Shown: positions 1-64,000 of the stretch, piece by piece
Position numbering within the stretch: position 1 is the first letter of the stretch
How the letters are laid out: every line of letters begins with the position of its first letter
Source of the DNA: Myxococcaceae bacterium
Lineage (GTDB): Bacteria; Myxococcota_A; Polyangia; Polyangiales; Ga0077539
Reading direction: 5' to 3'
Length of the DNA: 64,000 bases
NCBI GenBank assembly: GCA_004297725.1
Contig: SCUS01000195.1
Location: 62,001-126,000 of the forward strand
Made by a program: the position numbers and the translations under genes
Notes under the pieces: generated by a model
The model's input: the letters and a program-made list of their open reading frames with translations, nothing else
Database searches by the model: none
Told to the model about the DNA's origin: nothing

Positions 1-1
1 C

Positions 2-253
2 GCGGTGGGCCTCAAGCCCCCGACGATGACGCTGCCGAAGGGCGCGGCGAGGGCCTTCGCGGGCGCCATCGAGGCGGGGGCGCGGCTCCTCGGGGCGACG
101 CCGCCCTTCACCCGCGCGGCGATCGACTTCGTGACCCGCACCGGATCGTTCGACACCCGCAAGGCGCGCGAGGTGCTGCGCTGGACGCCGAGGGTCACGC
201 TCGAAGAGGGGCTGCGAGAGATCGGTCGGCACTACGGAAGGCTGGTGACCTGA
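2..253 (+). CDS. NAD-dependent epimerase/dehydratase, C-terminal end (partial)
   Basis: The gene enters from the left edge, so only the last 83 residues are visible. They include a segment of the kind FDTRKAREVLRWTPRV followed by LEEGLREIGRHY. This is the usual C-terminal end of extended short-chain dehydrogenases (sugar-nucleotide epimerases, 3-beta-hydroxysteroid dehydrogenase-like proteins), where a substrate-domain helix precedes the last helix. The nucleotide-binding Rossmann half lies outside the window, so the substrate cannot be named. The next gene starts 4 bases after the stop, which suggests one operon. Confidence 0.75.
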   Translation, partial: AVGLKPPTMTLPKGAARAFAGAIEAGARLLGATPPFTRAAIDFVTRTGSFDTRKAREVLRWTPRVTLEEGLREIGRHYGRLVT

Positions 254-256
254 GCC

Positions 257-1072
257 ATGCGAGTGAGGGTGTTCGAGCTGGGCGGCGGGCAGCGGGTCGG
301 AGCGCGGGTGGCCTACGTCGAGGGCCCGTCGCTCGACCGGGAGGAGCCTCAGGGCCTCGCCCGGCGCCTCGGCGCGCCGCTGACGGTGCTGGAGCTGGCG
401 CCTCGGAGGGACGACTGCGCCGTGCGGCTGCGGGTGTTCACCCCGATGCGGGAGCTCCCGCTGTCGGTGGAGGCGGCGTGGTGCGCGGGCGAGGTGCACG
501 GCCTCGCAGCGCTGGTGGTGGAGATGGGCGTGACGGCGACGGCGGTGCGCTCGGAGGGCGGCGCGCTGACCGCAGCGCTGCCGACGCCGGTGCTGGGTCA
601 CCGCGCGGTGGAGGACCGGCTCTCGGTCGCGGCGGCGCTGGGCATCGAGGAGGAGTGCCTCGACGGCGCCTGGGCCGTGCTGGCCGGATCGTGCGGGGTC
701 AACGTGCTGGTGGTCCCGGTGAGCTCGCGCGCGACGCTCGACCGGGTGCGCCTTCACCCCGACGCGTGGCAGCGGGTGATGGAGAAGGCGAAGCACGTCG
801 GCGCGCTGGTGGTGGCGACCGAGGACGGCGGCCGCGAGGCTCGCTTCGTGGGCGGCCCGTCGGGCCTGTGGGACGGCACGGGCTGCGCGCTGGCGCTGGC
901 GCCCTGGGCGCTGATGCAGCAGCGGGCGGGCGCGCCGATGGAGCGAGCGCGGTACTCGCTGCGCGGCGAGGCGGGCTACGGGATGGACGTCGAGGTCGCG
1001 CGCACGGCTGCCGGGGAGTGGTCGATGCGAGGCGGGGTGCGCCTCGTCAGCGACGGTCGGCTGACGGCGTAG
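257..1072 (+). CDS. PhzF-like (phenazine biosynthesis-like) protein, diverged
   Basis: The 271-residue protein has the length and layout of the PhzF isomerase/epimerase family, a diaminopimelate-epimerase fold with two halves. The N-terminal strand MRVRVFELGG, the segment LRVFTPMRELPLS near residue 60, and a second-half motif GTGCALALAPW near residue 213 match family landmarks. PhzF proteins usually carry a GHPT-type motif just after the catalytic Glu; here that segment reads LSVEAAWCAG, so the active site is altered and the reaction is uncertain. The gene follows an SDR gene by 4 bases, and its 3' end overlaps the convergent gene by 26 bases. Confidence 0.6.
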   Translation: MRVRVFELGGGQRVGARVAYVEGPSLDREEPQGLARRLGAPLTVLELAPRRDDCAVRLRVFTPMRELPLSVEAAWCAGEVHGLAALVVEMGVTATAVRSEGGALTAALPTPVLGHRAVEDRLSVAAALGIEEECLDGAWAVLAGSCGVNVLVVPVSSRATLDRVRLHPDAWQRVMEKAKHVGALVVATEDGGREARFVGGPSGLWDGTGCALALAPWALMQQRAGAPMERARYSLRGEAGYGMDVEVARTAAGEWSMRGGVRLVSDGRLTA

Positions 1073-1667
1073 CGCCCGGACTCCGCGGCGCGGCGAGCGC
1101 CAGCAGCGCCGTGCCCGACAGGCCCGTGAGCAGCTCGAGCGAGGCCTCGAGCCGCGCCCGCTCCACGATGGCGTCGATGTCCGGCGGCGCCTCCGGGTCG
1201 GCGGCGGCCATGCGCAGCCGCAGCGCCTCCCGCCGAGCGAGCAGGTCGATGACGCCTCGCTCCAGGGCGAGCCGCTGCTCGGCGCGCTGGTCCGCGAGGC
1301 GAAGGAGCGTCACCTCCTGGCTGTCGAAGAGCAGCCGGTCGAGGTCGAAGCGCAGCCGCACGTCGAGGGTCAGCGACTCGGCGATGGCGAGCCGGTCGCT
1401 GGCGTTGGTGACCAGGGTGCTGTTGGCCCCGAGGCCCCTCGCCGCGTGGAGCGACACCTCCGGCAGCCACGCCGCCGCCCTCGCCCTCCGGGCGAGCGAG
1501 CGCACCGACGCGTCGTCGAGGCCCGCGCGGAGCACGGCGCGGCGGGTGGCCTCCCACACCACCGGCGAGGAGAGCCAGGAGGGCTCGTCGGCGCTCGCCG
1601 GGGAGGCGAGGAGGGCGACGAGCAGCGCGGCCAGCAGGCCCGGGAGCCATCGGGAGGGGAGGGTCAT
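1047..1667 (-). CDS. Secreted hypothetical protein, helical
   Basis: A 206-residue protein of unknown function. Residues 1-26 form a signal peptide with a hydrophobic Leu/Ala core ending in SPASA, so it is probably periplasmic. The middle is rich in Arg, Leu and Ala, with long predicted helices (for example RLADQRAEQRLALERGVIDL), loosely recalling the coiled-coil parts of TolC-type proteins; that resemblance alone does not assign a function. The C-terminal end overlaps the end of the convergent PhzF-like gene. It lies downstream of the TPR-like gene on the same strand, after a G-rich gap of 113 bases. Confidence 0.6.
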   Translation of the reverse strand: MTLPSRWLPGLLAALLVALLASPASADEPSWLSSPVVWEATRRAVLRAGLDDASVRSLARRARAAAWLPEVSLHAARGLGANSTLVTNASDRLAIAESLTLDVRLRFDLDRLLFDSQEVTLLRLADQRAEQRLALERGVIDLLARREALRLRMAAADPEAPPDIDAIVERARLEASLELLTGLSGTALLALAAPRSPGATPSADRR

Positions 1668-1780
1668 GGCCGCGTGGTTTGCAGCGACGGGGCCATCGCA
1701 CGCGAGGCTTGGAAGACAGGGGTTTCGCGTCGCCGTAGAGGGGTGGCGGCGGTGGCGGCGGGGGGTGGCGGCGGCGGGGA

Positions 1781-2431
1781 CTACGAGCTCGGCATCACCG
1801 TGCTCTGCCAGGCGTCGAGGGCCTCCTCGAAGAGCGTCTCTTCATGGTGTCGGCCGACGGCGCCGTGCTCCGTCGCGACCCGATGGCTCGGGGTCGCCCC
1901 CGGGGTGTGCACCGGGCCCATGGTGACCAGCGGGGTGAAGCCGCTCGGGGTGCGATGCCCCACCGCGAGGTGGTGCGTGGCCCCCGCGCGCAGCCCGCGC
2001 ACGAACCACTCGCCCGAGCCCGGCCCGGTGGGCTCTTCGCGCTCGTCGCGCCGGAGCCTGTGGCCCTCCACCCAGAGGGAGACGATCACCAGCGTCTGCT
2101 GCGCGCCCTCGCCCGAGTGCCCGACGGACCACCGCGCGTACACCGTCGTCGGGTCGACCGCGTGGGCGACCGCGTGCGTCACCGCGCTCATCACCGAGGC
2201 CGAGACGCTCGCCTCGCTCACCGGCTCGCCGAGCAGCCGCATGCCCCGCCGGGCCTCCGGGTCGTGCGGATCCTTCGCGAGCACGGTGCGAAACACCTCC
2301 CGCGCCGCGTCCCTCTGCCCCTGCCCCAGCAGCACGTGGCCCATCGTCGCCGTCGCGAACTCCGGCGACAGCACGTTGGCCTCGCCGTCCTCGTCCTCGA
2401 AGGTCACCGCCTCGTCGTTCGCCCTGCTCAT
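1781..2431 (-). CDS. Tetratricopeptide-like hypothetical protein
   Basis: A 216-residue soluble protein. Residues 20-50 (ATMGHVLLGQGQRDAAREVF followed by RTVLAKDPHDPEARRG) fit a single TPR-like helix pair of the kind seen in myxobacterial proteins that store a repeat near the N-terminus. The remainder has beta-rich segments and no recognised motif. I chose the ATG at 2431 because it is preceded by a clear GGGAGGA ribosome site about 6 bases upstream; the reading frame stays open further, but into ribF. It probably shares a transcript with ribF, which ends 23 bases upstream. Confidence 0.6.
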   Translation of the reverse strand: MSRANDEAVTFEDEDGEANVLSPEFATATMGHVLLGQGQRDAAREVFRTVLAKDPHDPEARRGMRLLGEPVSEASVSASVMSAVTHAVAHAVDPTTVYARWSVGHSGEGAQQTLVIVSLWVEGHRLRRDEREEPTGPGSGEWFVRGLRAGATHHLAVGHRTPSGFTPLVTMGPVHTPGATPSHRVATEHGAVGRHHEETLFEEALDAWQSTVMPSS

Positions 2432-2454
2432 CGTAGATCCTCCCTGAAGCCCTT

Positions 2455-3381
2455 TTATCCGCCCAGCGTGACGCGCGCCGCGGCGACGTCCGCCATGATC
2501 TGCACCCTCAGCGCGTCGATGCCCTCGAAGCGGCGCTCGTCCCGCAGCCTCGCCGCGAAGGTCACCCGCAGCGTGCGGCCGTAGAGGTCGACGTCCGCGT
2601 CCAGCAGGTGCGCCTCCAGGCTGCGCCCCGCGCGAAACGTCGGCCGCGACCCGATGTTCATGACCGCCGGGTGGTCCTTCGGGCCGTCGGCCCCGAGGAC
2701 GGTCACCCTCACGGCGTAGACCCCGTCCCTGGGCAGGGCCTCGCACTCCGTCGCGAGGTTGGCCGTCGGAAACCCGAGCGTGCGCCCCCGCTGGTGCCCG
2801 GTGATCACCAGCCCGTCGAGGTCGTAGTCGCGCCCGAGGAGGGTCTTCGCCAGCGCGAGGTCGCCGTCCGCGAGGGCGCGGCGCACCCGCGACGAGCTCA
2901 CCGGGACCGAAGCCTCCTCCAGCGGCGCCACCACGTGCGCGCGAAACCCGAGCTGCTCTCCGAGCGCCACCAGCGTGGCGCCGTTGCCCTCGCGGTTGCG
3001 CCCGAAGTGGAAGTCCTCGCCCACGAAGACCTCCCTCGCCCGCAGGCCCAGCACCACCTGCTCGGCGAACTCCTGGGGCGACTGCGACGCGAAGGAGAGG
3101 TCGAAGCGCTGCACCACCACCGCGTCGACGCCGGTGCCTCGCAGCAGCTCCAGCTTGCGGTCGAGCCCCACCACCAGCGGCGATGCGCGGTCCGGCGCCA
3201 GCACCCTCGTGGGGTGCGGGTCGAAGGTCAGCGCGACGGACTCGCCGCCGAAGGCCCGCGCGGCGGCCCCCACGCGGTCGAGCAGGTGCCGGTGCCCACG
3301 GTGCACCCCGTCGAAGTTGCCGATGGCGAGGGCGGTGGGCGCGCTCCTCCGGGCGGCGCGAAAATCATGGGCGATCCACAT
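2455..3381 (-). CDS. ribF: Bifunctional riboflavin kinase / FAD synthetase
   Basis: RibF converts riboflavin to FMN and then FAD in the cytoplasm. The 308-residue length is normal. The N-terminal nucleotidyltransferase half shows GNFDGVHRGH (about residue 22) and the downstream block FVGEDFHFGRNREG. The C-terminal flavokinase half carries HQRGRTLGFPTANL and later VMNIGSRPTF. Both activities therefore look intact. The start at 3381 gives the usual short N-terminus before the ALAIGNFDG strand. The gene lies between a PhoD-like lipoprotein gene upstream and a TPR-like gene downstream, all on the minus strand. Confidence 0.95.
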   Translation of the reverse strand: MWIAHDFRAARRSAPTALAIGNFDGVHRGHRHLLDRVGAAARAFGGESVALTFDPHPTRVLAPDRASPLVVGLDRKLELLRGTGVDAVVVQRFDLSFASQSPQEFAEQVVLGLRAREVFVGEDFHFGRNREGNGATLVALGEQLGFRAHVVAPLEEASVPVSSSRVRRALADGDLALAKTLLGRDYDLDGLVITGHQRGRTLGFPTANLATECEALPRDGVYAVRVTVLGADGPKDHPAVMNIGSRPTFRAGRSLEAHLLDADVDLYGRTLRVTFAARLRDERRFEGIDALRVQIMADVAAARVTLGG

Positions 3382-3431
3382 GGCGGTGACAGCGCTCGGA
3401 GACTACGAGGCCAGCGGGGAATTGTCCCGCA

Positions 3432-5141
3432 TCACGCGACCTCGGCGGGCGCGGCGGCGGGGGCGTCGGCGCGCGCCGGAGCGGCCATGGAGTCGCGCTC
3501 CAGGTGGTTGCGGCCGGGCACCGTCGAGAAGGCGCCGGAGAAGCTGTCCGTCGCCGCGTCGGGGGAGAAGGTCGCCCCGTGCTCGTAGTGGAAGAACGCG
3601 GCCTGGAGCCGGGCCGGGGTCGCGTCGAGGATGATGTACCCGCGGCGCACCAGGTCGAAGTATTTCATGTGCGTGTTGCGGGCGAGCACCGTCTGCGCGG
3701 TGTTGGTCACGACGCCGGGGGGGAAGCCCGGGGAGGTGATCGCCGGGGTGACGAACTCCACGGCGAGCGAGCCGCGCCCGGTCATGGGGTCGTACGAGGC
3801 CGTGTCCGTCGGGGTCTCGGTGAGGTCCATCGCCCAGGACGAGTGGATGTCGCCGGTGAGCACCACCACGTCGTTGATGCGCATCGTGCGCAGCAGCGAG
3901 AAGAAGCGGGCGCGCGCCGCGGGGTAGCCGTCCCACGCGTCGGTGTTCAGAAACTGCGGGAGCTGCCCCATCATCACCTGCTGCCCGACCAGCTTCCAGG
4001 TCGCGCGCGACGTCATGATCTGCTCGAGGAACCACTGCTCCTGCGCCGCCCCGAGGATGGTCCTCATCGGGTCGTTGAAGGGCGGGGTCATCCCGGCGGT
4101 CTGCATCTGACGGCCCCAGACGCGCGTGTCGAGCATCACCAGGTCGATGAGCGACCCGAACTGCAGCCGGCGGTAGACGCGCCGGTCGCTCTGCTCGCGG
4201 ATGGGCATCCACTCGAAGTACGCCTGCTCCGCGGCGGCCTTGCGCGCCGCCCACTCGCCCTCGGTCATGGGCTTGTGGTTCTCCGCGCCGCCCTCCCAGG
4301 AGTTGTCGGCGAACTCGTGGTCATCCCAGACCGCGATGAAGGGGTGCTGCTGGTGCGCCGCGCGCAGGTCGGCGTCGCGCTTGTAGTGCGCGTGCCGGCG
4401 GCGGTAGTCGGAGAGCGAGACGATCTCCGTCGGCGGGTCGTACTGCCGCACGTCGCCGTACTGCCCGTTGCCATACTCGTAGATGTAATCCCCGAGGTGC
4501 ACGACGGCGTCGAGGTCGAGCCGGCGGGAGAGCGCGCGGTACACGTGGAAGTACCCGTGACCCATGCTCGAGCACGACACGACCGCGAGGCGGGCGCGGT
4601 CGACGGCGCCGGTCGGCGCGGTGCGGGTGCGGCCCACCGGGGAGGTCATCCCGCTGGCGCGGAAGCGGTAGTAGTAGGTCGTCCCCGCGGTGAGGCCCGT
4701 CGCGTCGACCTTCACGGTGTAGTCGCGCGCGGCGTTGGTGGTGAAGCTGCCCATCGCCGCGACGGCCGCGAAGTCGACGGTGCGGGAGACCTCCCAGGTG
4801 ACCATCACGTCGCCGGTCATCCCCGCCGGGAGCGTCACCCTGGTCCACAGAATCACCGCCTCGGTCAGCGGGTCGCCGCTCGCCACGCCATGAAGAAACA
4901 CCGTCCCGCTGCGCGTCTCGGCGTCCCCCCGGGGCACGTCCCGGCCCGCGTCGACGCCTGCGTCGGGGGTGCTCTTGCCCGCGTCGAAGCCCGCGTCGGT
5001 CCCTGCGCCGGAGTCCGCGCCGAGGTCGCCCACGGCGGCGTCCGTCGCTGCGGGCGCGGGATCGTCCGAGCAGCCGGCGGCCACGAGGCCCGCGGCCCCA
5101 ACACACTGCAACAGTTCACGGCGAGTCAGCGTCGTCGACAT
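3432..5141 (-). CDS. PhoD-like metallophosphoesterase, Tat-exported lipoprotein
   Basis: A 569-residue alkaline phosphatase D/phosphodiesterase relative, expected on the outside of the inner membrane or on the outer membrane. The start at 5141 gives TRRELLQCVGAAGLVAAGC, a twin-arginine signal merged with a lipobox (Cys about residue 23), and has a GGAGAA ribosome site. An Ala/Asp/Gly-rich tether of about 50 residues follows. The catalytic domain has HLGDYIYEYG, WDDHEFADNSW (His about 275) and LTGDIHSSW, the metal-binding blocks of PhoD. PhoD enzymes cleave phosphomonoesters or phosphodiesters, often with Ca/Fe. A second PhoD-like lipoprotein lies at 26.7 kb. Confidence 0.88.
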   Translation of the reverse strand: MSTTLTRRELLQCVGAAGLVAAGCSDDPAPAATDAAVGDLGADSGAGTDAGFDAGKSTPDAGVDAGRDVPRGDAETRSGTVFLHGVASGDPLTEAVILWTRVTLPAGMTGDVMVTWEVSRTVDFAAVAAMGSFTTNAARDYTVKVDATGLTAGTTYYYRFRASGMTSPVGRTRTAPTGAVDRARLAVVSCSSMGHGYFHVYRALSRRLDLDAVVHLGDYIYEYGNGQYGDVRQYDPPTEIVSLSDYRRRHAHYKRDADLRAAHQQHPFIAVWDDHEFADNSWEGGAENHKPMTEGEWAARKAAAEQAYFEWMPIREQSDRRVYRRLQFGSLIDLVMLDTRVWGRQMQTAGMTPPFNDPMRTILGAAQEQWFLEQIMTSRATWKLVGQQVMMGQLPQFLNTDAWDGYPAARARFFSLLRTMRINDVVVLTGDIHSSWAMDLTETPTDTASYDPMTGRGSLAVEFVTPAITSPGFPPGVVTNTAQTVLARNTHMKYFDLVRRGYIILDATPARLQAAFFHYEHGATFSPDAATDSFSGAFSTVPGRNHLERDSMAAPARADAPAAAPAEVA

Positions 5142-5395
5142 CTTCGGTTCTCCAGCAGAGTTCAGGGGGAAGCTCCCACCCTCTTCGCGGCGCGACGATA
5201 CCCACCCCCGCCGCCCGGCGCGAACCTTCCGGCGCTGACGTCGCGCAGGGTGCGCCCGTCCTGCCACGGCCGCGTCACCGGGTCGCCTACCGTACGAACG
5301 TCACGACCCCTCTCGTCCCTCTCATCCGGGCTGTGCGCCGGGAGCGAGGGACGAGGGGGGTCGTTTCGGTGGTGAGGGGGTTGTGGAGGGAGGAA

Positions 5396-5521
5396 TCAGG
5401 TGGCCGCAGGCACGGTCGCGGGGGTCGCCACGGCGGCCGCCTGGCGGCGGAGACGGGCTTCCTTGGTGCGACGACGGTGCTTCAGCTTGCGGACGGCCCG
5501 CGGATTTTGAGGGGAGCTCAT
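5396..5521 (-). CDS. Possible 41-residue basic protein
   Basis: A short frame that starts with ATG at 5521. Residues 9-28 are strongly basic (RAVRKLKHRRRTKEARLRRQ), followed by an Ala/Thr/Pro tail. The basic helix recalls very small ribosome-associated proteins, but I cannot name a family. No good ribosome site is visible. It lies in the otherwise empty 430-base space between the PhoD-like gene and the OmpA gene; in the rest of that space (5142-5395 and 5522-5571) I see nothing supportable. A chance frame in GC-rich DNA remains possible. Confidence 0.3.
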   Translation of the reverse strand: MSSPQNPRAVRKLKHRRRTKEARLRRQAAAVATPATVPAAT

Positions 5522-5571
5522 GCGCGCTCAACTATCGCATCGCGCGCGTCTTGTACAGACGCCTGCGACGA

Positions 5572-7566
5572 CTATTGATCGCCTCGGCTGGGAGCTCCCA
5601 CCGAGGCGGGGATGTACTGCCGCCCGCGGGGGCAGCCGACCGAGGCGGTGGTGCGGCCGTCGACGCGGGTGCGGGTGATGATGAACTGCACGCGGCGGTT
5701 GCGGGCCCACGCCTCGGCGTTGGAGCGAGGGTCGACCGGGCAGAGCTCGCCGTAGCCGGCGGCCACGAGGCGGGTGGCCGCGACGCCTCGGCCGACCAGG
5801 GCCTGCACCACGCTGTTGGCGCGGTCGCGGGAGAGCTGGAGGTTGTGGTCGTCGGGGGCGCGCTCGTCGGTGTGACCCTCGACCTCCACCTGCTGCAGGT
5901 CGGCGTTGTTGTTCAGCAGGTTGGCCATCTCGCCGAGGATGCGGTTGTTGCTCTCGTTGTCGATGATCTGCGCGCTGTCGGTCTCGAAGGAGATCGGGTC
6001 GCGGAGCTGGATCACGTTGCCCACGCGGGTGAGCGAGCCGGAGTCGGGGCAGCCGTCCTCGTCCTCGAGGCCGTTGAAGACCTCGGGCTCGTTGCGACAG
6101 TCGAGGCCCGCGGCGCTGTGGTCGGCGGCGTCGAGGATGCCGTCGCGGTCGTTGTCCGGCTCGGGGCAGCCGTTGTCGTCCTCGAAGCCGTCGCGGTCTT
6201 CGGGCTCGTTGGGGCACAGGTCGTCCGTGTCCAGGATCTGGTCGGAGTCGTTGTCCGGGTCGGGGCAGCCGTTCTCGTCCTCGAAGCTGTCGCGGTCCTC
6301 CGGGTCGTCGGGGCACTGGTCGACGTTGTCGGCGATCTGGTCACCGTCGCGGTCCTGCACGTCGGCGTCGGGGCAGCCGTCCGAGTCCTGCTGGCCGTTG
6401 CGGTCTTCGGGCACGAGCGGGCACTGGTCGTCGACGTCGAGGATGCCGTCGCGGTCGTTGTCCGGCTCGGGGCAGCCCTCCTCGTCCTCGAAGTTGTCGA
6501 AGTCCTCGGGCTCGAGGGGGCAGCGGTCGACGTCGTCGCGGTATCCGTCGCCGTCGGTGTCGCCGATGGAGGGCTCGAACACGAAGCCCACGAAGCCCCG
6601 GAAGCCCGCCGCGGCGAGGCCGCTGGTGTACCCGCCGCCCGCGCCGAGGGTGAGGTACGAGTTGCGGTCGACGAAGATCTTCACGCCGCCGACGGCCTCG
6701 AAGGGCGTGGTGCGACCGGCGTTGGCGAAGCCGTTGAGGTACTGCGCCCCGTAGGTCTCGACCATGAGGTCGATGACCGAGCTCGCGCGAAACGAGAAGC
6801 CCACGCCCGCGGTGAGCGAGGGGCCGTAGGTGATGGCGTTGCCGGGCTGCGTGCCCACGGAGTCCGCGGGGGTGAGCGTCGACCCGGTGCCGAAGGGCAG
6901 GCGCAGCCCGAGGTTGGCCGCGAGGCGGAAGCGCCGGCCGAAGCGGCGCTCGACGGCGACCGAGGGCCACACCCACGGCGCGGGCTCACCCGCGAAGCGG
7001 CGCGAGCCGCCCATCACCGGGATGCCCGCCTGGAGCACCACCGCGAGGCCGACGGGCCAGTACTCCGCGCGCAGCCAGCGGAGCTTGGCGTGCAGCACGA
7101 TGTCTCCGAGGCCCTGGAAATCGAGGTTGGCGGAGGTGGGGTTGTACTCGCTCAGCGCGATGCCGTTGGAGCCCACGCCCATGCCCGTGGCGTCGGGCGT
7201 GTTGCCCGGGCCGCCCACGAAATGGATCGGCAGCTGGACGCCCACCACCAGCAGGTTGGCGATGCCGAGGTTGGCGGAGAAGTTGCCGGTGATCATCTGG
7301 CTGACGAGCCCGGAGTTGCCGAGGCCGATGCGGCCGAGCGCGGTGCCGACGTCCAGCGTGAGCCCGAAGGAGAAGCCCCCGGCGCCGAGGATGTCGGTGC
7401 CGTTGAGGGTGATGAGGCCCTTGGAGTCCACCGCGGGTCGAAACAGTCGGAGGTCGAAGCCCCCGCCGTTGGACTCGCGGAGGCCGTCCTGCGCGGCGGC
7501 GGGCGACGCGAGGCTGAGGGTGGCAGCGAAGGCGGCAAGAAGGCCCGGACGGATCACTCGGCGCAT
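5572..7566 (-). CDS. OmpA-family outer-membrane protein with thrombospondin type 3 repeats
   Basis: A 664-residue protein likely to link the outer membrane to peptidoglycan. Residues 1-26 are a signal peptide ending SPAAAQ. Residues 30-335 are Gly/aromatic-rich with alternating beta patterns, consistent with a beta-barrel. Residues 340-515 hold about six acidic repeats of the DTDGDGYRDDVDRCP type, which are Ca-binding thrombospondin type 3 repeats. The last of these (ILDAADHSAAGLDC) is degenerate. Residues 530-650 form the OmpA peptidoglycan-binding domain (EVEGHTDERA, LSRDRANSV, RRVQFIITR). Such proteins are common in myxobacteria. Confidence in the domain order is high; the barrel is inferred. 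Confidence 0.9.
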   Translation of the reverse strand: MRRVIRPGLLAAFAATLSLASPAAAQDGLRESNGGGFDLRLFRPAVDSKGLITLNGTDILGAGGFSFGLTLDVGTALGRIGLGNSGLVSQMITGNFSANLGIANLLVVGVQLPIHFVGGPGNTPDATGMGVGSNGIALSEYNPTSANLDFQGLGDIVLHAKLRWLRAEYWPVGLAVVLQAGIPVMGGSRRFAGEPAPWVWPSVAVERRFGRRFRLAANLGLRLPFGTGSTLTPADSVGTQPGNAITYGPSLTAGVGFSFRASSVIDLMVETYGAQYLNGFANAGRTTPFEAVGGVKIFVDRNSYLTLGAGGGYTSGLAAAGFRGFVGFVFEPSIGDTDGDGYRDDVDRCPLEPEDFDNFEDEEGCPEPDNDRDGILDVDDQCPLVPEDRNGQQDSDGCPDADVQDRDGDQIADNVDQCPDDPEDRDSFEDENGCPDPDNDSDQILDTDDLCPNEPEDRDGFEDDNGCPEPDNDRDGILDAADHSAAGLDCRNEPEVFNGLEDEDGCPDSGSLTRVGNVIQLRDPISFETDSAQIIDNESNNRILGEMANLLNNNADLQQVEVEGHTDERAPDDHNLQLSRDRANSVVQALVGRGVAATRLVAAGYGELCPVDPRSNAEAWARNRRVQFIITRTRVDGRTTASVGCPRGRQYIPASVGAPSRGDQ

Positions 7567-7777
7567 GGCGGCGCGGACCGTAGTTTGAAGCGCGCGACCG
7601 CGTCAATCAGTCGGTGCGCGCAGCGGTCGGAGGGTCGGCGGGTTCACATCGGAGCGCGAGGTACAAGGCCCGTCCTGGCAAATCGACACACGCGAAATCG
7701 CGGGGTTGGGACGATCTTCCGCGAAGTGGGTGTCAAGCCCTTGAAGGTGCTGTGAGGCCCGTGGTGGTGTCCCGCCG

Positions 7778-7981
7778 ATGGCAGCCCGACAGGTCAAGAC
7801 GGTGTGCGCGGTGTGCAAGACCCAGGAGGGCCCGATGGTCCGCTGGCGGGGTCGCGTGTGGCTGTGCACGACGCACGGCAACGTGGCCCAGTGGATCATC
7901 CCTGCGCCCACCAGCGTGGATGACCTGAGGGGTCTCTTCCCGGTGAAGGTGACCGGCCCCAAGCGCTCTCGCGCGGCCTGA
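7778..7981 (+). CDS. Small zinc-ribbon-like protein
   Basis: A 67-residue protein with CAVC at residues 10-13 and CTTH at about 30-33, spaced like a small zinc-binding knuckle. The middle strand MVRWRGRVWLC fits a zinc-ribbon hairpin. Function unknown. The start ATG lies just after a CCGCCG stretch with no strong ribosome site, so the start is tentative. It ends before a perfect palindrome that may terminate it and the convergent gene. Confidence 0.5.
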   Translation: MAARQVKTVCAVCKTQEGPMVRWRGRVWLCTTHGNVAQWIIPAPTSVDDLRGLFPVKVTGPKRSRAA

Positions 7982-8004
7982 TTCTCCAGGCGCTCGGAGG
8001 GCGC

Positions 8005-8020
8005 TTACCCGATCGGGTAA
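8005..8020. terminator. Palindrome between convergent genes, possible bidirectional terminator
   Basis: The perfect 16-base palindrome TTACCCGATCGGGTAA can fold as a 6-bp stem with a GATC loop. It sits between a plus-strand gene ending at 7981 and a minus-strand gene ending at 8024, where a terminator is expected. No T-run follows on either strand beyond short A/T, so the terminator role is inferred from position. Confidence 0.4.
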
Positions 8021-8023
8021 AAC

Positions 8024-8611
8024 TCAGGCGTCGAGGTAGGCCCGCACCCGCGGGCGCGTGGCGTAGAAGAGCGCGGCGCAGAGCAGCGCGAGGCTGACCC
8101 ACGACGCCGCGATGCTGATGCCGAAGGTCATGCTGCCCACCTCGTCGACGCTCAGCCCCGTCGGCAGGGGGATGCGGGTGGCGGCGCGGGTGAGCAGCGA
8201 GCGCAGCGCGGCGATGCGGCCGGCGCGCAGGGCGTGGTCGACGCCCACGGTGAGCCCGCCGACCAGCACGCTGCCGAGGAGGGCCTGGCGCCAGAGCCAG
8301 CCGCCGCCGCGGGGGCGGAAGAGCACGCGGCTGCCGGCGATGAAGAGCAGCACCGACACGAGCAGCGTGCTGACGTCGGCGGCGGCGGAGAGCCGGCGGT
8401 GGTCCTGCGCGGTGCGCCAGGTGGCGTAGACGACGGCGCCGGGAAGGTCGTGCGGCGGCGGGAGCTGCGCGACCCGAGCGAGGGTGAGCTGCGCCTCGGC
8501 GCGCTGGACGCCGAAGAAGGCGAAGGCCATGGTGGCGGCGGCGGTGAGCGGGATCGCGCGAGGTCGCTGGAGCGACGCGTCGGCGGAGGGGTGTTCGTCG
8601 TCGGCGCTCAC
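8024..8611 (-). CDS. Integral membrane hypothetical protein
   Basis: A 195-residue protein with no recognised family. Hydrophobic segments lie near residues 20-40, 80-97 (STLLVSVLLFIAGSRVLF), 107-125 and 163-185 (ISIAASWVSLALLCAALFYA), giving three to four membrane spans. The first, ending in RAEAQ, could be a cleaved signal instead. The gene is downstream of metK on the opposite side of its stop, transcribed in the same direction as metK after a 67-base gap. Confidence 0.6.
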   Translation of the reverse strand: MSADDEHPSADASLQRPRAIPLTAAATMAFAFFGVQRAEAQLTLARVAQLPPPHDLPGAVVYATWRTAQDHRRLSAAADVSTLLVSVLLFIAGSRVLFRPRGGGWLWRQALLGSVLVGGLTVGVDHALRAGRIAALRSLLTRAATRIPLPTGLSVDEVGSMTFGISIAASWVSLALLCAALFYATRPRVRAYLDA

Positions 8612-8678
8612 GGGGCGGGAACGTACCCGCGGCGACGGAAGTCCGCCACCGCGGTCGTGAGCGGAGGGAGGGGAGCGA

Positions 8679-9839
8679 TCAGCCGAAGGCCTTGCGGAGC
8701 TCGTCCGCGCGGTCGGTGCGCTCCCAGGTGAAGGTCTCCTCGGTGCGCCCGAAGTGGCCGTACGCCGCGGTGGGGCGGTAGATCGGGCGGAGCAGCTTGA
8801 GCTGCTCGATGATCGCCTTGGGGCGCATGTCGAAGTGCTGGTGCACGTAGGCGGCGAGGCGCTCCTCGGGCACGGCGCTGGTGCCGAAGGTCTGGACGTA
8901 GACGCCGACGGGCTGGGCCACGCCGATGGCGTACGCGATCTGCACCTCGCAGCGGCGGGCGACGCCCGAGGCCACGATGTTCTTGGCGATGTAGCGGGCG
9001 TAGTAGGCCGCGCTGCGGTCGACCTTCGTCGGGTCCTTGCCGGAGAAGGCGCCGCCGCCGTGGCGGCCCATGCCGCCGTAGGTGTCGACGATGATCTTGC
9101 GGCCGGTGAGGCCGGAGTCGCCCATCGGGCCGCCGATGACGAAGCGCCCAGTGGGGTTGATGAAGTAGCGGGTGTCGCCGTCGAGCAGGTTCGCCGGGAG
9201 GTGCTTCTTGATGATCTCCTCGCGCACGAACTCCTTGATGGTCGACTGGGTGACCGAGGGAGCGTGCTGCGTCGAGACCACCACGGTGTTGATGCGCACC
9301 GGGACGTTGTTCTCGTAGTCGACGGTCACCTGGCTCTTGGCGTCCGGGCGGAGCCAGTCGACGAGGCCGGCCTTGCGGGCCTCGGCGAGCTTGCGGGTGA
9401 GCATGTGCGAGTAGTGGAGCGGCGCGGGCATGAGCTCGGGGGTCTCGTCGACCGCGAAGCCGAACATCATCCCCTGGTCGCCGGCGCCCTGCTCTTGGTG
9501 CTCGCCCTCGCCCTCGTTCACGCCCTGGGCGATGTCGGGGCTCTGGCGCTCGACGGCCGTGAAGATGGCGCAGGTCGAGCCGTCGAAGCCCATGTCCGAG
9601 CTGGTGTACCCGATGTCCTTCACCACCGCGCGGATGACGTCCGGAAACTCGATTCGCGCCGTCGTGGTGATCTCACCGGCGATGACCACGAAGCCGGTCT
9701 TGACCATCGTCTCGCAGGCGACGCGGGCCGTCGGATCTTCCGTGAGGATCGCGTCGAGGATCGCGTCGGAGACCTGATCGCAGACCTTGTCCGGGTGACC
9801 TTCGCTGACCGACTCGGAGGTGAACTGGGTACGTGCCAT
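8679..9839 (-). CDS. metK: S-adenosylmethionine synthetase
   Basis: MetK makes SAM from methionine and ATP. The 386-residue length is normal. The N-terminal block [19 protein letters not shown], the central DQGMMFGFA (the MAT signature) and the C-terminal [19 protein letters not shown] are all present. The start at 9839 ([11 protein letters not shown]) is the conserved one; the frame stays open upstream but runs into the next gene. The leader is only about 64 bases and I could not find the conserved core of a SAM riboswitch in it. Confidence 0.97.
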
Positions 9840-9903
9840 GAATCGTTCCTGTTGGAGAATTTGATGGAAATGGCGTCGCTTTACTAGACGCCGGTGCGAG
9901 CGA

Positions 9904-11004
9904 TTACCTTCCGCCCGCCGGGGTGTCAATTCGAGGCGCGCGAGGGTCACTCCCGGGCCCTGGATCGAAGCGCACCGCGCGGTCGATCGGCTGCCGCGTG
10001 AGATGCGCCGCCGCCGCGAGCCGTTCAACCTCCGCCTGCTCGGCCGCCACCCGGCGCTCGAGGACGATGCGGTGGCGCACCCACTCGCGAGAGTCGTCGA
10101 GCGAGCGCTCGATGGCGCCGCGCCGCGCCACGTAGCGCAGCACGAAGAAGCCCGGCACCCCCTGCCACGCGCCCTCGACCACCCGGGGCACCACGTCGCC
10201 CTCGCGCAGCGCCGAGAAGAGGGCGTCTCGCACCGGCGGGTCGAGCGGCACCGCGTAGGGCCACGGGGTGCGCGCCACCTCGTGCAGCTCGCCACGGGTC
10301 GCCCGCAGGTCGGCCGCGGCGTTGTGCTGCGCCGCGAGCGCCCGGAAGTCGTTGCGGTAGCGCCGCCCGCGACGCAGGAGCGCGAGCCGCAGCACCCTCG
10401 CCGCCTCCGCCCGGTCGGTGAAGAAGATCGCCCTCGCCCGCCGCCGCTCTGGGATGTGGAAGCGGTCGGGGTGCGCGTCGTACCAGCGCCGCACGTCCTC
10501 GTCGGTGACCGCCTCGGTGCCCCCGGCCCGCACGTTCAATACCGTGGACCGTAAGCGCGACACGAGCGCCCGCTCGAGCGCCGCCATCACCACCGCGTCG
10601 CGGTCGAGCCCCACCCGGCGCGCCTCGGCCGCCAGCAGCCGGTCGCTCACCATCCGGTCGACGAGCGCCGCCAGCGCGGCGGGCTCCTGCGCGTACCGGC
10701 GCAGCAGCGACGGGGGCGCGTCGGAGAGCGCGGCGTAGAGCTCGCCCGCGGTGACGGTCACCCCCTGCCCCCGGGCGATCACCTCCCCCGGCGGCAGCAG
10801 CGCCACCACCGTCACCGGCCCCCGGTCGCCCGCGGGCGAGGCCGCCGGGTCGGGGAGCGCGCTGTCGCCGCTGTCGTCCTCCTCGACCGCGGCGCCGGTC
10901 GCGAGGTTGGGGGCGGCCTGCGACTGCGGCTGCGACCACGCGAGCGAAGGGCACCCGAGGCCAAGCGCCAGGGCGAAGGCGAGCGTCGAGGCCCGCGGGC
11001 TCAA
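9904..11004 (-). CDS. Exported PpiC/SurA-like peptidyl-prolyl isomerase
   Basis: A 366-residue exported folding factor. The N-terminus is a hydrophobic signal ([11 protein letters not shown]), possibly with a lipobox-like Cys, then an Asp/Pro-rich linker. A SurA-type helical segment follows ([20 protein letters not shown]), then a parvulin-like region with [12 protein letters not shown] and [14 protein letters not shown]. The parvulin core is diverged, so catalytic activity is uncertain and a pure chaperone role is possible. I take the start as TTG at 11004: its bases overlap the TGA of the upstream RlmI-like gene, which gives a translationally coupled TTGA junction, and no other start fits. 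Confidence 0.75.
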
Positions 11005-12179
11005 TCGGTCACCCTCATCAGGACGTTCTTCAGGTAGTCGCCCTCGGGGAAGGCCAGCAGGCGCGGGTGGTCGCCGGGCGCCCCCCAGGCGTCGATCACC
11101 TGGAGCACCTTCGAGGCCCGCGAGGCGCTCTCGTCGAGGGTGTCGAGAAACAGCTCCCGGGTGACGTGGCTTGAGCAGCTCCCCGCGAGGTACCAGCCCC
11201 CGGAGGCGACCAGGCCCAGACACGCCGCGTGCAGGGCGCGGTAGCTCTTGAGGGCCGCCGGGAGCGCGGCGTCGCTGGGCGCGAAGCTCGGCGGGTCGGC
11301 GATCACCAGGTCGAAGCGACGGCGCTCCTTCGTGGCCTGCTGTATCCACGCCGGAACGTCGGCCACCACCGCCTCGTGCGTCGAGGCCGAGAGCCCGTTG
11401 GCGGCCCAGGTCTCGTTGGCGAGGGCGATCGCGCCGGGGGCGATGTCCACGCTGGTGACGGATTTCGCGCCGCCGAGCCCGGCCGCCACGGAGAAGCCTC
11501 CGGTGTACGAGTAGAGGTTGAGCACCCTCAGCCCCGAGGCGATGGAGCGCACCCGGTACCGCGACTCCCGCTGGTCGAGGAAGAGCCCCGTCTTCTGGCC
11601 GTGGAGCAGGTCTCCGCGGAGCACCATCCCCCGCTCCCGGACGTTGCGCACCGCCTCGCCGAGGTCCCCCTCCAGCACCTCGACCCTCGCCCCGTCGGGC
11701 CCCCGCCGTCGAAGGAGCAGCGTGCGGACCCCGAGCGCGGCGAGGCCCTCCCGCATCCCCTCTCGCACCAGCGGCCACTGCGCCTCGGCGCCCGGGCCGT
11801 CGAGCCCCAGCACCGCCGCGTCGCCGTAGCGGTCGCAGGTGAAGCCCGGCAGCCGGTCGCCCTCCCCGTGAAGCAGCCGCCACGCGTCGGTGTCCGCCGG
11901 GACCACCAGGCGCCGCAACTCGATCGCCCTCGCGAAGCGGAGCGCGATGAGCTCCTTCGAGAGCGCCTCGTCGCGGGTGGTGAAGACCCGCACCCCGATG
12001 GCGTCGCCGTCGACCAGGCCCCGCGCCACGAAGCGCCCGGCGCCGTCGCGCACCGTCGCGATCGATCCCGCGGGGGCCTCGAAGGGGAGCAGGGCGTCGC
12101 GGTAGATCCAGGGGTGGCCCCCGGCGATGGCGCGCTCGACAGGCTTACGGAGACGGAGTTCGACCGGGGATGGGCTCAT
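11001..12179 (-). CDS. RlmI-like 23S rRNA (cytosine-C5) methyltransferase
   Basis: A 392-residue class I SAM-dependent rRNA methyltransferase of the RlmI/RlmK type. The N-terminus is a PUA-like RNA-binding domain (residues 5-80, with GGHPWIYRDAL). The hallmark GQKTGLFLDQRESRYRVR lies near residue 213. The SAM site follows (LNLYSYTGGFSVAA), with the catalytic DPPSF block and a Cys in SCSSHV that fits the m5C nucleophile. Likely target is 23S rRNA, though the exact position cannot be read from sequence. It is coupled to the PpiC-like gene through a TTGA overlap. Confidence 0.88.
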   Translation of the reverse strand: MSPSPVELRLRKPVERAIAGGHPWIYRDALLPFEAPAGSIATVRDGAGRFVARGLVDGDAIGVRVFTTRDEALSKELIALRFARAIELRRLVVPADTDAWRLLHGEGDRLPGFTCDRYGDAAVLGLDGPGAEAQWPLVREGMREGLAALGVRTLLLRRRGPDGARVEVLEGDLGEAVRNVRERGMVLRGDLLHGQKTGLFLDQRESRYRVRSIASGLRVLNLYSYTGGFSVAAGLGGAKSVTSVDIAPGAIALANETWAANGLSASTHEAVVADVPAWIQQATKERRRFDLVIADPPSFAPSDAALPAALKSYRALHAACLGLVASGGWYLAGSCSSHVTRELFLDTLDESASRASKVLQVIDAWGAPGDHPRLLAFPEGDYLKNVLMRVTD

Positions 12180-12223
12180 GACCCCCGGTGCTCTACCGCA
12201 ACTCCCGGGCGGCGCGCGACCGC

Positions 12224-12742
12224 TCAGGAGGTCGGGGCGGGGAAGCGCAGGTTGCGCAGCACGAGGTCGCGCACCCAGGCTTGAAGCTGGCCGAATTCGT
12301 CCTCGCTGGAGGACATCCTCACCACGAAGAAGCGCCGCCCTCGCGGCACGACGAAGACCGCGGCCTGCAGCTCGGCGCCGTCGTCGTGGCCTCGCTGCGC
12401 GACCCAGTAGCCCACGGTGCCGGAGAGCACCTCGTCGCCGACGGCGCGGTCGACCCCGCTGGGAGAAGCGAGCGGAGGCAGCCCCCGGGGGCCGCTGGGC
12501 TGGGCGTTGAAGGCGTCGCTGGTGGTGGCCGGCGCGGGAGCGCGCACCTCGAACAGCTCCAGGCGCTCGCCGTGCACCGCGTGGGAGTAGCGCTCCAGCG
12601 AGTAGGTTCGCTGCTGCTCGTGCGCGGAGACCTCCCAGCCGCCCGCCTGGTTGTCGAAGGTGTAGGCGGTCCTCGGCGGGCGAGCGCAGCCGACAGATAC
12701 CGAGAGCATCGCAGCGACCAGGAGCAACCGGAAGCGACCCAT
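12224..12742 (-). CDS. Hypothetical lipoprotein
   Basis: A 172-residue protein with a lipoprotein signal, LLLVAAMLSVSVGC, and the acylated Cys at about residue 19. The mature part begins with an aromatic-rich beta segment (YTFDNQAGGWEVS) and ends in an amphipathic helix (LQAWVRDLVLRNLRF). No family recognised. It ends 45 bases upstream, in its own reading direction, of the RlmI-like gene end. Confidence 0.65.
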   Translation of the reverse strand: MGRFRLLLVAAMLSVSVGCARPPRTAYTFDNQAGGWEVSAHEQQRTYSLERYSHAVHGERLELFEVRAPAPATTSDAFNAQPSGPRGLPPLASPSGVDRAVGDEVLSGTVGYWVAQRGHDDGAELQAAVFVVPRGRRFFVVRMSSSEDEFGQLQAWVRDLVLRNLRFPAPTS

Positions 12743-12839
12743 CCTTCGGCCGCTAGCAGGGCAGCGCGGGGGAGCGCCAGTTTCTGACCGGGCCGCATCG
12801 GAGCGATGGTCGTCCGTGCTAGGGGAGTCCGAGGCAACG

Positions 12840-15800
12840 ATGAGCGTTCGGGTCGGCCGGTTTCTTCTAGACGAGCGCGTCGCCAGCGGAGGGTCCGCCG
12901 AGGTTCACCGCGCCCGAGACCCGCTCACGGGCCGGGAGATCGCCCTCAAGCGACTGCGCGTCGACCGCGACGACGCCACGGCCCGCGCCCGCTTCGAGCG
13001 GGAGGCGCGCATCCTGTCGGAGCTCGACCACCCCAACGTCGTGGCCTACGTCGACCACGGCGTCGACGAGGAGGGCCGGCTCTACCTGGCCACCGAGTGG
13101 CTGGCGGGCGAGACGGTCGAGGCGGCCATCGAGCGAGAGCGCCCGGGCGACTGGTCGGCGCTGCGGATGCTCCAGGAGAGCGCCCTCGGCCTCGCGGCGC
13201 TCCACGCGGTGGGGGTGCTCCATCGGGACGTGAAGCCGGCCAACCTCTTCCTGGCGGCGAGCCCGGAGGGGGCGGTGGTGAAGGTCATCGACCTGGGCAT
13301 CGCCATCGGCGAAGGGGACATGGCCCTCACCCGCGTGGGCACCGTCGTCGGGAGCCCGTTCTACATCTCGCCCGAGCAGCTCCGCGGCGAGGAGCCCTCG
13401 CCCGCCTCGGACCTCTACGCCCTCGCGGTGGTCTTCTTCGAGCTGCTCACCGGCTTCCGCCCCTTCCAAGGCATCGACACGCGCACGGTGCTCCAGCGCA
13501 TCGCGCGCGACCCGCCGCCGAGGCTGCGAGAGCTGCGCCCCGACCTGCCCGCCGCCCTCGAGTCCCTGCTCGAGCGCGCGCTCTCCAAGGACCCGTCGCG
13601 CAGGCCCGTCGGCGTCGTGGAGTTCGTCGAGGAGGTGAGCGCCGTCCTCGAGCTGGTGACCACCCGGCCCGATGGTGTCCCCGAGGCCTCGCTGCTGGGG
13701 CGCAGCGAGCAGCGGGTGCGCGTGGTGGCGCTGGTGAGGGCCGCCCACGACGGCGCGCGGGGGCTGCTCACCGAGGCCGCGGCGACGCTCACCGAGCGGG
13801 GCGCGAGCATCGAGCGCGACGGGGAGCACGGCATCCGCGCGGTCTTCGGCGACCACCGGCTGCGCGGCGACGAGGCCGTGCGGGCGGTGCGGGCGGCCGC
13901 CGCGGTGAAGGGCCGGGGGCTGCGCGTGGTGGTGGTGACGGGCCTCTCCCGCAGGCTCGGCGACGCCCTGGAGGGCCCGGCGCTCTCCCGCGCGGCGTCC
14001 CTGCTGGCGGCGACGGCGGAGGGAGAGCTGCTGGTCGACGCGGCGACGGCGGTGGCGCTCGGCGGGCGCTTCGAGACCGAGGCCCGGCGCGAGGGCCAGC
14101 GCATCGGGCGCGACCTCGAGCGGCTGCACTCGGTCCCGCCCCGGTCGCAGCTCTACGACGAGGGCACGCTGCCAGGGCGCGACGAGGCCATCGCCCTCAC
14201 GCTCTCCCGGGTGCGCGAGGCCTGGGCGCAGCGGCGGCCGACGGTGCTGCTGGTGCAGGGCGAGCCCGGCATCGGGAAGTCCACGCTGGCCCGCGAGGTG
14301 ATCTCCCGGCTGCTCTCCGACCGCTCGCTCGACGTCGAGCCGGGCGCGGCGCCGCTGCTCACCTTGCGGGGCGACCTGCTGGCGAGCCACACCCCCCTCG
14401 GGGCCGTCGGGCGGGCGCTGCGGGAGCGCGCGGGCATCCAGGAAGGCGCCACCCCGGAGGCCCAGCGGGCGCGGCTCGAACACCTGGTGGACGGCGCCCT
14501 CGACGAGACCTCGCTGGGCTTCCTCGCCGACATCGCGAGGGTGCCGCTCCGGGCCGAGGGGAGCGTGATGCGCGCGGCGAGGCGCGACCCCGACCTCTTC
14601 CGCGACGGGCTGCTGCGCTCGCTGCTGGGGCTCATCCGCGCGACCAACACCAGCAGCCCCGCGCTGCTGCTGCTGGAAGACGCCCAGTGGATCGACGGGT
14701 CGACGCTGGAGGTGGTCGCCTCGATCCTCGACGCGCTGCCGATGGCGGCCCTGGTGGTGCTCGCCCTCACCCGCCCGGAGCCCGAGTCCCTCGCCCGCCT
14801 GGGGCGCATCTGGAGCGCCCACCCCCGCGTCGACCTGGCGCTCCCTCCGCTCGCCCCCTCGGTGGTGCAGTCGCTCGCCGCCCGGGGCCTCGGGGCCCTC
14901 GACGACCCCCGGCTGCGCTCCGACCTCTCCGCCCGCTGCGGCGGCAACCCCCTCTTCCTCGAGGAGCTCCTGGGGATCGTACGCGACGCCGCGGAACGCC
15001 AGCCCGGTCAGGGTCCCCGCGTCGAGCTCCCCACCGCGGCGCTCTCGGCGGTGCAGCTCCGGCTCGACGGGCTCGACCCCGAGGCGAGGCGCATCGTCCG
15101 GGCGGCGAGCGTCTTCGGCGCGGTCTTCTGGCGCGACGGCCTGGCCTCGCTGGTGGGCGCCCAGCCCGAGACGCAGCTCGACCGCCCGCTGAGGGTGCTC
15201 TCCGCCCAGGGCTTCGTCGCCCCCCGCCCCGCCTCCCGCATCGCCGGAACCATCGAGTACGCCTTCCGCCACGACCTCGTCCGCGACGCCGCCTACGCGA
15301 CGCTGCTCGACGACGACCGACGAGCGCTCCACGCCCGCGTGGCGGCCTGGCTCTCGGCCCGGGAGCGCACCGACCCCGCGCTCATCGCTCGCCACCACGA
15401 CCTCGCCGGGCAGCCCGAGCTCGCCCGCCCCTGGTGGCTGCGCGCCGCCCGCGACGCCCTGCGCGACCAGGCCTTCCACGCCGCGCTGGAGCACGCCACC
15501 CGCGCCCTCGCCGGGTCGCCCCCTCCCGACGAGCGCCGGGAGACGCTCTGCGTCCGCGCCGACGCCTCCTTCGCGCTCGCGGACAGCGCCACGGCCCTCG
15601 ACGACGCCCGCGCGGCGGAGTCCATCCCCGGGGCGAGCGCGGCGCAGCGGCTGCGGGTGGCCCTCTGCGTGGCCAACGGCCATACGCTGCAGGGCCGCAT
15701 CGACGCGGGGCTCTCGGTGCTCCAGGTGGCCTGCGCCCGCGCCGCGGCCATCTCGAGAGGGCCAGGCGACGACGAGGTGCCCCCGGCGCTCTGGCTCTCG

Positions 15801-16748
15801 GCGACGCTTCGCCAGGCGCACCTGATGACCCAGCGGGGCATCGCCCGCGACGCCCTCGAGCTCGCCCACGCCGCCATGAACGACGCCCGCACCCCTCGCG
15901 CCGACCGCGACGCCGCGCGCTCGCTCGCCGACGCGGTGGTGGGCGGGGCGCTGCTGGGACTGCAGCGATTGGAGGAGGCCCGCGACGCGTGCGAGCAGGC
16001 CCTCGACCGATCGCAGCGCGACGGCGACCTGCCGAGGATGTTCCAGGCGGCCATCGCCGAGGGGCGGGTGCTCACGCGGCTGGGCGATCACGCCCGCGCG
16101 GTGCAGCGCCTGGAGCGCGCCCGCGACGACGCCCGTCGCCTGGGGATGGCGCTCTACGAGACCGTGGCGCTGCAGCACCTGGGCGTGGCGCTCGCCCGCC
16201 GGGGCGACGGCGCCGAGGCGCTGCGCGTCGAGGCCCAGGCGCTCGGGCTCGCCTCCCGACACGGCCTCTCCCGCATCGCCACCCGCTCTCGGGTCTACAC
16301 CGCCTGGATCGAGGGCTTCGACCTCCGCGTCCCTCCCGCCGAGGCCTCGCTCCGGTGGCTCGCGATGTCCTCCGACGAGGGCCGAGGAGACGCCCCGCTG
16401 CGCTGCCTCCTGCGCGCGGCGCACGCCCGGCTGCTGCTCCTCCACCGCGACGGCGACGGGGCCTTCGCCCCCGCGAAGGAGGCCGTGACGCTCCTGGACG
16501 CGGGGGTCACGCTGGAGGACGGAGACGTGTTCGTGCGCTGGGTCTACGCCGACGTGCTGGCGAGGCTGGGTCGTCGCGGCGAGGCCGACGAGGCCTACGT
16601 GAAGGCCTGGATGCGGGTCAACGCGATGCTGGCCAACATCGGCAACGACGAGCGGCGAACCCGCTGCCGAGAGGGCTCGCTGGAGCACCGGGCGCTTTCC
16701 GACACCCTGGTGGCGCGGGGGCTGCCGACGATCAACGTGAGAGACTGA
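12840..16748 (+). CDS. Ser/Thr protein kinase fused to degenerate cyclase-like domain, AAA-type ATPase and TPR region
   Basis: A 1302-residue multidomain signalling protein. Residues 5-275 are a Hanks-type kinase: VASGGSAEV loop, IALKRLR lysine, HRDVKPANLF (His 128, Asp 130) and DLGIA (Asp 151) in place of DFG. Residues about 285-435 resemble a class III nucleotide cyclase (VVVVTGL, GPALSRAASLL), but the usual metal-binding Asp after the first strand is missing. Residues 470-800 are an AAA/STAND ATPase with GEPGIGKST (about 474) and LLLLEDAQWID (about 610). The rest is TPR-like helices. The ATG at 12840 is preceded by GGAG/GAGG; a GTG at 12816 is possible. The architecture is known from myxobacterial kinases; substrates are unknown. 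Confidence 0.88.
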   Translation: MSVRVGRFLLDERVASGGSAEVHRARDPLTGREIALKRLRVDRDDATARARFEREARILSELDHPNVVAYVDHGVDEEGRLYLATEWLAGETVEAAIERERPGDWSALRMLQESALGLAALHAVGVLHRDVKPANLFLAASPEGAVVKVIDLGIAIGEGDMALTRVGTVVGSPFYISPEQLRGEEPSPASDLYALAVVFFELLTGFRPFQGIDTRTVLQRIARDPPPRLRELRPDLPAALESLLERALSKDPSRRPVGVVEFVEEVSAVLELVTTRPDGVPEASLLGRSEQRVRVVALVRAAHDGARGLLTEAAATLTERGASIERDGEHGIRAVFGDHRLRGDEAVRAVRAAAAVKGRGLRVVVVTGLSRRLGDALEGPALSRAASLLAATAEGELLVDAATAVALGGRFETEARREGQRIGRDLERLHSVPPRSQLYDEGTLPGRDEAIALTLSRVREAWAQRRPTVLLVQGEPGIGKSTLAREVISRLLSDRSLDVEPGAAPLLTLRGDLLASHTPLGAVGRALRERAGIQEGATPEAQRARLEHLVDGALDETSLGFLADIARVPLRAEGSVMRAARRDPDLFRDGLLRSLLGLIRATNTSSPALLLLEDAQWIDGSTLEVVASILDALPMAALVVLALTRPEPESLARLGRIWSAHPRVDLALPPLAPSVVQSLAARGLGALDDPRLRSDLSARCGGNPLFLEELLGIVRDAAERQPGQGPRVELPTAALSAVQLRLDGLDPEARRIVRAASVFGAVFWRDGLASLVGAQPETQLDRPLRVLSAQGFVAPRPASRIAGTIEYAFRHDLVRDAAYATLLDDDRRALHARVAAWLSARERTDPALIARHHDLAGQPELARPWWLRAARDALRDQAFHAALEHATRALAGSPPPDERRETLCVRADASFALADSATALDDARAAESIPGASAAQRLRVALCVANGHTLQGRIDAGLSVLQVACARAAAISRGPGDDEVPPALWLSATLRQAHLMTQRGIARDALELAHAAMNDARTPRADRDAARSLADAVVGGALLGLQRLEEARDACEQALDRSQRDGDLPRMFQAAIAEGRVLTRLGDHARAVQRLERARDDARRLGMALYETVALQHLGVALARRGDGAEALRVEAQALGLASRHGLSRIATRSRVYTAWIEGFDLRVPPAEASLRWLAMSSDEGRGDAPLRCLLRAAHARLLLLHRDGDGAFAPAKEAVTLLDAGVTLEDGDVFVRWVYADVLARLGRRGEADEAYVKAWMRVNAMLANIGNDERRTRCREGSLEHRALSDTLVARGLPTINVRD

Positions 16749-16831
16749 ACCCTCGACGAGCTACCGGTGGCCTCGATGGCGGCTGGTGGGTTCACCGGGG
16801 CGGCTCCATGCTTGAGGGTGGAGGTGCTCCA

Positions 16832-17080
16832 ATGACCAACAGCGCAACGTTCTGGGCCGTGCTGGGTGTCGTCCTCTCCCCGGTACTGCTGGTGGTGGGG
16901 CTGTTCTGTACGCTCATGCCTGCGATCAACTTCGTGCTCGCTCCCGCGTGGACCCTCGTCGCCGTCGGCTACGTCGGCGCCTTCTCCAACGAGATCGAGC
17001 GCTGCCGACGCCTCGCCCGTCCCGCCACCGAGGACTCGCCCTGGCGCCGCCATCGCGACCTCGTCGCCGCCCACCCGTAG
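16832..17080 (+). CDS. Small membrane protein, two spans
   Basis: An 82-residue protein with two hydrophobic segments (about residues 8-29, then 31-48, AINFVLAPAWTLVAVGYVGA) and a charged C-terminal end (NEIERCRRLARP). Function unknown. A GGAGG site 8 bases before the ATG at 16832 supports this start over an in-frame ATG at 16808. It follows the kinase gene by 83 bases. Confidence 0.6.
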   Translation: MTNSATFWAVLGVVLSPVLLVVGLFCTLMPAINFVLAPAWTLVAVGYVGAFSNEIERCRRLARPATEDSPWRRHRDLVAAHP

Positions 17081-17135
17081 GCCCTCCGCTCCCATGCCCG
17101 GGCTGCGGTCCGTCGTGGCAGAGTCGCTCCCCGCC

Positions 17136-18239
17136 ATGACCCTCCCCCCCGGCCACCGCGTCCTCCTCTCCGAGCTCGGCGAAGCGCCGCTCGACGCCAT
17201 CGCCCAGCACGCCGCGCTCGTCGCGATGCCCGCCCCTGATCCTGCGACGCTGGGCGAGCGCGACGTCCTCATCGCCATCGCGAGCGCCTCGGTCGGGTGG
17301 GTCGACCTGCTGATGACCAGCGGGCAGTACCAGCACCCCCCGAAGCCTCCCTACACGCCCGGCCTCGAGTACGCGGGAACGGTCGTCTGGCGCGGCGCGG
17401 CCGCCGAGGGCGTCGAGCTCGGCGACCGGGTGCTGGTCGACGGGCTGCTCGCCGGTCCTCGCTCGCTCGGCGACTACCAGGCCTGGGGCGGCTTCGCCTC
17501 CTACGGCGTCGCGCCCATCGAGGCCGTGCACCGGGTGCCGGGCGAGCTCTCCTTCGACCAGGCGTGCAACCTCCTGGGCAGCTACGAGACGGCCTACCAC
17601 TGCCTCGTCACCCGCGGCCGGCTCCAGCCGGGCGAGACCGTGCTCATCCACGGCGCGTCGGGCTCCACGGGCCTCGCCGCGGTGCACCTCGCGAAGCGCC
17701 TCGGCGCCAGGGTGATCGCCACCGGGCGCTCCTCGGAGAAGCTCGCGGTGGTGAAGCGAGAGGGGGCCGACCACGTGATCCACACGCGCGGCCCCGACGG
17801 GGCGCTGCCCTTCCGCGACGAGGTGAAGGCGCTCACCGGCGCCAGAGGGGTCGACGTGGTCTACGACGGCGTCGGCGGCGACGTCTCCGTGGAGAGCCTG
17901 CGCTGCGTGCGCTTCGGCGCGCGGTACCTCATCGTGGGCTGGGCCGCGACGCCCTTCGTGGCCCGCGGCAAGGGGATGCGCGGCGCGCCCAACGCCAACC
18001 AGCTCCCGACCAACCTGATCATGATGAAGGGCCTCGACGTGCTCGGCTGCCCGACGGTGATCTCGACGATCCACGACCCGTCGCTGCGCCCGCCGCGCCT
18101 CGCGTACGTGCTCGCGTGGGCCGCGGAGGGCACGCTTCGACCGCACATCTCGCACGTGTTTCCTCTGGCGGAGTTCCGGGAGGCGATGCAGGCGAAGTGG
18201 CGCGGTGACGTGATCGGCGGCTGCGTGCTGCGACCGTAG
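17136..18239 (+). CDS. Medium-chain NADPH:quinone oxidoreductase-like protein
   Basis: A 367-residue zinc-independent medium-chain dehydrogenase of the quinone oxidoreductase group. The GroES-like N-terminal half shows YTPGLEYAGTVV and GDRVLVDG. The NADP-binding Rossmann half has LIHGASGSTGLAAVHLAKRL near residue 170. The end, PLAEFREAMQAKWRGDVIGG, is typical of quinone or 2-alkenal reductases. No cysteine-rich structural-zinc loop is seen. I prefer the ATG at 17136; the ATG at 17094 in the same frame is an alternative. The substrate is not determinable. Confidence 0.85.
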   Translation: MTLPPGHRVLLSELGEAPLDAIAQHAALVAMPAPDPATLGERDVLIAIASASVGWVDLLMTSGQYQHPPKPPYTPGLEYAGTVVWRGAAAEGVELGDRVLVDGLLAGPRSLGDYQAWGGFASYGVAPIEAVHRVPGELSFDQACNLLGSYETAYHCLVTRGRLQPGETVLIHGASGSTGLAAVHLAKRLGARVIATGRSSEKLAVVKREGADHVIHTRGPDGALPFRDEVKALTGARGVDVVYDGVGGDVSVESLRCVRFGARYLIVGWAATPFVARGKGMRGAPNANQLPTNLIMMKGLDVLGCPTVISTIHDPSLRPPRLAYVLAWAAEGTLRPHISHVFPLAEFREAMQAKWRGDVIGGCVLRP

Positions 18240-18279
18240 CGCCGACAGCGGCGCCGGAGGGTGTACCCTCGACGTCACC

Positions 18280-19020
18280 ATGAATCACCGGCTCGCGCGG
18301 GTGCTGTCCCTCGTCGCCCTCGGCTTCGCAGGCTGCACCGGCCATCTCGGCACCGAGGGCTCAGCGCCTCCCGAGGACGCCGCCGCCCCGCCCGTCGACC
18401 TCGGCCGCGCGCCCATGGACGCCGTAGCCCCGCCGCGCGACGTGCCCCCGACGCCCATCGACCGTGGAACCATCCGCGTGGACACGGGCACACCCGCTCG
18501 CGACGTGGGCACACCCCCTCGCGACGTGGTCGCCCCGGTGGACGTCGGCGTCCCCGCGGCGTGCGCGGCCGGTCCGCTGGCGACGCCCATCGCAGGGTGC
18601 CGACCGCCGGTGCCGCCCACGACGGGCGATGACCGCCAGGACTGCGTCAACCGCATCAACCAGTTTCGCAGGGAGTGCCAGTGCCTCCCGCCGCTGCAAC
18701 GATGGACCGACGGCGAGGACTGCGCCGACAGCCAGGCGATGATCGACCAGCAGACGCGCACCGCCCACAACGGCTTCCGGATGCGCCTCTGCAACTCGGG
18801 ATCAGGGCAGAACGAGTGCCCCGGCTGGCTCGGCTGGGGGAGCGTCGCCTCCACCGTGTCGGGCTGCCTTCAACAGATGTGGGACGAGGGCCCTGGGGAT
18901 TTCTACGGTCCTCCGCCGCACGGGCACTATCTCAACATGTCGTCGACGAGCCACACCCGCGTCGCGTGCGGGTACTACACCAGCGGCGGCGCCACGACCG
19001 CGGTGCAGAACTTCCAGTAG
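18280..19020 (+). CDS. Lipoprotein with CAP/SCP-like domain
   Basis: A 246-residue lipoprotein. The lipobox is LGFAGC (Cys about 19), followed by a roughly 75-residue tether in which Asp, Pro, Ala and Val recur (PPRDVPPTPIDRGT and similar). From about residue 110 the protein has CVNRINQFRRECQCLPPL, DCADSQAMIDQ, CLQQMWDEGPGDF and HYLNMSSTSHTRVACGYY. These match the helix, His and closing strand pattern of CAP/SCP/PR-1 domains, here with many extra cysteines for disulfides. The role of bacterial CAP lipoproteins is not settled. Confidence 0.75.
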   Translation: MNHRLARVLSLVALGFAGCTGHLGTEGSAPPEDAAAPPVDLGRAPMDAVAPPRDVPPTPIDRGTIRVDTGTPARDVGTPPRDVVAPVDVGVPAACAAGPLATPIAGCRPPVPPTTGDDRQDCVNRINQFRRECQCLPPLQRWTDGEDCADSQAMIDQQTRTAHNGFRMRLCNSGSGQNECPGWLGWGSVASTVSGCLQQMWDEGPGDFYGPPPHGHYLNMSSTSHTRVACGYYTSGGATTAVQNFQ

Positions 19021-19031
19021 CCCCCCCGCCG

Positions 19032-20738
19032 CTACCGCGCCGGGCTGACCGAGCGGACGTCGAGCTGCACCGCGTCGGGCCCGGTCCACGGATCGGCGCG
19101 CAGGATGCCCACCACGTCGACCCTCGACTGCGCCGCCGGGAGTTCTCCCCGGGCTCGCGCCGAGACGCCGTCGCGGAAGAAGCCCGCCACCTGCCGTCGC
19201 CCCGCGACGAAGGAGAGCCGCAGGTGCTGCTCCTGGATGGGGCGCGCGTCTCCGAGGCGCACGTCGCGCAGCGAGACCACCGCCTCGGGGTTGCCCTCCC
19301 CGGTGGGCTCGAGCGAGCGCAGGTCGCGGGCGAGCCCCGCGGTGAGGTCCGCCTCCGTGAGCTCGGCCTCCGGGGCGCGCTCGGGCTGCGGCGTTCCGCC
19401 CGACCTCGCGACCGCCTCGGCGAAGGCCGCCCGGAAGTCGTCGATGCGCTCCGGGCGGATGCGCACCCCGGCCGCGGCGTCATGGCCGCCGAAGCCCACC
19501 AGCAGGTCGCGGCAGGCATACACGGCATCGTAAAGCTTGGTCCCCCTCGGGGCGCGCACCGAGCCGACGCCGAGGTCGCCCTCGATGGCGATGACGCACA
19601 CCGCGGCCTGGAGCCGCTCCACGAGGCGCCCGGCGACGATGCCGCCCATGCCCGCGTGCCAGCCGTCGCCCGCGAGCACCACCCCGGCGGGGGGATGGTC
19701 GCCGTGGAGCGCGTGGGCCTGGGCGATGGCGGCGTCGACGAGCTGCGCGGAGATCTCCCGCCGGCGGAGGTTGGCCTGGGCGAGGGCGAAGGCCCGCGGC
19801 TGGGCGTCGCGGTCGGTCTCGCTCAGCAGCAGCTCGAGCGTCGGCGTGGCGGGGCCGAGCCGGCCGGGCGCGTTGAGCATCGGCGCCAGCGAGAAGGCCA
19901 CGTCGCGGGCCACGAGGCGGAAGCGCAGCTTCGACTCGGCGAGCAGCGCGCGCACGCCGGGGCCGCCGTGGCCGTCGGCGATGCGCTCGAGGCCGTGGCG
20001 GGTGAGCGTGCGGTTGTCGCCGTCGAGCGGAGCGACGTCGGCGATGGTGCCGAGGGCGACGAGGTCGAGGTACTCGCGCAGGTCGAGGGCAACGCCGAGG
20101 CGGGCGCGCACCGCGGCGGCGATGGAGAACGCGAGGCCCACGCTGGCCATGTGCTTGTAGGGGAAGCGGCAGTCGGAGCGGTGCGGGTTGAGGAAGGCCA
20201 CCACCGGCAGCGCCTCGTCCGGAACCTTGTGGTGATCGACCACGATGGCGTCGACGCCGCGCTGTCGGGCGCGCTCGAGGCGCGGGTGGTCGGAGGTGCC
20301 GCAGTCGCAGGTGATGAGCACCTTCGGGTCGAGCGCGAGCACCCGGTCGAGGGCGGCGTCGGAGAGCCCGTAGCCCCCGTCGAAGCGCGAGGCCACGAGG
20401 CAGGAGACGTCCCCGCCCATGGCCCGCAGCGCGCGGGTGATGAGCGCGGCGCTGGTGATGCCGTCGACGTCGTAGTCGCCGAAGACCACGATGCGCTCCT
20501 TCGCGCGCACCGCGGCGGCGAGGCGCTCGGCGGCGGCGTCGCGGTCGGCCATCGCGTCGGGGCGGGTGAGCTCGGCGAGCTTCGGAGAGAGAAACGATCG
20601 GGTGGCGTCGGGACGGGTGTAGCCCCGGCCGACCAGCACCCGCGCCACGAGGGGGTGGATCTGGAGCGCGTGCGCGAGCGCTTCGACGGCGCTCGCATCG
20701 GTGACGGTGGCGGCGCCGGAGTTCATCCCGCGGACCAT
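19032..20738 (-). CDS. recJ: Single-stranded-DNA-specific exonuclease RecJ
   Basis: RecJ degrades single-stranded DNA 5'-3' in recombination and repair. The 568-residue length is normal. DHH motif I is FGDYDVDGITSAAL near residue 90, with ITCDCGTSDH and IVVDHHKVPDEALP further on. The DHHA1 part carries GDGWHAGMGGIVAGRL and GFGGHDAAAGVRI. A second in-frame ATG at 20726 is an equally good start. The gene is on the opposite strand to the CAP lipoprotein gene and converges with it. Confidence 0.95.
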   Translation of the reverse strand: MVRGMNSGAATVTDASAVEALAHALQIHPLVARVLVGRGYTRPDATRSFLSPKLAELTRPDAMADRDAAAERLAAAVRAKERIVVFGDYDVDGITSAALITRALRAMGGDVSCLVASRFDGGYGLSDAALDRVLALDPKVLITCDCGTSDHPRLERARQRGVDAIVVDHHKVPDEALPVVAFLNPHRSDCRFPYKHMASVGLAFSIAAAVRARLGVALDLREYLDLVALGTIADVAPLDGDNRTLTRHGLERIADGHGGPGVRALLAESKLRFRLVARDVAFSLAPMLNAPGRLGPATPTLELLLSETDRDAQPRAFALAQANLRRREISAQLVDAAIAQAHALHGDHPPAGVVLAGDGWHAGMGGIVAGRLVERLQAAVCVIAIEGDLGVGSVRAPRGTKLYDAVYACRDLLVGFGGHDAAAGVRIRPERIDDFRAAFAEAVARSGGTPQPERAPEAELTEADLTAGLARDLRSLEPTGEGNPEAVVSLRDVRLGDARPIQEQHLRLSFVAGRRQVAGFFRDGVSARARGELPAAQSRVDVVGILRADPWTGPDAVQLDVRSVSPAR

Positions 20739-20771
20739 AGCGCAGGGCGTCGCAGACCGTGAAAGACGGTG

Positions 20772-21131
20772 CTAGTTGGCGACGAAGCGCGAGCCCGGCT
20801 GCTGGCCGCACGCGGCCTGCGCGGTCGCCGTCGTGCTCGGCGGATAGAAGCGCAGCACCACCTCGGAGCTTTGCCCGCTGTTGACCACGCACGAGCCCAC
20901 GCGGCCGGTCGCGGAGCACGCCGCGGAGGAGTACGTCGCCCCCATGCCCGCCGCGGTGCACGTCTGGCTGCCGGTGCCCGGAGCGCTCCACGCGGCGCCC
21001 GTGTAGTCGGTGCACGTCCGAGGCGAGGCCGTCGAACAGCTCCCCCTGGAGGGGAGGATGTCCTCGATGAGATCGCCGCAGCCCGCGCCCAGCATCGCCG
21101 CCACCAGGACCACCATCGATTGCTTCTTCAT
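20772..21131 (-). CDS. Small Cys-rich lipoprotein
   Basis: A 119-residue lipoprotein with signal MKKQSMVVLVAAMLGAGC (Cys 18). The mature part contains six to seven further cysteines in a Ser/Thr/Gly-rich sequence (SQTCTAAGMGATYSSAACS), suggesting a disulfide-held small domain. No family recognised. It lies between recJ and the UreH-like gene, same strand. Confidence 0.65.
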   Translation of the reverse strand: MKKQSMVVLVAAMLGAGCGDLIEDILPSRGSCSTASPRTCTDYTGAAWSAPGTGSQTCTAAGMGATYSSAACSATGRVGSCVVNSGQSSEVVLRFYPPSTTATAQAACGQQPGSRFVAN

Positions 21132-21179
21132 CCCGTGCAGCCTGGCGCCCCTGGCGCGCCGGGCGCAAGGGCCGTCGCA

Positions 21180-21845
21180 TCAGCCGATGTGATCGATCAC
21201 CCACCAGGCGCCGCAGGCCATCGACGAAAGGCCCACCAGCACGCGCAGGCCCTTCTCGGCGCGGTGCGCGGCGGTCGCGATGCGCTGCGTGAGGTAGCCC
21301 ACCAGCACCATCGAGAGCAGCACACCGAGCCCGAAGAGCACCACGCCCGCCACCAGCACCGCGGGGTTGCGCTGCACCATCAGCGGCAGCGCCAGCACGA
21401 GGCCGCGCACCCCCGAGAGGCCGAAGAGCGCTCCCGCGGCCAGCGAGAAGGGGCCCTTCGAGGTGAGCGACGCGCTCGCCGAGGCAGCGCCCGAGCGGCC
21501 GTGCTCGGTGAGGTCGTGCGAGTGCGTCACCCCGTCGCCGTGGTGGTGGGTCGGGTCACTCGGGACGCCGCTCAGCAGCGTCCAGCAGCCGAGCGCGAGC
21601 AGCGACGCGCCGCCCACCACCTCCAGCGCCGACTCCCACCGCTCGGGGATCACCACCCCGGCGACCACCGCCGCCGTGGCCAGCACGCCCAGCACCGCCA
21701 TGTGACCGAGGCCGAAGCGCACGCTCACCGCCAGCGCGCGACGCAATCCCCCCCGTGACGCGAGCGCACCGATCGCGAGGCAATGGTCCGGACCCACGCC
21801 GTGGAGAAGACCCTGCCCGAAGAGCGATCCGAGGACGATCAACAC
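21180..21845 (-). CDS. UreH/NicO-like nickel or cobalt transporter
   Basis: A 221-residue integral membrane protein. The first helix carries HGVGPDHCLAIG, the HX4DH motif that binds Ni or Co in the NicO/HoxN/UreH families. A cytoplasmic loop of about 40 residues is His-rich (HHHGDGVTHSHDLTEH) and would bind metal. About six spans are visible. UreH-like proteins supply nickel to metalloenzymes or remove excess; which applies here is not shown, and no urease or hydrogenase gene is in view. Confidence 0.8.
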   Translation of the reverse strand: MLIVLGSLFGQGLLHGVGPDHCLAIGALASRGGLRRALAVSVRFGLGHMAVLGVLATAAVVAGVVIPERWESALEVVGGASLLALGCWTLLSGVPSDPTHHHGDGVTHSHDLTEHGRSGAASASASLTSKGPFSLAAGALFGLSGVRGLVLALPLMVQRNPAVLVAGVVLFGLGVLLSMVLVGYLTQRIATAAHRAEKGLRVLVGLSSMACGAWWVIDHIG

Positions 21846-21951
21846 AACCAGGGGTCCGTAGCACGGCTTTCAGCTTCGGTGCCATCGACCCCGCCTTCGA
21901 CGCGCTGCGTGATTGACGCGGGGGGGTGTTCCGGGCGAAGCGCGCCGACCT

Positions 21952-22392
21952 ATGGAGACCCGCGGGATCACGCAGGAAGACTACGGGGAGATCGTCTCGG
22001 TCATCGATCGCTGGTGGGGCGGTCCGACCTCGGCGCTGGCGCATCCGCTGTTCTTCCACGAGCTCGGCGATGACGCCCTGGTGGTGGAGGACGAGGGGCG
22101 CATCGTGGGGTTCCTCCTGGGCTTCGTGACCGCCGCGGGGACCGGCTATATCCACCTCGTGGGCATCGACAACGGCTACCGCAGGCGCGGCGTCGGTCGG
22201 CGGCTCTACGAGAGCTTCACCGCGCTGGCCCAGAAGCGAGGCGCCGCCCGCATGAAGGCGATTACCACCCCGGGTAATCAGGGGAGCATCGAGTTCCACC
22301 GCGCGCTCGGGTATCAGATCGACCTCGTCCCCGACTACGCCGGGCCCGGTCGGGATCGCTACGTCTTCACCCGCGAACTCGCCGCGGTCTGA
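21952..22392 (+). CDS. GNAT-family N-acetyltransferase
   Basis: A 146-residue acetyltransferase of the GNAT fold. The acetyl-CoA loop is YRRRGVGRRLYESF, preceded by the strand GYIHLVGIDN. The later GNQGSIEFHRALGYQ is the usual beta-bulge and helix near the C-terminus. The ATG at 21952 (METRGITQEDY) gives the standard N-terminal strand; a TTG at 21913 is an unlikely longer start. Substrate unknown. Confidence 0.88.
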   Translation: METRGITQEDYGEIVSVIDRWWGGPTSALAHPLFFHELGDDALVVEDEGRIVGFLLGFVTAAGTGYIHLVGIDNGYRRRGVGRRLYESFTALAQKRGAARMKAITTPGNQGSIEFHRALGYQIDLVPDYAGPGRDRYVFTRELAAV

Positions 22393-22401
22393 GCGGCGCC
22401 G

Positions 22402-22431
22402 TTGATCGGCGCCCCTGGGGCACGATAGGCT
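22402..22431 (+). promoter_or_regulatory. Possible housekeeping-type promoter
   Basis: TTGATC at 22402-22407 and TAGGCT at 22426-22431 are separated by 18 bases. They lie 42 bases before the start of the PilZ-like gene. The match to -35/-10 consensus is partial, as expected in GC-rich genomes. Confidence 0.3.
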
Positions 22432-22472
22432 CCGCCCCGACGTGAGCGCAGCCCATCTCGTGAAGGGCGCGC

Positions 22473-23510
22473 ATGACGGGAGGCCTATCCGCACTCATGA
22501 GCAACACACCGATCGCCGCGACCGCAGGGTCCGCGCGCCAACGCCTCGCCAGCTCCCTCGCCGCCTTGCAGCAGGACCCGTCGGTGCCCCCGGCCGTCCT
22601 CAACATCGTCCAGGGTCTGGCCCGCGCGATGGGGCCGCTGTTCCAGGTCGAGCGCGGCACTGGCGACCCGTCGTTGCTCTTCCAGGCCCGCACGGTCCTC
22701 CAGGAGACCCTCGGGTCGATGCAGTCCGTCGATCAGTCGTACCCCGGCGTCGGTGACGCCACCGCGGCCATCGCCCAGTCCCTCGGCATGCTCTTCGCGG
22801 CCATCAAGGAGCACGCCCTCGTCGACCCCAGCGCAGCGAGGCCCGCCCCGCAGCCTCCGCCCCCTCCCCCGCAAGCGGCGCCCGTCGTCCAGCAGCCTCC
22901 GCCCCCGCCCCCGCAGGCGGCGCCCGTCGTCCAGCAGCCGCCGCCCCCGCCTCCGCAGGCGGCGCCCGTCTTCCAGCAGCCTCCGCCCCCGCCCCCGCAG
23001 GCGGCGCCCGTGCCGTTGACGCAGCCCGCGGCGCAGCCGATGCCGCTGACCACGCCTGCGGCGCAGGCCGTTCCGCTGGTGCAGCCCGCGCCGCAGAAGG
23101 CGCCTCCTCCGCGTGCCGAGCCGAGGGCCAAGCAGGCCACGGTGTTCCCCGAGACGGCGGCGAAGGTGCCGATCGGGCCGCAGGGGCTGCCCCGCGTCGA
23201 GGCCGAGCTCGAGGCCTTCAGCGACACCAACTTCTATACGAACTTCGTCGGCGACATCCGCGACCACGGCGGCATCTTCGTCGCCACCTACGCGGTGCTC
23301 GCGGTCAACACGCGCTGCCAGGTCGCGCTGAAGTTCCCCGGCGACTACCTCGCGGAGTTCCACGGCGTGGTGAAGTGGCGCCGCGAGTCCACCGCCGACC
23401 AGAGCTCGATGCCCGGCATGGGCATCGAGATCACCGACGCCTCGGCCGACGTCTGGGCGTTGATCCATCGCTTCATCCAGAAGCGCGAGCCCATCATCCA
23501 GGACGTCTGA
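22473..23510 (+). CDS. Myxobacterial-type PilZ domain protein with proline repeat
   Basis: A 345-residue cytoplasmic protein. An N-terminal helical region (residues 10-120) is followed by four tandem 14-residue Pro/Gln/Ala repeats (about 126-181), then a linker and a C-terminal PilZ-like domain (about 235-345). The domain has VALKFPGDYLAEFHGVVKW and the PGMGIEITD strand found in the myxobacterial PilZ subgroup. The canonical RxxxR c-di-GMP motif is not visible, so ligand binding is unproven. The start at 22473 has GAAGGG in front; ATG at 22497 is an alternative. Confidence 0.75.
   Translation: MTGGLSALMSNTPIAATAGSARQRLASSLAALQQDPSVPPAVLNIVQGLARAMGPLFQVERGTGDPSLLFQARTVLQETLGSMQSVDQSYPGVGDATAAIAQSLGMLFAAIKEHALVDPSAARPAPQPPPPPPQAAPVVQQPPPPPPQAAPVVQQPPPPPPQAAPVFQQPPPPPPQAAPVPLTQPAAQPMPLTTPAAQAVPLVQPAPQKAPPPRAEPRAKQATVFPETAAKVPIGPQGLPRVEAELEAFSDTNFYTNFVGDIRDHGGIFVATYAVLAVNTRCQVALKFPGDYLAEFHGVVKWRRESTADQSSMPGMGIEITDASADVWALIHRFIQKREPIIQDV
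22848..23015 (+). repeat. Four 42-base tandem repeats coding for a Pro/Gln/Ala linker
   Basis: Four nearly identical in-frame copies encode QPPPPPPQAAPVV-like units within the PilZ gene. Copies differ by few bases (for example CCTCCG or CCGCCG), so they arose by recent duplication. A polyproline stretch of this kind makes a stiff spacer and may need EF-P for translation. Confidence 0.9.
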
Positions 23511-23538
23511 GGGTCCCTGAAATCCCTCCGCGCTCCTC

Positions 23539-24426
23539 ATGACCTCCCGCCTCTCCCTCTCCCTCCTGCTCTGCCTCTCCGCGTGCCAGTCCGACCCCGC
23601 GGTCGTGGCCGACGCGTCGACCGACCTCCCCGCCGTCGACGTGCCCGCTGTGGAGGACGCTCCCCTCGACGCGCCGACGGCGCTCGACGGCGGCGGGCGC
23701 TGCTCGTTCAACCGCGACTGCATCCCCTCCGAGCGCTGCGAGTGCGACGAGGCCACCGGCTGCCGCTGCGCCCCGGGCGCCCGAGGAACAGGCCTCCCCG
23801 GCGTCACCTCCTGCGCCTCGGGCAACGACTGCCAGAGCGCCCTCTGCGTCGAGGCCACCCGCGGATCGCTCTGCTCCGACGCCTGCACCATGAGCTCCGA
23901 CTGCCCCGCGGCGCTCCCGCGGTGCCTCTCGATCTCCGGCGTGGGCCGCTTCTGCGCCCGCGACCCGTCGATCCCCGACGCCGGGGTCGACGCCCCTCCG
24001 GGCTGCGAGGGGGCCTGCGCGACCACCGACCTCCAGGCGACCTTCGGCAGCCGCCGCGGGGCCTTCGAGCGCGCCCAGCACGGCCGCCTCGCCAGCGGTC
24101 GCCTGGTGATCGAGTCCCACTCGGGCGGCGACCCGGCGTGCCCGACGATGAGCTCCCCGACGCCCCGGCGAACGCTCTCGCTGCGCGGCGTCCTCGCGAC
24201 CGCCGACGCGACCCCGCAGACCCAGGCCGACGGGCTGACCGCGGTGCTCTTCGACTTCGGCGGCGACCTCACCAGCGCGCCGCTGCTGCGCGCGACGGCG
24301 GTCCGGGTGGTCCCTCGGGGCTATACGGCCAACGGATATGTCTCATTGGAGGTGACGGCGACCTTCCCCGGAGGGACCATCACCGGCGGCCTCTTCGCGC
24401 CGCACTGCGACTCGCTCGACGACTGA
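23539..24426 (+). CDS. Cys-rich lipoprotein
   Basis: A 295-residue lipoprotein. The signal ends LLLCLSAC (Cys about 16), and an Asp/Pro/Val tether (VDVPAVEDAPLDAP) follows. Residues 50-155 contain about 16 cysteines in short EGF- or Dickkopf-like spacings (CECDEATGCRC, CASGNDCQSALC), as in many myxobacterial surface lipoproteins. The C-terminal 130 residues are beta-rich (AVLFDFGGDL, GYVSLEVTATFPGGTI). No enzyme motif. It converges with the phospholipase D lipoprotein gene. Confidence 0.7.
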   Translation: MTSRLSLSLLLCLSACQSDPAVVADASTDLPAVDVPAVEDAPLDAPTALDGGGRCSFNRDCIPSERCECDEATGCRCAPGARGTGLPGVTSCASGNDCQSALCVEATRGSLCSDACTMSSDCPAALPRCLSISGVGRFCARDPSIPDAGVDAPPGCEGACATTDLQATFGSRRGAFERAQHGRLASGRLVIESHSGGDPACPTMSSPTPRRTLSLRGVLATADATPQTQADGLTAVLFDFGGDLTSAPLLRATAVRVVPRGYTANGYVSLEVTATFPGGTITGGLFAPHCDSLDD

Positions 24427-24441
24427 CCCCCTCTCCGGGGA

Positions 24442-26724
24442 TCACACCATGTCCGGGCCGATGTCTTCGATGAGGCAGCGCATCACGCCGCGCATCGGCA
24501 GCGAGTACACGAAGCCCCTCGGCGCGTACTCCGTGGGCAGCGGGCGCCCGTCCAGGGAGATGTCGTCTCCCTCGTCGGTCCACCGCTGGCGCACGGCGTC
24601 GTTGTAGCGCGCCGCCTGCTGGAGTTGATCGAACCACTGCACCGCGTTGTCGGACACCGCCGCCCCGTCGGGGAGGAGGTTCGCCAGGATGCGCCGGCGC
24701 GCCGCGCGCACCCACGCCGCGTCGTAGACGGCCACGTTGAGCTCGGCCTCGTAGACGATGCCGCGGTTGTTCTTGTTGGCGCTCCCGACGCTCATGAACA
24801 CATCGTCCACGATGAACATCTTGGAGTGGACGTCCATGTCGAGGAAGCGCGACTCGGTCTCGTCGATGCCCCAGGTCACCTGCGTGTCGAATGAGCGAAG
24901 CTGCAACATCGCATAGCGATCGGGAAACCGGGAGAGCAGCTCTTCGTGGGTTCGCCGGGTCCAGGCGCAGCCCGGGTCGGACCACTCGTTGATGGGCTTG
25001 GTGATGACCACCAGTCGCAGCGCGGGCACCGCGGTCATGCGACGGATGATGGCCTCGGTCACCATCGGCATCCGGAAGTACTGGTCTTCGATGTAGATAT
25101 ACTGCTGCGCCTGCGCCACGGCGTTGAACCACGTCTCCGCGATGGCGTGCTCGTTGAACGGCGCCGGGAGCGTCGCGGTCACCTGCACCTGCGTCCCGCC
25201 GGGGAGCGCCGCCGGGGCCGAGCGTACGGTGTAGTCCGAGCTGTCGGGGCTGTATCGCGCGTTGGTGCGACGGAGGAAATCCCATCGATCATGGAAGACG
25301 TCCTCCGCGTCGATGGCGCTCGGGCCCTCCAGCCGAACCATGTAGTCCTTGCGCGGACCGGTGTCGGCCAGGTGCTCCCGCCTCACCACGAGCTGCCTCG
25401 CGTCGGTGGTCGACGCGAAGAGCATCCGCCGGGGCTCGAACACCCGGTGCCGCGAGGTGTCCCAATCGACGCGACGGAGGTTCATCCCACCGATGAACGC
25501 GAGTCGCTGGTCGATGGTCATGAACTTCTGGTGATACGAGGCCGCCATCACATCGGCCATGACCACGGGCCAGTGCGTGAGGTCGACGCGGTGTCCCGGC
25601 ACCTCGCTCTGCACCAGCGACTCCGCCGCGAACATCCCCGTGGCGAGCGTGGGGAATCCCGCGCGCACCCGGGCTCCAAAGGAGAACGGGGTCACCGCGA
25701 AGTCGAACATCCCGCGGGTCTCATTGGCCTGACCCATGTATTCGAAGTTGTCGCCAGCGAGGGTCCCGTGGGCCCGCAGCGGAGCGTCCGAGGAGAGCGT
25801 GGAGGCCGCGCCGTCCATGGAGAGAAACTGCCCCACGATCACGCGCTTTCTCGCGGGCAGCGACTCCATGAAGGTGAGCGCGGTGTTGGGACGGCGCTGC
25901 GCCTCGGTGGACGTCGGGTGCGTGGCGGCGTCCCGGATGAGCTCGAAGTCCGACTCCCACCACCAGGTGGAGACGTTGACCGTCTCCCTCGCGGTGCGCA
26001 GGTCGGCGTGCACCGTGCGCCAGGCTTCCTCGCCGTCCATCAGCAGGTCGATGCGGTTGCCTCGGCGCGCGGGGCGTCCCTGCGCGGAGAACCACTGGTG
26101 ACGCAGCCCCAGCACCACGGTGTGCAGCGTCACCGTCTCCCCGGCGAGGTCGCGGGTGGAGTGGGTGAGCGAGAGGCCCTGCGGGGCGGCGTCGGCGAGG
26201 CGGGCGGTGAGGCCCCCGGCGAGGCTGCTCCCATCGAAGTCGAGATGGGCCGTGAGGGGGCGGTGCGCCGGGGCCGAGAGCGTCACCACGAGGCGCCCGG
26301 AGGTCCGGAGCTCGACCTGGCGGATCCATGGCTGGGCGCCCGCCGTGGACGGGACCGTCACCCCATCGCGGGTGATGGTGAGCGTGGCGTCGGCGGTGGG
26401 GATCGGCTGGGCCCAGAGGTCGAGGAGGTGGAGCTCGAGCACCGCCGCGGGCGCCGTGGGGAGCACCACGTCGGGGGTGACCGGGGCGTCGGCGGGCACC
26501 GGGCTGTCGAGGGGGACCGAGCTGTCCGCGGGCACCGAAGCGTCGGGGCGGACGGAGCTGTCTCGAGAGACGGAGCTGTCTCGAGAGACGGAGCCGTCGC
26601 GGGCGGTGATGCCCGCATCATCGGAGGTGGAGGGAGGGACGGTGACGTCATCGGTCGCGGCTCCGCAGGCGGAGAGTCCGGCGAAGGAGAGGAGCGACAG
26701 GACTCGGGACAGCGATGAGCGCAT
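24442..26724 (-). CDS. Phospholipase D family lipoprotein
   Basis: A 760-residue surface lipoprotein. The signal VLSLLSFAGLSAC ends in a lipobox, followed by a long tether of repeated Asp-Ser/Ala-Ser-Val-Pro units. Two HKD motifs are intact: HQKFMTID (His 398) and HSKMFIVD (His 633), each followed by the usual Gly-Asn/Ser block (FIGGMN, SVGSANKNNRG). Such enzymes cleave phosphodiester bonds in phospholipids or other polymers; the substrate is not known. The start at 26724 places the gene 16 bases after the PhoD-like gene, so they form an operon. Confidence 0.88.
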   Translation of the reverse strand: MRSSLSRVLSLLSFAGLSACGAATDDVTVPPSTSDDAGITARDGSVSRDSSVSRDSSVRPDASVPADSSVPLDSPVPADAPVTPDVVLPTAPAAVLELHLLDLWAQPIPTADATLTITRDGVTVPSTAGAQPWIRQVELRTSGRLVVTLSAPAHRPLTAHLDFDGSSLAGGLTARLADAAPQGLSLTHSTRDLAGETVTLHTVVLGLRHQWFSAQGRPARRGNRIDLLMDGEEAWRTVHADLRTARETVNVSTWWWESDFELIRDAATHPTSTEAQRRPNTALTFMESLPARKRVIVGQFLSMDGAASTLSSDAPLRAHGTLAGDNFEYMGQANETRGMFDFAVTPFSFGARVRAGFPTLATGMFAAESLVQSEVPGHRVDLTHWPVVMADVMAASYHQKFMTIDQRLAFIGGMNLRRVDWDTSRHRVFEPRRMLFASTTDARQLVVRREHLADTGPRKDYMVRLEGPSAIDAEDVFHDRWDFLRRTNARYSPDSSDYTVRSAPAALPGGTQVQVTATLPAPFNEHAIAETWFNAVAQAQQYIYIEDQYFRMPMVTEAIIRRMTAVPALRLVVITKPINEWSDPGCAWTRRTHEELLSRFPDRYAMLQLRSFDTQVTWGIDETESRFLDMDVHSKMFIVDDVFMSVGSANKNNRGIVYEAELNVAVYDAAWVRAARRRILANLLPDGAAVSDNAVQWFDQLQQAARYNDAVRQRWTDEGDDISLDGRPLPTEYAPRGFVYSLPMRGVMRCLIEDIGPDMV

Positions 26725-26740
26725 CGTCGATGGACCCCGT

Positions 26741-28255
26741 TCAGGAGGTGTAGCGTCGTGTGAAGAGGGTTCGGCCGTTACCATCGATCAGGGCGACCGT
26801 CACGCTGCGGTCGGCCGGGTCGAAGCGGAAGGTTCCGTAGTTGCTGGTGCCCGTGGAGAAGTCGAATTGCGACCCTCCGAGGGTGTTGCCGAGGGGGTTG
26901 GGGTTGTTGCCTGCGGGGCCCACCAGCACCTCTCGCATCCCGGCGTAGGGGCCAGAGGGGGAGAGGTATCCGACGGAGGCCATGTGGAAGTCGCCGCTCA
27001 CCCACCAGACGTCGCGGATGCGCTCGGCCAGGATGAAGGTGAGAATCTCCTCCCTGGCGGCGCGATATCCCTCCCATCGGTCGTTCTCTGAAATGAACAG
27101 GAGGGGAAAGTCGGTGATGGGCACCGAGTTGAGGATCACCTTGAAGACCGACGTCGAGCTGCGGAGCCCTGCCTTGAGCCAGTCCATCTGAGCGCGGGAG
27201 AGGTACTGGGCGTTGTCCCGGGTGCGGGTCGAGGGGCGGCGCTCTCCTCGGCAGTCGAGGGTGAACACCTCCAGCGTTCGCCCCCAGCGGGCGCTTCGGT
27301 AGATGCGGTCGGGCGCCGCGGGGTCGCGGCGGAGGGCGCGGTGCTCGAAGAAGGCCCCTCGCGCGGCGGCGAGGTTGGCGGCGTTGAAGGTCTCGGGGTC
27401 GAAGTTGTTGTCGACCTCGTGGTCGTCCCAGGTGGAGTAGACACCCGTCGAGGAGAAGAGGGCGCGGAGCCCTGTGGAGGTCAGGTTCTCGGCATACTTC
27501 GCACGGTACTGGGCGGCGGTGCGGGCACCGTCGCAATAGGTGAGGTCGCCGAGGTGTGCGAAGAGGTCGAGGTCCCGGCGGGACCCGGCGTGGAGCATGG
27601 TGGGAAAGGGCCGGGCGCGCTGGTGGGAGCACGACGTGGCCCCGAGGGTGACGGGCGTGAGCGCGTCTTCGGCGAGGGTGGCGCGGAAGCGACCGACGGC
27701 GGTGCGGGTGGGCGCCGAGGGGTTGTGGGTCGAGATGAAGGTGTATCCGTACCAGGCGCCGCGGGTGAGCCCGCTGACCTCGGTGTGGATGAAGCCCTCG
27801 GGGTTGGCGGAGACGTCGCGGGTGAGGAAGGGCGGCGCCGAGGGGCCCGCGTCGAGGTCGTAGAGCTCGAGGGTGAGGGCGGTGTAGACGGGTGAGTAGG
27901 TCCAGAGGATGGCGCGGTCGTCGACCATGTCGCCGGCCATGACGCCATAGGGGAAGCGGGCGGTCTCCTCGGGATATCGATTGAGCCCGACGGAGGGAGC
28001 GGTGTCCGAAGGGACGGCGGAGTCCCCGATGGGGGAGGCGTCCGCGGCGTCGTCGGAGGGGCCCGCGTCGAGGGCGACGGAGGGGAGGTCCTCGGGCTCG
28101 CTGACGTCAGGGAGCGTGAGCTCGTCGGGCGGGACATCGGACAGCGCGGCGTCGGAGGCGGACGCGTCGGCGGCCGGAGGGTCGTCGCCGCAACCGGCGG
28201 CGGCGAGCGCCGAAGCGCCGGTGAGAAGGAGGAACTTTCGACGCGTCGGGTCCAT
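26741..28255 (-). CDS. PhoD-like metallophosphoesterase, Tat-exported lipoprotein (second copy)
   Basis: A 504-residue alkaline phosphatase D relative. The N-terminus TRRKFLLLTGASALAAAGC is a twin-arginine signal ending in a lipobox (Cys about 21); an Asp/Ala/Pro/Ser tether of about 70 residues follows. Metal-site blocks are HLGDLTYCDG, TWDDHEVDNNF (His 279) and WVSGDFHMAS. It shares the fold and export type with the enzyme at 3.4-5.1 kb but is clearly diverged from it. It lies upstream of, and is probably cotranscribed with, the phospholipase D lipoprotein gene. The two may act in turn on phosphodiesters outside the cell. Confidence 0.88.
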   Translation of the reverse strand: MDPTRRKFLLLTGASALAAAGCGDDPPAADASASDAALSDVPPDELTLPDVSEPEDLPSVALDAGPSDDAADASPIGDSAVPSDTAPSVGLNRYPEETARFPYGVMAGDMVDDRAILWTYSPVYTALTLELYDLDAGPSAPPFLTRDVSANPEGFIHTEVSGLTRGAWYGYTFISTHNPSAPTRTAVGRFRATLAEDALTPVTLGATSCSHQRARPFPTMLHAGSRRDLDLFAHLGDLTYCDGARTAAQYRAKYAENLTSTGLRALFSSTGVYSTWDDHEVDNNFDPETFNAANLAAARGAFFEHRALRRDPAAPDRIYRSARWGRTLEVFTLDCRGERRPSTRTRDNAQYLSRAQMDWLKAGLRSSTSVFKVILNSVPITDFPLLFISENDRWEGYRAAREEILTFILAERIRDVWWVSGDFHMASVGYLSPSGPYAGMREVLVGPAGNNPNPLGNTLGGSQFDFSTGTSNYGTFRFDPADRSVTVALIDGNGRTLFTRRYTS

Positions 28256-28321
28256 GGCGGGGCTGTGCTGGGGCGAATAGAGCAAGCGGAGGCGCGGGTT
28301 GGCAAGGGCCCGGTGGGGCTC

Positions 28322-30514
28322 CTACCGCCCCAGCAGCACCGCCAGCACCACCAGGGTGTTGTTCGTCACATGCATCGCGAGCGATGTCGCCAATCGCCCG
28401 CTCCGCTGCATCAGCGCCCCTGCGATCAGCCCCGCCCAGAGCGCCGGCGCCCACGCAGCCCCCGCGTGCACCATCGCGAACACCGCGGCCGACAGCGCCA
28501 CCGCCACCCGCGCGTCGCCCACCTCGCGCCGCACCGCGGGCATCAGCCACCCCCGGAAGAACAGCTCCTCCGCCAGCGGGATCACCGTCGTCGAGGCCAC
28601 CACGATCGCCGCCAGCACCCAGCCGCTGGTCTGCGTGAAGGCCGCGGCCAGCGGAGATCCACCCCCCGCTCCCGGCCGCAGCAGCCTCGCCAGCCCTAGC
28701 ACCAGCGCGAAGTTCGCCGCCCCCACCAGCGCGCCCGTCGCCACGCTCCTGCCCAATGACCACTTCGCCTCGACCGGGTGCGTCTTCGCCCCGCGCCAGG
28801 CGAGCGGCAGCAGCACCCCGGAGAACACCAGCAGCGACAGCACCAGCGTCCTCGTCGCCCCGAGTCCCACGGCCTCGCCGGTCTCCGCCACCACCACCTG
28901 CGCCAGGCCCGCGACGCCGAAGGACCGCAGCGCAGGCCACACCCGCAGCGCCGCGTCCGGGTCCCCGCCAGGCTCGCGGATCCATCGCAGCCTCGCCACC
29001 GCCGAGGACTCCAGGGACCACGCGAGCAACGCCAGCAGGGCCACAAGGGACAGCCATGTCGGCAATCCCATCGCAGAGAGAAGCACCAGCAGCGCCACCG
29101 TCGGAATGGCCGTCACCAGCACCCCGAAGACGCCCCCAACGGACAATCCCGTCAGCCGATCAGGCGATGGGTCTATCAACAAGAACAGCGCCGCCGACTG
29201 CGCCCACTGCCCCACCGCGATCACCAGCACCATTCCCAGAAACTGCCGCGGATACCACCACCACAGGGGCCGAGGGACGAACCACCACGGCAGCGCCGCC
29301 CCGAGCGAAAGACCCACGGTCATGGCGAAGTGCGCCTTCGCCAGCGACCGGATGGCGTCCCGGTGGTCGCGCCCCGCGGTGGGCAATATCCACAGGACCC
29401 GCCGCCAGCGCCGCGACGCCGCTCCGGTGAGGGCCGTGCCTTGTACGATGAGCGACCAGCCGATCAATCCCATCAGGGTGACGAAGGGGAGATCGGCCCC
29501 GGTCGCCGAGCGCGCCCCCTTCACCACGGCAAAGAAGAAGACCAGAAAGGCAGGCGTCGCCAGCACCAGGTAGGGGGCCTGTCGGGAGAGCATCCGCCAC
29601 TCGACGCGCGCCCCCGAGAGCCCCGACTCCCAGCGCCCCGCGCCCGTCGGCGCCGATGGGCCATCCAGGGAGATGTCCGTCGGAGCGCGCACCCGCCACA
29701 CCAGCGCCGCCACGGAGAGCAGCACCAGGACGACGGTCCAGAGGGCGAGGTCGGAGAGCTCGCGCGCATCGTCGAAGCGGGCCCAGCGCACCAGTCCCCA
29801 GAAGGGCAGCGACTCGCTCCAGTCGGGAGCCGGGCGACCCACGCGGATGCGGCGGGCGAAGCCTACTCCGATGGGTCCGAGGGTCGAGAAGGCGCCCACC
29901 AGCAGGAAGCCCACGCAGGCGGTCACCACCCGCACGATGTCCAATGGGCGGCCGCCGAGATATCGGGAGATCAGCGCGTGAAGCGCGTGGGCGACCAGCG
30001 TGGCGACCTCATTGAACACCACCGAGATCAGCACGGTGATCAGCACGGCGCGTGGACCGTGGAAGCGCAGCGTGATGAGACCGTAGAGCGCGGGCGAGAA
30101 GACCAGCGCGACGAAGCCCGCGGCGTGGCTGCTCCCCAGCAGCAGCTCGAAGAGGGTTCGCGTCACCGGAGAGACCGGCAGCGCCCTGAAGAGGATCGTA
30201 TCGAACAAGGGTCGGGCCCCCCTCCCCGGAATGGCCCTCGCGTATTTCAGCGCCACCACCGCGACGGCCATGACGGTCAGCCACAGGGCCACGAAGTGGG
30301 TGCCCCGGTCGTAGGAGGTCACCGCGATGAAGCGGCGCACCCCCTCGGCGCCCTTCGCCCCGAAGCGAGCGAGCTCGATGAGCAGCACCGTCAGCAGCAG
30401 CGGAAAGACCACCAGCGCCCCGGCCCCCTGCCGGTGCCTCAGCGAGTTGACCACCCCCTGCATGGTCATCCGCAGCAGCGCGCGGCCCTGGGCGGCGACG
30501 GTCGGTCCGCTCAT
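28322..30514 (-). CDS. ABC transporter permease fused to CPBP intramembrane protease
   Basis: A 730-residue membrane protein with about 18 hydrophobic segments. Residues 1-510 look like an ABC-2-type exporter permease, with spans interrupted by long loops. Residues about 540-730 are a CPBP (CAAX protease/bacteriocin-processing) domain with EELFFRGW (Glu 649-650), FAMVH and HVTNN, the three motifs that hold the catalytic Glu and His residues. The gene overlaps the ATPase gene by 4 bases (ATGA). In this fusion the protease could process an exported peptide or a membrane protein; the substrate is unknown. NatB-CAAX fusions of similar design exist. Confidence 0.85.
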   Translation of the reverse strand: MSGPTVAAQGRALLRMTMQGVVNSLRHRQGAGALVVFPLLLTVLLIELARFGAKGAEGVRRFIAVTSYDRGTHFVALWLTVMAVAVVALKYARAIPGRGARPLFDTILFRALPVSPVTRTLFELLLGSSHAAGFVALVFSPALYGLITLRFHGPRAVLITVLISVVFNEVATLVAHALHALISRYLGGRPLDIVRVVTACVGFLLVGAFSTLGPIGVGFARRIRVGRPAPDWSESLPFWGLVRWARFDDARELSDLALWTVVLVLLSVAALVWRVRAPTDISLDGPSAPTGAGRWESGLSGARVEWRMLSRQAPYLVLATPAFLVFFFAVVKGARSATGADLPFVTLMGLIGWSLIVQGTALTGAASRRWRRVLWILPTAGRDHRDAIRSLAKAHFAMTVGLSLGAALPWWFVPRPLWWWYPRQFLGMVLVIAVGQWAQSAALFLLIDPSPDRLTGLSVGGVFGVLVTAIPTVALLVLLSAMGLPTWLSLVALLALLAWSLESSAVARLRWIREPGGDPDAALRVWPALRSFGVAGLAQVVVAETGEAVGLGATRTLVLSLLVFSGVLLPLAWRGAKTHPVEAKWSLGRSVATGALVGAANFALVLGLARLLRPGAGGGSPLAAAFTQTSGWVLAAIVVASTTVIPLAEELFFRGWLMPAVRREVGDARVAVALSAAVFAMVHAGAAWAPALWAGLIAGALMQRSGRLATSLAMHVTNNTLVVLAVLLGR

Positions 30515-31257
30515 CCAGCGGCCGTGAGCGCCATGAAGGCCTCTTCCAGCGTGGCCACGCCGCCCGCCTGGGCGCAGACCTCGCCCGCGTCTCCGACCGC
30601 GCGGAGGCGCCCCTTCACGATCACCCCGAGCCGGTGGCAGACCCGCTGCGCCACGTCGAGCAGGTGCGTCGAGAGCACCACCGTCACGCCCCGCGCGGCG
30701 CGCTCTTCCAACAACGAGCGAACCTCCCGGGCCACCACCGGGTCGAGCCCGTTGGTGGGCTCGTCGAGCAGCAGCACCGCGGGGTCGTGCGCGAGCGCCG
30801 TCACCAGGGCGAGCTTCTTCCGCATGCCCATGGAGTAGCCCGCGATGAGCTGGTCGAGCTCACGGGTGAAGCCCATGCGCTCGGCCGAGACGGCGACCTC
30901 GGACCATCGCTCCGGGCGGTCTTCCCCGCGCATCGAGAGGACGAAGGAGACGAGCTCGCGGCCGGTGAGGTTCTCGAAGAGGGCGGGCTCCTCCGGGAGG
31001 TGGCCGACGAGGCGCATCACCGCGCGGGACTCCCGGGCGCAGTCGAGGCCAGCGATGCGAGCCGTCCCCGCGGTGGGCTGGAGAAAGCCCATGAACAGGT
31101 TGAGCGTGGTGCTCTTGCCCGCGCCGTTGGGCCCGAGCAGCCCGAAGATCTCCCCGCGGGGGAGCCGCAGGTCGAGGCCGTCGAGGGCGACGCGATCACC
31201 GAAGCGCTTGCTCAGGCCGCGCGCCTCCACCACCAGGTCCGCCGCGCCATGCAACAC
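30511..31257 (-). CDS. ABC transporter ATP-binding protein
   Basis: A 248-residue ATPase of the ABC-2 drug/Na exporter type. Walker A is GLLGPNGAGKSTTLNLF (about residue 44), the signature is YSMGMRKKLALVTAL, Walker B is AVLLLDEPTNGLDPVV, and the switch His is in VVLSTHLLD. The permease partner is the overlapping downstream gene, fused to a CPBP protease. The substrate of the exporter is unknown. The divergent acyl-CoA ligase gene starts 125 bases away. Confidence 0.92.
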   Translation of the reverse strand: MLHGAADLVVEARGLSKRFGDRVALDGLDLRLPRGEIFGLLGPNGAGKSTTLNLFMGFLQPTAGTARIAGLDCARESRAVMRLVGHLPEEPALFENLTGRELVSFVLSMRGEDRPERWSEVAVSAERMGFTRELDQLIAGYSMGMRKKLALVTALAHDPAVLLLDEPTNGLDPVVAREVRSLLEERAARGVTVVLSTHLLDVAQRVCHRLGVIVKGRLRAVGDAGEVCAQAGGVATLEEAFMALTAAG

Positions 31258-31381
31258 CGCGAGGATTGCACCGTCTCGCGGCGGTTACGTCAATGGCGGT
31301 CGCGGCGCAGAAGCTCCTTGACAGCACCGCCCCCGTTCTCGGACCGTCGCGCGCGGCTCTTCGCACAGGGGTGTTGGACTG

Positions 31382-33178
31382 ATGGCATACGACTCGATTC
31401 CGTCACGGTTCCTGGCGCAGGGCACAAAGCGCCCGGAGGCTCCGGCGTATTTCATCAAGGTCGAAGGCGCCTGGAGGGCGACCCGCTGGCGCGACTACGT
31501 GGGCGAGACCCGCATGGTGGCCAGGGCCCTCATCGCGGAGGGCGTCGGGCCAGGGAAGACCGTCGGCATCCTCGGCTTCAACCGCCCGGAGTGGGTGTCC
31601 ATGGCCGTGGCGACGATGCTCACCGGCGGAGCGCCCGCGGGCATCTACACCACCTGCTCGGCCGAGGAGGTGCAGTACATCCTCGCCCACTCCGAGGCCC
31701 TGGTGGTGCTGCTCGAAGACGAGGCGCAGTGGTCGAAGGTGCGCTCGGTGCGCGACCGGCTGCCCGCCCTCAAGCGCGTGGTGCTGATGAAGGGCGCGCC
31801 CGCGGTCGACGACCCGATGGTGATGACCTGGGAGGCCTTCCTGGCCTCGGGCGAGGCCACCGAGGACGCCGAGATCGACCGTCGCGTGGAGGCCATCGAG
31901 CCGGGCGGGCTCTCGACGCTGATCTACACCTCGGGCACCACCGGCCCCCCGAAGGGGGTGATGTTGTCCCATGAGAACATCGCGTGGACGGCCAGCGCCG
32001 CCGCCACGCTGGTCAAGGCACAGGCCGGGCAGGTGATGCTCTCGTACCTGCCGCTCTCGCACATCGCCGAGCAGATGTTCTCCATCCACGGCGCGGCCAC
32101 CATCGGGCTGACCATCTATTTCGCGGAGAGCATCGAGCGCGTGCCGGACAACCTCCGGGAGGCGCAGCCGGAGGTCTTCTTCGGGGTGCCGCGCATCTGG
32201 GAGAAGTTCTTCGCGGTGGCCGGATCGAAGCTGAAGGACGCCACCGGGGCGAAGGCCGTCATCGTGAAGTGGGCCCGCGGGGTCGCGCTCGACGTGCACG
32301 GGCGCCTCGACCGCGGAGAGTCGGTGCCGATGTGGCTCGACGCGCAGCACCGCCTGGCCGACCGGCTCTTCTATTCGAAGTTCAAGAGCGCGGTGGGCCT
32401 CGGTCGGGCGAAGATGTGCGTGAGCGGCGCGGCCCCGGTGGGCAGGGAGGTGCTGGAGTTCTTCACCTCGCTCGACCTGCCGGTGCGGGAGGTCTACGGG
32501 CAGAGCGAGGACACGGGCCCTACCTCCTTCAACCTCCCAGGCGACACCCGGCTCGGAACCGTCGGCAAGCCCATCGCCGGGGTGACCGTGAAGATCGCCG
32601 AGGACGGGGAGATCCTGGTGAAGGGCCCTAACGTGTTTCTCGGGTACTTCAAGGACCCGGCGGCCACCGCCGCGACGCTGCAGGAGGGGTGGCTCTGCTC
32701 GGGGGACCTCGGTCGCCTCGACCCCGACGGCTTCCTGGTGATCACCGGCCGCAAGAAGGAGATCCTCATCACCTCCGGCGGCAAGAACATCACCCCGAAG
32801 AACATCGAAGAAGACCTCAAGCGACATGACCTCATCGGCGAGGTGGTGGTCATCGGCGACCGCCGACCCTACCTCACGGCGCTGGTGGTGCTCCGCGCGG
32901 AGGGCCTCGCCCGCTGGGCGAAGGAGCACGGCCGCGACCCCGCGGAGGCCGCGAAGACCGCGCACGACGACCCGGAGGTGCGGGCCGAGCTGCAGCGCGC
33001 GGTCGACGACGTCAACTCGCGGCTCGCGCGGGTGGAGACCATCAAGCGCTTCACCGTGCTGCCGCGCCCCCTGGACATCGAGCACGGCGAGCTCACCCCG
33101 ACGCTCAAGATCAAGCGCGCCATCGTCTACAAGGTGTGGAGCGATGTGATCGAGGCGATGTACGCCGAGCGGGCGTAG
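31382..33178 (+). CDS. Long-chain fatty acid CoA ligase (AMP-forming)
   Basis: A 598-residue adenylate-forming enzyme of the FadD15/ACSBG group, which activates fatty acids by way of an acyl-AMP. The P-loop is LIYTSGTTGPPKGVMLSHEN (about residue 180). FGVPRIWEKF, VSGAAPVGREVLEFF and VREVYGQSED follow, with the hinge GWLCSGDLGRLDPDGFLVI and the C-terminal ITSGGKNITPKNIE. All catalytic regions are intact. In myxobacteria such enzymes feed lipid synthesis and degradation. It stands alone, divergent from the ABC transporter. Confidence 0.93.
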   Translation: MAYDSIPSRFLAQGTKRPEAPAYFIKVEGAWRATRWRDYVGETRMVARALIAEGVGPGKTVGILGFNRPEWVSMAVATMLTGGAPAGIYTTCSAEEVQYILAHSEALVVLLEDEAQWSKVRSVRDRLPALKRVVLMKGAPAVDDPMVMTWEAFLASGEATEDAEIDRRVEAIEPGGLSTLIYTSGTTGPPKGVMLSHENIAWTASAAATLVKAQAGQVMLSYLPLSHIAEQMFSIHGAATIGLTIYFAESIERVPDNLREAQPEVFFGVPRIWEKFFAVAGSKLKDATGAKAVIVKWARGVALDVHGRLDRGESVPMWLDAQHRLADRLFYSKFKSAVGLGRAKMCVSGAAPVGREVLEFFTSLDLPVREVYGQSEDTGPTSFNLPGDTRLGTVGKPIAGVTVKIAEDGEILVKGPNVFLGYFKDPAATAATLQEGWLCSGDLGRLDPDGFLVITGRKKEILITSGGKNITPKNIEEDLKRHDLIGEVVVIGDRRPYLTALVVLRAEGLARWAKEHGRDPAEAAKTAHDDPEVRAELQRAVDDVNSRLARVETIKRFTVLPRPLDIEHGELTPTLKIKRAIVYKVWSDVIEAMYAERA

Positions 33179-33185
33179 AGAGCCG

Positions 33186-34010
33186 TCAGAAGCGCACGCT
33201 GCCGAAGGCCTGCCCGATGAAGCCCGCGCTCTCGTAGAGACCGATGGTGCTCACGCCCCCGAGCGCCCCCACCTGCCAGCGATCGAAGGTGTAGCTCGCC
33301 GTCGCGCCGCCGATCATGTCGACCTCGGCCAGGCCCCTGGCCCGGAGCATCGCCTCGAGCTGCGGCGACTCGTTGCCCACGTCGACGCGAAGCTGCGCCG
33401 CGAGGCCCACCGCGAGCGACGGGGTCACGCGCCACGCGGCGAAGGCCCTCGCCTCCACGTCGTGCTCGGCGCCGTCGACCAGCGACTGGCCGAGGGTGCC
33501 CTGCGCCCCGACCTCCCAGCGCCTCGCCCGGTACTGCAGCGAGAACGACGCCTCCAGCTCGGGGTCGCCGTTGTGCCAGCCGACGCGCTTTCCAGTGAGC
33601 GCCACGCCTCCCTGCCAGCCCATCCCGTCGCGGTTGCCGAAGAGCTGGTAGCGCACCTGCGCGTAGGGAGTGAGCCCGTCGAGGGTGCTCGATCGGTCGC
33701 CGCCGAACCAGCTCGTGCCCACCGCCATGGTGAAGCCGCGGCCGAGGCCGAGCTCGGCGCTCAGCCTGGGTCGCACCGCGTCGAACGATCCCGCGGGCTG
33801 CACGTCGGCCCCGACGGTCATGCGCACGTTGAGCGTCGGCAGCGCCGCCGCAGGGACGAAGAGCGACGTGGGCGGCGTGTACGCCCCGCCCGTCGGGTCG
33901 CTGAGCGGAACCCTTCCGTCGGGCGCCCCGTCGGTGCTCTGCGCGCCCGCCGCCGACGAGATGCAAAGGACGACCAGCACCGACCACGAGCTCATTGCGA
34001 CGCGATTCAT
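33186..34010 (-). CDS. Secreted outer-membrane-like hypothetical protein
   Basis: A 274-residue protein with a signal peptide ending ISSAAGAQS (residues 1-25). The remainder has alternating beta patterns with repeated Gly/aromatic turns (YAQVRYQLFGNRDGMGW, EASFSLQYRARRWEVGAQG) and ends in an aromatic residue, QAFGSVRF. This fits a small outer-membrane beta-barrel. No specific family recognised. It converges with the acyl-CoA ligase gene. Confidence 0.65.
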   Translation of the reverse strand: MNRVAMSSWSVLVVLCISSAAGAQSTDGAPDGRVPLSDPTGGAYTPPTSLFVPAAALPTLNVRMTVGADVQPAGSFDAVRPRLSAELGLGRGFTMAVGTSWFGGDRSSTLDGLTPYAQVRYQLFGNRDGMGWQGGVALTGKRVGWHNGDPELEASFSLQYRARRWEVGAQGTLGQSLVDGAEHDVEARAFAAWRVTPSLAVGLAAQLRVDVGNESPQLEAMLRARGLAEVDMIGGATASYTFDRWQVGALGGVSTIGLYESAGFIGQAFGSVRF

Positions 34011-34110
34011 GGGCGCCGAAGCTATCACCCTTCGCCGGGCGTCCATCCATCCCCCCCCCGCCGGTCGGGTCGTTGAATCACCGGCTCGCCGCCCCTCGTC
34101 ACAGCCCGCG

Positions 34111-35328
34111 ATGAACCTCCTTCGCTTCGCGCTGCCGCTGCTCCTCGCGCCCCCGGTCGCCCTGGCGCAGCCCGCGCCCGCGCCGCGCATCGAGGCCCTC
34201 CCCACCGACACCCTCGCCGCCCTCGCCGAGCTCAGCGCCCCGGGCGCCGCCGCGCTGGTGTTCTTCCCCGACGGCGGCGCGCAGGCCCGCACCACCGTGG
34301 CCGTGAGGGTAGAGGCGCCCGCCGCCACGGTGCGCCGGGCGCTGCTCGACGCCGACCGCTGGCCCGAGTTCATGCCCGCGCTCACCCGCGTCGAGCAGAC
34401 CGCCCGCTTCGGACGGCGCGCCGCGTACCGCTTCGACGTCGCCGCGGGGGTGCTCACGGTCCACGCCACGACGGCGATCACCGAGCGCTCCGCACGGCGC
34501 GTCGACCTCGACGTCGACGCCTCGGACTTCGGCCCCGCCGGGGCGCGCTGGGAGCTCATCCCCCAGGGCGCCGCGCACACCATGCTGGTCGTCACGAGCT
34601 GGAGCGACCCCTCGCAGGGCCACTGGCTCTTCCGCAACGCCGCCACCTCCGACCCGAGCGCCACCGCGGGCATGAACGTCGCGGTCGACCTCACGCTCGC
34701 CCTCTCCCTCGCCCGCCGGGCGCGCGACCTCTCGGGCACCCCGACGCCCGCCCGCCCCGCCCCGTGGTCCGACGACGGCGCGGCCCTCCCGGCGCCCTCC
34801 CCGGGACGCTGGATGGCCCTGCACCCGCGGTATTACACCATGGTGTTCTCGCTCACCCCGGACGGGGCCGTGCGCGCGGTGAACGTCACCGGGCAGACCT
34901 TCGGTCCCGCCGCGGAGGTCATCGCCCGCGTCCGGGACGTCTCCCGCTACCGCGACCACCTCCCCGGCGTCCGCGCCTCCGCCTGGAACGCCCTCCCCTC
35001 CGACGCGTCCCCCTCACCCGCCCACCTGCTGATTCGCACGCCCTTCGAGTCCGGCGAAGGGGACGTCGAGCGGCGCCTCGAAGGCCCCTCCACCGTCTTC
35101 GTCGACGGCCGCTCGGGCGAGCTCGCCGGCTCCCGCTGGCGCTGGGACGTCTCCACCGACCCCTCGCGCGGGACCTTCCTCTCCCTCACCGGGGTGCCTG
35201 GCGCCACCACCGCCACGCTGCTCACCCGGGCGGTGTCCTCGCGCGAGCCCTTCCTCGTCCCCGGCGCCGCCGCGCTACGGCAGCTCGTGTGGCTCCGGAG
35301 CATGCTCGCCGGAATCCGCCCCGGCTGA
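34111..35328 (+). CDS. Secreted SRPBCC/START-like protein, probable two domains
   Basis: A 405-residue protein. The signal peptide ends VALAQP (about residue 21). Residues 45-215 read like a polyketide cyclase/COQ10-type SRPBCC domain (VEAPAATVRRALLDADRWPE, then the V-shaped beta sheet). Residues 230-405 seem to repeat the fold (SPGRWMALHP, EVIARVRDVSRYRDHLPGV). SRPBCC domains bind hydrophobic ligands, so lipid binding in the periplasm is plausible. It precedes an acyltransferase gene on the same strand by 39 bases, which supports a lipid context. Confidence 0.7.
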   Translation: MNLLRFALPLLLAPPVALAQPAPAPRIEALPTDTLAALAELSAPGAAALVFFPDGGAQARTTVAVRVEAPAATVRRALLDADRWPEFMPALTRVEQTARFGRRAAYRFDVAAGVLTVHATTAITERSARRVDLDVDASDFGPAGARWELIPQGAAHTMLVVTSWSDPSQGHWLFRNAATSDPSATAGMNVAVDLTLALSLARRARDLSGTPTPARPAPWSDDGAALPAPSPGRWMALHPRYYTMVFSLTPDGAVRAVNVTGQTFGPAAEVIARVRDVSRYRDHLPGVRASAWNALPSDASPSPAHLLIRTPFESGEGDVERRLEGPSTVFVDGRSGELAGSRWRWDVSTDPSRGTFLSLTGVPGATTATLLTRAVSSREPFLVPGAAALRQLVWLRSMLAGIRPG

Positions 35329-35367
35329 GCGCCGCTCGCGGCTTGTGCGCCCGCTCCCTCCCCGGGT

Positions 35368-36303
35368 ATGAGCAACGCTGCCGTGAGACGCTACGCACCG
35401 GAGTGGTCCCGCCATCGCCCCACCGGCCCGCTCGGGCTGGTCGAGCGCGCCCGCGACGCCCTGCGCCAGAAGATGGACGCCACCGTCGACCGCTGGCTCG
35501 GCGACGACGCGCGCAAGCGATTCGACAGCCTCGCCTGGCACGAGACCGCGGGCGGGGTCGACCCCTTCGGCTTCGATCCTCGCGTGGCCAAGTACGCCGT
35601 CGTGGCCGCGAGGGCGGTCTACCGCGACTGGTTTCGCGCCGAGGTGCACGGCATCGAGAACGTCCCCGACGGGCGGGTGCTGCTCATCAGCAACCACTCC
35701 GGGCAGATCCCCCTCGACGCCATGGGCATCGCCTGCGCGCTGCTGCTCGACCGGGAGTCCCCTCGCTTCGTGCGCAGCATGGTGGAGAAGTGGACCGCCA
35801 CGCTGCCCTTCGTCTCGGTGCTCTTCCCCCGCCTCGGGCAGATCGTCGGCGTCCCGGAGAACTGCGCCCGGCTGCTCGAGGAGGAGGAGGCCATCCTGGT
35901 CTTCCCGGAGGGCGCGCGCGGCATCTCCAAGCCCTTCTCGCAGCGATACCGCCTGACCGACTTCGGCATCGGCTTCATGCGCCTCGCGCTCCAGACCCGG
36001 ACGCCCATCGTGCCCGTCGCCGTCATCGGCGCCGAGGAGCAGTACATCTCCATCGCCGACCTCAACCGCGTCGCGCGCCTCCTCGGAATGCCTGCCTTCC
36101 CGGTGATTCCGCAGCTCCTGCTGCCGGGCGGCTTCCTCCCGCTGCCTACGAAATACCGGATCTACTTCGGTGAGCCCCTCTCGTTCACCGGCGACCCCGA
36201 CGACGAGGACGCCGCCATCGAGGAGAAGGTCGTGGTGGTGAAGCGCACCATCCAGAACATGCTCAACCGCGGCCTCAAGGAGCGACCGGGCATCTTCCGG
36301 TAG
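35368..36303 (+). CDS. PlsC-like 1-acylglycerol-phosphate acyltransferase
   Basis: A 311-residue membrane-associated acyltransferase. The catalytic HX4D motif is NHSGQIPLD (His 110, Asp 115), and the phosphate-binding block is LVFPEGARGISK (about residue 177). TPIVPVAVIGAEEQY is the third family block. The long N-terminal part (about 80 residues) before the usual domain is a feature of the Tgs/DGAT-like myxobacterial and actinobacterial branch. It acylates a lysophospholipid or similar alcohol; the exact acceptor is unknown. It lies between the SRPBCC gene and the histidine kinase gene. Confidence 0.88.
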   Translation: MSNAAVRRYAPEWSRHRPTGPLGLVERARDALRQKMDATVDRWLGDDARKRFDSLAWHETAGGVDPFGFDPRVAKYAVVAARAVYRDWFRAEVHGIENVPDGRVLLISNHSGQIPLDAMGIACALLLDRESPRFVRSMVEKWTATLPFVSVLFPRLGQIVGVPENCARLLEEEEAILVFPEGARGISKPFSQRYRLTDFGIGFMRLALQTRTPIVPVAVIGAEEQYISIADLNRVARLLGMPAFPVIPQLLLPGGFLPLPTKYRIYFGEPLSFTGDPDDEDAAIEEKVVVVKRTIQNMLNRGLKERPGIFR

Positions 36304-36321
36304 CACCGCCCTCGGCCGCCG

Positions 36322-37743
36322 ATGAAGGTCACCCGCAAGCTCATCGTCGGCATCATCGCCGCCATCGCCACCGTCACCGTCGTCAACACCGGGCTCCGCA
36401 TCAGCCGAGAGCGCTCGGTGTTTCGCGAGGACACCCGGCGCGACCACGACTTCGTGGGCTTCTCGCTGCGCACCGCGTGGCTCGACGTCTCCCGCATGGA
36501 CGGCCCCGCCCGCGCCGACGCGATGATCGCCGACGTCGACGCGGCCAACCCCTCGGTCGACGTCCACGCCCGCACCGACGGCGAGTGCTTCCTCGACCCC
36601 GGCCACGACCTGGAGCGCGGGCTGAGCCGCAACCTCGAGCGCCACGACTGGTCCATCAGCTGCTACCCGATGCGCGGGCCGGACGGGGCGCTCCGGGTCA
36701 TCGAGGTGCGCGAGTCGCTGCAGCCCCAGCACCGCTTCGTGCGCGAGAGCTTCACCCGCAACAGCCTCATCGGGCTGATCACCGTGCTCGTGGCCGCGCT
36801 GGTCACCGCGAGGCTCGGCGCCCACTTCGTCGGCGAGCCGGTGCGCGCCCTCCGCGCCAAGGCCCGCCGCGTCGGCGCCGGCGACCTCACCGGACCGCTG
36901 GAGCTGAAGCAGGACGACGAGATCGCCGAGCTCGCGCAGGAGCTCAACGCCATGTGCGAGCGCCTGGAAGAGGCCGACCGCAACGCCGAGGCCCACCACC
37001 AGGCGAAGCTCCGGGCGATGGAGCAGCTCCGCCACGCCGACCGGCTGCGCACCGTCGGACAGCTCGCCTCCGGGCTGGCGCACGAGCTCGGCACGCCCCT
37101 CAACGTGGTGCTCGGCCACGCGGGGCTGCTCTCCAGCGGAGAGAACACCCCGGAGGACGTCAGCGAGAGCGCCCGCATCATCGCCGAGCAGACCGGGAAG
37201 ATGACCGCGCTCATCCGGCAGCTCCTGGATTTCGCGCGCCGCAAGGGCCCGTCGATGCAGCCCACGGGGCTGGCCGACATCGTGGCGCAGGCCGTGTCGA
37301 TGCTGGGCCCCATGGCCCAGAGGGCCGGGGTGCGCTTCGAGCTTCACACCGTCGAGACGCCCGGAGCGTCCGTCGACCCGGGGCAGATCCTGCAGGTGCT
37401 CACCAACCTGATGGTCAACGCCATCCACGCGATGCCCGACGGCGGAGCGCTCACCATCACCGTCGGAGAGCGCGACACCGACGCGCCTCCGGAGCTCGGA
37501 TCGAGCACGCAGCGGTGGTATTTCCTCTCGGTCGAGGACGAGGGCGTCGGCATCCCCACGGAGGACCTCGCCCGGGTCTTCGAGCCCTTCTTCACCACCA
37601 AGGACGTCGGCGAGGGCACCGGCCTCGGCCTCTCCGTCGCCTACTCCATCGCCCGCGACCACGGCGGCTGGATCGTCGCCGAGCGCCGCCCCGAGCGCGG
37701 CAGCCGCTTCACCGTGTACCTCCCTCGAGGCGCCGCGGCCTGA
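36322..37743 (+). CDS. Sensor histidine kinase (orphan)
   Basis: A 473-residue membrane sensor kinase. One span lies at residues 7-24, a periplasmic sensor domain with two cysteines (GECFLDP, WSISCYPM) at 25-150, and a second span near 153-168. HAMP follows (PVRALRAKARRVGAGDL), then the H box LAHELGTPLNVVLGHA (His 254), N box NLMVNAIHAMP, G1 DEGVGIP and G2 GTGLGLS. No response regulator gene is near, so the partner is elsewhere. The signal is unknown. Confidence 0.92.
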   Translation: MKVTRKLIVGIIAAIATVTVVNTGLRISRERSVFREDTRRDHDFVGFSLRTAWLDVSRMDGPARADAMIADVDAANPSVDVHARTDGECFLDPGHDLERGLSRNLERHDWSISCYPMRGPDGALRVIEVRESLQPQHRFVRESFTRNSLIGLITVLVAALVTARLGAHFVGEPVRALRAKARRVGAGDLTGPLELKQDDEIAELAQELNAMCERLEEADRNAEAHHQAKLRAMEQLRHADRLRTVGQLASGLAHELGTPLNVVLGHAGLLSSGENTPEDVSESARIIAEQTGKMTALIRQLLDFARRKGPSMQPTGLADIVAQAVSMLGPMAQRAGVRFELHTVETPGASVDPGQILQVLTNLMVNAIHAMPDGGALTITVGERDTDAPPELGSSTQRWYFLSVEDEGVGIPTEDLARVFEPFFTTKDVGEGTGLGLSVAYSIARDHGGWIVAERRPERGSRFTVYLPRGAAA

Positions 37744-37746
37744 CCC

Positions 37747-38619
37747 TCAGCCCCGGTCGCCGAGCAGCAGCGAGTACCGGGCGCGCGCCTCGGCGGAGAC
37801 CGACTCCCACTTCGTCATCACGGCGAACTTCAGCGCCCCCCGGGCGGGGCTCGCGGACACGTCGGGCAGGGCGGCCGCGAGGTGACGCACCACCGCCTGG
37901 GCGCGGGAGACGTTCTTCGCCATCACCGCCATGATCTCGTCGACGTGGGCCTCGTCGTGCTCGCGCCAGCTGTCGTAGTCGGTGGCGAGCGCCAGCGTGG
38001 CGTAGGGGAGCTCGGCCTCACGCGCCAGGAAGGCCTCCGGCACGTTGGTCATGCCGATGATGTCCGCGCCCCACTGACGGAAGAGACGGCTCTCCGCCCT
38101 CGTGCTGAACCTCGGCCCCTCGATGCACACGTAGGTCTGCCCGACGTGGGTCTTCGCGCCCGTGGAGCGCGCCCCCTCGGCCACCGCCGCGGCCATGATG
38201 GGGCACACCGGGTCGGCCATCGACACGTGGGCCACCACGTCGCGGTCGAAGAAGGTGCTCGGGCGGAGGCTCGTGCGGTCGATGAACTGGTGCGGCACCA
38301 CGAGGTCGCCGGGGGCGATCTCCTCGCGCAGCGATCCCACCGCGGAGACCGAGAGCACGTGCGTAACCCCGAAGGACTTCAGGGCGTAGATGTTGGCGCG
38401 ATAGTTCAGCGCCGAGGGCGAGCGGGAGTGCGCCCGCCCGTGCCTCGGCAGGAACACCACCGTCGTCTCCCCGAGGCGCCCCCGCACGATGCCGTCGGAG
38501 GCCTCGCCGAAGGGCGTGGCCGCCGTCAGCGGCTCCATCGCCGTGAGCCCGGGCATCTGATAGAGCCCGCTGCCACCGATCACCCCGAGCACCGAACCCC
38601 CGACCGCTGATGCACTCAT
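37747..38619 (-). CDS. mtnP: S-methyl-5'-thioadenosine phosphorylase
   Basis: MTA phosphorylase (methionine salvage), which releases adenine and methylthioribose-1-phosphate. The 290-residue length is normal. Family blocks: GVIGGSGLYQMPGL (start), FLPRHGRAHSRSPSALNYRA, VSAVGSLREEIAPGDLVVP, and YVCIEGPRFSTRAESRLF with GMTNVPEAFLAREAELPYA near residue 205. The substrate loop (MTN) fits MTA rather than purine nucleoside phosphorylase. The 5' ends of this gene and the divergent glycosyltransferase gene overlap by 10 bases. Confidence 0.93.
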   Translation of the reverse strand: MSASAVGGSVLGVIGGSGLYQMPGLTAMEPLTAATPFGEASDGIVRGRLGETTVVFLPRHGRAHSRSPSALNYRANIYALKSFGVTHVLSVSAVGSLREEIAPGDLVVPHQFIDRTSLRPSTFFDRDVVAHVSMADPVCPIMAAAVAEGARSTGAKTHVGQTYVCIEGPRFSTRAESRLFRQWGADIIGMTNVPEAFLAREAELPYATLALATDYDSWREHDEAHVDEIMAVMAKNVSRAQAVVRHLAAALPDVSASPARGALKFAVMTKWESVSAEARARYSLLLGDRG

Positions 38620-39383
38620 CGTCTGTGCCCGCTACCACAACACAGCCATCCCCCGGGGGAAAGACCGATGCCGTCGACGTGCTCATCCCCGCGCGCGACG
38701 AGGCGGCGACCATCGCGGCCGTCGTCCGGGCGATCCCCCGCTCGCTCGCCCGCCGGGTGATCGTGATCGACAACGGCAGCCGCGACGGCACCGCCGCCCG
38801 CGCCCTCGACGCCGGGGCCGTGGTGGTCGACGCCCCCCTCGCGGGCTACGGCAACGCCTGCCTCGCCGCGCTCTCCTGGCTGCGCGGAGACGACCCCGGC
38901 CACGACCCGGTGCTCGCCTTCATGGTCGCCGACGGCAGCGACGACCCGAGGGAGCTCCCGCGGCTCACCACGCCGGTGCTCGAAGGCCGCGCGGACCTCG
39001 TCATCGGGTCGCGCACGCGGGGCTACATCGAGCCCGGCGCGATGCCGCCGTGGCAGCGCGGAGGCAGCCTCTTCGCGGCCGCGGTGCTCACCGCCCGCTT
39101 CGGGGCGACGGTCACCGACCTCGGGCCCTTCCGTGCGATCCGCCGCAGCACCCTCGACGGGCTCGGGATGCGCGACCGCACCTACGGCTGGACCCTGGAG
39201 ATGCAGATCAAGGCCGCCCGCGAGGGCCTGCGCGTGCTCGAGGCGCCCGTCGCCTGGCGCCACCGCCGCGGAGGCACCCCCAAGGTCGCCGGGACCCTCC
39301 GCGGCACCCTCGGCGCCACCCGCAAGATACTCGCCTGGCTCGACGGCGCGGTGCGCGGCCCCGACCATGACCCCGTCCGCTGA
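38610..39383 (+). CDS. Glycosyltransferase family 2 (polyprenol-phosphate sugar type)
   Basis: A 257-residue GT2 enzyme. The nucleotide-sugar site is VLIPARDEAATIAAVVRAIP with VIDNGSRDGT, then the acidic metal motif FMVADGSDDP, and TYGWTLEMQIKA near the C-terminus. This resembles dolichyl/undecaprenyl-phosphate mannose- or glucose-transferases, which build a lipid-linked sugar donor. The next gene, a GT87-like integral-membrane transferase overlapping by 17 bases, would use such a donor. No C-terminal membrane span is seen, so it is a soluble type. Confidence 0.88.
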   Translation: MHSSSVPATTTQPSPGGKTDAVDVLIPARDEAATIAAVVRAIPRSLARRVIVIDNGSRDGTAARALDAGAVVVDAPLAGYGNACLAALSWLRGDDPGHDPVLAFMVADGSDDPRELPRLTTPVLEGRADLVIGSRTRGYIEPGAMPPWQRGGSLFAAAVLTARFGATVTDLGPFRAIRRSTLDGLGMRDRTYGWTLEMQIKAAREGLRVLEAPVAWRHRRGGTPKVAGTLRGTLGATRKILAWLDGAVRGPDHDPVR

Positions 39384-40644
39384 GCCCCCGCGCTCCCGGG
39401 CGCTGCTCCCCGCGCTCGCGCTCTGGGTGACCCTCGCGGCGCTCGCTCCCGCAGTGGCCTCGCTCCCTCCCGGCGAGCGCGTCCCGCCGTACCTCGCGCT
39501 GCACCTCGCGCTCACCCTCTCCGCCGTCGCCCTCACCCGCCTGGTGCGCTCCCCGGCCGACGTCCGCGCCCTCCTCGCCGCCGCGGTGCTTACCCGCCTG
39601 GTAAACCTCCGCACCCCCGCGTTCACCACCACCGACCCCGCGCGCTACCTCTGGGACGGCGCCGTCGCGCTCTCCGGCCACGACCCCTACGCGCTCCCTC
39701 CGCTGGCCGCCGAGCTCGCCTCGCTGCGCGCCCGCTTCCCCTCGCCCACGGACCACCTCGACGTCGCCACCTGCTACCCCCCGCTCGCCGTCGCCCTCTT
39801 CGCCCTCGCCGCCTCCGCCGGCCCGTCGCTCGCGATGCTCGCCTGGAAGTCCCTGCTCGCCCTGGCCTCCTCGCTCACCGGCGCGCCCGCGATACGCCGG
39901 GCGTCGCCGGTCACGCTGGTGCTGCTGCTGGCCACCCCTGCCCTGCTGCTGGAGTCGATGGTCGGCGCCCACCTCGACGCCTTCGTCGCCCTCGCGCTCG
40001 CCTCCGCCCTCGCCCTCACCTCGCGCCTCCGCTGGAACGCCGCCGCCCTCTGCCTCGGCGCCGCCATCGCGCTCAAGTACTTCCCCGCCTGGGCGCTGCT
40101 CCCCTTCGCGCTGCGCGCCCCCCGCAAGGCGCTCTTCACCGCGCTCTCGCTCGCGCCCCTCGCGCTGTCCTTCGCCGTCGCCCAGGCGCTCGGGCACACC
40201 CCGCCGGGATCGCTCCCCAACTTCGCCTCCAACTGGAACTTCGCCGCCCCCCTCTGGAGCGCCCTCTACGCGCGCTTCCCCACCCGCGACGACACCCTCC
40301 GCCCGGCCCTCGTCCTCGCGGGCCTGCTGGTCACCGCGGCCCTCTCCCTCCGCCGCGGACCGCTCGCCCGCAACGTCCGCGACGCCCTGCTGGTGCAGCT
40401 CATCGTGAGCCCCGTGGCCTACCCCTGGTACGGCATGCCCCTCGCCGTCGCGTGCGCCTTCGCCCCCTCGGCGGCCGCCCTCGCGGTGCTCACCGCGCTC
40501 CCCTTCAGCTACGAGGTGGTCGACCGCTACCAGTCCGCCGGGCTGTGGGAGCCCGCGCGATGGCCGCTGGTCCTCACCACGGCGGCCTTCGCGCTGGGCC
40601 TGGGCGTCGACGGCTGGCGAGCCCGGCGGAGGAGCTCCCGTTGA
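39367..40644 (+). CDS. Integral-membrane glycosyltransferase (GT87/PMT-like)
   Basis: A 425-residue protein with about 10 membrane spans. An acidic first loop (TTDPARYLWDGAVALSGHDPYAL) contains the Asp-rich motif of polyprenyl-linked mannosyltransferases, and later ALKYFPAWALLPF and SPVAYPWYGMPLAVA are typical of GT87/DUF2029 enzymes. It probably transfers a sugar from a polyprenol-phosphate donor made by the upstream GT2. The start is ATG at 39367, inside the end of the GT2 gene. It ends in a TTGA overlap with the DUF2064 gene. Confidence 0.82.
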   Translation: MTPSAEPPRSRALLPALALWVTLAALAPAVASLPPGERVPPYLALHLALTLSAVALTRLVRSPADVRALLAAAVLTRLVNLRTPAFTTTDPARYLWDGAVALSGHDPYALPPLAAELASLRARFPSPTDHLDVATCYPPLAVALFALAASAGPSLAMLAWKSLLALASSLTGAPAIRRASPVTLVLLLATPALLLESMVGAHLDAFVALALASALALTSRLRWNAAALCLGAAIALKYFPAWALLPFALRAPRKALFTALSLAPLALSFAVAQALGHTPPGSLPNFASNWNFAAPLWSALYARFPTRDDTLRPALVLAGLLVTAALSLRRGPLARNVRDALLVQLIVSPVAYPWYGMPLAVACAFAPSAAALAVLTALPFSYEVVDRYQSAGLWEPARWPLVLTTAAFALGLGVDGWRARRRSSR

Positions 40645-41279
40645 CGCCGCGGGTGATCGTCTTCGCGAAGGCGCCGACGCTCGGCCAGGTGAAGACCCGG
40701 CTCGCGCGAGACGTGGGCGAGGCGCGCGCGCTCGAGCTCTACCGCTGGTGCGGCGCCGCCGTGATGGACCAGCTCCGCGACGACCGCTGGCAGACCTGGG
40801 TGACCTTCACCCCATCGGATCAGCGCGAGGCGACCGAGCGCTGGCTGGGCCCCTGCGCCCGCTGGATCGCTCAGCGCGACGGCGACCTCGGAGAGCGCCT
40901 CTCGGCGGCGGTGGACGCGGCCTTCGCCGAGGGACCAGGCCCGGTGCTGCTCGTCGGCACCGACTGCGTGGCGGTGACCGCGGAGCGCATCGCCGAGGCC
41001 CTCCGCTCGCTCTCCACGCACGACGCGGCGCTCGGCCCCGCTTACGATGGCGGGTATTACCTCCTGGGCCTCGCTCGCCCGCTGCCGCTCTTCGAGGGCC
41101 TGGCGTGGAGCACCGCGACGGTCGCGGACGACACCCGCCATCGGCTGCGCCGCTCGGGCGCGACCTGGGCCGAACTCCCGACCGAGCGCGACCTCGACGA
41201 GGCGACCGACCTCGTCGCCGTGGCCCACCGCCCCGACGCCCCCTCGTGGGTGCGTGTGCGCCTCTCGCAAGCGCCTTGA
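40641..41279 (+). CDS. DUF2064 / TIGR04282-like glycosyltransferase
   Basis: A 212-residue protein of the GT-A fold seen in arsenosugar and cofactor pathways. The N-terminus VIVFAKAPTLGQVKTRLA is the family signature, with LLVGTDCVAVTAERIAEAL and GPAYDGGYYLLGL as the acidic and sugar-binding segments. The TTG start at 40641 overlaps the TGA of the GT87 gene and has GGAGGAG 6 bases upstream, so translational coupling is likely. The acceptor is unknown; together the three genes look like one surface-sugar operon. Confidence 0.88.
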   Translation: MTPRVIVFAKAPTLGQVKTRLARDVGEARALELYRWCGAAVMDQLRDDRWQTWVTFTPSDQREATERWLGPCARWIAQRDGDLGERLSAAVDAAFAEGPGPVLLVGTDCVAVTAERIAEALRSLSTHDAALGPAYDGGYYLLGLARPLPLFEGLAWSTATVADDTRHRLRRSGATWAELPTERDLDEATDLVAVAHRPDAPSWVRVRLSQAP

Positions 41280-41367
41280 CGCCGTCGCGAGGCGCGGGCG
41301 ATCACTGCGCCCTCATCGGGGGGGAGCACCGTCACGCTCCCCCTCCCAATTCTCCGGAGGCTCCGTC

Positions 41368-41583
41368 ATGGCGATCAACATCAACAAGGCGCTCGACAAG
41401 AAGTACGAAGGCATGTCGCTGAAGCAGCTCACGGAGATCCCGGTCGAGGGCCTCGAGGGCCTCTCCGCCGACCACGGCGCGCTGCTGGCGAAGCTCGGCG
41501 TCAAGACCGTGCGCGACCTCGCGGAGTGGAAGTACGTCGCCTGGGCCCAGGCGATCGTCGCCCTCGCCAGGGTCGAGGAGTAA
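41368..41583 (+). CDS. Small helix-hairpin-helix-like protein
   Basis: A 71-residue protein. KYEGMSLKQLTEIPVEGLEG and KLGVKTVRDLAEWKYVAWAQ form two hairpin-like helix pairs similar to HhH domains of small conserved proteins. An exact CCGGAGG site 7 bases before the ATG supports the start. Function not known. Confidence 0.7.
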   Translation: MAININKALDKKYEGMSLKQLTEIPVEGLEGLSADHGALLAKLGVKTVRDLAEWKYVAWAQAIVALARVEE

Positions 41584-41591
41584 GGGCCCCG

Positions 41592-42035
41592 TCAGAACCC
41601 CTCCGGCCCTCGCGGGCCCCGCCTTCGCCCTCCGCCCATCGCTCCCCCGAAGGGAAACCTCTCGCGCTGGTGCGCGTCGATGACGTCGTAGCGCGCCCGC
41701 TGCGCCGGCGTGAGCACCGCGCGGATCTGCGCCGACACCGCGTCGTGCTGCGCCCGCAGCCCGTCGCCGCAGCGCTCGAACATCTCCTGCGCGAGCTGCC
41801 GCCGCTGGTCGCCGCTCTGCGCGAGGATCGCCCTCACCTGCCCCCGCTGCGTCGGCGTCAGGTCGAGCGAGCGCTCGAGCGCCCTCAGCCGGCGCGGGTT
41901 GCGCAGCCCGCGCTGCTCCTCGGAGCCGCTGATGTCGTCCCGGCGCAGCCACGCGTAGGCGCCGCCGCCGCCCGCCACCGAGCCCAGCGCGAACACCGCG
42001 AGGAGCACCGCGACCCCCTTGAGGCGCGCGCTCAC
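41592..42035 (-). CDS. CnrX/Spy-like periplasmic sensor protein
   Basis: A 147-residue protein anchored by an N-terminal span (VAVLLAVFALGSVAGG). The periplasmic helical part has LDLTPTQRGQVRAILAQSG and VLTPAQRARYDVIDAHQRE, the two repeats of the LTxxQ/Spy/CnrX heavy-metal resistance group. The start is GTG at 42035, overlapping the TGA of the upstream gene (GTGA). With the two upstream genes (sigma factor, small TM protein) it repeats the CnrH-Y-X set, in which CnrX senses metal or envelope stress and CnrY holds the sigma factor. Confidence 0.75.
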   Translation of the reverse strand: MSARLKGVAVLLAVFALGSVAGGGGAYAWLRRDDISGSEEQRGLRNPRRLRALERSLDLTPTQRGQVRAILAQSGDQRRQLAQEMFERCGDGLRAQHDAVSAQIRAVLTPAQRARYDVIDAHQRERFPFGGAMGGGRRRGPRGPEGF

Positions 42036-42313
42036 CACTCCAGCTCCACCGCGTCGAAGGTCGCCGCGAGCGACATGTCCGCCGCCCGATCGGTGCGCAC
42101 CGCCCATCCCATCGCCAGCGCCGCCGCCATCACCGCGACCGGCACCATCGCCCTCGCCGCGCGCAGCACGTCCTCGAAGAGCCCGGGCGTCCCCGAGGCC
42201 TTCACCGCCCGCATCACCCGATCGTCGAACCCCGCGCGGGGGCGCAGCGCCGCCGTGCGCCGCCCGATGCCCGCCAACCGCTCGTCCATCGCCTCGTCGA
42301 CCTCGCGCTTCAT
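42032..42313 (-). CDS. Small transmembrane protein, probable anti-sigma factor
   Basis: A 93-residue protein. Residues 1-50 are charged and helical (MKREVDEAMDERLAGIGRRT), and one span lies near residues 55-72 (AMVPVAVMAAALAMGWAV), with a short periplasmic tail. This is the layout of CnrY-type anti-sigma factors. It overlaps the sigma gene by 4 bases (ATGA) and the CnrX-like gene by 4 bases (GTGA), so the three are coupled. The role is inferred from size, topology and context. Confidence 0.65.
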   Translation of the reverse strand: MKREVDEAMDERLAGIGRRTAALRPRAGFDDRVMRAVKASGTPGLFEDVLRAARAMVPVAVMAAALAMGWAVRTDRAADMSLAATFDAVELEW

Positions 42314-42837
42314 GACGCGCTCCTCTCCCGCAGCGTAGCCCTCGCCCTCACCAGCCGCTGCTCCACGGCGCCCTCCGAGCATCCGAGGATGACCGCGATC
42401 TCCGACACCGCGTGCCCCTCCACGCTCTGGAGCACCACCGCCGCGCGCTGGTCGGGCGGCAGCGCCCCGAGCAGCGCGTTGAGCTCCGCGAGGGCCATGT
42501 GGGCCTCCGCCCCGGCCTCGCCGTCCCACCCCGACTCCGCGATGGTGTCGCTCGGCACCGGGCGCCGCGACCGGCTGCGCAGCGAGTCGATGGCCGTGTT
42601 GGTCACGATGTGCCGCAGCCACGTGGTGACGCTCGACCGCCGCTCGAAGCGGCCGCTGGTCAACGCCTGGTAGGCCTTCACGTACGAGTCCTGCACGACA
42701 TCCTCCGCCTCGCTCAACGACCCTACGATCCGCGCGCCCAGCCGGACGAGGCCCTCGCTGGTCGCGTCCACGATCCGTCGGAAGGCGTCGGTGTCTCCGC
42801 GGACCACCCGGCGCACCGCTTCATCGAGATCGTCCAA
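42310..42837 (-). CDS. ECF sigma factor (CnrH-like position)
   Basis: A 175-residue ECF sigma factor. Region 2 has SLSEAEDVVQDSYVKAYQAL and WLRHIVTNTAIDSLR; region 4 has LGALPPDQRAAVVLQSVEG with the helix-turn-helix AVSEIAVILGCSEGAVEQRL. It heads a three-gene coupled set with a probable anti-sigma factor and a CnrX/Spy-like sensor. By analogy with CnrYXH the set responds to metal or envelope stress, but no efflux gene is beside it. Confidence 0.9.
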   Translation of the reverse strand: MDDLDEAVRRVVRGDTDAFRRIVDATSEGLVRLGARIVGSLSEAEDVVQDSYVKAYQALTSGRFERRSSVTTWLRHIVTNTAIDSLRSRSRRPVPSDTIAESGWDGEAGAEAHMALAELNALLGALPPDQRAAVVLQSVEGHAVSEIAVILGCSEGAVEQRLVRARATLRERSAS

Positions 42838-42952
42838 TCCGCTCCTCGCCGCCGTTCACGCTGAACTACCAGACGCCGTACCCCCGGAGCTTCCTACGCT
42901 TCTCCGCGTCGCCTGGAAAAAAAGATCGGAGGCGGTGCTAGCCTCCGCGCCG

Positions 42953-43756
42953 ATGCCACTCCGAACCCTGACGCTCGCCGACCTCACGATCCGCGACGAG
43001 CGCTCCTTCCGACACATCGGCCTCTACGACACGCTGAAGCAGATGCTGCTCTCGGACGTGGTGCGCTTCCGCGTCCCCGCCGAGGGCTCCCCCCACGCGT
43101 CGTGGTCGCGCGCCCTCTTCCTCAACCTCACCTTCTGGAACGCCTCGGACCCCAGCGACGTCCTCGTCGACGACTCCATCGACGCCGACGTCGTGGCCCA
43201 CGTCGCCTGGCACCACGCCGCCCGCAAGGCCCTGTTCTCTGGCGGATCGGGCTCGGTCTCCGCCGACGCGCTCTTCCTCGGCGAGTCCATCGCCAGCGCC
43301 TTCGACCTCTACCTCGTCGGCCGCACCCTGGGCCGCGGCGCGGAGTGCGACTTCCTCGAGACGCAGGTCCCCGCGATGGCCGACGTCGCCGAGGCCCAGG
43401 GCGTCACGCCGGAGCAGTTCGAGGCGCTGCTCGCCTCCGTCGCGGCCGAGCCCGAGCGCGCCTTCGAAGACCTGCGCCAGCTGCTCTTCGACGTGAGCTC
43501 CGCCCTGGTCCGCGACGTCGACGTCGACGGCGCCACCGCCACGCTCGAGCGCTTCACCGGGCACCGCTTCGCCCCGCTGCTCCATCACTACGAGCTCTCC
43601 AACTGGATCCTCTACGCCCGCGCCTACGCGGGCTCCGCGCTCGAGCACGACCCCGCCGTGCGCGCCATCGACCGCGCGCTGCGCGAGGCCCCGGTGTCCC
43701 TCGACTGGCTGGAGAAGCACTGGCTCCCGGCGGAGGGCCCGCGGGAAATAGACTGA
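42953..43756 (+). CDS. Hypothetical protein, possibly conserved in myxobacteria
   Basis: A 267-residue soluble protein with no recognised domain. Notable parts: DADVVAHVAWHHAARKALF near residue 75-95, with two adjacent His, and FLGESIASAFDLYLVGRTLG. The His/Glu spacing recalls zincin-like helices but lacks a clear HExxH, so no enzyme is claimed. The ATG at 42953 gives a sensible start; a GTG at 42935 is an alternative. Confidence 0.55.
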   Translation: MPLRTLTLADLTIRDERSFRHIGLYDTLKQMLLSDVVRFRVPAEGSPHASWSRALFLNLTFWNASDPSDVLVDDSIDADVVAHVAWHHAARKALFSGGSGSVSADALFLGESIASAFDLYLVGRTLGRGAECDFLETQVPAMADVAEAQGVTPEQFEALLASVAAEPERAFEDLRQLLFDVSSALVRDVDVDGATATLERFTGHRFAPLLHHYELSNWILYARAYAGSALEHDPAVRAIDRALREAPVSLDWLEKHWLPAEGPREID

Positions 43757-43821
43757 GGGCGCAGCCAGAGAGCAGGGTCTCCGGCGCGCCCGCAGAGGAT
43801 CGTACGGTCAGCTGCCGTCGG

Positions 43822-44082
43822 TCAGGCGGTGGCCCGGTTGCCGACGACCATGCGGTAGATGCCCAGCAGCAGGACCGCGCCGATGATCGACATGATCCAG
43901 CCCGCGGACTGCGTCCCGGCGCTGTACATCCCGAGCGCCCGACCGACGAACGCGCCGAGCATCGAGCCCACCATGCCGATGATGGCAGTGATGATGAAGC
44001 CGCCTGGATCGCGGCCCGGCATCAGGAACTTCGCCAACGCGCCGATCACAAGGCCGAAGATCGCAAACAGCAGGAAGTTCAT
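43822..44082 (-). CDS. GlsB/YeaQ/YmgE-family stress membrane protein
   Basis: An 86-residue membrane protein with three spans. The glycine pattern GLVIGALAKFLMPGRDPGGF, then ITAIIGMVGSMLGAFVGRAL, is the family (transglycosylase-associated) signature. Such proteins are induced by stress. A strong AAGGAGAACC site precedes the ATG. Single gene between convergent and unrelated neighbours. Confidence 0.9.
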   Translation of the reverse strand: MNFLLFAIFGLVIGALAKFLMPGRDPGGFIITAIIGMVGSMLGAFVGRALGMYSAGTQSAGWIMSIIGAVLLLGIYRMVVGNRATA

Positions 44083-44182
44083 GAGGGTTCTCCTTCACCG
44101 AAAGGGCCCTTGATTGGGCCGCTTGTTACGGGAGGAGCGTTTGCGAGCGCCGTACCAGCGCAACGCCCGAGGGCACGGCCCG

Positions 44183-46384
44183 TCAGAACTCGCCGGTATG
44201 GGGCGTCGAAGGGCCCGGATCGACGGGCACCGGCGCCGGCTCGGGCTCACGCGGCGGCGTCTGCGGAAGCTGGATCTGCAAGGGTCCGAAGGGGGTCGGG
44301 ATCGTCGGAGCAGGGGGCGGCTCGTTGGGATCGCGCCCTGGCGTGAAGGTCACCCCCGGCTCCGGGGGGGGTAGGGCCGGATCGTGTCCATTTCGCCCCC
44401 CTGTGGCACTTCGGCGTGGCGCAGCCGCGGTGGGCCGCGCCGCGGTGGACGAGAGCGACGCAGCGGGAGAGGGCGACGGAGCGGAAGCACGGGCGGGCTC
44501 GGGCGCTCGCACGACGGGACGAGGGCGTGGCGCGGGCGTCACCGCGGGGCGAGGCCGCTGCTCGTCGATCTCGCGCTGCGTCGCCTCCAGCTCCTGCCGG
44601 AGGGTGGCGTCGTCCATCAGCCGCAGGGCGTCCTGAAGCAGCGGGAGCGCCTGCTCGGGGTGATGGTCGTTTCTGGCCCGGGTGGCGCTGTTGGCCAGCT
44701 TGACGGCGGCGGCGCGTCGCAGCTGCCTCGCCCTCGCGTTGCCGGGCTCGATGGCCAGCGCGTCGTCGGTGATGTCCTCGACGCTGTAGCGGTTGGTCGC
44801 GCGGGTCAGCCGCTCGGCGCGCATCGCATCGTTGGCCCGCCGCAGCAGCGAGGCCACCTGATCAGCCCGGCGCTGCTCGGGGAACATCCTCAACCCCCAG
44901 GCGCCCGCCACCATCACCCCCGACGCCACGACCGCCGCCAGCAGGACCAGGCCCAGCGCGCGCCACACGCCCGAGCGCCGGGGAGGCCCCGCGAGCTCGT
45001 CCTCGTCGGGGGCGGGGCGCGTCACCCGGCGCGATCGCAGCCCCGACACCTGGAGGTCGTCATCGAGCGGGATCACCCGGCTGGAGATCAGCTCTGGCAT
45101 CGCCATCGTCTCCGGGGGCACCGCCGCCGGCTGGGGTCGCACCTCCGCCGCGAGCTCGGGCGGAGGCGTCGTGACCACCGAGCGAGGGTCGACCGCGGGA
45201 AACTCCTCCCGCTGCGGCAGGCTCACCCCGTGCGCCGGCACCATCGCGCCGTTACCCCCCGCGCGCAGCGCCCCGTTGACCGCCGGCGTAGGGTGCACCA
45301 GCGCCCTGGGGGCCTCCGGCTCCGCGGCCGCCGCCTCTCGCGGCGCGAGGGTGTCGGGGGCGCGCATCGCCCGTACCTCCGGCGGCGTGACCATGCCCAT
45401 CCCGGTGGTCGGGACGACCGAGCGCACGGGCGACCCCTGCCACGCCGCGAGGGCCTCGCGCAGGGCCTTCGCGAAGGCCGCGGCGTCCTCGTGGCGCGCG
45501 TCGGCGTTCTTCGCGAGGGCGCGCATCACCACGTCCTCGACCCCCGCCGGGACGCCCATCGCAGGGCCCCAGCGCCGCAGCGGCGTGGGCACTTCGTGCA
45601 TGTGCTTCACGAGGAGCTGCACGGGCTCGTCGGCCTCGAAGGGCGCCCGGCCCGCCATCAGCTCATAGGCCATCACGGCCAGCGAATAGACGTCCGAGCG
45701 CTGGTCGACCTTCTCGCCCGCCGCCCCCTCCGGGGAGATGTACCGCGCGGTGCCGAAGATCAGCCCCGACTGGGTGACGAAGGAGGCCGCGCCGACCAGC
45801 ATCTTCGCGATGCCGAAGTCGAGCACCTTGGGGATCTCCTCGCCGTCCCGCTTGGTCAGCACGACGTTCTCGGGCTTGAGGTCGCGGTGGATGATCCCCT
45901 TCTGGTGGGCGTAGCCGATGGCGTCGGCGACCTGCGCCACCGTGCGGACGGCGCGCTCGGTGCTGAAGCTGCCCTCCTTCTCGAGCGCCTCGGCGAGCGT
46001 AGGGCCCTCGAGAAACTCCAGCACGAGGTAGAGGTTTCCGTCGGGGAGCTGCCCGAAGAGGATCACCCTCACGATGCCCGGATGGTCGAGCTGCGACGCG
46101 ATCTGCGCCTCGCGGTGGAAGCGGGTGACGATGTCCTTGTTGGTGACCAGGTCGCGGTGGAGGATCTTCACCGCCACGCGTCGGCTGAGCGCGTCGTTCC
46201 ATCCCTCGTAGACGACGCCCATGCCCCCGGCGCCGATCACCCGATCAAGGCGAAACTGCTCCAGGATCTTGGTCCCGAGGTAGGGGTCGACCGCGGGGGC
46301 GTCGATGCGCAGCGCGACACCATCGACCTGGCAGAACTGCGCAGGAGGCTCGTACTGCCGACTGCAGACGGGACAGGTGCGCAT
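44183..46384 (-). CDS. Ser/Thr protein kinase with zinc-ribbon start, membrane span and Pro-rich periplasmic tail
   Basis: A 733-residue kinase. Residues 1-18 hold a CPVC/C zinc-ribbon-like half. The kinase domain (about 45-310) has VIGAGGMGVVYEG, VAVKILHRD, HRDLKPENVVLT (His 166, Asp 168), and DFGIAK (Asp 189), all catalytic residues intact. After a Pro/Ala-rich linker a single span lies at about 475-495 (LGLVLLAAVVASGVMVAGAW), followed by a TPR-like helical segment and a long Pro-rich tail ending SPGP-type repeats. The Cys near the start and the linker are typical of myxobacterial PSTKs. The start at 46384 is chosen; in-frame ATG at 46420 is possible. Confidence 0.9.
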   Translation of the reverse strand: MRTCPVCSRQYEPPAQFCQVDGVALRIDAPAVDPYLGTKILEQFRLDRVIGAGGMGVVYEGWNDALSRRVAVKILHRDLVTNKDIVTRFHREAQIASQLDHPGIVRVILFGQLPDGNLYLVLEFLEGPTLAEALEKEGSFSTERAVRTVAQVADAIGYAHQKGIIHRDLKPENVVLTKRDGEEIPKVLDFGIAKMLVGAASFVTQSGLIFGTARYISPEGAAGEKVDQRSDVYSLAVMAYELMAGRAPFEADEPVQLLVKHMHEVPTPLRRWGPAMGVPAGVEDVVMRALAKNADARHEDAAAFAKALREALAAWQGSPVRSVVPTTGMGMVTPPEVRAMRAPDTLAPREAAAAEPEAPRALVHPTPAVNGALRAGGNGAMVPAHGVSLPQREEFPAVDPRSVVTTPPPELAAEVRPQPAAVPPETMAMPELISSRVIPLDDDLQVSGLRSRRVTRPAPDEDELAGPPRRSGVWRALGLVLLAAVVASGVMVAGAWGLRMFPEQRRADQVASLLRRANDAMRAERLTRATNRYSVEDITDDALAIEPGNARARQLRRAAAVKLANSATRARNDHHPEQALPLLQDALRLMDDATLRQELEATQREIDEQRPRPAVTPAPRPRPVVRAPEPARASAPSPSPAASLSSTAARPTAAAPRRSATGGRNGHDPALPPPEPGVTFTPGRDPNEPPPAPTIPTPFGPLQIQLPQTPPREPEPAPVPVDPGPSTPHTGEF

Positions 46385-46515
46385 AGGGCTCGAACCGGGA
46401 CTGGTGGGGTGGGGTACCATCCGTGCCTCACACAAACAAGAACGTCGACTCTACGGGCTTCGACGCTGGAGCTTTCAGCCCCGTTGGACGCGTAACGTCC
46501 CTGCCCCGGTCTCCC

Positions 46516-47265
46516 CTACGCAACGATCGCTCCCAGCAGCCGCCCGCTGGCCTTGCCGTCACGGCGAAACGAGTGAAACCACGTGGGCTCGCACATCGTG
46601 CACCCGCCGACGTGCTCCACCCCTCGCAGCCCCAGCGCCTCCATCTGCATCGACACCGCCGCCCGCAGGTCGACCCTGGGCTTCGCGCCCGGCGCGGAGC
46701 GCGCCACCACGGCCCCGCTCGAGGCCGCCGCGATCTGCTCCGCCACCTCGTCGCCGACCTCGAAGCAGCAGCCCCCGATGCACGGCCCCACCGCGGCGAT
46801 GATCGCGCCTGGCTCCACCGCCATGGCCTGCACCGCCGCGGCGATGACCCGCTGCGCGACGCCCCTCCAGCCTGCGTGCACCGCGGCCACCACGGCCCTC
46901 CCCGGCGCCGCGAGCAGCACCGGGACGCAGTCCGCCACCCGCACCGCGACGGCGTCTCCGGGCGTCGAGGTCACCAGCGCGTCGGCCTCCTCCGCGCGGG
47001 TCGCGAGCACCGCCGAGCCGTCGACCCGCAGCGCCCGCGCGCCGTGCACCTGCGAGGCCTCGTAGAGCCGCCCGGGGTCGTAGCCCACGGCCGAGGCGAA
47101 GCGCCGGTGGTTCTCCTCCACGGCCGCCGGATCGTCGCCGACGTTTCTCGCGAGGTTCATGCTCTCGAAGGGCCCGGCGCTCACCCCTCCGCGGCGCGTG
47201 CTGAAGCCATGGCGAATACCCGCCCTGGTAAATGACCCCGCCCTCCGCACCAGCTCTCCGCTCAT
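46516..47265 (-). CDS. pgeF: Purine nucleoside phosphorylase/laccase-domain protein (YfiH family)
   Basis: A 249-residue YfiH/PgeF family protein. Zinc-site blocks are ASQVHGARAL, VRVADCVPVLLA and AAVHAGWRGVAQ, with GPCIGGCCFEVGDEV later. Members are called purine nucleoside phosphorylases/adenosine deaminases, and PgeF helps correct peptidoglycan editing in E. coli. The N-terminal RHGFSTRRGGVS block is also intact. Convergent position relative to the kinase gene is not relevant; no operon partner. Confidence 0.9.
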   Translation of the reverse strand: MSGELVRRAGSFTRAGIRHGFSTRRGGVSAGPFESMNLARNVGDDPAAVEENHRRFASAVGYDPGRLYEASQVHGARALRVDGSAVLATRAEEADALVTSTPGDAVAVRVADCVPVLLAAPGRAVVAAVHAGWRGVAQRVIAAAVQAMAVEPGAIIAAVGPCIGGCCFEVGDEVAEQIAAASSGAVVARSAPGAKPRVDLRAAVSMQMEALGLRGVEHVGGCTMCEPTWFHSFRRDGKASGRLLGAIVA

Positions 47266-47312
47266 CGCGCGCCACCCTACCGCGCGACCGGGTTAGAATC
47301 CTCGTCCCTGAC

Positions 47313-48881
47313 ATGGACAGAACCCCACAACGCCTCGCCGGACTCACGATCCCGCTCTTTTCGCTGCGCACCGATCGCTCGATGGGCATCGGCGAGATCC
47401 TCGACCTCGCCGACGCGGGCCCGCTCGGGCTTCGCGCCGGGCTGCGGCTCATCCAGCTCCTCCCCATCGGCGAGCTCTCCGGGGGAGAGACCTCCCCCTA
47501 CGGCGCGCTCAGCGCCTTCGGCATCGACCCGGTGTACATCTCCTGGTCGGCGGAGCCCGACCTCTCCCCCGACCTGCTCGACGAGCTCCGCCCCACCATC
47601 GAGTCGCTGCGCGCGAGCCCGACGGTCGACTACGAGGGCGTGCGAGCGCTCAAGCGCCGCCTGCTCGACGAGGCCTTCAAGGTGTTCTCCGCCCGGCACC
47701 TCGCGGAGAACACCGACCGCGCCCGGGATTTCCACGCCTTCGTGCGCACCCACGGCGAGTGGCTCTGGGACCTCTCGCTCTTCCGCGCGCTCAAGGACGA
47801 GCACGACAACGCCCCGTGGTGGGAGTGGGCCGCGGCCCTGCGCGACCGCGACGCCATCCAGCTGGAGCACGCCTCGGCGCGGCTCCGCGACGCCATCCAT
47901 CGCTACCAGTACGCCCAGTGGATCGCGCACTCGCAGTGGTCCGAGGCGCGAGCCCGGCTGGAGGAGCTGGGGGTCTCGCTGATGGGCGACCTGCCCTTCA
48001 TGGTCGGGCGCGACAGCGCGGACGTGTGGGCGAAGCGCGAGGAGTTCCGCCACGACGCCAGCGTCGGGGTGCCGGGCGATCAGTTCAACGAAGAGGGCCA
48101 GGAGTGGGGCCTGCCTCCCTACAACTGGGCCGTGATGCGGACCAACGGGTTCCGCTGGCTGCGGGCGCGCGCTCGCTACGCGGGCATGCTGGGCAACCGC
48201 TTTCGGGTCGACCACCTCGTCGGCTTCTACCGGACCTACAGCCGTCCCCTCGACCGGCTGCGCTCCTCCGACGGCAAGCTGCTCCCGGGGAGCTTCGATC
48301 CCCCGACGGAGGCCGAGCAGCTCGCGCACGGCGAGGCGGTGCTGCGGGCGATGATGGAGGGCGCCGGGGAGCACGACGCCAGGGTCATCGCGGAGGACCT
48401 CGGGGTCGTCCCCGACTACGTCCGCCCCTCGCTGCTCGCCCTGGGAATCCCGGGCTACAAGGTGTTGCGCTGGGAGCAGGACCAGGGGCGCTTCCGTGAC
48501 CCGAAGGCCTATCCCAGGGTGAGCGTCGCGTGCTTCGGCACGCACGACACCGACCCGGTGGCCTCGTGGTGGCAGTCGATGCCGGACTGGGAGCGCAAGG
48601 CCGCCGCCCGCGACTTCGGAATCCCGACGGCGGAGCCGTGGTGGAGCGACGACGTCCACGACGCGCTACTGAGAGGGCTCCTGGGCGCCTCCGGCGACCT
48701 GGCGCTATTGATGTGGCAGGACGTGCTCGGCACCTTCGACCGCATCAACACCCCATCGACCGTCGGCCCGCACAACTGGACCTGGCGGATGCCCGCGACC
48801 ATCGAGGCGACGCTGTCCGACGAGTCGCTCCATCCGGCGCTCGACCGGGTGCGCCGCGCGGTGGAGCGCTCGGACCGCTGA
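47313..48881 (+). CDS. malQ: 4-alpha-glucanotransferase (GH77)
   Basis: A 522-residue amylomaltase that transfers alpha-1,4-glucan segments, usual length for the family. Catalytic region: the nucleophile Asp in RFRVDHLVGFYRTYSRP, the acid/base Glu in VIAEDLGVVPDYVRPSL, and the third acid in CFGTHDTDPVASWW. N-terminal landmarks are TSPYGALSAFGIDPVYIS and GDLPFMVGRDSADVWAKRE. A -10-like TAGAAT lies 14 bases before the start. It shares a divergent upstream region with pgeF. Confidence 0.95.
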   Translation: MDRTPQRLAGLTIPLFSLRTDRSMGIGEILDLADAGPLGLRAGLRLIQLLPIGELSGGETSPYGALSAFGIDPVYISWSAEPDLSPDLLDELRPTIESLRASPTVDYEGVRALKRRLLDEAFKVFSARHLAENTDRARDFHAFVRTHGEWLWDLSLFRALKDEHDNAPWWEWAAALRDRDAIQLEHASARLRDAIHRYQYAQWIAHSQWSEARARLEELGVSLMGDLPFMVGRDSADVWAKREEFRHDASVGVPGDQFNEEGQEWGLPPYNWAVMRTNGFRWLRARARYAGMLGNRFRVDHLVGFYRTYSRPLDRLRSSDGKLLPGSFDPPTEAEQLAHGEAVLRAMMEGAGEHDARVIAEDLGVVPDYVRPSLLALGIPGYKVLRWEQDQGRFRDPKAYPRVSVACFGTHDTDPVASWWQSMPDWERKAAARDFGIPTAEPWWSDDVHDALLRGLLGASGDLALLMWQDVLGTFDRINTPSTVGPHNWTWRMPATIEATLSDESLHPALDRVRRAVERSDR

Positions 48882-48889
48882 GGCGGGTC

Positions 48890-49066
48890 CTACCGCCGGC
48901 CCTTGAAGCCCATCATGGACTGCACGGCGGACTCGCTCTCCTGGGCGATGGTGTCCGACTCCACCGCTCGGTCGTAGCAGTCCTCGCAGAGCTTCTTCTT
49001 CTTGCCGTCGATCTTGGCGACCTTGAGGGTGTCGACTTCGTCCTTGCAGACAGGGCAGGTGGGCAT
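48890..49066 (-). CDS. Small zinc-ribbon protein
   Basis: A 58-residue protein with CPVC at 4-7 and CEDC at 27-30, the two halves of a zinc ribbon, joined by a Lys-rich KIDGKKKKL hairpin. The C-terminal part is a Ser/Glu-rich helix ending MMGFKGRR. The start at 49066 gives MPTCPVCKDEV; no strong ribosome site. It converges with malQ. Confidence 0.65.
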   Translation of the reverse strand: MPTCPVCKDEVDTLKVAKIDGKKKKLCEDCYDRAVESDTIAQESESAVQSMMGFKGRR

Positions 49067-49178
49067 GATGGTGACGAGGATTCCAGACGGCTCGCCCTCC
49101 GACAAGCGCGGGAGCGCGGATGATCGGGGATCCTGCGGGGTTCCGCCCGACGAAGGATTGGGGTAGATACCGCGGACG

Positions 49179-50159
49179 ATGATCGAGGGACGGCGGATTC
49201 TGCTCACCGGTGGCGCGGGCTTCATTGGCACCGCGCTTGTTCGAAGGCTCTGCGAGACCAACCACTGCGTCGTGTTCGACCTGCTCCGGCGCAACGCGCT
49301 CGGGCCCGCGGGGCTCGACAAGCACCCCAACGTGACGCTCATCCCGGGTGACGTGCGCGACGCCGCCGCGCTGGGCAAGGCCATGGACGGCTGCTCCCAC
49401 GTGGTGCACCTCGCGTCCATCGCCGGCGTCGACACGGTGCTCCAGAACCCGGTTCCGACCATGGAGATCGCCCTGGAGGGCACGATGGCGGCGCTGCGCT
49501 GCGCCCGCGATCGCATGCCGCAGATCGAGCGCTTCGTGGATTTCTCCACCAGCGAGGTGTTCGGCAAGTACGCGTTCCGCGTGGCCGAAGGCGACGTCAC
49601 GACCCTCGGCGCGGTCGGCGAGGCCCGGTGGACCTACGCGGTCAGCAAGCTCGCCACCGAGCACCTGGCGCACTGCTACCACAAGCAGTTCGGGCTCCCG
49701 ACGGTGAGCATCCGCCCCTTCAACATCTTCGGCCCGGGGCAGGTGGGCGGCGGCGCCATCCACGCGTTCGTGCTGCGCGCCATCAAGAACGAGCCCATCC
49801 ACATCCACAACCAGGGCGATCAGATCCGGTCGTGGTGCTACATCGACGACATCGTCGACGGCATCCTGCTGACGCTCGAGCGTGACTCCGCGGTCGGCCA
49901 GGCGTTCAACATCGGCAACACCCGCGCGACGGTGACCATCTACCAGCTCGCGCGCATGGTGGTCTCGCTCGCGAAGTCCTCCTCGGAGATCAAGTTCATC
50001 GACTGGCCCTTCGCGGACGTCGAGCTGCGCATCCCCGACGTCACCAAGGCGAAGGAACTCCTCGGGTTCCAGGCGCGGGTCGAGCTCGAGGACGGCATCG
50101 AGCGCACGATCGCGTGGTACCGGGAGAAGCTCGCCCGCGAGGCGCAGGTCGGCGCATGA
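49179..50159 (+). CDS. NAD-dependent nucleotide-sugar epimerase/dehydratase
   Basis: A 326-residue extended SDR. The cofactor motif is TGGAGFIGTALV (residue 9 on), the catalytic YAVSK follows VDFSTSEVFGKYA, and RPFNIFGPGQVGGGAI and GQAFNIGN are the family landmarks of UDP-glucose/UDP-glucuronate epimerases and decarboxylases. Substrate not assignable from motifs. It overlaps the next gene by 4 bases (ATGA), so it heads an operon with the TPR and membrane genes. Confidence 0.88.
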   Translation: MIEGRRILLTGGAGFIGTALVRRLCETNHCVVFDLLRRNALGPAGLDKHPNVTLIPGDVRDAAALGKAMDGCSHVVHLASIAGVDTVLQNPVPTMEIALEGTMAALRCARDRMPQIERFVDFSTSEVFGKYAFRVAEGDVTTLGAVGEARWTYAVSKLATEHLAHCYHKQFGLPTVSIRPFNIFGPGQVGGGAIHAFVLRAIKNEPIHIHNQGDQIRSWCYIDDIVDGILLTLERDSAVGQAFNIGNTRATVTIYQLARMVVSLAKSSSEIKFIDWPFADVELRIPDVTKAKELLGFQARVELEDGIERTIAWYREKLAREAQVGA

Positions 50160-51292
50160 GCACGCGGCGGCACCCCCTCGATGGGGTGCGAGCGGACGGA
50201 TGGTTCGATCGTGTCCTGGGGGGCGTCCCGGCGCTGGGGCGGCTCTGCGCGGGCATCGGAGAGGCGCTGGTGGCCCTCTCCCTCGTGGCCGGCTACCGGA
50301 TCATCTCGGCCTCGGTCGACCGCACCACCAACGCGGTGAGCGAGCTGCAGTGGGTGCGCGACGTGCCGGGCGGCACCGAGGTGCAGGGCTCGGGCACGCC
50401 CGACGAGCTGCGCGACGAGGTGATCGTCGTCCTCACCGAGGACGAGGAGACCACGGCGCTGCGAGGTCGGGTCGACGACGACGCGCTGCGGGCGGTGGTG
50501 GGGATGCGCACCATCCTGCTGGCTCCCCTCTTTGGCATCGACATGCGCGCGGTGCTCATCGGGGATGCGGGCACGCTCCTGGCCCTCGGCGCCGACGACG
50601 GCGAGGTGGAGGTGCCGCTTCCCGAGGTCCGGAAGTTCTTGCGGGCGCGCGTGGTGGAGGTGCTCCGCGCCGCCCGACCGAGGACCGTGGCCGTCGATCT
50701 GGCGCAGCTCGACGCGGTGCGCGAGGCGGGCGCCGAGGGCCGCGACGACGACGTGCTCTCGGTGATGGCGCCGCAGTTCGGGGCGCTGGTGGCGTTCCTT
50801 CGGACGCCCGACGGGGCGGCGATGGGGCCGGAGGGGCGGGCGGTGGTGGCCCGCGCGCTCGTGGCGCTCGGGCGCTCGCTGATGCGCATCGAGCGCATGG
50901 ACGAGTGCGGCGACGCGCTGCGGCTCGCCGCGCAGTACGCGCAGGACGGTCCCGCGGCCCCGGAGGTCTACCTGTGCCTCGGGGAGTCGCTGCTGGCCAC
51001 CGCGCGCGCCGCGGAGGCCATCGGGCCGCTGCGTCGTGCGACGGCGCTCGACCCGTCGCTGCGTCCGAGGGTGCTGCCCTTGCTGGCGCGATGCTATCTC
51101 GACACCGGTCGGGCGGTGGCCGCCGCGGGCCTGATCGAGTCGCTGCGCGCGGCGGGTCACGACGTCACGGCGCTGGAGGCGAAGGCCTCCGCGGCGCTGG
51201 GAGAGGCGTGGGCGCCGTGGCGCAGGGCGTGCGAGGGCCGGCGCCCGGTGGTGGTGCCCATCGACGGAACGGTGGTCAGCGCCGAGGGTTGA
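50156..51292 (+). CDS. TPR-like hypothetical protein
   Basis: A 378-residue soluble protein, function unknown. The C-terminal half has repeated helical hairpins with TPR spacing (ALRLAAQYAQDGPAAPEVYL, AIGPLRRATALDPSLRPRVL, LLARCYLDTGRAVAAAGLIE). Residues 60-200 hold several DDDA/EDEE acid clusters. Translationally coupled to the epimerase gene by ATGA. Confidence 0.7.
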   Translation: MSTRRHPLDGVRADGWFDRVLGGVPALGRLCAGIGEALVALSLVAGYRIISASVDRTTNAVSELQWVRDVPGGTEVQGSGTPDELRDEVIVVLTEDEETTALRGRVDDDALRAVVGMRTILLAPLFGIDMRAVLIGDAGTLLALGADDGEVEVPLPEVRKFLRARVVEVLRAARPRTVAVDLAQLDAVREAGAEGRDDDVLSVMAPQFGALVAFLRTPDGAAMGPEGRAVVARALVALGRSLMRIERMDECGDALRLAAQYAQDGPAAPEVYLCLGESLLATARAAEAIGPLRRATALDPSLRPRVLPLLARCYLDTGRAVAAAGLIESLRAAGHDVTALEAKASAALGEAWAPWRRACEGRRPVVVPIDGTVVSAEG

Positions 51293-51303
51293 GAGGGCGT
51301 CGC

Positions 51304-51555
51304 ATGGATCGCTACGTCACAGCGGCGGTGGTCTCCTGGGTGCTGCGCTCGTTGCTGGCCGCGGTGTTCGTGATGGAGCACGTGGGCCTGGCGCGGCGGC
51401 TGAAGGGGCTGCCCTGGTGGGAGCGGCTGTTGTTCCCGGCCCCGGCGGGCTGGCGAGCGGGGTGGAAGCGCCTCGCGATCGGCTGGTGGGTCTGCGTGGT
51501 GGGGTGGATCGCGCTGGGGCTTGTGCCGCTGCAGTGGTTCGCTCGGTCGGTGTGA
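51304..51555 (+). CDS. Small membrane protein
   Basis: An 83-residue protein with two hydrophobic segments (AAVVSWVLRSLLAAVFVM and AIGWWVCVVGWIALGLV) separated by a basic loop. Function unknown. It lies 11 bases after the TPR gene and likely ends that operon. Confidence 0.55.
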   Translation: MDRYVTAAVVSWVLRSLLAAVFVMEHVGLARRLKGLPWWERLLFPAPAGWRAGWKRLAIGWWVCVVGWIALGLVPLQWFARSV

Positions 51556-51577
51556 TAGAACCGTAGGGCGTAACTCC

Positions 51578-52150
51578 ATGGCGAAGGCCCAATCACCGCT
51601 GCTCGGCTACAACACGAACATCCGCCACAAGGGCAAGGTGTTCCACATCCAGACCGAGGACTCCGGGGTCCTGAAGCCTCACGTGATGACCCACCTCTTC
51701 GCGGACGGCGGGCGCATCCTGAAGTCGCTGAAGACCAGCTATGCGCAGCTCCTCGAGACCGAAGACCTGTCCTCGCAGGTCAAGAAGCTCATGCAGGACC
51801 AGCACAAGGCGATGTTCCTTGCGCTGCGCGAGGGGCAGTTCGACGAGGTCGCTGGGCTCAACGTCGCGCCGACGCCCGACCCGGTGGAGTCGGACATCCC
51901 CACCGGGGAGACCAACACCGTCCCCCCGGCGGCGCCTACGCCGTTGAGCCCCAACGCGGCGGTGGTCGTGCTGCCGCCGCCGCCCCCGCGGTCCAACCTT
52001 CCCCCGGCGCCGTCGAACCCTCCTGCGCAGATCCCGGTGGTGGTGGCCCGGCCCGCGATGTTCGGGGAGGTGTCGATCTCCGAGCGCTCCCTCGACGAGG
52101 TGATCCTGGCCTTCCTGGCCGAGGAGCTCGAGGCCTCTCGCGCCGGCTGA
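51578..52150 (+). CDS. Conserved myxobacterial hypothetical protein with Pro-rich linker
   Basis: A 190-residue soluble protein. The N-terminus LGYNTNIRHKGKVFHIQTED followed by SGVLKPHVMTHLFADGGRIL is a beta-rich block I believe is conserved in myxobacteria. Then comes a helical part (SSQVKKLMQDQHKAMFLALR), a Pro-rich linker and a short C-terminal amphipathic helix (SLDEVILAFLAEELE). Function not known. Confidence 0.65.
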   Translation: MAKAQSPLLGYNTNIRHKGKVFHIQTEDSGVLKPHVMTHLFADGGRILKSLKTSYAQLLETEDLSSQVKKLMQDQHKAMFLALREGQFDEVAGLNVAPTPDPVESDIPTGETNTVPPAAPTPLSPNAAVVVLPPPPPRSNLPPAPSNPPAQIPVVVARPAMFGEVSISERSLDEVILAFLAEELEASRAG

Positions 52151-52154
52151 TCTC

Positions 52155-52168
52155 CGGGCGATCGCCCG
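52155..52168. terminator. Palindrome between convergent genes, possible terminator
   Basis: The 14-base palindrome CGGGCGATCGCCCG lies 5 bases after the stop of the plus-strand gene and 18 before the end of the sspB-like gene on the minus strand. The stem would be strong, but no T-run follows, so the role is inferred from position. Confidence 0.35.
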
Positions 52169-52185
52169 ATCGTATGTCGGCTGGA

Positions 52186-52806
52186 CTACTTGACGACGCG
52201 CAGCCAGGCGGGCCGCTCGCGTCCGCCCTTGCGATCGCCGGGCGTCGTCGGTGAAGGATCATCCGCCGGAGGATCGGACTCCTCCACGGCGGGCGCGGGC
52301 GTCGGCTTGATGGGAGTGACCGGGGCGAGCCTGGGGGCCTTGGTCGAGGGCACGGCGGCGATGCGCGGGCGCTGCGGGGCGGCGGAGTCGCTGGTCTCGG
52401 TGGTGGACTCCGCGGCGTCGGCGGAGCGTCCTCGGGCGTTGCGGGAGGTGGGCGGCGCGCGGCGGACGGGGGCGGGCTGCGGGACGAGCTCGGGAGGCAG
52501 CTCGGTGGGCCACACGGTGACCTGACCGTCTTCGGCGACCATGGCGTACACGGCGGTCCACGGGAGGTCGCAGAAGAAGGGAGAGCGGTTGAAGGAGAGG
52601 GTGCAACGCACGCCCCGGTCGTCGATCTTGAGGTCGGGGATGGGCACGGCGAAGTGGAGCCCGAGCTGCAGGACGAGCTGGGGTTTCTGCGCGTGCCAGG
52701 CCGGGACGACCACGCCCTCGACGCGCGGATCGAGGTGCAGGAACACGTTGCCGCGCTCGAGCAGTTTCTGGAGCTGTTCCTTCTTCGGCGGCGGCTCGAC
52801 GGACAT
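52186..52806 (-). CDS. sspB: SspB-like ClpXP adaptor
   Basis: A 206-residue protein whose first 105 residues match the SspB fold (FLHLDPRVEGVVVP, then LSFNRSPFFCDLPWTAVYAM and VAEDGQVTVWP). The C-terminal 9 residues are RPAWLRVVK, close to the ClpX-docking tail of E. coli SspB (RPALRVVK). A Pro/Thr/Glu-rich linker of about 90 residues lies between, longer than in E. coli. SspB binds the ssrA tag and delivers tagged proteins to ClpXP. The gene lies back to back with ssrA, 184 bases away, which fits the role. Confidence 0.88.
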   Translation of the reverse strand: MSVEPPPKKEQLQKLLERGNVFLHLDPRVEGVVVPAWHAQKPQLVLQLGLHFAVPIPDLKIDDRGVRCTLSFNRSPFFCDLPWTAVYAMVAEDGQVTVWPTELPPELVPQPAPVRRAPPTSRNARGRSADAAESTTETSDSAAPQRPRIAAVPSTKAPRLAPVTPIKPTPAPAVEESDPPADDPSPTTPGDRKGGRERPAWLRVVK

Positions 52807-52950
52807 CGGGGCCGTAGGTGCCTCAGCGTCGCCGACGGGTCAAGGGTTGCGCAACGGAGAGAGGTCGGAAGAGAGAGCGAAGACTTGACGTACCCGGGGG
52901 CGGAGGCTCAGAGTGCGCCGTGCGTTGGTGATCCACTGACTCTAAAGAGG

Positions 52951-52979
52951 CCTCCATACGGATGAAACCGTATTAGAGG
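52951..52979. other. Hairpin just upstream of tmRNA
   Basis: ATACGG (52956-52961) pairs with CCGTAT (52968-52973), and an outer CCTC (52951-52954) with GAGG (52976-52979). It ends 11 bases before the mature 5' end of tmRNA. It could be a protein-binding site or part of the precursor that RNase P removes. A -10-like TATTAG overlaps it (52971-52976). Confidence 0.35.
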
Positions 52980-52990
52980 TTTTCGACTTA

Positions 52991-53355
52991 GGGGGCGAAA
53001 CGGTTTCGACGTGGGTTGTGACGCGATCGATGGCACGACCGCCGGCCCGTAACGGCGTAAATACTGCGGGAATCAAGAGAAGCGAACGACAACGACGTTC
53101 CCTTCGCCGTCGCGGCCTAAGAACCCGTGACGCCGTGCTCCGACGAGCCTGCCAGTGCTTATCGGAGTGCGTAAATGAACTCGGCTGGCTTCACATCAGG
53201 GTGCCCCGGATGTGCGGCGAGATTCAGGGGGCGCTGGTTGGGTGGAGTGCCTGCCGATGAGCACGATACCTGACGAGAACTGATCATCGGCTATGTCGTG
53301 TAGAAGTCATCGTTGAGCACTTGCGGACCCGGGTTCGACTCCCGGCGCCTCCACC
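52991..53355 (+). ncRNA. ssrA: Transfer-messenger RNA
   Basis: The 5' end GGGGGCGAAACGGTTTCGAC is the tmRNA hallmark, and the 3' end has the T-arm GTTCGACTCCCGG and the acceptor GCCTCCACC. The acceptor stem GGGGGC pairs with GCCTCC (one G-U), and CCA must be completed after transcription because the DNA reads ACCC. The tag frame starts at GCG 53082 and ends at TAA 53118-53120, giving ANDNDVPFAVAA after the charged Ala. The tag ends AVAA rather than ALAA. tmRNA rescues stalled ribosomes; SspB-like and ClpXP would clear the tagged proteins. Confidence 0.97.
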
Positions 53356-53400
53356 CTCAAACCTCCTTGTTTTCAGCAGATTGACTGCGACAAGGGGTGT

Positions 53401-53434
53401 AACAAGCCCGACCGCTGACCCGGTCGGGCTTGTT
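53401..53434 (+). terminator. Rho-independent-like terminator of tmRNA
   Basis: A perfect 13-bp stem, AACAAGCCCGACC (53401-53413) with GGTCGGGCTTGTT (53422-53434), and an 8-base loop. It lies 46 bases after the end of tmRNA. Only a short T-rich tail (GCATTT) follows, as is common in GC-rich genomes. Confidence 0.8.
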
Positions 53435-53585
53435 GCATTTGGGGCAGCGCATCCTCATCGCGAAGGTCCGCTCGCAACGTCCCTCGTCCGCGCGTCAGCG
53501 GGAGGAGGTACAACCGCCGTTGCAGCCTGTGTGGGGCGCGGGAGATTGTCTGGCCCCCCGTCGCGGCTTCACAGGATTCGTTCAC

Positions 53586-56500
53586 ATGACTCGCCACGAC
53601 CGCGGCCTCTACGAGGTGCTCATCACCGAGACCCTCGACGCGCAGCTCCGCGACCTCGGCGATCGCCTCGAAGCTCGACGCGAGGGTCTCCGCTCGGCTG
53701 AGGCAGCAGACCGCGTCGCCCTCCACCTGGCGCGCGTCGTCCAGAGGGCTGTCGCCTCCGTCGACGACCGCGAGCGCGTGGCCGTGAGCATCGCCCTCGC
53801 GCGCCGACTGATCGCCGAGATCGAGGCGTCCATCACGGACGCGGACGCCCTTCCCGAGCGCCCGATCGAGCCAGGCGCCGTGCTGCACGCCATCACCGGT
53901 CGACGGCCTGACGGGAGCGCGGAGACGATCCCCGAGCCGCTCATCCCGCTGCTCGACACCACCCTCCTGACCAACGCGCCGGGCGAGCCGAGGGTGGGCA
54001 ATCAGGTCCTGACCGAGATCCTCTCCGCGGACCGCATCGATGTGGTGATGGCGTTCATCCGGCGCAGCGGCATCGCCCCGTTGCTCGGCGCGTTGCGCGC
54101 GCACTGCGAGCGGGGGCGCGAGCTGCGCGTGCTCACGACGACGTACACCGGCTCGACCGAGGCCCGCGCCCTCGACGCCCTGCGCGAGCTCGGCGCCGCG
54201 GTGCGCGTCTCGTACGACGCGAGCATGACCCGGCTCCACGCGAAGGCATGGCTCTTCCACCGGCGCTCCGGGTTCTCGACGGCTTACATCGGCTCGTCGA
54301 ACCTCACGCACTCCGCGCAGGTGAGCGGCCTCGAGTGGAACGTCCGTGTGTCGGGCGCGCGCAACCCCGACGTCGTCGACAAGGTCGGCGCCGTCTTCGA
54401 GAGCTACTGGAACAGCGGCGACTTCAATCCCTACCAGGCAGACGAGTTCGCGGCGCACACCGCGGCCCAGGCGCATCACGGAGCGAGCGTGACGCTCAGC
54501 CCGATCGAGCTGCGTCTCGAGGCCTTTCAGGAGCGCCTGCTCGAACAGATCGCGCTGTCACGCCTGCAGGGCCACCACCGCAACCTGCTCGTCTCCGCCA
54601 CCGGAACGGGAAAGACCGTCATGGCGGCGATCGACTACGCCCGCCTGCGTGAGGCGCTGCCCCGGGCGCGGCTGCTCTTCGTCGCGCACCGGGAGGAGAT
54701 CCTCGCACAGAGCCTCGCGACCTTCCGACACGGCCTGCGCGACCACGCCTTCGGCGAGCTCTGGGTGGGAGGGCGTCGGCCCCGGGACTTCGAGCACGTC
54801 TTCGCGTCGATCCAGAGCCTGCACGCGGGCGTGCTCGCGGAGCTGGCGCCGGACCATTTCGATGTGGTCATCGTCGACGAGTTTCACCACGCCGCCGGGA
54901 AGACCTACCGTGCGCTGCTCGAGCACCTGCAGCCGACGGAGCTGCTCGGGCTCACCGCGACCCCCGAGCGCAGCGATGGCCTCCCGGTGCTCGGCTGGTT
55001 CGGTGACCGAATCGCCGCCGAGCTCCGGCTCTGGGATGCGGTCGACCAGCACCGCCTCTGCCCCTTCGCGTACTACGGCATCCACGACGGCCTCGACCTC
55101 CGCGAGGTGCCGTGGCGACGCGGCCGCGGCTACGACATGGAGGGCCTTTCGAACCTCCTCTCGGCGAACGACGTGTGGGCGAGGTTCGTCCTCCAGCAGG
55201 TCGTCGCTCGGGTCGACAGGGTCGAGCGCATGCGGGCGCTGGGGTTCTGCGTCAGCGTCGCGCACGCCCGCTTCATGGCGCGAGTCGCCGTCGCGTCGGG
55301 CATCAGGGCGGTCGCCATCTGGGCCGACACGCCCGACGCCGAGCGCCACGCGGCGCTGCGCGACCTCGCGGACCGTCGGCTGAACGTGGTGTTCTCGGTC
55401 GACCTCTTCAACGAGGGCGTCGACGTCCCGAGCGTCGACACGGTGCTCCTGCTGCGCCCGAGCGACAGCCCGACCCTCTTCCTGCAACAGCTCGGTCGAG
55501 GGCTACGCCGGTGCCCCGGGAAGACCGTCTGCACGGTGCTCGATTTCGTCGGGCTGCACCGGGCGGAGTTCCGCTTCGACCGACGCTTCCGCGCCCTGCT
55601 CGGCGGGAGCCGCAAGGACCTCACCGCGCAGATCGAGGGAGGCTTTCCCTTCCTGCCCGCGGGCTGCCACATGGAGCTCGACCGCGTCGCCGCGGAGATC
55701 GTGCTTCGCAACGTGCGCGAGGCCGTTCCCTCGCGGTGGTCGGAGAGGGTCGACGAGCTACGACGCATCGCGGGGAGCGCGGGCCCGATCAGCCTGGCGG
55801 ACTACCTCGCGGAGACAGGCATCGAGCTCGATGAGCTCTACTCGGGCGGGCGGACGTGGTCCGACCTCTGCTCCGACGCCGGGCTCTCCGTGAGGGCGTC
55901 GGGGCCGCACGAGAAGGCGCTCCGCCGCGCCTGCGGGCGCCTGCTGCACACGGACGACTTGGTTCGCATCGAGGCGTACCGGGGGTTCCTGATGCGTGAC
56001 GCGGCGCCCGATCCGGAGGCGCTGCCGGTGCGAGAGCGACGCCTGCTGCGGATGCTGATCGGCGTCCTGGTCGACAAGGTCGTGACGAAATCCACGAAGC
56101 TCGCGGAGGGGTGCGCGCTGATCTGGGACCACCCCCAGGTGCGGGCGGAGCTCGTCGATCTCCTCGACGTCCTCTCGGGAACCATCGCGCACGTCGCCAT
56201 CCCTCTCGATGCCCGACCCGATGTGCCGCTCCAGGTGCACGCTCGGTATTCCCGTGTCGAGATCCTCGCGGCCTTCGGGGTCGGCGAGGGCGCGCGGGTA
56301 GCGCCCTGGCAGACCGGGGTCTATTGGGCGGCGGATGCAGCGTCCGACCTGCTCGCCTTCACGCTCGACAAGACCAGCGGGGGGTTCTCACCGACGACCC
56401 GCTATCGCGACTACGCCATCAGCCGAGAGCTGATCCACTGGGAGAGCCAGTCGAGGACCAGCGCCGAGAGCGAGACGGGTCAGCGCTATCAGCACCATCA

Positions 56501-56681
56501 GCGGAAGGGCAGCGAGGTGATGCTCTTCGCGCGCCTGCGCAGCGACGAGCGCGCCTTCTCGTTTCTGGGGCCTGCCACCTACGTGAGCCACGTCGACGAG
56601 TGCCCGATGGCCATCACGTGGAGGCTACGGCACCGGCTGCCCGGCGACCTGTTCGCCGCCTTCGCAGCCGCCGTGGCGTAG
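53586..56681 (+). CDS. PLD-nuclease/superfamily 2 helicase with DUF3427-like C-terminus
   Basis: A 1031-residue protein. Residues about 150-270 form a phospholipase D-type nuclease domain with one HKD half (LHAKAWLFH, His 218, and IGSSNLTHS). Residues about 315-660 are a superfamily 2 helicase: GTGKTVMA (about 340), DEFH (431-434), LTATPER and QQLGRGLRR. The end has FTLDKTSGGFSPTTRYRDYA and HWESQSRTSAESETGQRY, the DUF3427 pattern. Such proteins occur alone in genomes and some are suspected of phage defence; that is inference. The ATG at 53586 has AGGA upstream. Codon use is similar to neighbours. Confidence 0.88.
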   Translation: MTRHDRGLYEVLITETLDAQLRDLGDRLEARREGLRSAEAADRVALHLARVVQRAVASVDDRERVAVSIALARRLIAEIEASITDADALPERPIEPGAVLHAITGRRPDGSAETIPEPLIPLLDTTLLTNAPGEPRVGNQVLTEILSADRIDVVMAFIRRSGIAPLLGALRAHCERGRELRVLTTTYTGSTEARALDALRELGAAVRVSYDASMTRLHAKAWLFHRRSGFSTAYIGSSNLTHSAQVSGLEWNVRVSGARNPDVVDKVGAVFESYWNSGDFNPYQADEFAAHTAAQAHHGASVTLSPIELRLEAFQERLLEQIALSRLQGHHRNLLVSATGTGKTVMAAIDYARLREALPRARLLFVAHREEILAQSLATFRHGLRDHAFGELWVGGRRPRDFEHVFASIQSLHAGVLAELAPDHFDVVIVDEFHHAAGKTYRALLEHLQPTELLGLTATPERSDGLPVLGWFGDRIAAELRLWDAVDQHRLCPFAYYGIHDGLDLREVPWRRGRGYDMEGLSNLLSANDVWARFVLQQVVARVDRVERMRALGFCVSVAHARFMARVAVASGIRAVAIWADTPDAERHAALRDLADRRLNVVFSVDLFNEGVDVPSVDTVLLLRPSDSPTLFLQQLGRGLRRCPGKTVCTVLDFVGLHRAEFRFDRRFRALLGGSRKDLTAQIEGGFPFLPAGCHMELDRVAAEIVLRNVREAVPSRWSERVDELRRIAGSAGPISLADYLAETGIELDELYSGGRTWSDLCSDAGLSVRASGPHEKALRRACGRLLHTDDLVRIEAYRGFLMRDAAPDPEALPVRERRLLRMLIGVLVDKVVTKSTKLAEGCALIWDHPQVRAELVDLLDVLSGTIAHVAIPLDARPDVPLQVHARYSRVEILAAFGVGEGARVAPWQTGVYWAADAASDLLAFTLDKTSGGFSPTTRYRDYAISRELIHWESQSRTSAESETGQRYQHHQRKGSEVMLFARLRSDERAFSFLGPATYVSHVDECPMAITWRLRHRLPGDLFAAFAAAVA

Positions 56682-56697
56682 TGCCAGGGACGCTCGC

Positions 56698-56919
56698 TCA
56701 GGTCGGGCGAGGCGTGGCCGGGTAGCCCGCGGCCGCGAGGGCTCCGGCCAGTTGCGCGGCGCTGACGAGCGCCGGGTCGTGCCGCACCCGGACGGTCTTG
56801 TCGGGCGCCGAGGCGCTGACCTCGCCGACGCCCTCCAGCGCATCGAGGACCTTGGTGATGCGACGGGCGCACGACCCGCAGTGCATGCCGCCCACGTCGA
56901 ACAGGGACTCGGTGTTCAT
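56698..56919 (-). CDS. Heavy-metal-associated (CopZ/HMA) domain protein
   Basis: A 73-residue stand-alone HMA domain. The metal motif is VGGMHCGSCARR near residue 10-20, then the ferredoxin-like pattern (GVGEVSASAPDKTVRV, LAGALAAAGYPA). It would carry Cu(I) or another soft metal in the cytoplasm. Beside it lies the gene for a CorE-like sigma factor, divergent, which makes a metal-responsive pair likely. Confidence 0.9.
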   Translation of the reverse strand: MNTESLFDVGGMHCGSCARRITKVLDALEGVGEVSASAPDKTVRVRHDPALVSAAQLAGALAAAGYPATPRPT

Positions 56920-57112
56920 GTCTCGATGCCTCCTGCGGAGCCCGGTGATCATCGCGAGGCCCCGCTGCCGTGCCGACGCAGAGGGCGATCGGGCATTACG
57001 GTCTCGAACAGCGGCTGTAATCCCTCTCGAGCTGGCGCGTCTGCACGGCATCACCCACCCCCCCCCTTCGGACATGCCGCGGCCCCTGCCGGGTCGTAGG
57101 CTCAGGAGCCTC

Positions 57113-57652
57113 ATGGACCACGTCACCGCCTCGCTGCTCGGCGCGCGATCGACCTTCCTGGCCTTCCTCGAACGCCGGCTCGGCGATCGGGCGACCGCCG
57201 AGGACATCCTCCAGGACGCCTACGCGCGAAGCCTGACCCAGAGCGCGTCGCTCCGTCAGGATGAGTCCGCGCGGGCCTGGTTCTATCGGATCCTTCGAAA
57301 CGCGGTGATCGACCGCCGCCGCCGCGACGCGAGCCACGGCCGGGCCCTCGACGCCCTCGCGGCCGAGCTCGACGAGCCGCACGAGGCCCAGCCCGCGCTC
57401 GCCTCCGCGAGCTGCCAGTGCGTGCGCGGACTCGCGGCCACGTTGAAGCCCGAGTATGCCGCGGCGCTCCAGCAGGTCACCGTGGAGGGGCAGAGCGTAA
57501 AGGACTTCGCGGCGGCCCAGGGCATCACGGCCAACAACGCCGCCGTGCGGGTGTTTCGCGCCAGGGAGTCGCTGCGGGCCAGCGTGAGGGAGAGCTGCGG
57601 AGCGTGCGCAGACGACGGCTGCGTCGACTGCACCTGCGCCCCGACGCCGTAG
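57113..57652 (+). CDS. CorE-like (ECF44) metal-responsive sigma factor
   Basis: A 179-residue ECF sigma factor. Region 2: RATAEDILQDAYARSLTQSA and FYRILRNAVIDRRRR. Between regions 2 and 4 is a CxC motif (Cys 101, 103, CQC), and the C-terminal tail has Cys 162, 165, 170, 173, 175. This CxC plus cysteine-rich tail is the layout of CorE/CorE2 (copper, cadmium/zinc) of Myxococcus, in which metal binding to the cysteines activates the sigma factor without an anti-sigma factor. The start at 57113 has CAGGAG 4 bases upstream. Divergent to the HMA gene. Confidence 0.88.
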   Translation: MDHVTASLLGARSTFLAFLERRLGDRATAEDILQDAYARSLTQSASLRQDESARAWFYRILRNAVIDRRRRDASHGRALDALAAELDEPHEAQPALASASCQCVRGLAATLKPEYAAALQQVTVEGQSVKDFAAAQGITANNAAVRVFRARESLRASVRESCGACADDGCVDCTCAPTP

Positions 57653-57655
57653 CCC

Positions 57656-58192
57656 TCAGCCCACCTCCTCGGCCTCGATGGAGCGCTCCACGGTGCTGCG
57701 CCCGAGGTCGCACGTCGCGCAGCTCGAGGCCACGCAGCCCGCGTGGTGCTTCGTTCGCACGGTGATCACCGGCACGTCGGCGTGGCGGATGATCTCCTCC
57801 GCGATGCTGCCCATCGTCATGCGAGCGAGCCCGGTGCGCCCGTGCGTCCCCATCACGATCATGTCGGCGCGCACCTCCGCGGCGACCCCGAGGATGACCT
57901 CCGCGATGGGCCCGAACACCACGCGCCCCTCGGCCTCCACGCCCCGCTCGCGAGCGAGGCGTAGCTGCGGCGCCAGGTGCGCCTCGGCGTCCTGCCGGAG
58001 CAGCGCCTCGACGGACATCGCCTTCGGCGAACCGGTCGGCTGCACCGTCGCCGTCAGCGGGAGGCCGCGCGGGGGGTCGCTCGCGTGCAGCAGGAGCAGG
58101 CGCCCGCGAAACGCCTCGGCGAATCGGAGGGCCTCGGTGACGACGTGCGGCGCGCAGTCGGAGAAGTCGAGAGGGACCAGGATGATCGACAT
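57656..58192 (-). CDS. Universal stress protein A family, with C-terminal Cys cluster
   Basis: A 178-residue Usp protein. The N-terminus IILVPLDFSDCAPHVV and the ATP loop GTHGRTGLARMTMGS followed by VPVITVRT are the family hallmarks. An extra tail carries HHAGCVASSCATCDLG, a His/Cys cluster that could bind metal or react with sulfur species. Its 5' side faces the motif-rich region at 58.2 kb, shared with the YeeE/YedE operon. It converges with the CorE-like gene, whose stop is 4 bases away. Confidence 0.88.
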   Translation of the reverse strand: MSIILVPLDFSDCAPHVVTEALRFAEAFRGRLLLLHASDPPRGLPLTATVQPTGSPKAMSVEALLRQDAEAHLAPQLRLARERGVEAEGRVVFGPIAEVILGVAAEVRADMIVMGTHGRTGLARMTMGSIAEEIIRHADVPVITVRTKHHAGCVASSCATCDLGRSTVERSIEAEEVG

Positions 58193-58259
58193 GACCACCG
58201 AGCGTAGCAACGAGCGTGCGAGTGCGCTGGCCGCGATTTCCACATCGAAACGAAACACC

Positions 58260-58277
58260 ATGAAACATATGTTTCAT
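58260..58277. promoter_or_regulatory. 18-bp palindromic operator candidate
   Basis: ATGAAACATATGTTTCAT is a perfect palindrome, 67 bases upstream of the Usp gene and 143 before the YeeE/YedE operon. GAAAC repeats also precede it (58247 and 58252). The half-site TGAAACA/TGTTTCA recurs at 58385, 61653, 63417, 63496 and 63528. ArsR-family repressors bind sites of this kind of AT-rich inverted repeat; the protein is not in view. Confidence 0.65.
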
Positions 58278-58384
58278 CGGGCTTGATACATCGAGCGTCG
58301 CTCGGCCGACGAGATCCAGCGGCGGTGCAGCGCGCTACAGGCGGCATGCGGGTTGCTGCCAGAGCCAGGACACGACCTGGGCGA

Positions 58385-58391
58385 TGAAACA
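58385..58391 (+). promoter_or_regulatory. TGAAACA motif before YeeE/YedE operon
   Basis: Copy of the half-site, 29 bases before the start at 58421. Near an ACACTGTAC stretch that could be the -10 region. Confidence 0.4.
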
Positions 58392-58420
58392 GTCGTCGGG
58401 ACGACGGAGCAACACTGTAC

Positions 58421-58843
58421 ATGAACATTCCCATGGACTGGATTCGCGCCCTCGAAGGAGGTGCGCTCATCGGGCTGAGCGCCTCGCTGATGCTGGGGCT
58501 CAACGGGCGGGTGATGGGCATCTCCGGGATCGTCGGGGGGCTGCTCTCGCCCACCGCGGGCGACGTCGCGTGGCGGGCGCTCTTCGTCGCCGGGATCGTG
58601 GGCGGAGGACTGATCGCCCTCGCGACGATGCCCGGGGCCTTCTCCGGGGGCACGGCCTCGATGGGCCTCGTGGTGCTCGCGGGTCTCCTCGTCGGCGTGG
58701 GCACGCGCATCGGCAACGGCTGCACGAGCGGCCACGGGGTCTGCGGCATCTCGCGCTTCTCTCCGCGCAGCGTCGCGGCGACGCTGACCTTCATCGGCGC
58801 CGGGGCGGTCACGGTGCTGCTCACCGGCGGAGGTGCGAGTTGA
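58421..58843 (+). CDS. YeeE/YedE family protein (sulfur transporter half, PmpA-like)
   Basis: A 140-residue membrane protein with four spans. The motif [10 protein letters not shown] near residue 103-112 is the hallmark of YeeE/YedE proteins, in which the Cys moves thiosulfate or persulfide sulfur across the membrane. The split form (two short proteins) is known as PmpA/PmpB. It is coupled to the second half through a TTGA overlap. The locus holds a persulfide dioxygenase, which supports a sulfane-sulfur substrate. Confidence 0.9.
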
Positions 58844-59298
58844 CGCCCCGGGCGCGCGCGTGGGCCGAAGGAGGCGTCGCGCTTCTCTCGGGCGTGATCT
58901 TCGCGCTCGGGCTCGCGGTCTCGGGGATGACCCGGGCCGAGAAGGTCGTCGGGTTCCTGAACTTCTTCCGGGGGTGGGACCCGTCGCTGATGTTCGTGAT
59001 GGGCGGGGCGATCGCGGTGCACGCCGTCGCCTGGCGGCTGATCAAGCGCCGCCCGTCGCCCCTGTTCTCGGCGCGCTTCCTGGTGCCGACGCGCCGCGAC
59101 CTCGACGCGCGGCTCCTCATCGGCGCGGCGATCTTCGGCGTGGGCTGGGGCCTCGGCGGCTTCTGCCCCGGCCCGGGCCTCGCGTCCCTGGTGACCGGCA
59201 CGCCCACCGCGCTCGCCTTCATGGTCGCGATGCTCGTCGGCAGCTTCGGGGCCTCGAAGGCCGAGCCCGCCATCACGCGAGCCCTCCAGCGCACCTGA
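58840..59298 (+). CDS. YeeE/YedE family protein (second half, PmpB-like)
   Basis: A 152-residue membrane protein with the second conserved Cys motif, [12 protein letters not shown], near residue 106-117. [20 protein letters not shown] and [11 protein letters not shown] are other family features. TTG at 58840 overlaps the stop of the first half, with GGAGG 7 bases upstream, so translation is coupled. The two halves would form one channel for thiosulfate or persulfide. Confidence 0.88.
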
Positions 59299-59343
59299 CC
59301 CCCCGCCTCGCCGCCCTCGCGTCCCTCACGGAGACCCATCGCC

Positions 59344-60804
59344 ATGTGGAGAATCGCCGCCAACTCGGCGCTCGTCGTCGCGCTGTTGAGCGCCGTCGCC
59401 CCCCCGCTGGGGAGCCCCATCCGTCCGCCCTCGACGCTCCCGTCCCCGGCGCTCCCGCACTGCGCGGGCGGCGGTGAACCCGGGGCGATCCGCTTCCCTC
59501 GCAGCCCTGGAGGGACGCCCGAGGTCGACGCCGCCTGGCTCGCCGCCCACCGCTGCGGCGTGCGCGTGGTGGACATCCGCGAGGCCGACGAGATCACCGG
59601 CGAGCTGGGGCGCATCGACGTGGCCGCCTGGGTGCCCCTCGCCGGGGTCGAGCAGGCCGCGGAGTCGTGGGACCGCGACGCGCCCGTGGTGCTGGTGTGC
59701 CGCTCTGGGCGGCGCAGCGAGCGAGCGGCCGATCGCCTGCGCTCGCTGGGCTTCCACCGCGTCGCCTCGCTCACCGGGGGCATGCTCGCCTGGGGCGCGG
59801 CGTCCCTCCCGACGACCCGCGCCCCGATCGCGGCGCCCATCGCGCGCCCCGCGGCGGAGGAGGCCCCCGCGCCGTCGAGCTCGCTGGCCGAGCTCCGCGC
59901 CACGCTGACGCGCCCGGACGCCCTGATCTGGACGAGGGCCGCCACGCTGCTGGGAGCGAACACCGTGTCGTGCATCGACGGCCGCGAGGAGACCCCGGTG
60001 CTGGGCACGCCCGGAGGCGACGCGGGTGAGCTGGTGCTCTCGCTCGCGGCGCTGGAGCAGCTCCTGGGTCGCCCCCTCGACCCGGAGTGGATCACGGCGA
60101 TCTTCGACCGCTACGTCGACGCCTTCGGGCGCTTCTACCTGCACACCGACCGGCACGCGATCGAGCGCCTCGCGGACGCCCTCCGCGGCGACCCCCGCAC
60201 CGCCGCCACCGCGGCGACCTGGCGAGGCCCCGAGGACATCAGGGCCTTCGTTCGCTCCCCGCCGCCGGCGATGGAGGAGGCCCTGCTGGAGCACCTCGTC
60301 GCCCCGGAGAACGTGGGCTGCGGGCACATCCGGCTGATGATCACGCAGCCCTCGCGCTACGGCGTGCGCGAGGGGCTCGTGCGCGACGTGCTGCGCGCGG
60401 CCTTCCGCCGGGGCTGGCGCCGCCCGGAGCTGCTGGAGTACGCGATCCTGGACGGCGAGCACGAGGAGCGAGGGGTGCTGGAGGTGCAGATCGAGCACGC
60501 GGTGCACGCGCACACGCTGGTGCCGATGGTGGCGCCGCACGTCGGCACCCGCGAGCTCTTCGTGCTCCACCCGCAGGTGACGGCCTTCGTTCGCGCGGAG
60601 AACGCCTGGTTTCTGGTGGAGCAGCTCGCCCCCGCGGAGGCGGCCCGGGTGGACGCCGCGGCGCTGCGCTCCCGGATCACGGCGCTCGGCGCCCGGCAGC
60701 TCGCGGCGACGGTGGCCAGCCTGGCGCCGCACCTCCCTCACTACCGCCTTCGGATCAGCGCGCACGGACAGACCCTGGAGCCCATCTCCGCGAACGCCCG
60801 CTGA
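59344..60804 (+). CDS. Secreted rhodanese fused to carbonic-anhydrase-like domain
   Basis: A 486-residue protein. Residues 1-25 look like a signal peptide. Residues 55-155 are a rhodanese (VVDIREADEITGEL, active Cys 119 in CRSGRRS). Residues about 175-480 form a second domain with CIDGRE (Cys 210), GTPGGDAGE (221-229), YLHTDRHA (His 267, 271) and NVGCGHIRLM (Cys 326, His 328). CxDxR followed by a His/Cys site is the signature of beta- and zeta-class carbonic anhydrases, also used by CS2 and COS hydrolases. Sulfur transfer is well supported; the second activity is inference. The rhodanese is close to that of the dioxygenase at 62.3 kb. Confidence 0.75.
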   Translation: MWRIAANSALVVALLSAVAPPLGSPIRPPSTLPSPALPHCAGGGEPGAIRFPRSPGGTPEVDAAWLAAHRCGVRVVDIREADEITGELGRIDVAAWVPLAGVEQAAESWDRDAPVVLVCRSGRRSERAADRLRSLGFHRVASLTGGMLAWGAASLPTTRAPIAAPIARPAAEEAPAPSSSLAELRATLTRPDALIWTRAATLLGANTVSCIDGREETPVLGTPGGDAGELVLSLAALEQLLGRPLDPEWITAIFDRYVDAFGRFYLHTDRHAIERLADALRGDPRTAATAATWRGPEDIRAFVRSPPPAMEEALLEHLVAPENVGCGHIRLMITQPSRYGVREGLVRDVLRAAFRRGWRRPELLEYAILDGEHEERGVLEVQIEHAVHAHTLVPMVAPHVGTRELFVLHPQVTAFVRAENAWFLVEQLAPAEAARVDAAALRSRITALGARQLAATVASLAPHLPHYRLRISAHGQTLEPISANAR

Positions 60805-60831
60805 CCCCCCGCCCCCTTACCTTCGGGGACG

Positions 60832-61629
60832 CTACGGCTTCAACGCGCCGTCGTCGTCGCCGCGGAGGGTCCTCCGGAGCATCCACAGGCCGAAGAGGAA
60901 GAGGCCCGCGGAGGCGTACTGCCCCGGCGTCCACCCGAAGTAGCGGACGTCGCCGCCGTCGGCCGCGGAGGCCCGGAGGAAGTCGAGCGGGAAGCGGATG
61001 GGCGGGTAGAGAAGCGCCAGCGTGGTGATGAGGGAGCCGGGCCGCTTCGTTCGCCTCGCCACGACCTGCGCCGCGATGATGAGCAGGGGCACCAGCATCA
61101 GCTCGAGCAGCCCGAGGTCGAAGCGGGAGCCGCCGGGCCAGTCCACCGCGAGCGGGCTCGTCGAGAGGGCGCCCGGGTGATCGTGAATCGACGCGCAGCC
61201 CATGCGGCCGAAGAACCAGCCCACCGGGAGCCCGTAGGCGATCGCGTCGGCGCTGCGCCAGAGGTCCACCTTGTGGCGGCGCGCGTAGAGGACGAAGGCC
61301 ACCGCGCCCCCGAAGAAGCCGCCGAAGGAGGAGAGGCCCTGGTAGATCAGCAGCAGCTCCCACGGGCGGGTGAGCAGCACCTCCGGGTGGTAGAAGATCG
61401 TGTCGAGGACGTGGCTCGCGACGAAGCCGATCGCGACGGTCCAGAAGACGTGCTTCTCGAAGCGCTCGAGGTCGAGGCCGAGCTCGCGGGCCCGGCGCAT
61501 CGCGAGCTTGAAGCCGAGCGCCACGCCGATGCCGACGAGCACCCCGAAGGGGTGGATCGGTCCGAAGCTGTAGGGCAGTTGGACGAAGGGAAGGGTCAGC
61601 GCGAGGGAGGGCAGCCCGGGGAAGTGCAT
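60832..61629 (-). CDS. Prolipoprotein diacylglyceryl transferase-like protein
   Basis: A 265-residue membrane protein with about seven spans. LSSFGGFFGGAVAFVLYA, GLPVGWFFGRMGCASIHDHPG and YPPIRFPLDFLR match the Lgt family layout. In the Lgt signature, GRxGNFxxxE, the Asn is Cys and the Glu position reads Asp/His here, so it is a diverged paralogue and transferase activity is doubtful. A TGTTTCA motif lies 24 bases upstream of its start. It sits between the rhodanese fusion and the CcmH-like gene. Confidence 0.75.
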   Translation of the reverse strand: MHFPGLPSLALTLPFVQLPYSFGPIHPFGVLVGIGVALGFKLAMRRARELGLDLERFEKHVFWTVAIGFVASHVLDTIFYHPEVLLTRPWELLLIYQGLSSFGGFFGGAVAFVLYARRHKVDLWRSADAIAYGLPVGWFFGRMGCASIHDHPGALSTSPLAVDWPGGSRFDLGLLELMLVPLLIIAAQVVARRTKRPGSLITTLALLYPPIRFPLDFLRASAADGGDVRYFGWTPGQYASAGLFLFGLWMLRRTLRGDDDGALKP

Positions 61630-61652
61630 GGGACGATCTCCCTTGGGAGGGG

Positions 61653-61659
61653 TGTTTCA
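61653..61659 (-). promoter_or_regulatory. TGTTTCA motif upstream of Lgt-like gene
   Basis: Copy of the locus half-site, 24 bases upstream of the start at 61629. Confidence 0.35.
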
Positions 61660-61741
61660 GGAGGCACCCACTCACTCATTGGTGGCGCTCGAGCGGAGGT
61701 GTAGCGCCTGGCGCGCCCGGCGGCACCATCGCCTCGGAGGG

Positions 61742-62230
61742 TCACGCCTCGTCGAGGGCGCGGAGCTCGGCGTCGAGGCGCTCGTCCCACGCATCACGAT
61801 CCTTCGAGGGCGCGGGCGCAGCGACGGGGACGGCCCCCTCCCATCGGCTCCACCGGCGCATCGCGCGCCCCAGCAGCCCTGCGGCGACGAGCATCGCCAG
61901 CGCGACCAGCACCAGCACGTGGGCGCGGGTGTCGTGGTCCCGAGGCACCGCCCGCACCCGCTCTCCGTAGCGCTCGACGAGGCTGTCCTCGACCTGCGCG
62001 GGGCTCTCTCCCGCGCGCAGCCTGGAGGCGATCTCGGCCCGCAGGGCGGTCGCCAGCTCGGACTCGTGTACGTCGAGGGTCTGCTGGTAGCAGCAGGGCG
62101 CGATGAGCCGCGAGCTCACGGCCCGCGCCCGGTCTTCCTGCGCGGTCGGATGAGCGAGCGCAGTGGACGCCGCCGTGAAGGCGAGCAGCAGCGCCAGGAT
62201 GGCGCGCGAAGGCAGGTGGGTTCGGCTCAC
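61742..62230 (-). CDS. CcmH-like cytochrome c biogenesis protein, altered active site
   Basis: A 162-residue membrane-anchored periplasmic protein. The signal ends TALAHP, followed by RLIAPCCYQQTLDVHES and LRAEIASRLRAGESPAQVED, the CcmH/NrfF three-helix pattern, then a span near residues 107-125. CcmH normally has LRCxxCQ; here it is APCCYQQ, with two adjacent cysteines. CcmH reduces apocytochrome cysteines or the CcmG partner; with this change and no other ccm gene near, a different thiol role within the sulfur locus is possible. Confidence 0.78.
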   Translation of the reverse strand: MSRTHLPSRAILALLLAFTAASTALAHPTAQEDRARAVSSRLIAPCCYQQTLDVHESELATALRAEIASRLRAGESPAQVEDSLVERYGERVRAVPRDHDTRAHVLVLVALAMLVAAGLLGRAMRRWSRWEGAVPVAAPAPSKDRDAWDERLDAELRALDEA

Positions 62231-62298
62231 CCTTCAAACGTACGCACCGGCGTGGGCGGCGGTATGCGACCCATCGTCGCGCCGAGCGAGAGGGTCGA

Positions 62299-63396
62299 TC
62301 AGGCCGTCGCCTGCGGGGGCGGGGCGTCGCGGGCCACCGGCAGTCGCATGGCGTTCCAGGCGAGCATGCCGCCTCGGAGCGAGGCCACCCGGGTGAAGCC
62401 GCGGGCCTTCAGGGCCAGCGCGGCCTTCGCCGAGCGACCGCCCGAGCGGCAGATCAGCACCACCGGCGCCTCGCGGTCCCACGACCTCGACGCGGCCTCG
62501 ACGGTCGCGAGCGGCGTGAGCGCGGAGCCCGCCACGTGGCCGAGCGCGTTGTTGAACTCGTCCGCCTCGCGCACGTCGACCAGTCGTCCGATGCCCGGGT
62601 TCGCCGCGAGCCACTCGCAGGTCACCTCCGGGACGTCTGCCGCGCTCACCTCCACTGGCGCCCATCGGGTCTCCTCGGGCTCCTCCGCGCCCACCGGCAG
62701 CCCCTGCGGAACGCCGCAGTGCAGGTTGGCCGGCAGCGCCACGTCGATCTTCTTCGGGTACGCGAGCTGGAGCCCGGCCATCGTCGCCGCGAACTCCTCC
62801 ACCGTGCGCGTGAGGGCGAGCCGCGGGTTCCACCGCTTCTCCTCGCCCACCGTCGACACCGTGCGGCCCTTGTAGTCGTGCCCCGGGTACACCAGCGTCT
62901 CGTCGGGCAGCGAGAAGACCTGCTCGTGCACCGAGCGGTACAGCTCGTGCGCGCTGCCCTGCTGGAAGTCGGTGCGGCCGCAGCCCCGGATGAGCAGCGT
63001 GTCGCCCGTGAAGGCCATGCGGTGGTCGTCGGTGACGTAGGTGACGCAGCCGCTGGTGTGCCCCGGCGTCTGACGGACCTCCAGCGCGTGCGAGCCGAAG
63101 GCCACCCGATCGCCCTGCTTCACCAGCCGGTCGGCGTAGCCGGTGCCCGCCGCCTCGGAGAGCACCGTCTGGCAGCCGGTCTTCGCCCGCAGCGTGCCGA
63201 GCCCCGTCACGTGATCGGCGTGGACGTGCGTGTCGAGCGCCCAGACCAGCGTGAGGTCGAGCTCTCGCAGCACCTGCAGGTCTCGCTCGACCTGCTCCAG
63301 CACCGGGTCGATGAGCACCGCCTCGCGCGTCACCTCATCAGCCAGCAGGTACGTGTACGTCGAGGTCTCTGGATCGAAGAGCTGTCGCATCAACAT
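62299..63396 (-). CDS. Persulfide dioxygenase fused to rhodanese
   Basis: A 365-residue fusion. Residues 1-240 are an ETHE1-type metallo-beta-lactamase dioxygenase: HVHADH (57-62), QTPGHTSGCVTY, AFTGDTLLIRGCGRTDFQ and YPGHDYKG. Residues 265-355 are a rhodanese (VDVREADEF, active Cys 316 in CRSGGRS). The dioxygenase oxidises glutathione persulfide to sulfite; the rhodanese exchanges thiosulfate and persulfide. Such fusions (PRF) are known from Burkholderia. ATG 63396 has AAGGAG upstream. The half-site motif occurs three times in its upstream region, shared with the divergent exporter gene. Confidence 0.93.
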   Translation of the reverse strand: MLMRQLFDPETSTYTYLLADEVTREAVLIDPVLEQVERDLQVLRELDLTLVWALDTHVHADHVTGLGTLRAKTGCQTVLSEAAGTGYADRLVKQGDRVAFGSHALEVRQTPGHTSGCVTYVTDDHRMAFTGDTLLIRGCGRTDFQQGSAHELYRSVHEQVFSLPDETLVYPGHDYKGRTVSTVGEEKRWNPRLALTRTVEEFAATMAGLQLAYPKKIDVALPANLHCGVPQGLPVGAEEPEETRWAPVEVSAADVPEVTCEWLAANPGIGRLVDVREADEFNNALGHVAGSALTPLATVEAASRSWDREAPVVLICRSGGRSAKAALALKARGFTRVASLRGGMLAWNAMRLPVARDAPPPQATA

Positions 63397-63416
63397 GGGT
63401 TGTGACTCCTTGGGAT

Positions 63417-63423
63417 TGAAACA
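63417..63423 (+). promoter_or_regulatory. TGAAACA motif, PDO upstream region
   Basis: Half-site copy 20 bases upstream of the dioxygenase start. Confidence 0.4.
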
Positions 63424-63495
63424 CGGCTGCAACCGATGTGCCGCCAGTATCCATCGGCATCCCTGTGCAGAAGCCCGACGCCGTGGATCCGTCGA

Positions 63496-63534
63496 TGTTT
63501 CACACGTTTCACCGACGGGCTTCTCATTGTTTCA
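63496..63534. promoter_or_regulatory. Clustered TGTTTCA motifs between PDO and exporter genes
   Basis: TGTTTCA at 63496-63502 and 63528-63534, and the near-copy CGTTTCA at 63505-63511, lie in the divergent control region. The first two copies form the direct pair TGTTTCACACGTTTCA. They match the half-site of the 58.26 kb palindrome. Confidence 0.55.
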
Positions 63535-63615
63535 CGATCGGCCCCCGAGCGAGGCAACGCCCTGCTTTCTACGGTCAATTCCTCCGCGGCACGGCTCTCG
63601 CTCTCGACCCCCGGC

Positions 63616-64000
63616 ATGTTCATCCTCGGAGTCTCGCTGGCGGTGCTCATCGGTGTCTCGCTCGGGCTGCTGGGCGGAGGCGGATCGATCCTGACGGTGC
63701 CCATCCTGCTCTACGTCTTCCGGCTCCCGGCCGAGCAGGCCATCGCGTCGTCGCTGCTGGTCGTCGGCAGCACGAGCGCGGCGGCGCTCATCCCCCACGC
63801 CCTCAACGGGCGGGTGCGCTGGCGCACGGGGCTGAGCTTCGGCGCCGCGAGCATGGTCGGCGCCTACCTCGGCGGGCGCGTGTCGTCGTTTCTCCCCCCG
63901 TCGCTGCTGCTGCTGGCCTTCGGCGCGATGATGCTGGTCACCGCCGCGGCGATGCTGCGCGGCCGCCGCGAGGTCGCCGCGGCCGCGCTCGAGCACCCGA
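63616..64000 (+). CDS. TauE/SafE family sulfite exporter (partial, runs off window)
   Basis: The first 128 residues of a membrane protein that continues past the right edge. The N-terminus LGLLGGGGSILTVPILLYVF is the TauE/SafE hallmark, with SSLLVVGSTSAAALIPHAL and GAASMVGAYLGGRVS following. Family members export sulfite or other small anions. Position next to a persulfide dioxygenase, whose product is sulfite, supports sulfite export. Confidence 0.9.
   Translation, partial: MFILGVSLAVLIGVSLGLLGGGGSILTVPILLYVFRLPAEQAIASSLLVVGSTSAAALIPHALNGRVRWRTGLSFGAASMVGAYLGGRVSSFLPPSLLLLAFGAMMLVTAAAMLRGRREVAAAALEHP

Follow-up and report, generated by a model that had tools for sequence, protein, structure and literature searches.

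The genes of the ClpXP adaptor SspB (sspB) and of tmRNA (ssrA) stand back to back in the window, i.e., the whole stretch of 64,000 nucleotides that was analysed. We read them as two parts of one disposal route, brought together in an arrangement of single origin, with a tag front that has probably co-evolved with the class of SspB. We give this joint reading a probability of about 0.85. The co-evolution of tag front and SspB class, as suggested by sequence comparisons across Myxococcota, is a stronger result than the adjacency of the genes, and it is the co-variation, not the adjacency, that we take as evidence for adaptor and tag working together. The features of the locus are listed below.

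52186–52806, minus strand: sspB, ClpXP adaptor of 206 aa (open reading frame; Pfam SspB match; AlphaFold2 model compared with solved SspB structures)
52486–52806, minus strand: predicted SspB tag-binding domain, residues 1–107 (pLDDT; VIA)
52216–52485, minus strand: linker, residues 108–197, Pro/Ala/Arg/Thr-rich, predicted unstructured (composition; low pLDDT)
52189–52215, minus strand: ClpX-docking tail RPAWLRVVK, residues 198–206 (kept in relatives)
52807–52990, no strand: head-to-head intergenic region (sequence; genus-wide conserved block next to the sspB start)
52885–52914, plus strand: ssrA promoter-like element TTGACG-N18-CAGAGT (genus comparison)
52991–53355, plus strand: ssrA, tmRNA gene (ARAGORN; Rfam RF00023)
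53082–53120, plus strand: tag reading frame ANDNDVPFAVAA and stop (ARAGORN, coding part 92–130 of the gene)
53395–53440, plus strand: strong hairpin, probable 3' end of the ssrA transcript (17-nt inverted repeat, 40 bp past ssrA)

The Adaptor and tmRNA Genes of the Window

Membership of the window protein in the SspB family was left open by sequence alone, since the Pfam SspB model (PF04386) matched it 1 bit under the cut-off (26.0 bits against 27, E 1.1e-5) and the NCBIfam SspB models matched it weakly. It is the single Pfam SspB match of its genome. Our family profile A2 matched E. coli SspB including the tail (8et3_Y, E 5e-12). The AlphaFold2 model, built from 37 sequences, had a mean pLDDT of 81–98 per 10-residue block up to residue 110 and low values beyond, and its linker was without secondary structure. 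In a Foldseek search against PDB, rows 1–19 (E 9e-6 to 1e-3) contained nothing but SspB structures and the homologue from Agrobacterium, and the next row had an E of 0.31. VIA gave Z-scores of 10.2–11.8 to SspB structures, with residues 1–103 aligned, and 4.9 to the next fold. The initial annotation had staked its case on the N-terminal domain, and this domain is indeed predicted to fold as SspB.

The domain is followed by a flexible linker and then by the C-terminal ClpX-docking tail, in the order expected of the family. The linker had been described as about 90 residues long and rich in Pro and Thr. The length is exactly 90, while the composition (19 Pro, 15 Ala, 10 Arg, 9 Thr) makes it Pro/Ala-rich and not Pro/Thr-rich. 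Retention of the tail RPAWLRVVK had been claimed as well, and the motif LR/LK[VL][VI]K ended 29 of the 30 relatives' frames examined (one with an extra Ser); the frame without it is L027, close to the end of its contig. The linkers of the relatives vary in length and sequence while the tail stays conserved. By predicted fold and conserved docking tail the window protein is a member of the SspB family, and we infer for it tag binding and a function with ClpX. Two SspB genes each were observed in the genomes G005 and G011, one of those in G011 with an internal stop, and in both genomes ssrA was located on a separate contig.

The tmRNA gene of the window is intact, and two methods, ARAGORN and Rfam, agree on it. 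The covariance model RF00023 matched with 150.1 bits (gathering score 47, E 5e-59) over model positions 1–374, i.e., the full length, and ARAGORN read an in-frame tag containing the AND motif. Among the matches listed, this was the sole tmRNA of the genome over the Rfam cut-off. The hairpin behind the gene (-36.8 kcal/mol, z -4.8) was not equalled by any of 200 shuffles, and a long T run was absent from it. We also considered the 3' end of ssrA as an attachment site and rejected it, as its last 25 bases have no second copy in the window. A smaller hairpin, ATACGG..CCGTAT, was noticed at 52956–52973 in the probable pre-tmRNA leader, and four relatives have GCGG..CCGC at the same position. The loci L074 and L176–L180 carry a TTTGACA or ATTGACA stretch shortly upstream of the tmRNA start, which resembles a boxA antitermination site.

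Two neighbours of the pair were noted. The gene at 51578–52150 (plus strand), convergent with sspB, encodes a protein with the N-terminal domain of RomY (NF053858, 116.7 bits against a cut-off of 50), RomY being a polarity regulator in Myxococcus. Directly past ssrA, at 53586–56681 (plus strand), lies a gene for a PLD-nuclease/helicase protein, matched by PADLOC as a type IV methyl-directed restriction enzyme with 875.5 bits.

Tag Fronts and SspB Classes across Myxococcota

Tags and adaptors were compared in 75 genomes, 15 from the window's order and 60 others. The latter were picked non-randomly before the tags were seen, and comprised 28 genomes with and 32 without a match to A1, the first phylum profile of SspB. 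Tags were read by ARAGORN, apart from two that were read from the sequence where ARAGORN gave none. The first classification already displayed a contrast, with AND[ND] tags in 23/28 genomes with an A1 match versus 2/32 without (ARAGORN readings). The A1 search was insufficiently sensitive: profile A2 found SspB in 4 of the 32 negatives, A3 found more, and A5 fixed class III. Altogether 9 of the 32 initial negatives were moved by these profiles, 3 to class II and 6 to class III, and all nine reclassifications were made after the tags had been read and favour the association.

The final sorting gave three classes. Class I is SspB like that of the window; class II contains a stretch like DLDxSYPLDLTF or DLNPRxPLxLD; in class III a fused Cro/C1-like HTH at the N-terminus precedes an SspB-like domain with docking tail. 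Further members of class II are in the genomes G039, G120, G125, G144, G252, and G289. AND[ND] tags were found in 35 of 39 class I genomes. One of the exceptions, G287, has ANDN shifted two residues in (ATANDN...), and the other three are G022 (AKAPVANSNGMSLAVAA), G151 (ANTNGHIALAA) and G159 (ANTDSYALAA). Class II genomes had ANDS tags in 7/7 cases and class III genomes ANNN tags in 6/6, both classes having been delimited after the tags were read. The remaining 23 genomes, in which SspB was not found, had 3 AND tags, 4 ANN tags and 16 of other kinds, ADDN and AEDN among them. The three with AND (G245, G157, and G163) are from assemblies 87–90% complete, and other members of their families have SspB. 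In the families f26, f44, and f48 (loci L273, L275, L276, L278, and L279) SspB lacks a clear docking tail, and the tags still begin with AND.

Pfam matches of class III proteins were weak and under the cut-offs (HTH_3 best E 5.5e-4, SspB best E 0.012). The class III profile matched the profiles of classes I and II with probabilities of 96.8 and 99.5, respectively, the class II profile A3 holding one class III row itself, and its PDB matches were XRE-type regulators and Caulobacter SspB (2qas E 0.0085). Such HTH-SspB loci (L369–L381, L383, and L384) belong to several Myxococcota families, and none were found in viral contigs.

Shared ancestry was controlled for on an RpoB tree, a quick tree without bootstrap covering 67 of the 75 genomes. 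In ten independent pairs, with figures being means over 200 pairings, the presence of class I/II and of an AND tag agreed in 6.5, opposed in 0.0 and did not differ in 3.5 (median p 0.016, range 0.016–0.125). The association of any SspB with a tag starting with AN was weak (median p 0.125). The co-variation might be explained without docking, as a by-product of common descent or of constraints on tmRNA. Such an explanation would suit class III, which changes a single time on the tree, and it gains from the late delimitation of classes II and III. Against it stand the independent pairs, none of which oppose, and the comparison of class II versus I with ANDS, where 3/3 independent pairs agree, too few for significance; these include a switch inside one family (G014 with class I and ANDN, G023 and G029 with class II and ANDS). 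We consider the by-product explanation quite improbable, and co-evolution of the tag front with the SspB class is the reading that we retain.

Head-to-Head Pairs in the Order

In the window the two genes point away from each other with 184 bp between them (52807–52990), just as initially annotated. It had also been proposed that the adjacency be looked for in other Myxococcota, and it was found to recur within the window's order. The order was sampled with 144 genomes of at least 70% completeness, drawn evenly from a larger group. By these searches, sspB was present in 132/144, tmRNA in 120/144 and both in 118/144. Among near relatives sspB was found in 34/37 and tmRNA above the cut-off in 35/37. 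In 43 of the 118 genomes the two genes share a contig and are no more than 20 kb apart; they stand head to head in 39 of these and are otherwise oriented in 4. The head-to-head pairs were spaced by 113–357 bp (19 genomes), 0.8–5.4 kb (16) or 8–12 kb (4), and those with the shortest spacing came from six families (f1, f4, f5, f9, f10, and f11). A set of 80 named loci, many from the same genomes as the sample of 144, had tmRNA near sspB in 21 cases, 19 of them head to head. In the Sorangium, Polyangium, and Minicystis loci there was no tmRNA inside the stretch kept around sspB.

The other 75 genomes were without a pair inside 20 kb on one contig, 67 having the genes on different contigs, where many assemblies are fragmented and some pairs thereby hidden, and 8 having them further apart. 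In several nearly closed genomes the distance was from 28 kb to megabases. Adjacency is therefore not required.

Chance adjacency in one genome as the whole story was rejected: head-to-head pairing within 400 bp is repeated across six families of the order, and the adjacency is more than chance. A weaker form of this idea holds that the genes were joined in an ancestor by chance or hitch-hiking and have simply not been separated everywhere yet. It agrees with the frequent loss of the adjacency, with the ordinary look of the intervening genes in several genera (judged by reading the sequences), and with the matches listed from outside the window's order, among which there was no adjacent pair. 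However, six families, found on either main branch that the RpoB tree shows for the order, have kept the genes directly head to head, and we regard passive persistence as somewhat unlikely. The pairing, lost in many lineages and unseen outside the order among those matches, therefore looks ancestral to the order and eroding, and by parsimony its presence on both main branches agrees with a single ancestral arrangement in decay since then. We take it as most likely that the head-to-head arrangement has one origin, no later than the ancestor of the window's order.

The Intergenic Region

A sign of co-regulation of ribosome rescue and proteolysis had been seen in the adjacency by the initial annotation. 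In that case an operator or overlapping divergent promoters would lie in the shared 184 bp, and selection would keep the pair together. The prevalence of the head-to-head orientation among close pairs, the short spacing in 19 genomes and a block adjoining the sspB start, conserved across the five genomes of the genus, would all fit. A generic sigma-70 scan of 52100–53600 gave no promoter above threshold; a weaker conserved element, TTGACG-N18-CAGAGT-like, became visible only by comparing relatives, with position and spacing identical in 5/5 genomes of the genus. Promoter matches were scored in 20 upstream regions, L180 on its plain upstream stretch as its sspB start was not located. Those directed toward ssrA were above shuffles (mean 7.60 vs. 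6.38), but those directed toward sspB were hardly so (6.75 vs. 6.41). No operator-like palindrome common to families was seen when the upstream sequences were read by eye, and the 184 bp, folded as RNA, showed no excess structure (z -0.22). Moreover, other genes have been inserted between the pair in several genera, and the two genes are apart in many relatives. An ssrA promoter is thus supported; an sspB promoter or a shared operator is not. The claim of co-regulation is so far unsupported: it is possible, but co-regulation together with selection that keeps the pair in place is unlikely in our estimate.

Discussion

According to the joint reading of back-to-back disposal parts, the route would begin with tmRNA freeing a stalled ribosome and appending (A)ANDNDVPFAVAA to its incomplete product. 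The front of the tag (A-A-N-D-N...) would be bound by the SspB domain, and the 90-residue linker would span the distance to ClpX, on which the tail RPAWLRVVK may dock. With ClpX then engaging the tag at its hydrophobic end, the protein would be degraded by ClpXP. In many lineages the head-to-head pair, once formed, would since have been pulled apart.

A broader reading is more tentative, and we put it a little short of an even chance. Myxococcota would possess several matched degron-adaptor codes, in which each of the three SspB classes goes with a tag front of its own (AND[ND], ANDS, and ANNN), and which have been switched more than once in the phylum; at the head-to-head sspB-ssrA locus a code would be passed on along with its reader. 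If this is true, HTH-SspB might be a ClpX adaptor able to bind DNA, tying the proteolysis of ribosome rescue to transcription, and the HTH fusions offer a testable link between the two. Recognition of the ssrA tag by an adaptor is known from a few Proteobacteria. Tags and adaptors that have changed jointly in nature give a direct test of co-evolution between degron and reader, and possibly orthogonal pairs might serve as tools for protein degradation.

Published accounts confine SspB to Proteobacteria, among which myxobacteria may then have been counted. In the open-access literature we found no account of a myxobacterial SspB, of sspB-ssrA adjacency or of HTH-SspB. As far as that literature was searched, the head-to-head locus, the pairing of tag and adaptor and the HTH-SspB fusion are new; the adaptor system itself is known.

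The closest known system is that of E. coli and Haemophilus influenzae. Their SspB (PF04386) is like the window protein in its (predicted) fold and in the order of domain, disordered linker and C-terminal LRVVK tail, and a tag starting with AAND, counting the alanine of tmRNA itself, is common to both systems. The window protein differs in that its domain has about 19–27% identity to these proteins, the Pfam score is just below the cut-off, and the linker has some 90 residues. In E. coli, sspB lies beside sspA. The window tag is without Tyr at position 7 (AANDNDV), in contrast to AANDENY of E. coli. PMC8512704 reports binding of SspB to degrons that carry AANDENY, the first half of the E. coli tag, and no binding to degrons that lack it. 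The SspB ortholog of Caulobacter crescentus (2qas, 2qaz) and the Agrobacterium homologue (2nys) share the fold (VIA Z 10.3–11.2), although their identity to the window protein is lower, 13–16%. It is the class III profile, and not the class of the window, that resembles Caulobacter SspB more than that of E. coli. The location of tig near clpXP (PMC7804408) is a comparable case, where conserved gene proximity was likewise taken as a pointer to a joint function in delivery to ClpXP; there the genes are those of a chaperone and a protease, whereas in the window they are those of an adaptor and a tag RNA.

Follow-up and report, generated by a model that had tools for sequence, protein, structure and literature searches.

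A putative exported rhodanese joined to a zeta-carbonic-anhydrase-like domain in a myxobacterial persulfide locus

Introduction

A gene from a Myxococcaceae bacterium appears to place a sulfur-transfer domain and a carbonic anhydrase (CA)-like domain on a single, probably exported polypeptide, which raises the question of what chemistry such a protein would carry out and why it is encoded among genes for persulfide handling. The gene lies in a 64,000-nucleotide stretch of contig SCUS01000195.1 (positions 62,001 to 126,000; hereafter the window, in whose coordinates all features are given unless another contig is named). A preliminary description of this DNA had proposed a secreted rhodanese fused to a domain with a Cys-x-Asp-x-Arg plus His/Cys site as in beta- and zeta-class CAs. 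To our knowledge, discussion of zeta-class CAs is usually confined to diatoms and other algae. Here we follow up this proposal by comparing the protein with its relatives, with the known CA classes and with the genes around it.

Results

The gene (59344..60804, + strand) was confirmed as an open reading frame with an ATG start and encodes 486 amino acids. Its N-terminus contains a run of 15 hydrophobic residues with a mean Kyte-Doolittle value of 2.16, and residues ~3–20 (59350..59403, +) form a probable signal sequence. No lipobox was found in the N-terminus of the window protein; several orthologues do have one. Hydrophobic N-terminus and orthologue lipoboxes together make export likely, and it is as a prediction of this kind that the signal peptide and periplasmic location proposed earlier can be kept. 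The rhodanese domain (PF00581, residues 65–152; 59536..59799, +) scored 44.3 bits against a cut-off of 22.2 (E 2.6e-11), and its active-site loop, C119-RSGRR (59698..59715, +), is intact, with the catalytic Cys of the CxxGxR motif in place. In a sequence search of the PDB the nearest solved structures to this domain were those of the BpPRF rhodanese (5ve3/5ve4). BpPRF is a persulfide dioxygenase-rhodanese fusion (5VE3), and such a fusion is also encoded in the window cluster; the window protein differs from it in its predicted export and in carrying a CA-like partner domain rather than a dioxygenase of the metallo-beta-lactamase fold. By eye, Cys40 and Cys71 (window numbering) are common to 10 of the 12 exported members with an active loop and are both missing from the other two, a pattern that would fit a periplasmic disulfide. 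Since the rhodanese and the CA-like residues 175–486 share one 486-aa frame, the fusion itself was borne out. No rhodanese-CA fusion was found in the open PMC literature, in agreement with the earlier statement that no protein of this architecture had been described, though this is weak evidence of absence.

To characterize the C-terminal domain (residues 175–486, 312 aa; 59866..60801, +), we compared it with Pfam and NCBIfam and obtained no match, even at permissive cut-offs; its relatives likewise gave no convincing match to Pfam, and the PDB, queried with this domain both as a single sequence and as a profile, returned nothing convincing. It is nonetheless a real conserved family, of which we gathered 52 non-redundant members. 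The motifs first read from the single sequence (CIDGR, GTPGGDAGE, YLHTDRH and GCGH) are all present, starting at residues 210, 221, 265 and 325, and their blocks are kept in all 52 relatives; given this conservation, they are not a product of chance. C210-I-D212-G-R214 (59971..59985, +) contains the first predicted metal ligand and a putative Asp-Arg dyad and is conserved in 52/52. In the GTPGGDAGE block (60004..60030, +) the GG pair is found in 52/52, and PGG occurs in the zeta-class enzyme CDCA1 as well. Y265-L-H267-T-D269 within YLHTDRH (60136..60156, +; 52/52) holds the candidate His ligand, most likely His267, and G325-C326-G-H328 (60316..60327, +; GCG in 52/52) the predicted second Cys ligand. 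The last block, D-G-E-H373-E-E375 (60451..60468, +), has the form GxHxE, written HGSHxE in CDCA1, with G, H and E present in 52/52 and a match by hhalign. Thus no member of the family departs from C-x-D-G-R, GG, Y-x-H-x-D, GCG or L-x-G-x-H-x-E, nor from R163, F227 or LP (alignment numbering). A combined regular expression of the five blocks matched 80 of 1416 open reading frames, namely 71 of this family, nine true CDCA proteins and none of any other kind.

The order of these blocks is that of the zeta class. CDCA1 binds its metal through C263, H315 and C325 and has an Asp-Arg dyad starting at D265 (PMC6158936). Using CDCA1 repeat sequences that we checked against PDB chains 3BOB, 3BOH and 3UK8, the equivalents in the same order are C210/D212/R214 for C263/D265/R267 (CVDGR), H267 for H315 (HGD) and C326 for C325 (GCG). 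The distance between ligands is not that of CDCA: it is typically x, x+57, x+116 in the family against x, x+52, x+62 in CDCA. The flanking intervals agree (57 against 52 residues from the first Cys to His, 47 against 42–44 from the second Cys to GxHxE) and only the His-to-Cys interval does not (~59 against 10–12), suggesting an insert of ~48 residues, absent from CDCA, after His and ahead of the second Cys (within 60157..60315, +). When family profiles were aligned by hhalign with CDCA and bacterial PF18484 proteins, the probability was 45–86% (P 2e-4 to 5e-6), the confident core spanning only the half from GCG to GxHxE; as controls, the highest value was 0.6% when the columns of the family profile were shuffled (40 trials) and 2.8% when the CDCA profile was shuffled (100 trials). 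Taken together, the domain is probably homologous to CDCA. As neither the window protein nor any relative reached the PF18484 score and the ligand spacing differs, we call it zeta-CA-like and not a zeta-CA. It differs further from CDCA1 in an extra C-terminal FVxHPQV motif and helical part, and the window protein also in its rhodanese and predicted export.

Two other CA classes were considered and rejected. Beta-CAs, including the beta-CA-type COS/CS2 hydrolases (PF00484), have a Cys-x-Asp-x-Arg site with His and Cys ligands too, but the family has no PF00484 match, lacks H-x2-C (the second motif of the window protein being GCGH), and reached only 5–8% with beta-CA by hhalign. LCIB-type CAs (PF18599), which are also found in some Myxococcota, have a Cys/His/Cys site, but the family has different motifs, no PF18599 match and less than 1% hhalign probability with three LCIB-type proteins. 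The suggestion of a site as in beta- and zeta-class CAs therefore survives for the zeta class and falls for the beta class, and the profile comparison proposed with it favours CDCA without giving a Pfam match.

AlphaFold models were less informative. The underlying alignment held only two sequences (the window protein and an 83%-identical relative; 82–85% identity), and the two models had pLDDT values of 61 and 56, falling below 50 around CxDGR and GxHxE. The His-to-Cys insert was helical with pLDDT ~80–94 within an otherwise poor model. Foldseek gave no match below E 1 with the first (poor) model, and the weak globin-like and helical matches that were all Foldseek/VIA-align found with it were disregarded. 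Because the models are poor, we make no claim about the geometry of the metal site.

We then asked how the family is distributed. Whole-genome searches with the domain detected it in 26 of 57 close relatives, in 43 of the 184 genomes examined from the order and in 24 of 284 across the phylum. All members found are from Myxococcota, the phylum covered by the sensitive searches; the metagenome-assembled genome carrying the sister gene is a Myxococcales bacterium. A scan of genome contigs by exact patterns derived from one sequence recovered the sister gene alone, and a search of viral contigs, plasmids and phages found no relatives. Genuine CDCA proteins, far above the PF18484 cut-off, were observed in 9 of 284 Myxococcota genomes (L017, L025–L032); the phylum thus contains both lineages.

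A tree of 51 members resolved three architectures: 5 stand-alone, 14 exported (the window gene included) and 32 cytoplasmic proteins, the labels "exported" and "cytoplasmic" being predictions from the N-termini. The stand-alone branch consists of five proteins lacking a rhodanese, within one family of the phylum. In the exported clade the rhodanese Cys is kept in 12 of 13; the exception, L111, has Asp, and we count it as exported because of its position in the tree and its hydrophobic N-terminus. The 83%-identical sister of the window gene (L002:8001-8927), also of the exported clade, has no rhodanese and keeps a lipoprotein signal, in a neighbourhood similar to that of the window gene; the rhodanese may thus have been lost (or gained) recently. 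Cytoplasmic members have an extra N-terminal segment, and their rhodanese Cys is replaced by Ser in 30 of 32; L012, L014, L015, L016, L041 and others combine a Ser loop (SRGGER and similar) with an N-terminal RVNW segment and the CA-like fusion. All branches retain the CA-like site, while the rhodanese varies or is absent; the family is therefore built around the CA-like domain.

The surroundings of the window gene point to sulfur metabolism, and the persulfide locus named in the preliminary description was confirmed. Upstream and in the same direction lie one half of a YeeE/YedE-type sulfur transporter (58421..58843, +; PF04143 E 8e-6, just below cut-off) and a second YeeE-like half (58840..59298, +), homologues of which recur beside relatives; the stop codon of the second half is 45 bases before the gene start, suggesting an operon. 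A persulfide dioxygenase-rhodanese fusion is encoded at 62299..63432 (−; Lactamase_B E 5e-19, Rhodanese E 4e-14). Just beyond the window are a TauE/SafE gene and a PAS/sigma-54 activator, an arrangement that, judged by its domains, resembles FisR-type sulfane-sulfur regulation. Sigma-54 promoter matches preceding yeeE and the persulfide dioxygenase gene were set aside, as their total over the window equals chance. Other neighbours are a universal stress protein (Usp; 57656..58261, −), kept in two other loci, and CcmH. The domain search also placed a prolipoprotein diacylglyceryl transferase, Lgt, at 60832..61629 (−); it adjoins the 83%-identical sister gene as well (L093) and possibly serves the lipoprotein forms of the protein. 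Further upstream (56698-57652) an HMA-domain gene (minus strand) adjoins that of an ECF-type sigma factor whose C-terminus is rich in Cys (CGACADDGCVDCTC).

To compare branches, we scored 36 loci, about 8–19 kb long, for genes lying no more than about 9 kb away. Persulfide dioxygenase, YeeE, TauE or SulP was near 7 of 12 exported, 4 of 5 stand-alone and none of 19 cytoplasmic genes. Pooling the first two gives 11/17 against 0/19 (Fisher p 2e-5), a value that is indicative and overstates independence because the counted loci are related. By eye, the cytoplasmic genes L080, L091, L094 and L095, from one bacterial family, are near RNase Z-like metallo-hydrolase and UMP-kinase-like genes, not sulfur genes. 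Genomes have 1–9 SulP matches, and it is the best-scoring SulP of the genome that adjoins 4 of 5 stand-alone genes. In two genomes the same SulP subfamily is found beside a persulfide-dioxygenase-like gene without a CA-like gene, so this transporter may belong to the sulfur module and not be a partner of the CA. Likely SulP-beta-CA fusions were also seen, in the host genome (G000:C193:91298-93379, L150) and in a relative (G096:C56:13598-15775), where the beta-CA and SulP matches fall in open frames of equal length, 808 and 757 aa respectively. Finally, the genome of the window gene has four full-length beta-CA matches, and a housekeeping CA role is therefore not needed.

Discussion

The reading that we prefer, with a probability of roughly two in three, is that the window protein is an exported two-domain sulfur/carbon enzyme whose C-terminal domain would act as a zeta-CA-like lyase or hydrolase on CO2 or on COS/CS2 in the course of persulfide handling. 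A CA-type metal site in this domain is quite probable, and we infer that the domain would both bind metal and catalyse. As a mechanism, and going by what is known of its family, Cys119 of the rhodanese can carry a persulfide; a single Zn or Cd would be held by Cys210, His267 and Cys326; and a water or hydroxide on this metal would be positioned by Asp212-Arg214 to attack a linear CX2 substrate. The outcome would be CO2 hydration, or COS/CS2 hydrolysis, at the cell envelope beside the persulfide-oxidation module, and the persulfide dioxygenase would be supplied by any H2S released or by sulfane sulfur held on the rhodanese. Another possibility is that the bicarbonate would be for a partner anion transporter, which is SulP in related loci. 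Between CO2 and COS/CS2 as the substrate we are about equally divided.

Each of these substrates corresponds to a narrower explanation. That the protein is a plain CA, confined to CO2 hydration, supplying bicarbonate for SulP exchange or buffering the periplasm with the rhodanese as an independent passenger, is possible though doubtful. It would account for the zeta-CA-like site, the SulP neighbours, the likely SulP-beta-CA fusions of the phylum and the branches lacking either the rhodanese or its catalytic Cys. It does not sit easily with exported forms whose rhodanese is still active and whose genes are found in persulfide loci, with the other CAs already in the genome, or with the occurrence of the same SulP subfamily beside persulfide dioxygenase where no CA-like gene is present. 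We regard it as somewhat unlikely that the enzyme is strictly a COS/CS2 hydrolase (or one acting on thiocyanate-derived COS) that passes H2S to the persulfide-oxidation module while the rhodanese takes up sulfane sulfur. The persulfide locus is consistent with such a role, and the enzymes established for these substrates (COSase and CS2 hydrolase) have a CA-type site, which counts for it; but they are relatives of beta-CA, to which this family is not close.

Two further alternatives were weighed. An unrelated metalloenzyme that arrived at a similar Cys-Asp-Arg/His/Cys set by convergence would be compatible with hhalign probabilities below 90%, the long insert between His and Cys and the poor AlphaFold models, yet convergence is made improbable by a score far exceeding that of shuffled profiles and by the shared order of five blocks, whose flanking spacings are similar. 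Least probable of all is a metal or anion sensor or chaperone, which would bind Zn/Cd or an anion, have no catalytic activity and gate the rhodanese: a regulatory pair would be expected to look like the Cys-less rhodanese and domain of the cytoplasmic branch, and an HMA metal-binding domain gene is nearby, but the Asp-Arg dyad and GxHxE vary no more than the ligands do, as is typical of catalysis.

Returning to the exported two-domain enzyme and its relatives, we tentatively suggest that the family may form a new bacterial CA-type class distantly related to the zeta class, whose exported branch would couple a rhodanese to CO2 or COS/CS2 chemistry in sulfane-sulfur metabolism, and whose cytoplasmic members, with their Cys-less rhodanese, would be regulatory. 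As far as we know, structures of the zeta class come from one diatom enzyme able to use cadmium. If our reading is correct, that class would be widened, or a new class established, by a widespread bacterial relative absent from Pfam and NCBIfam, and a fusion open to direct assay would tie CO2 or COS chemistry to persulfide handling. With an active rhodanese in its exported branch, a Cys-to-Ser replacement in its cytoplasmic branch and no rhodanese in its stand-alone branch, the family is a natural experiment.
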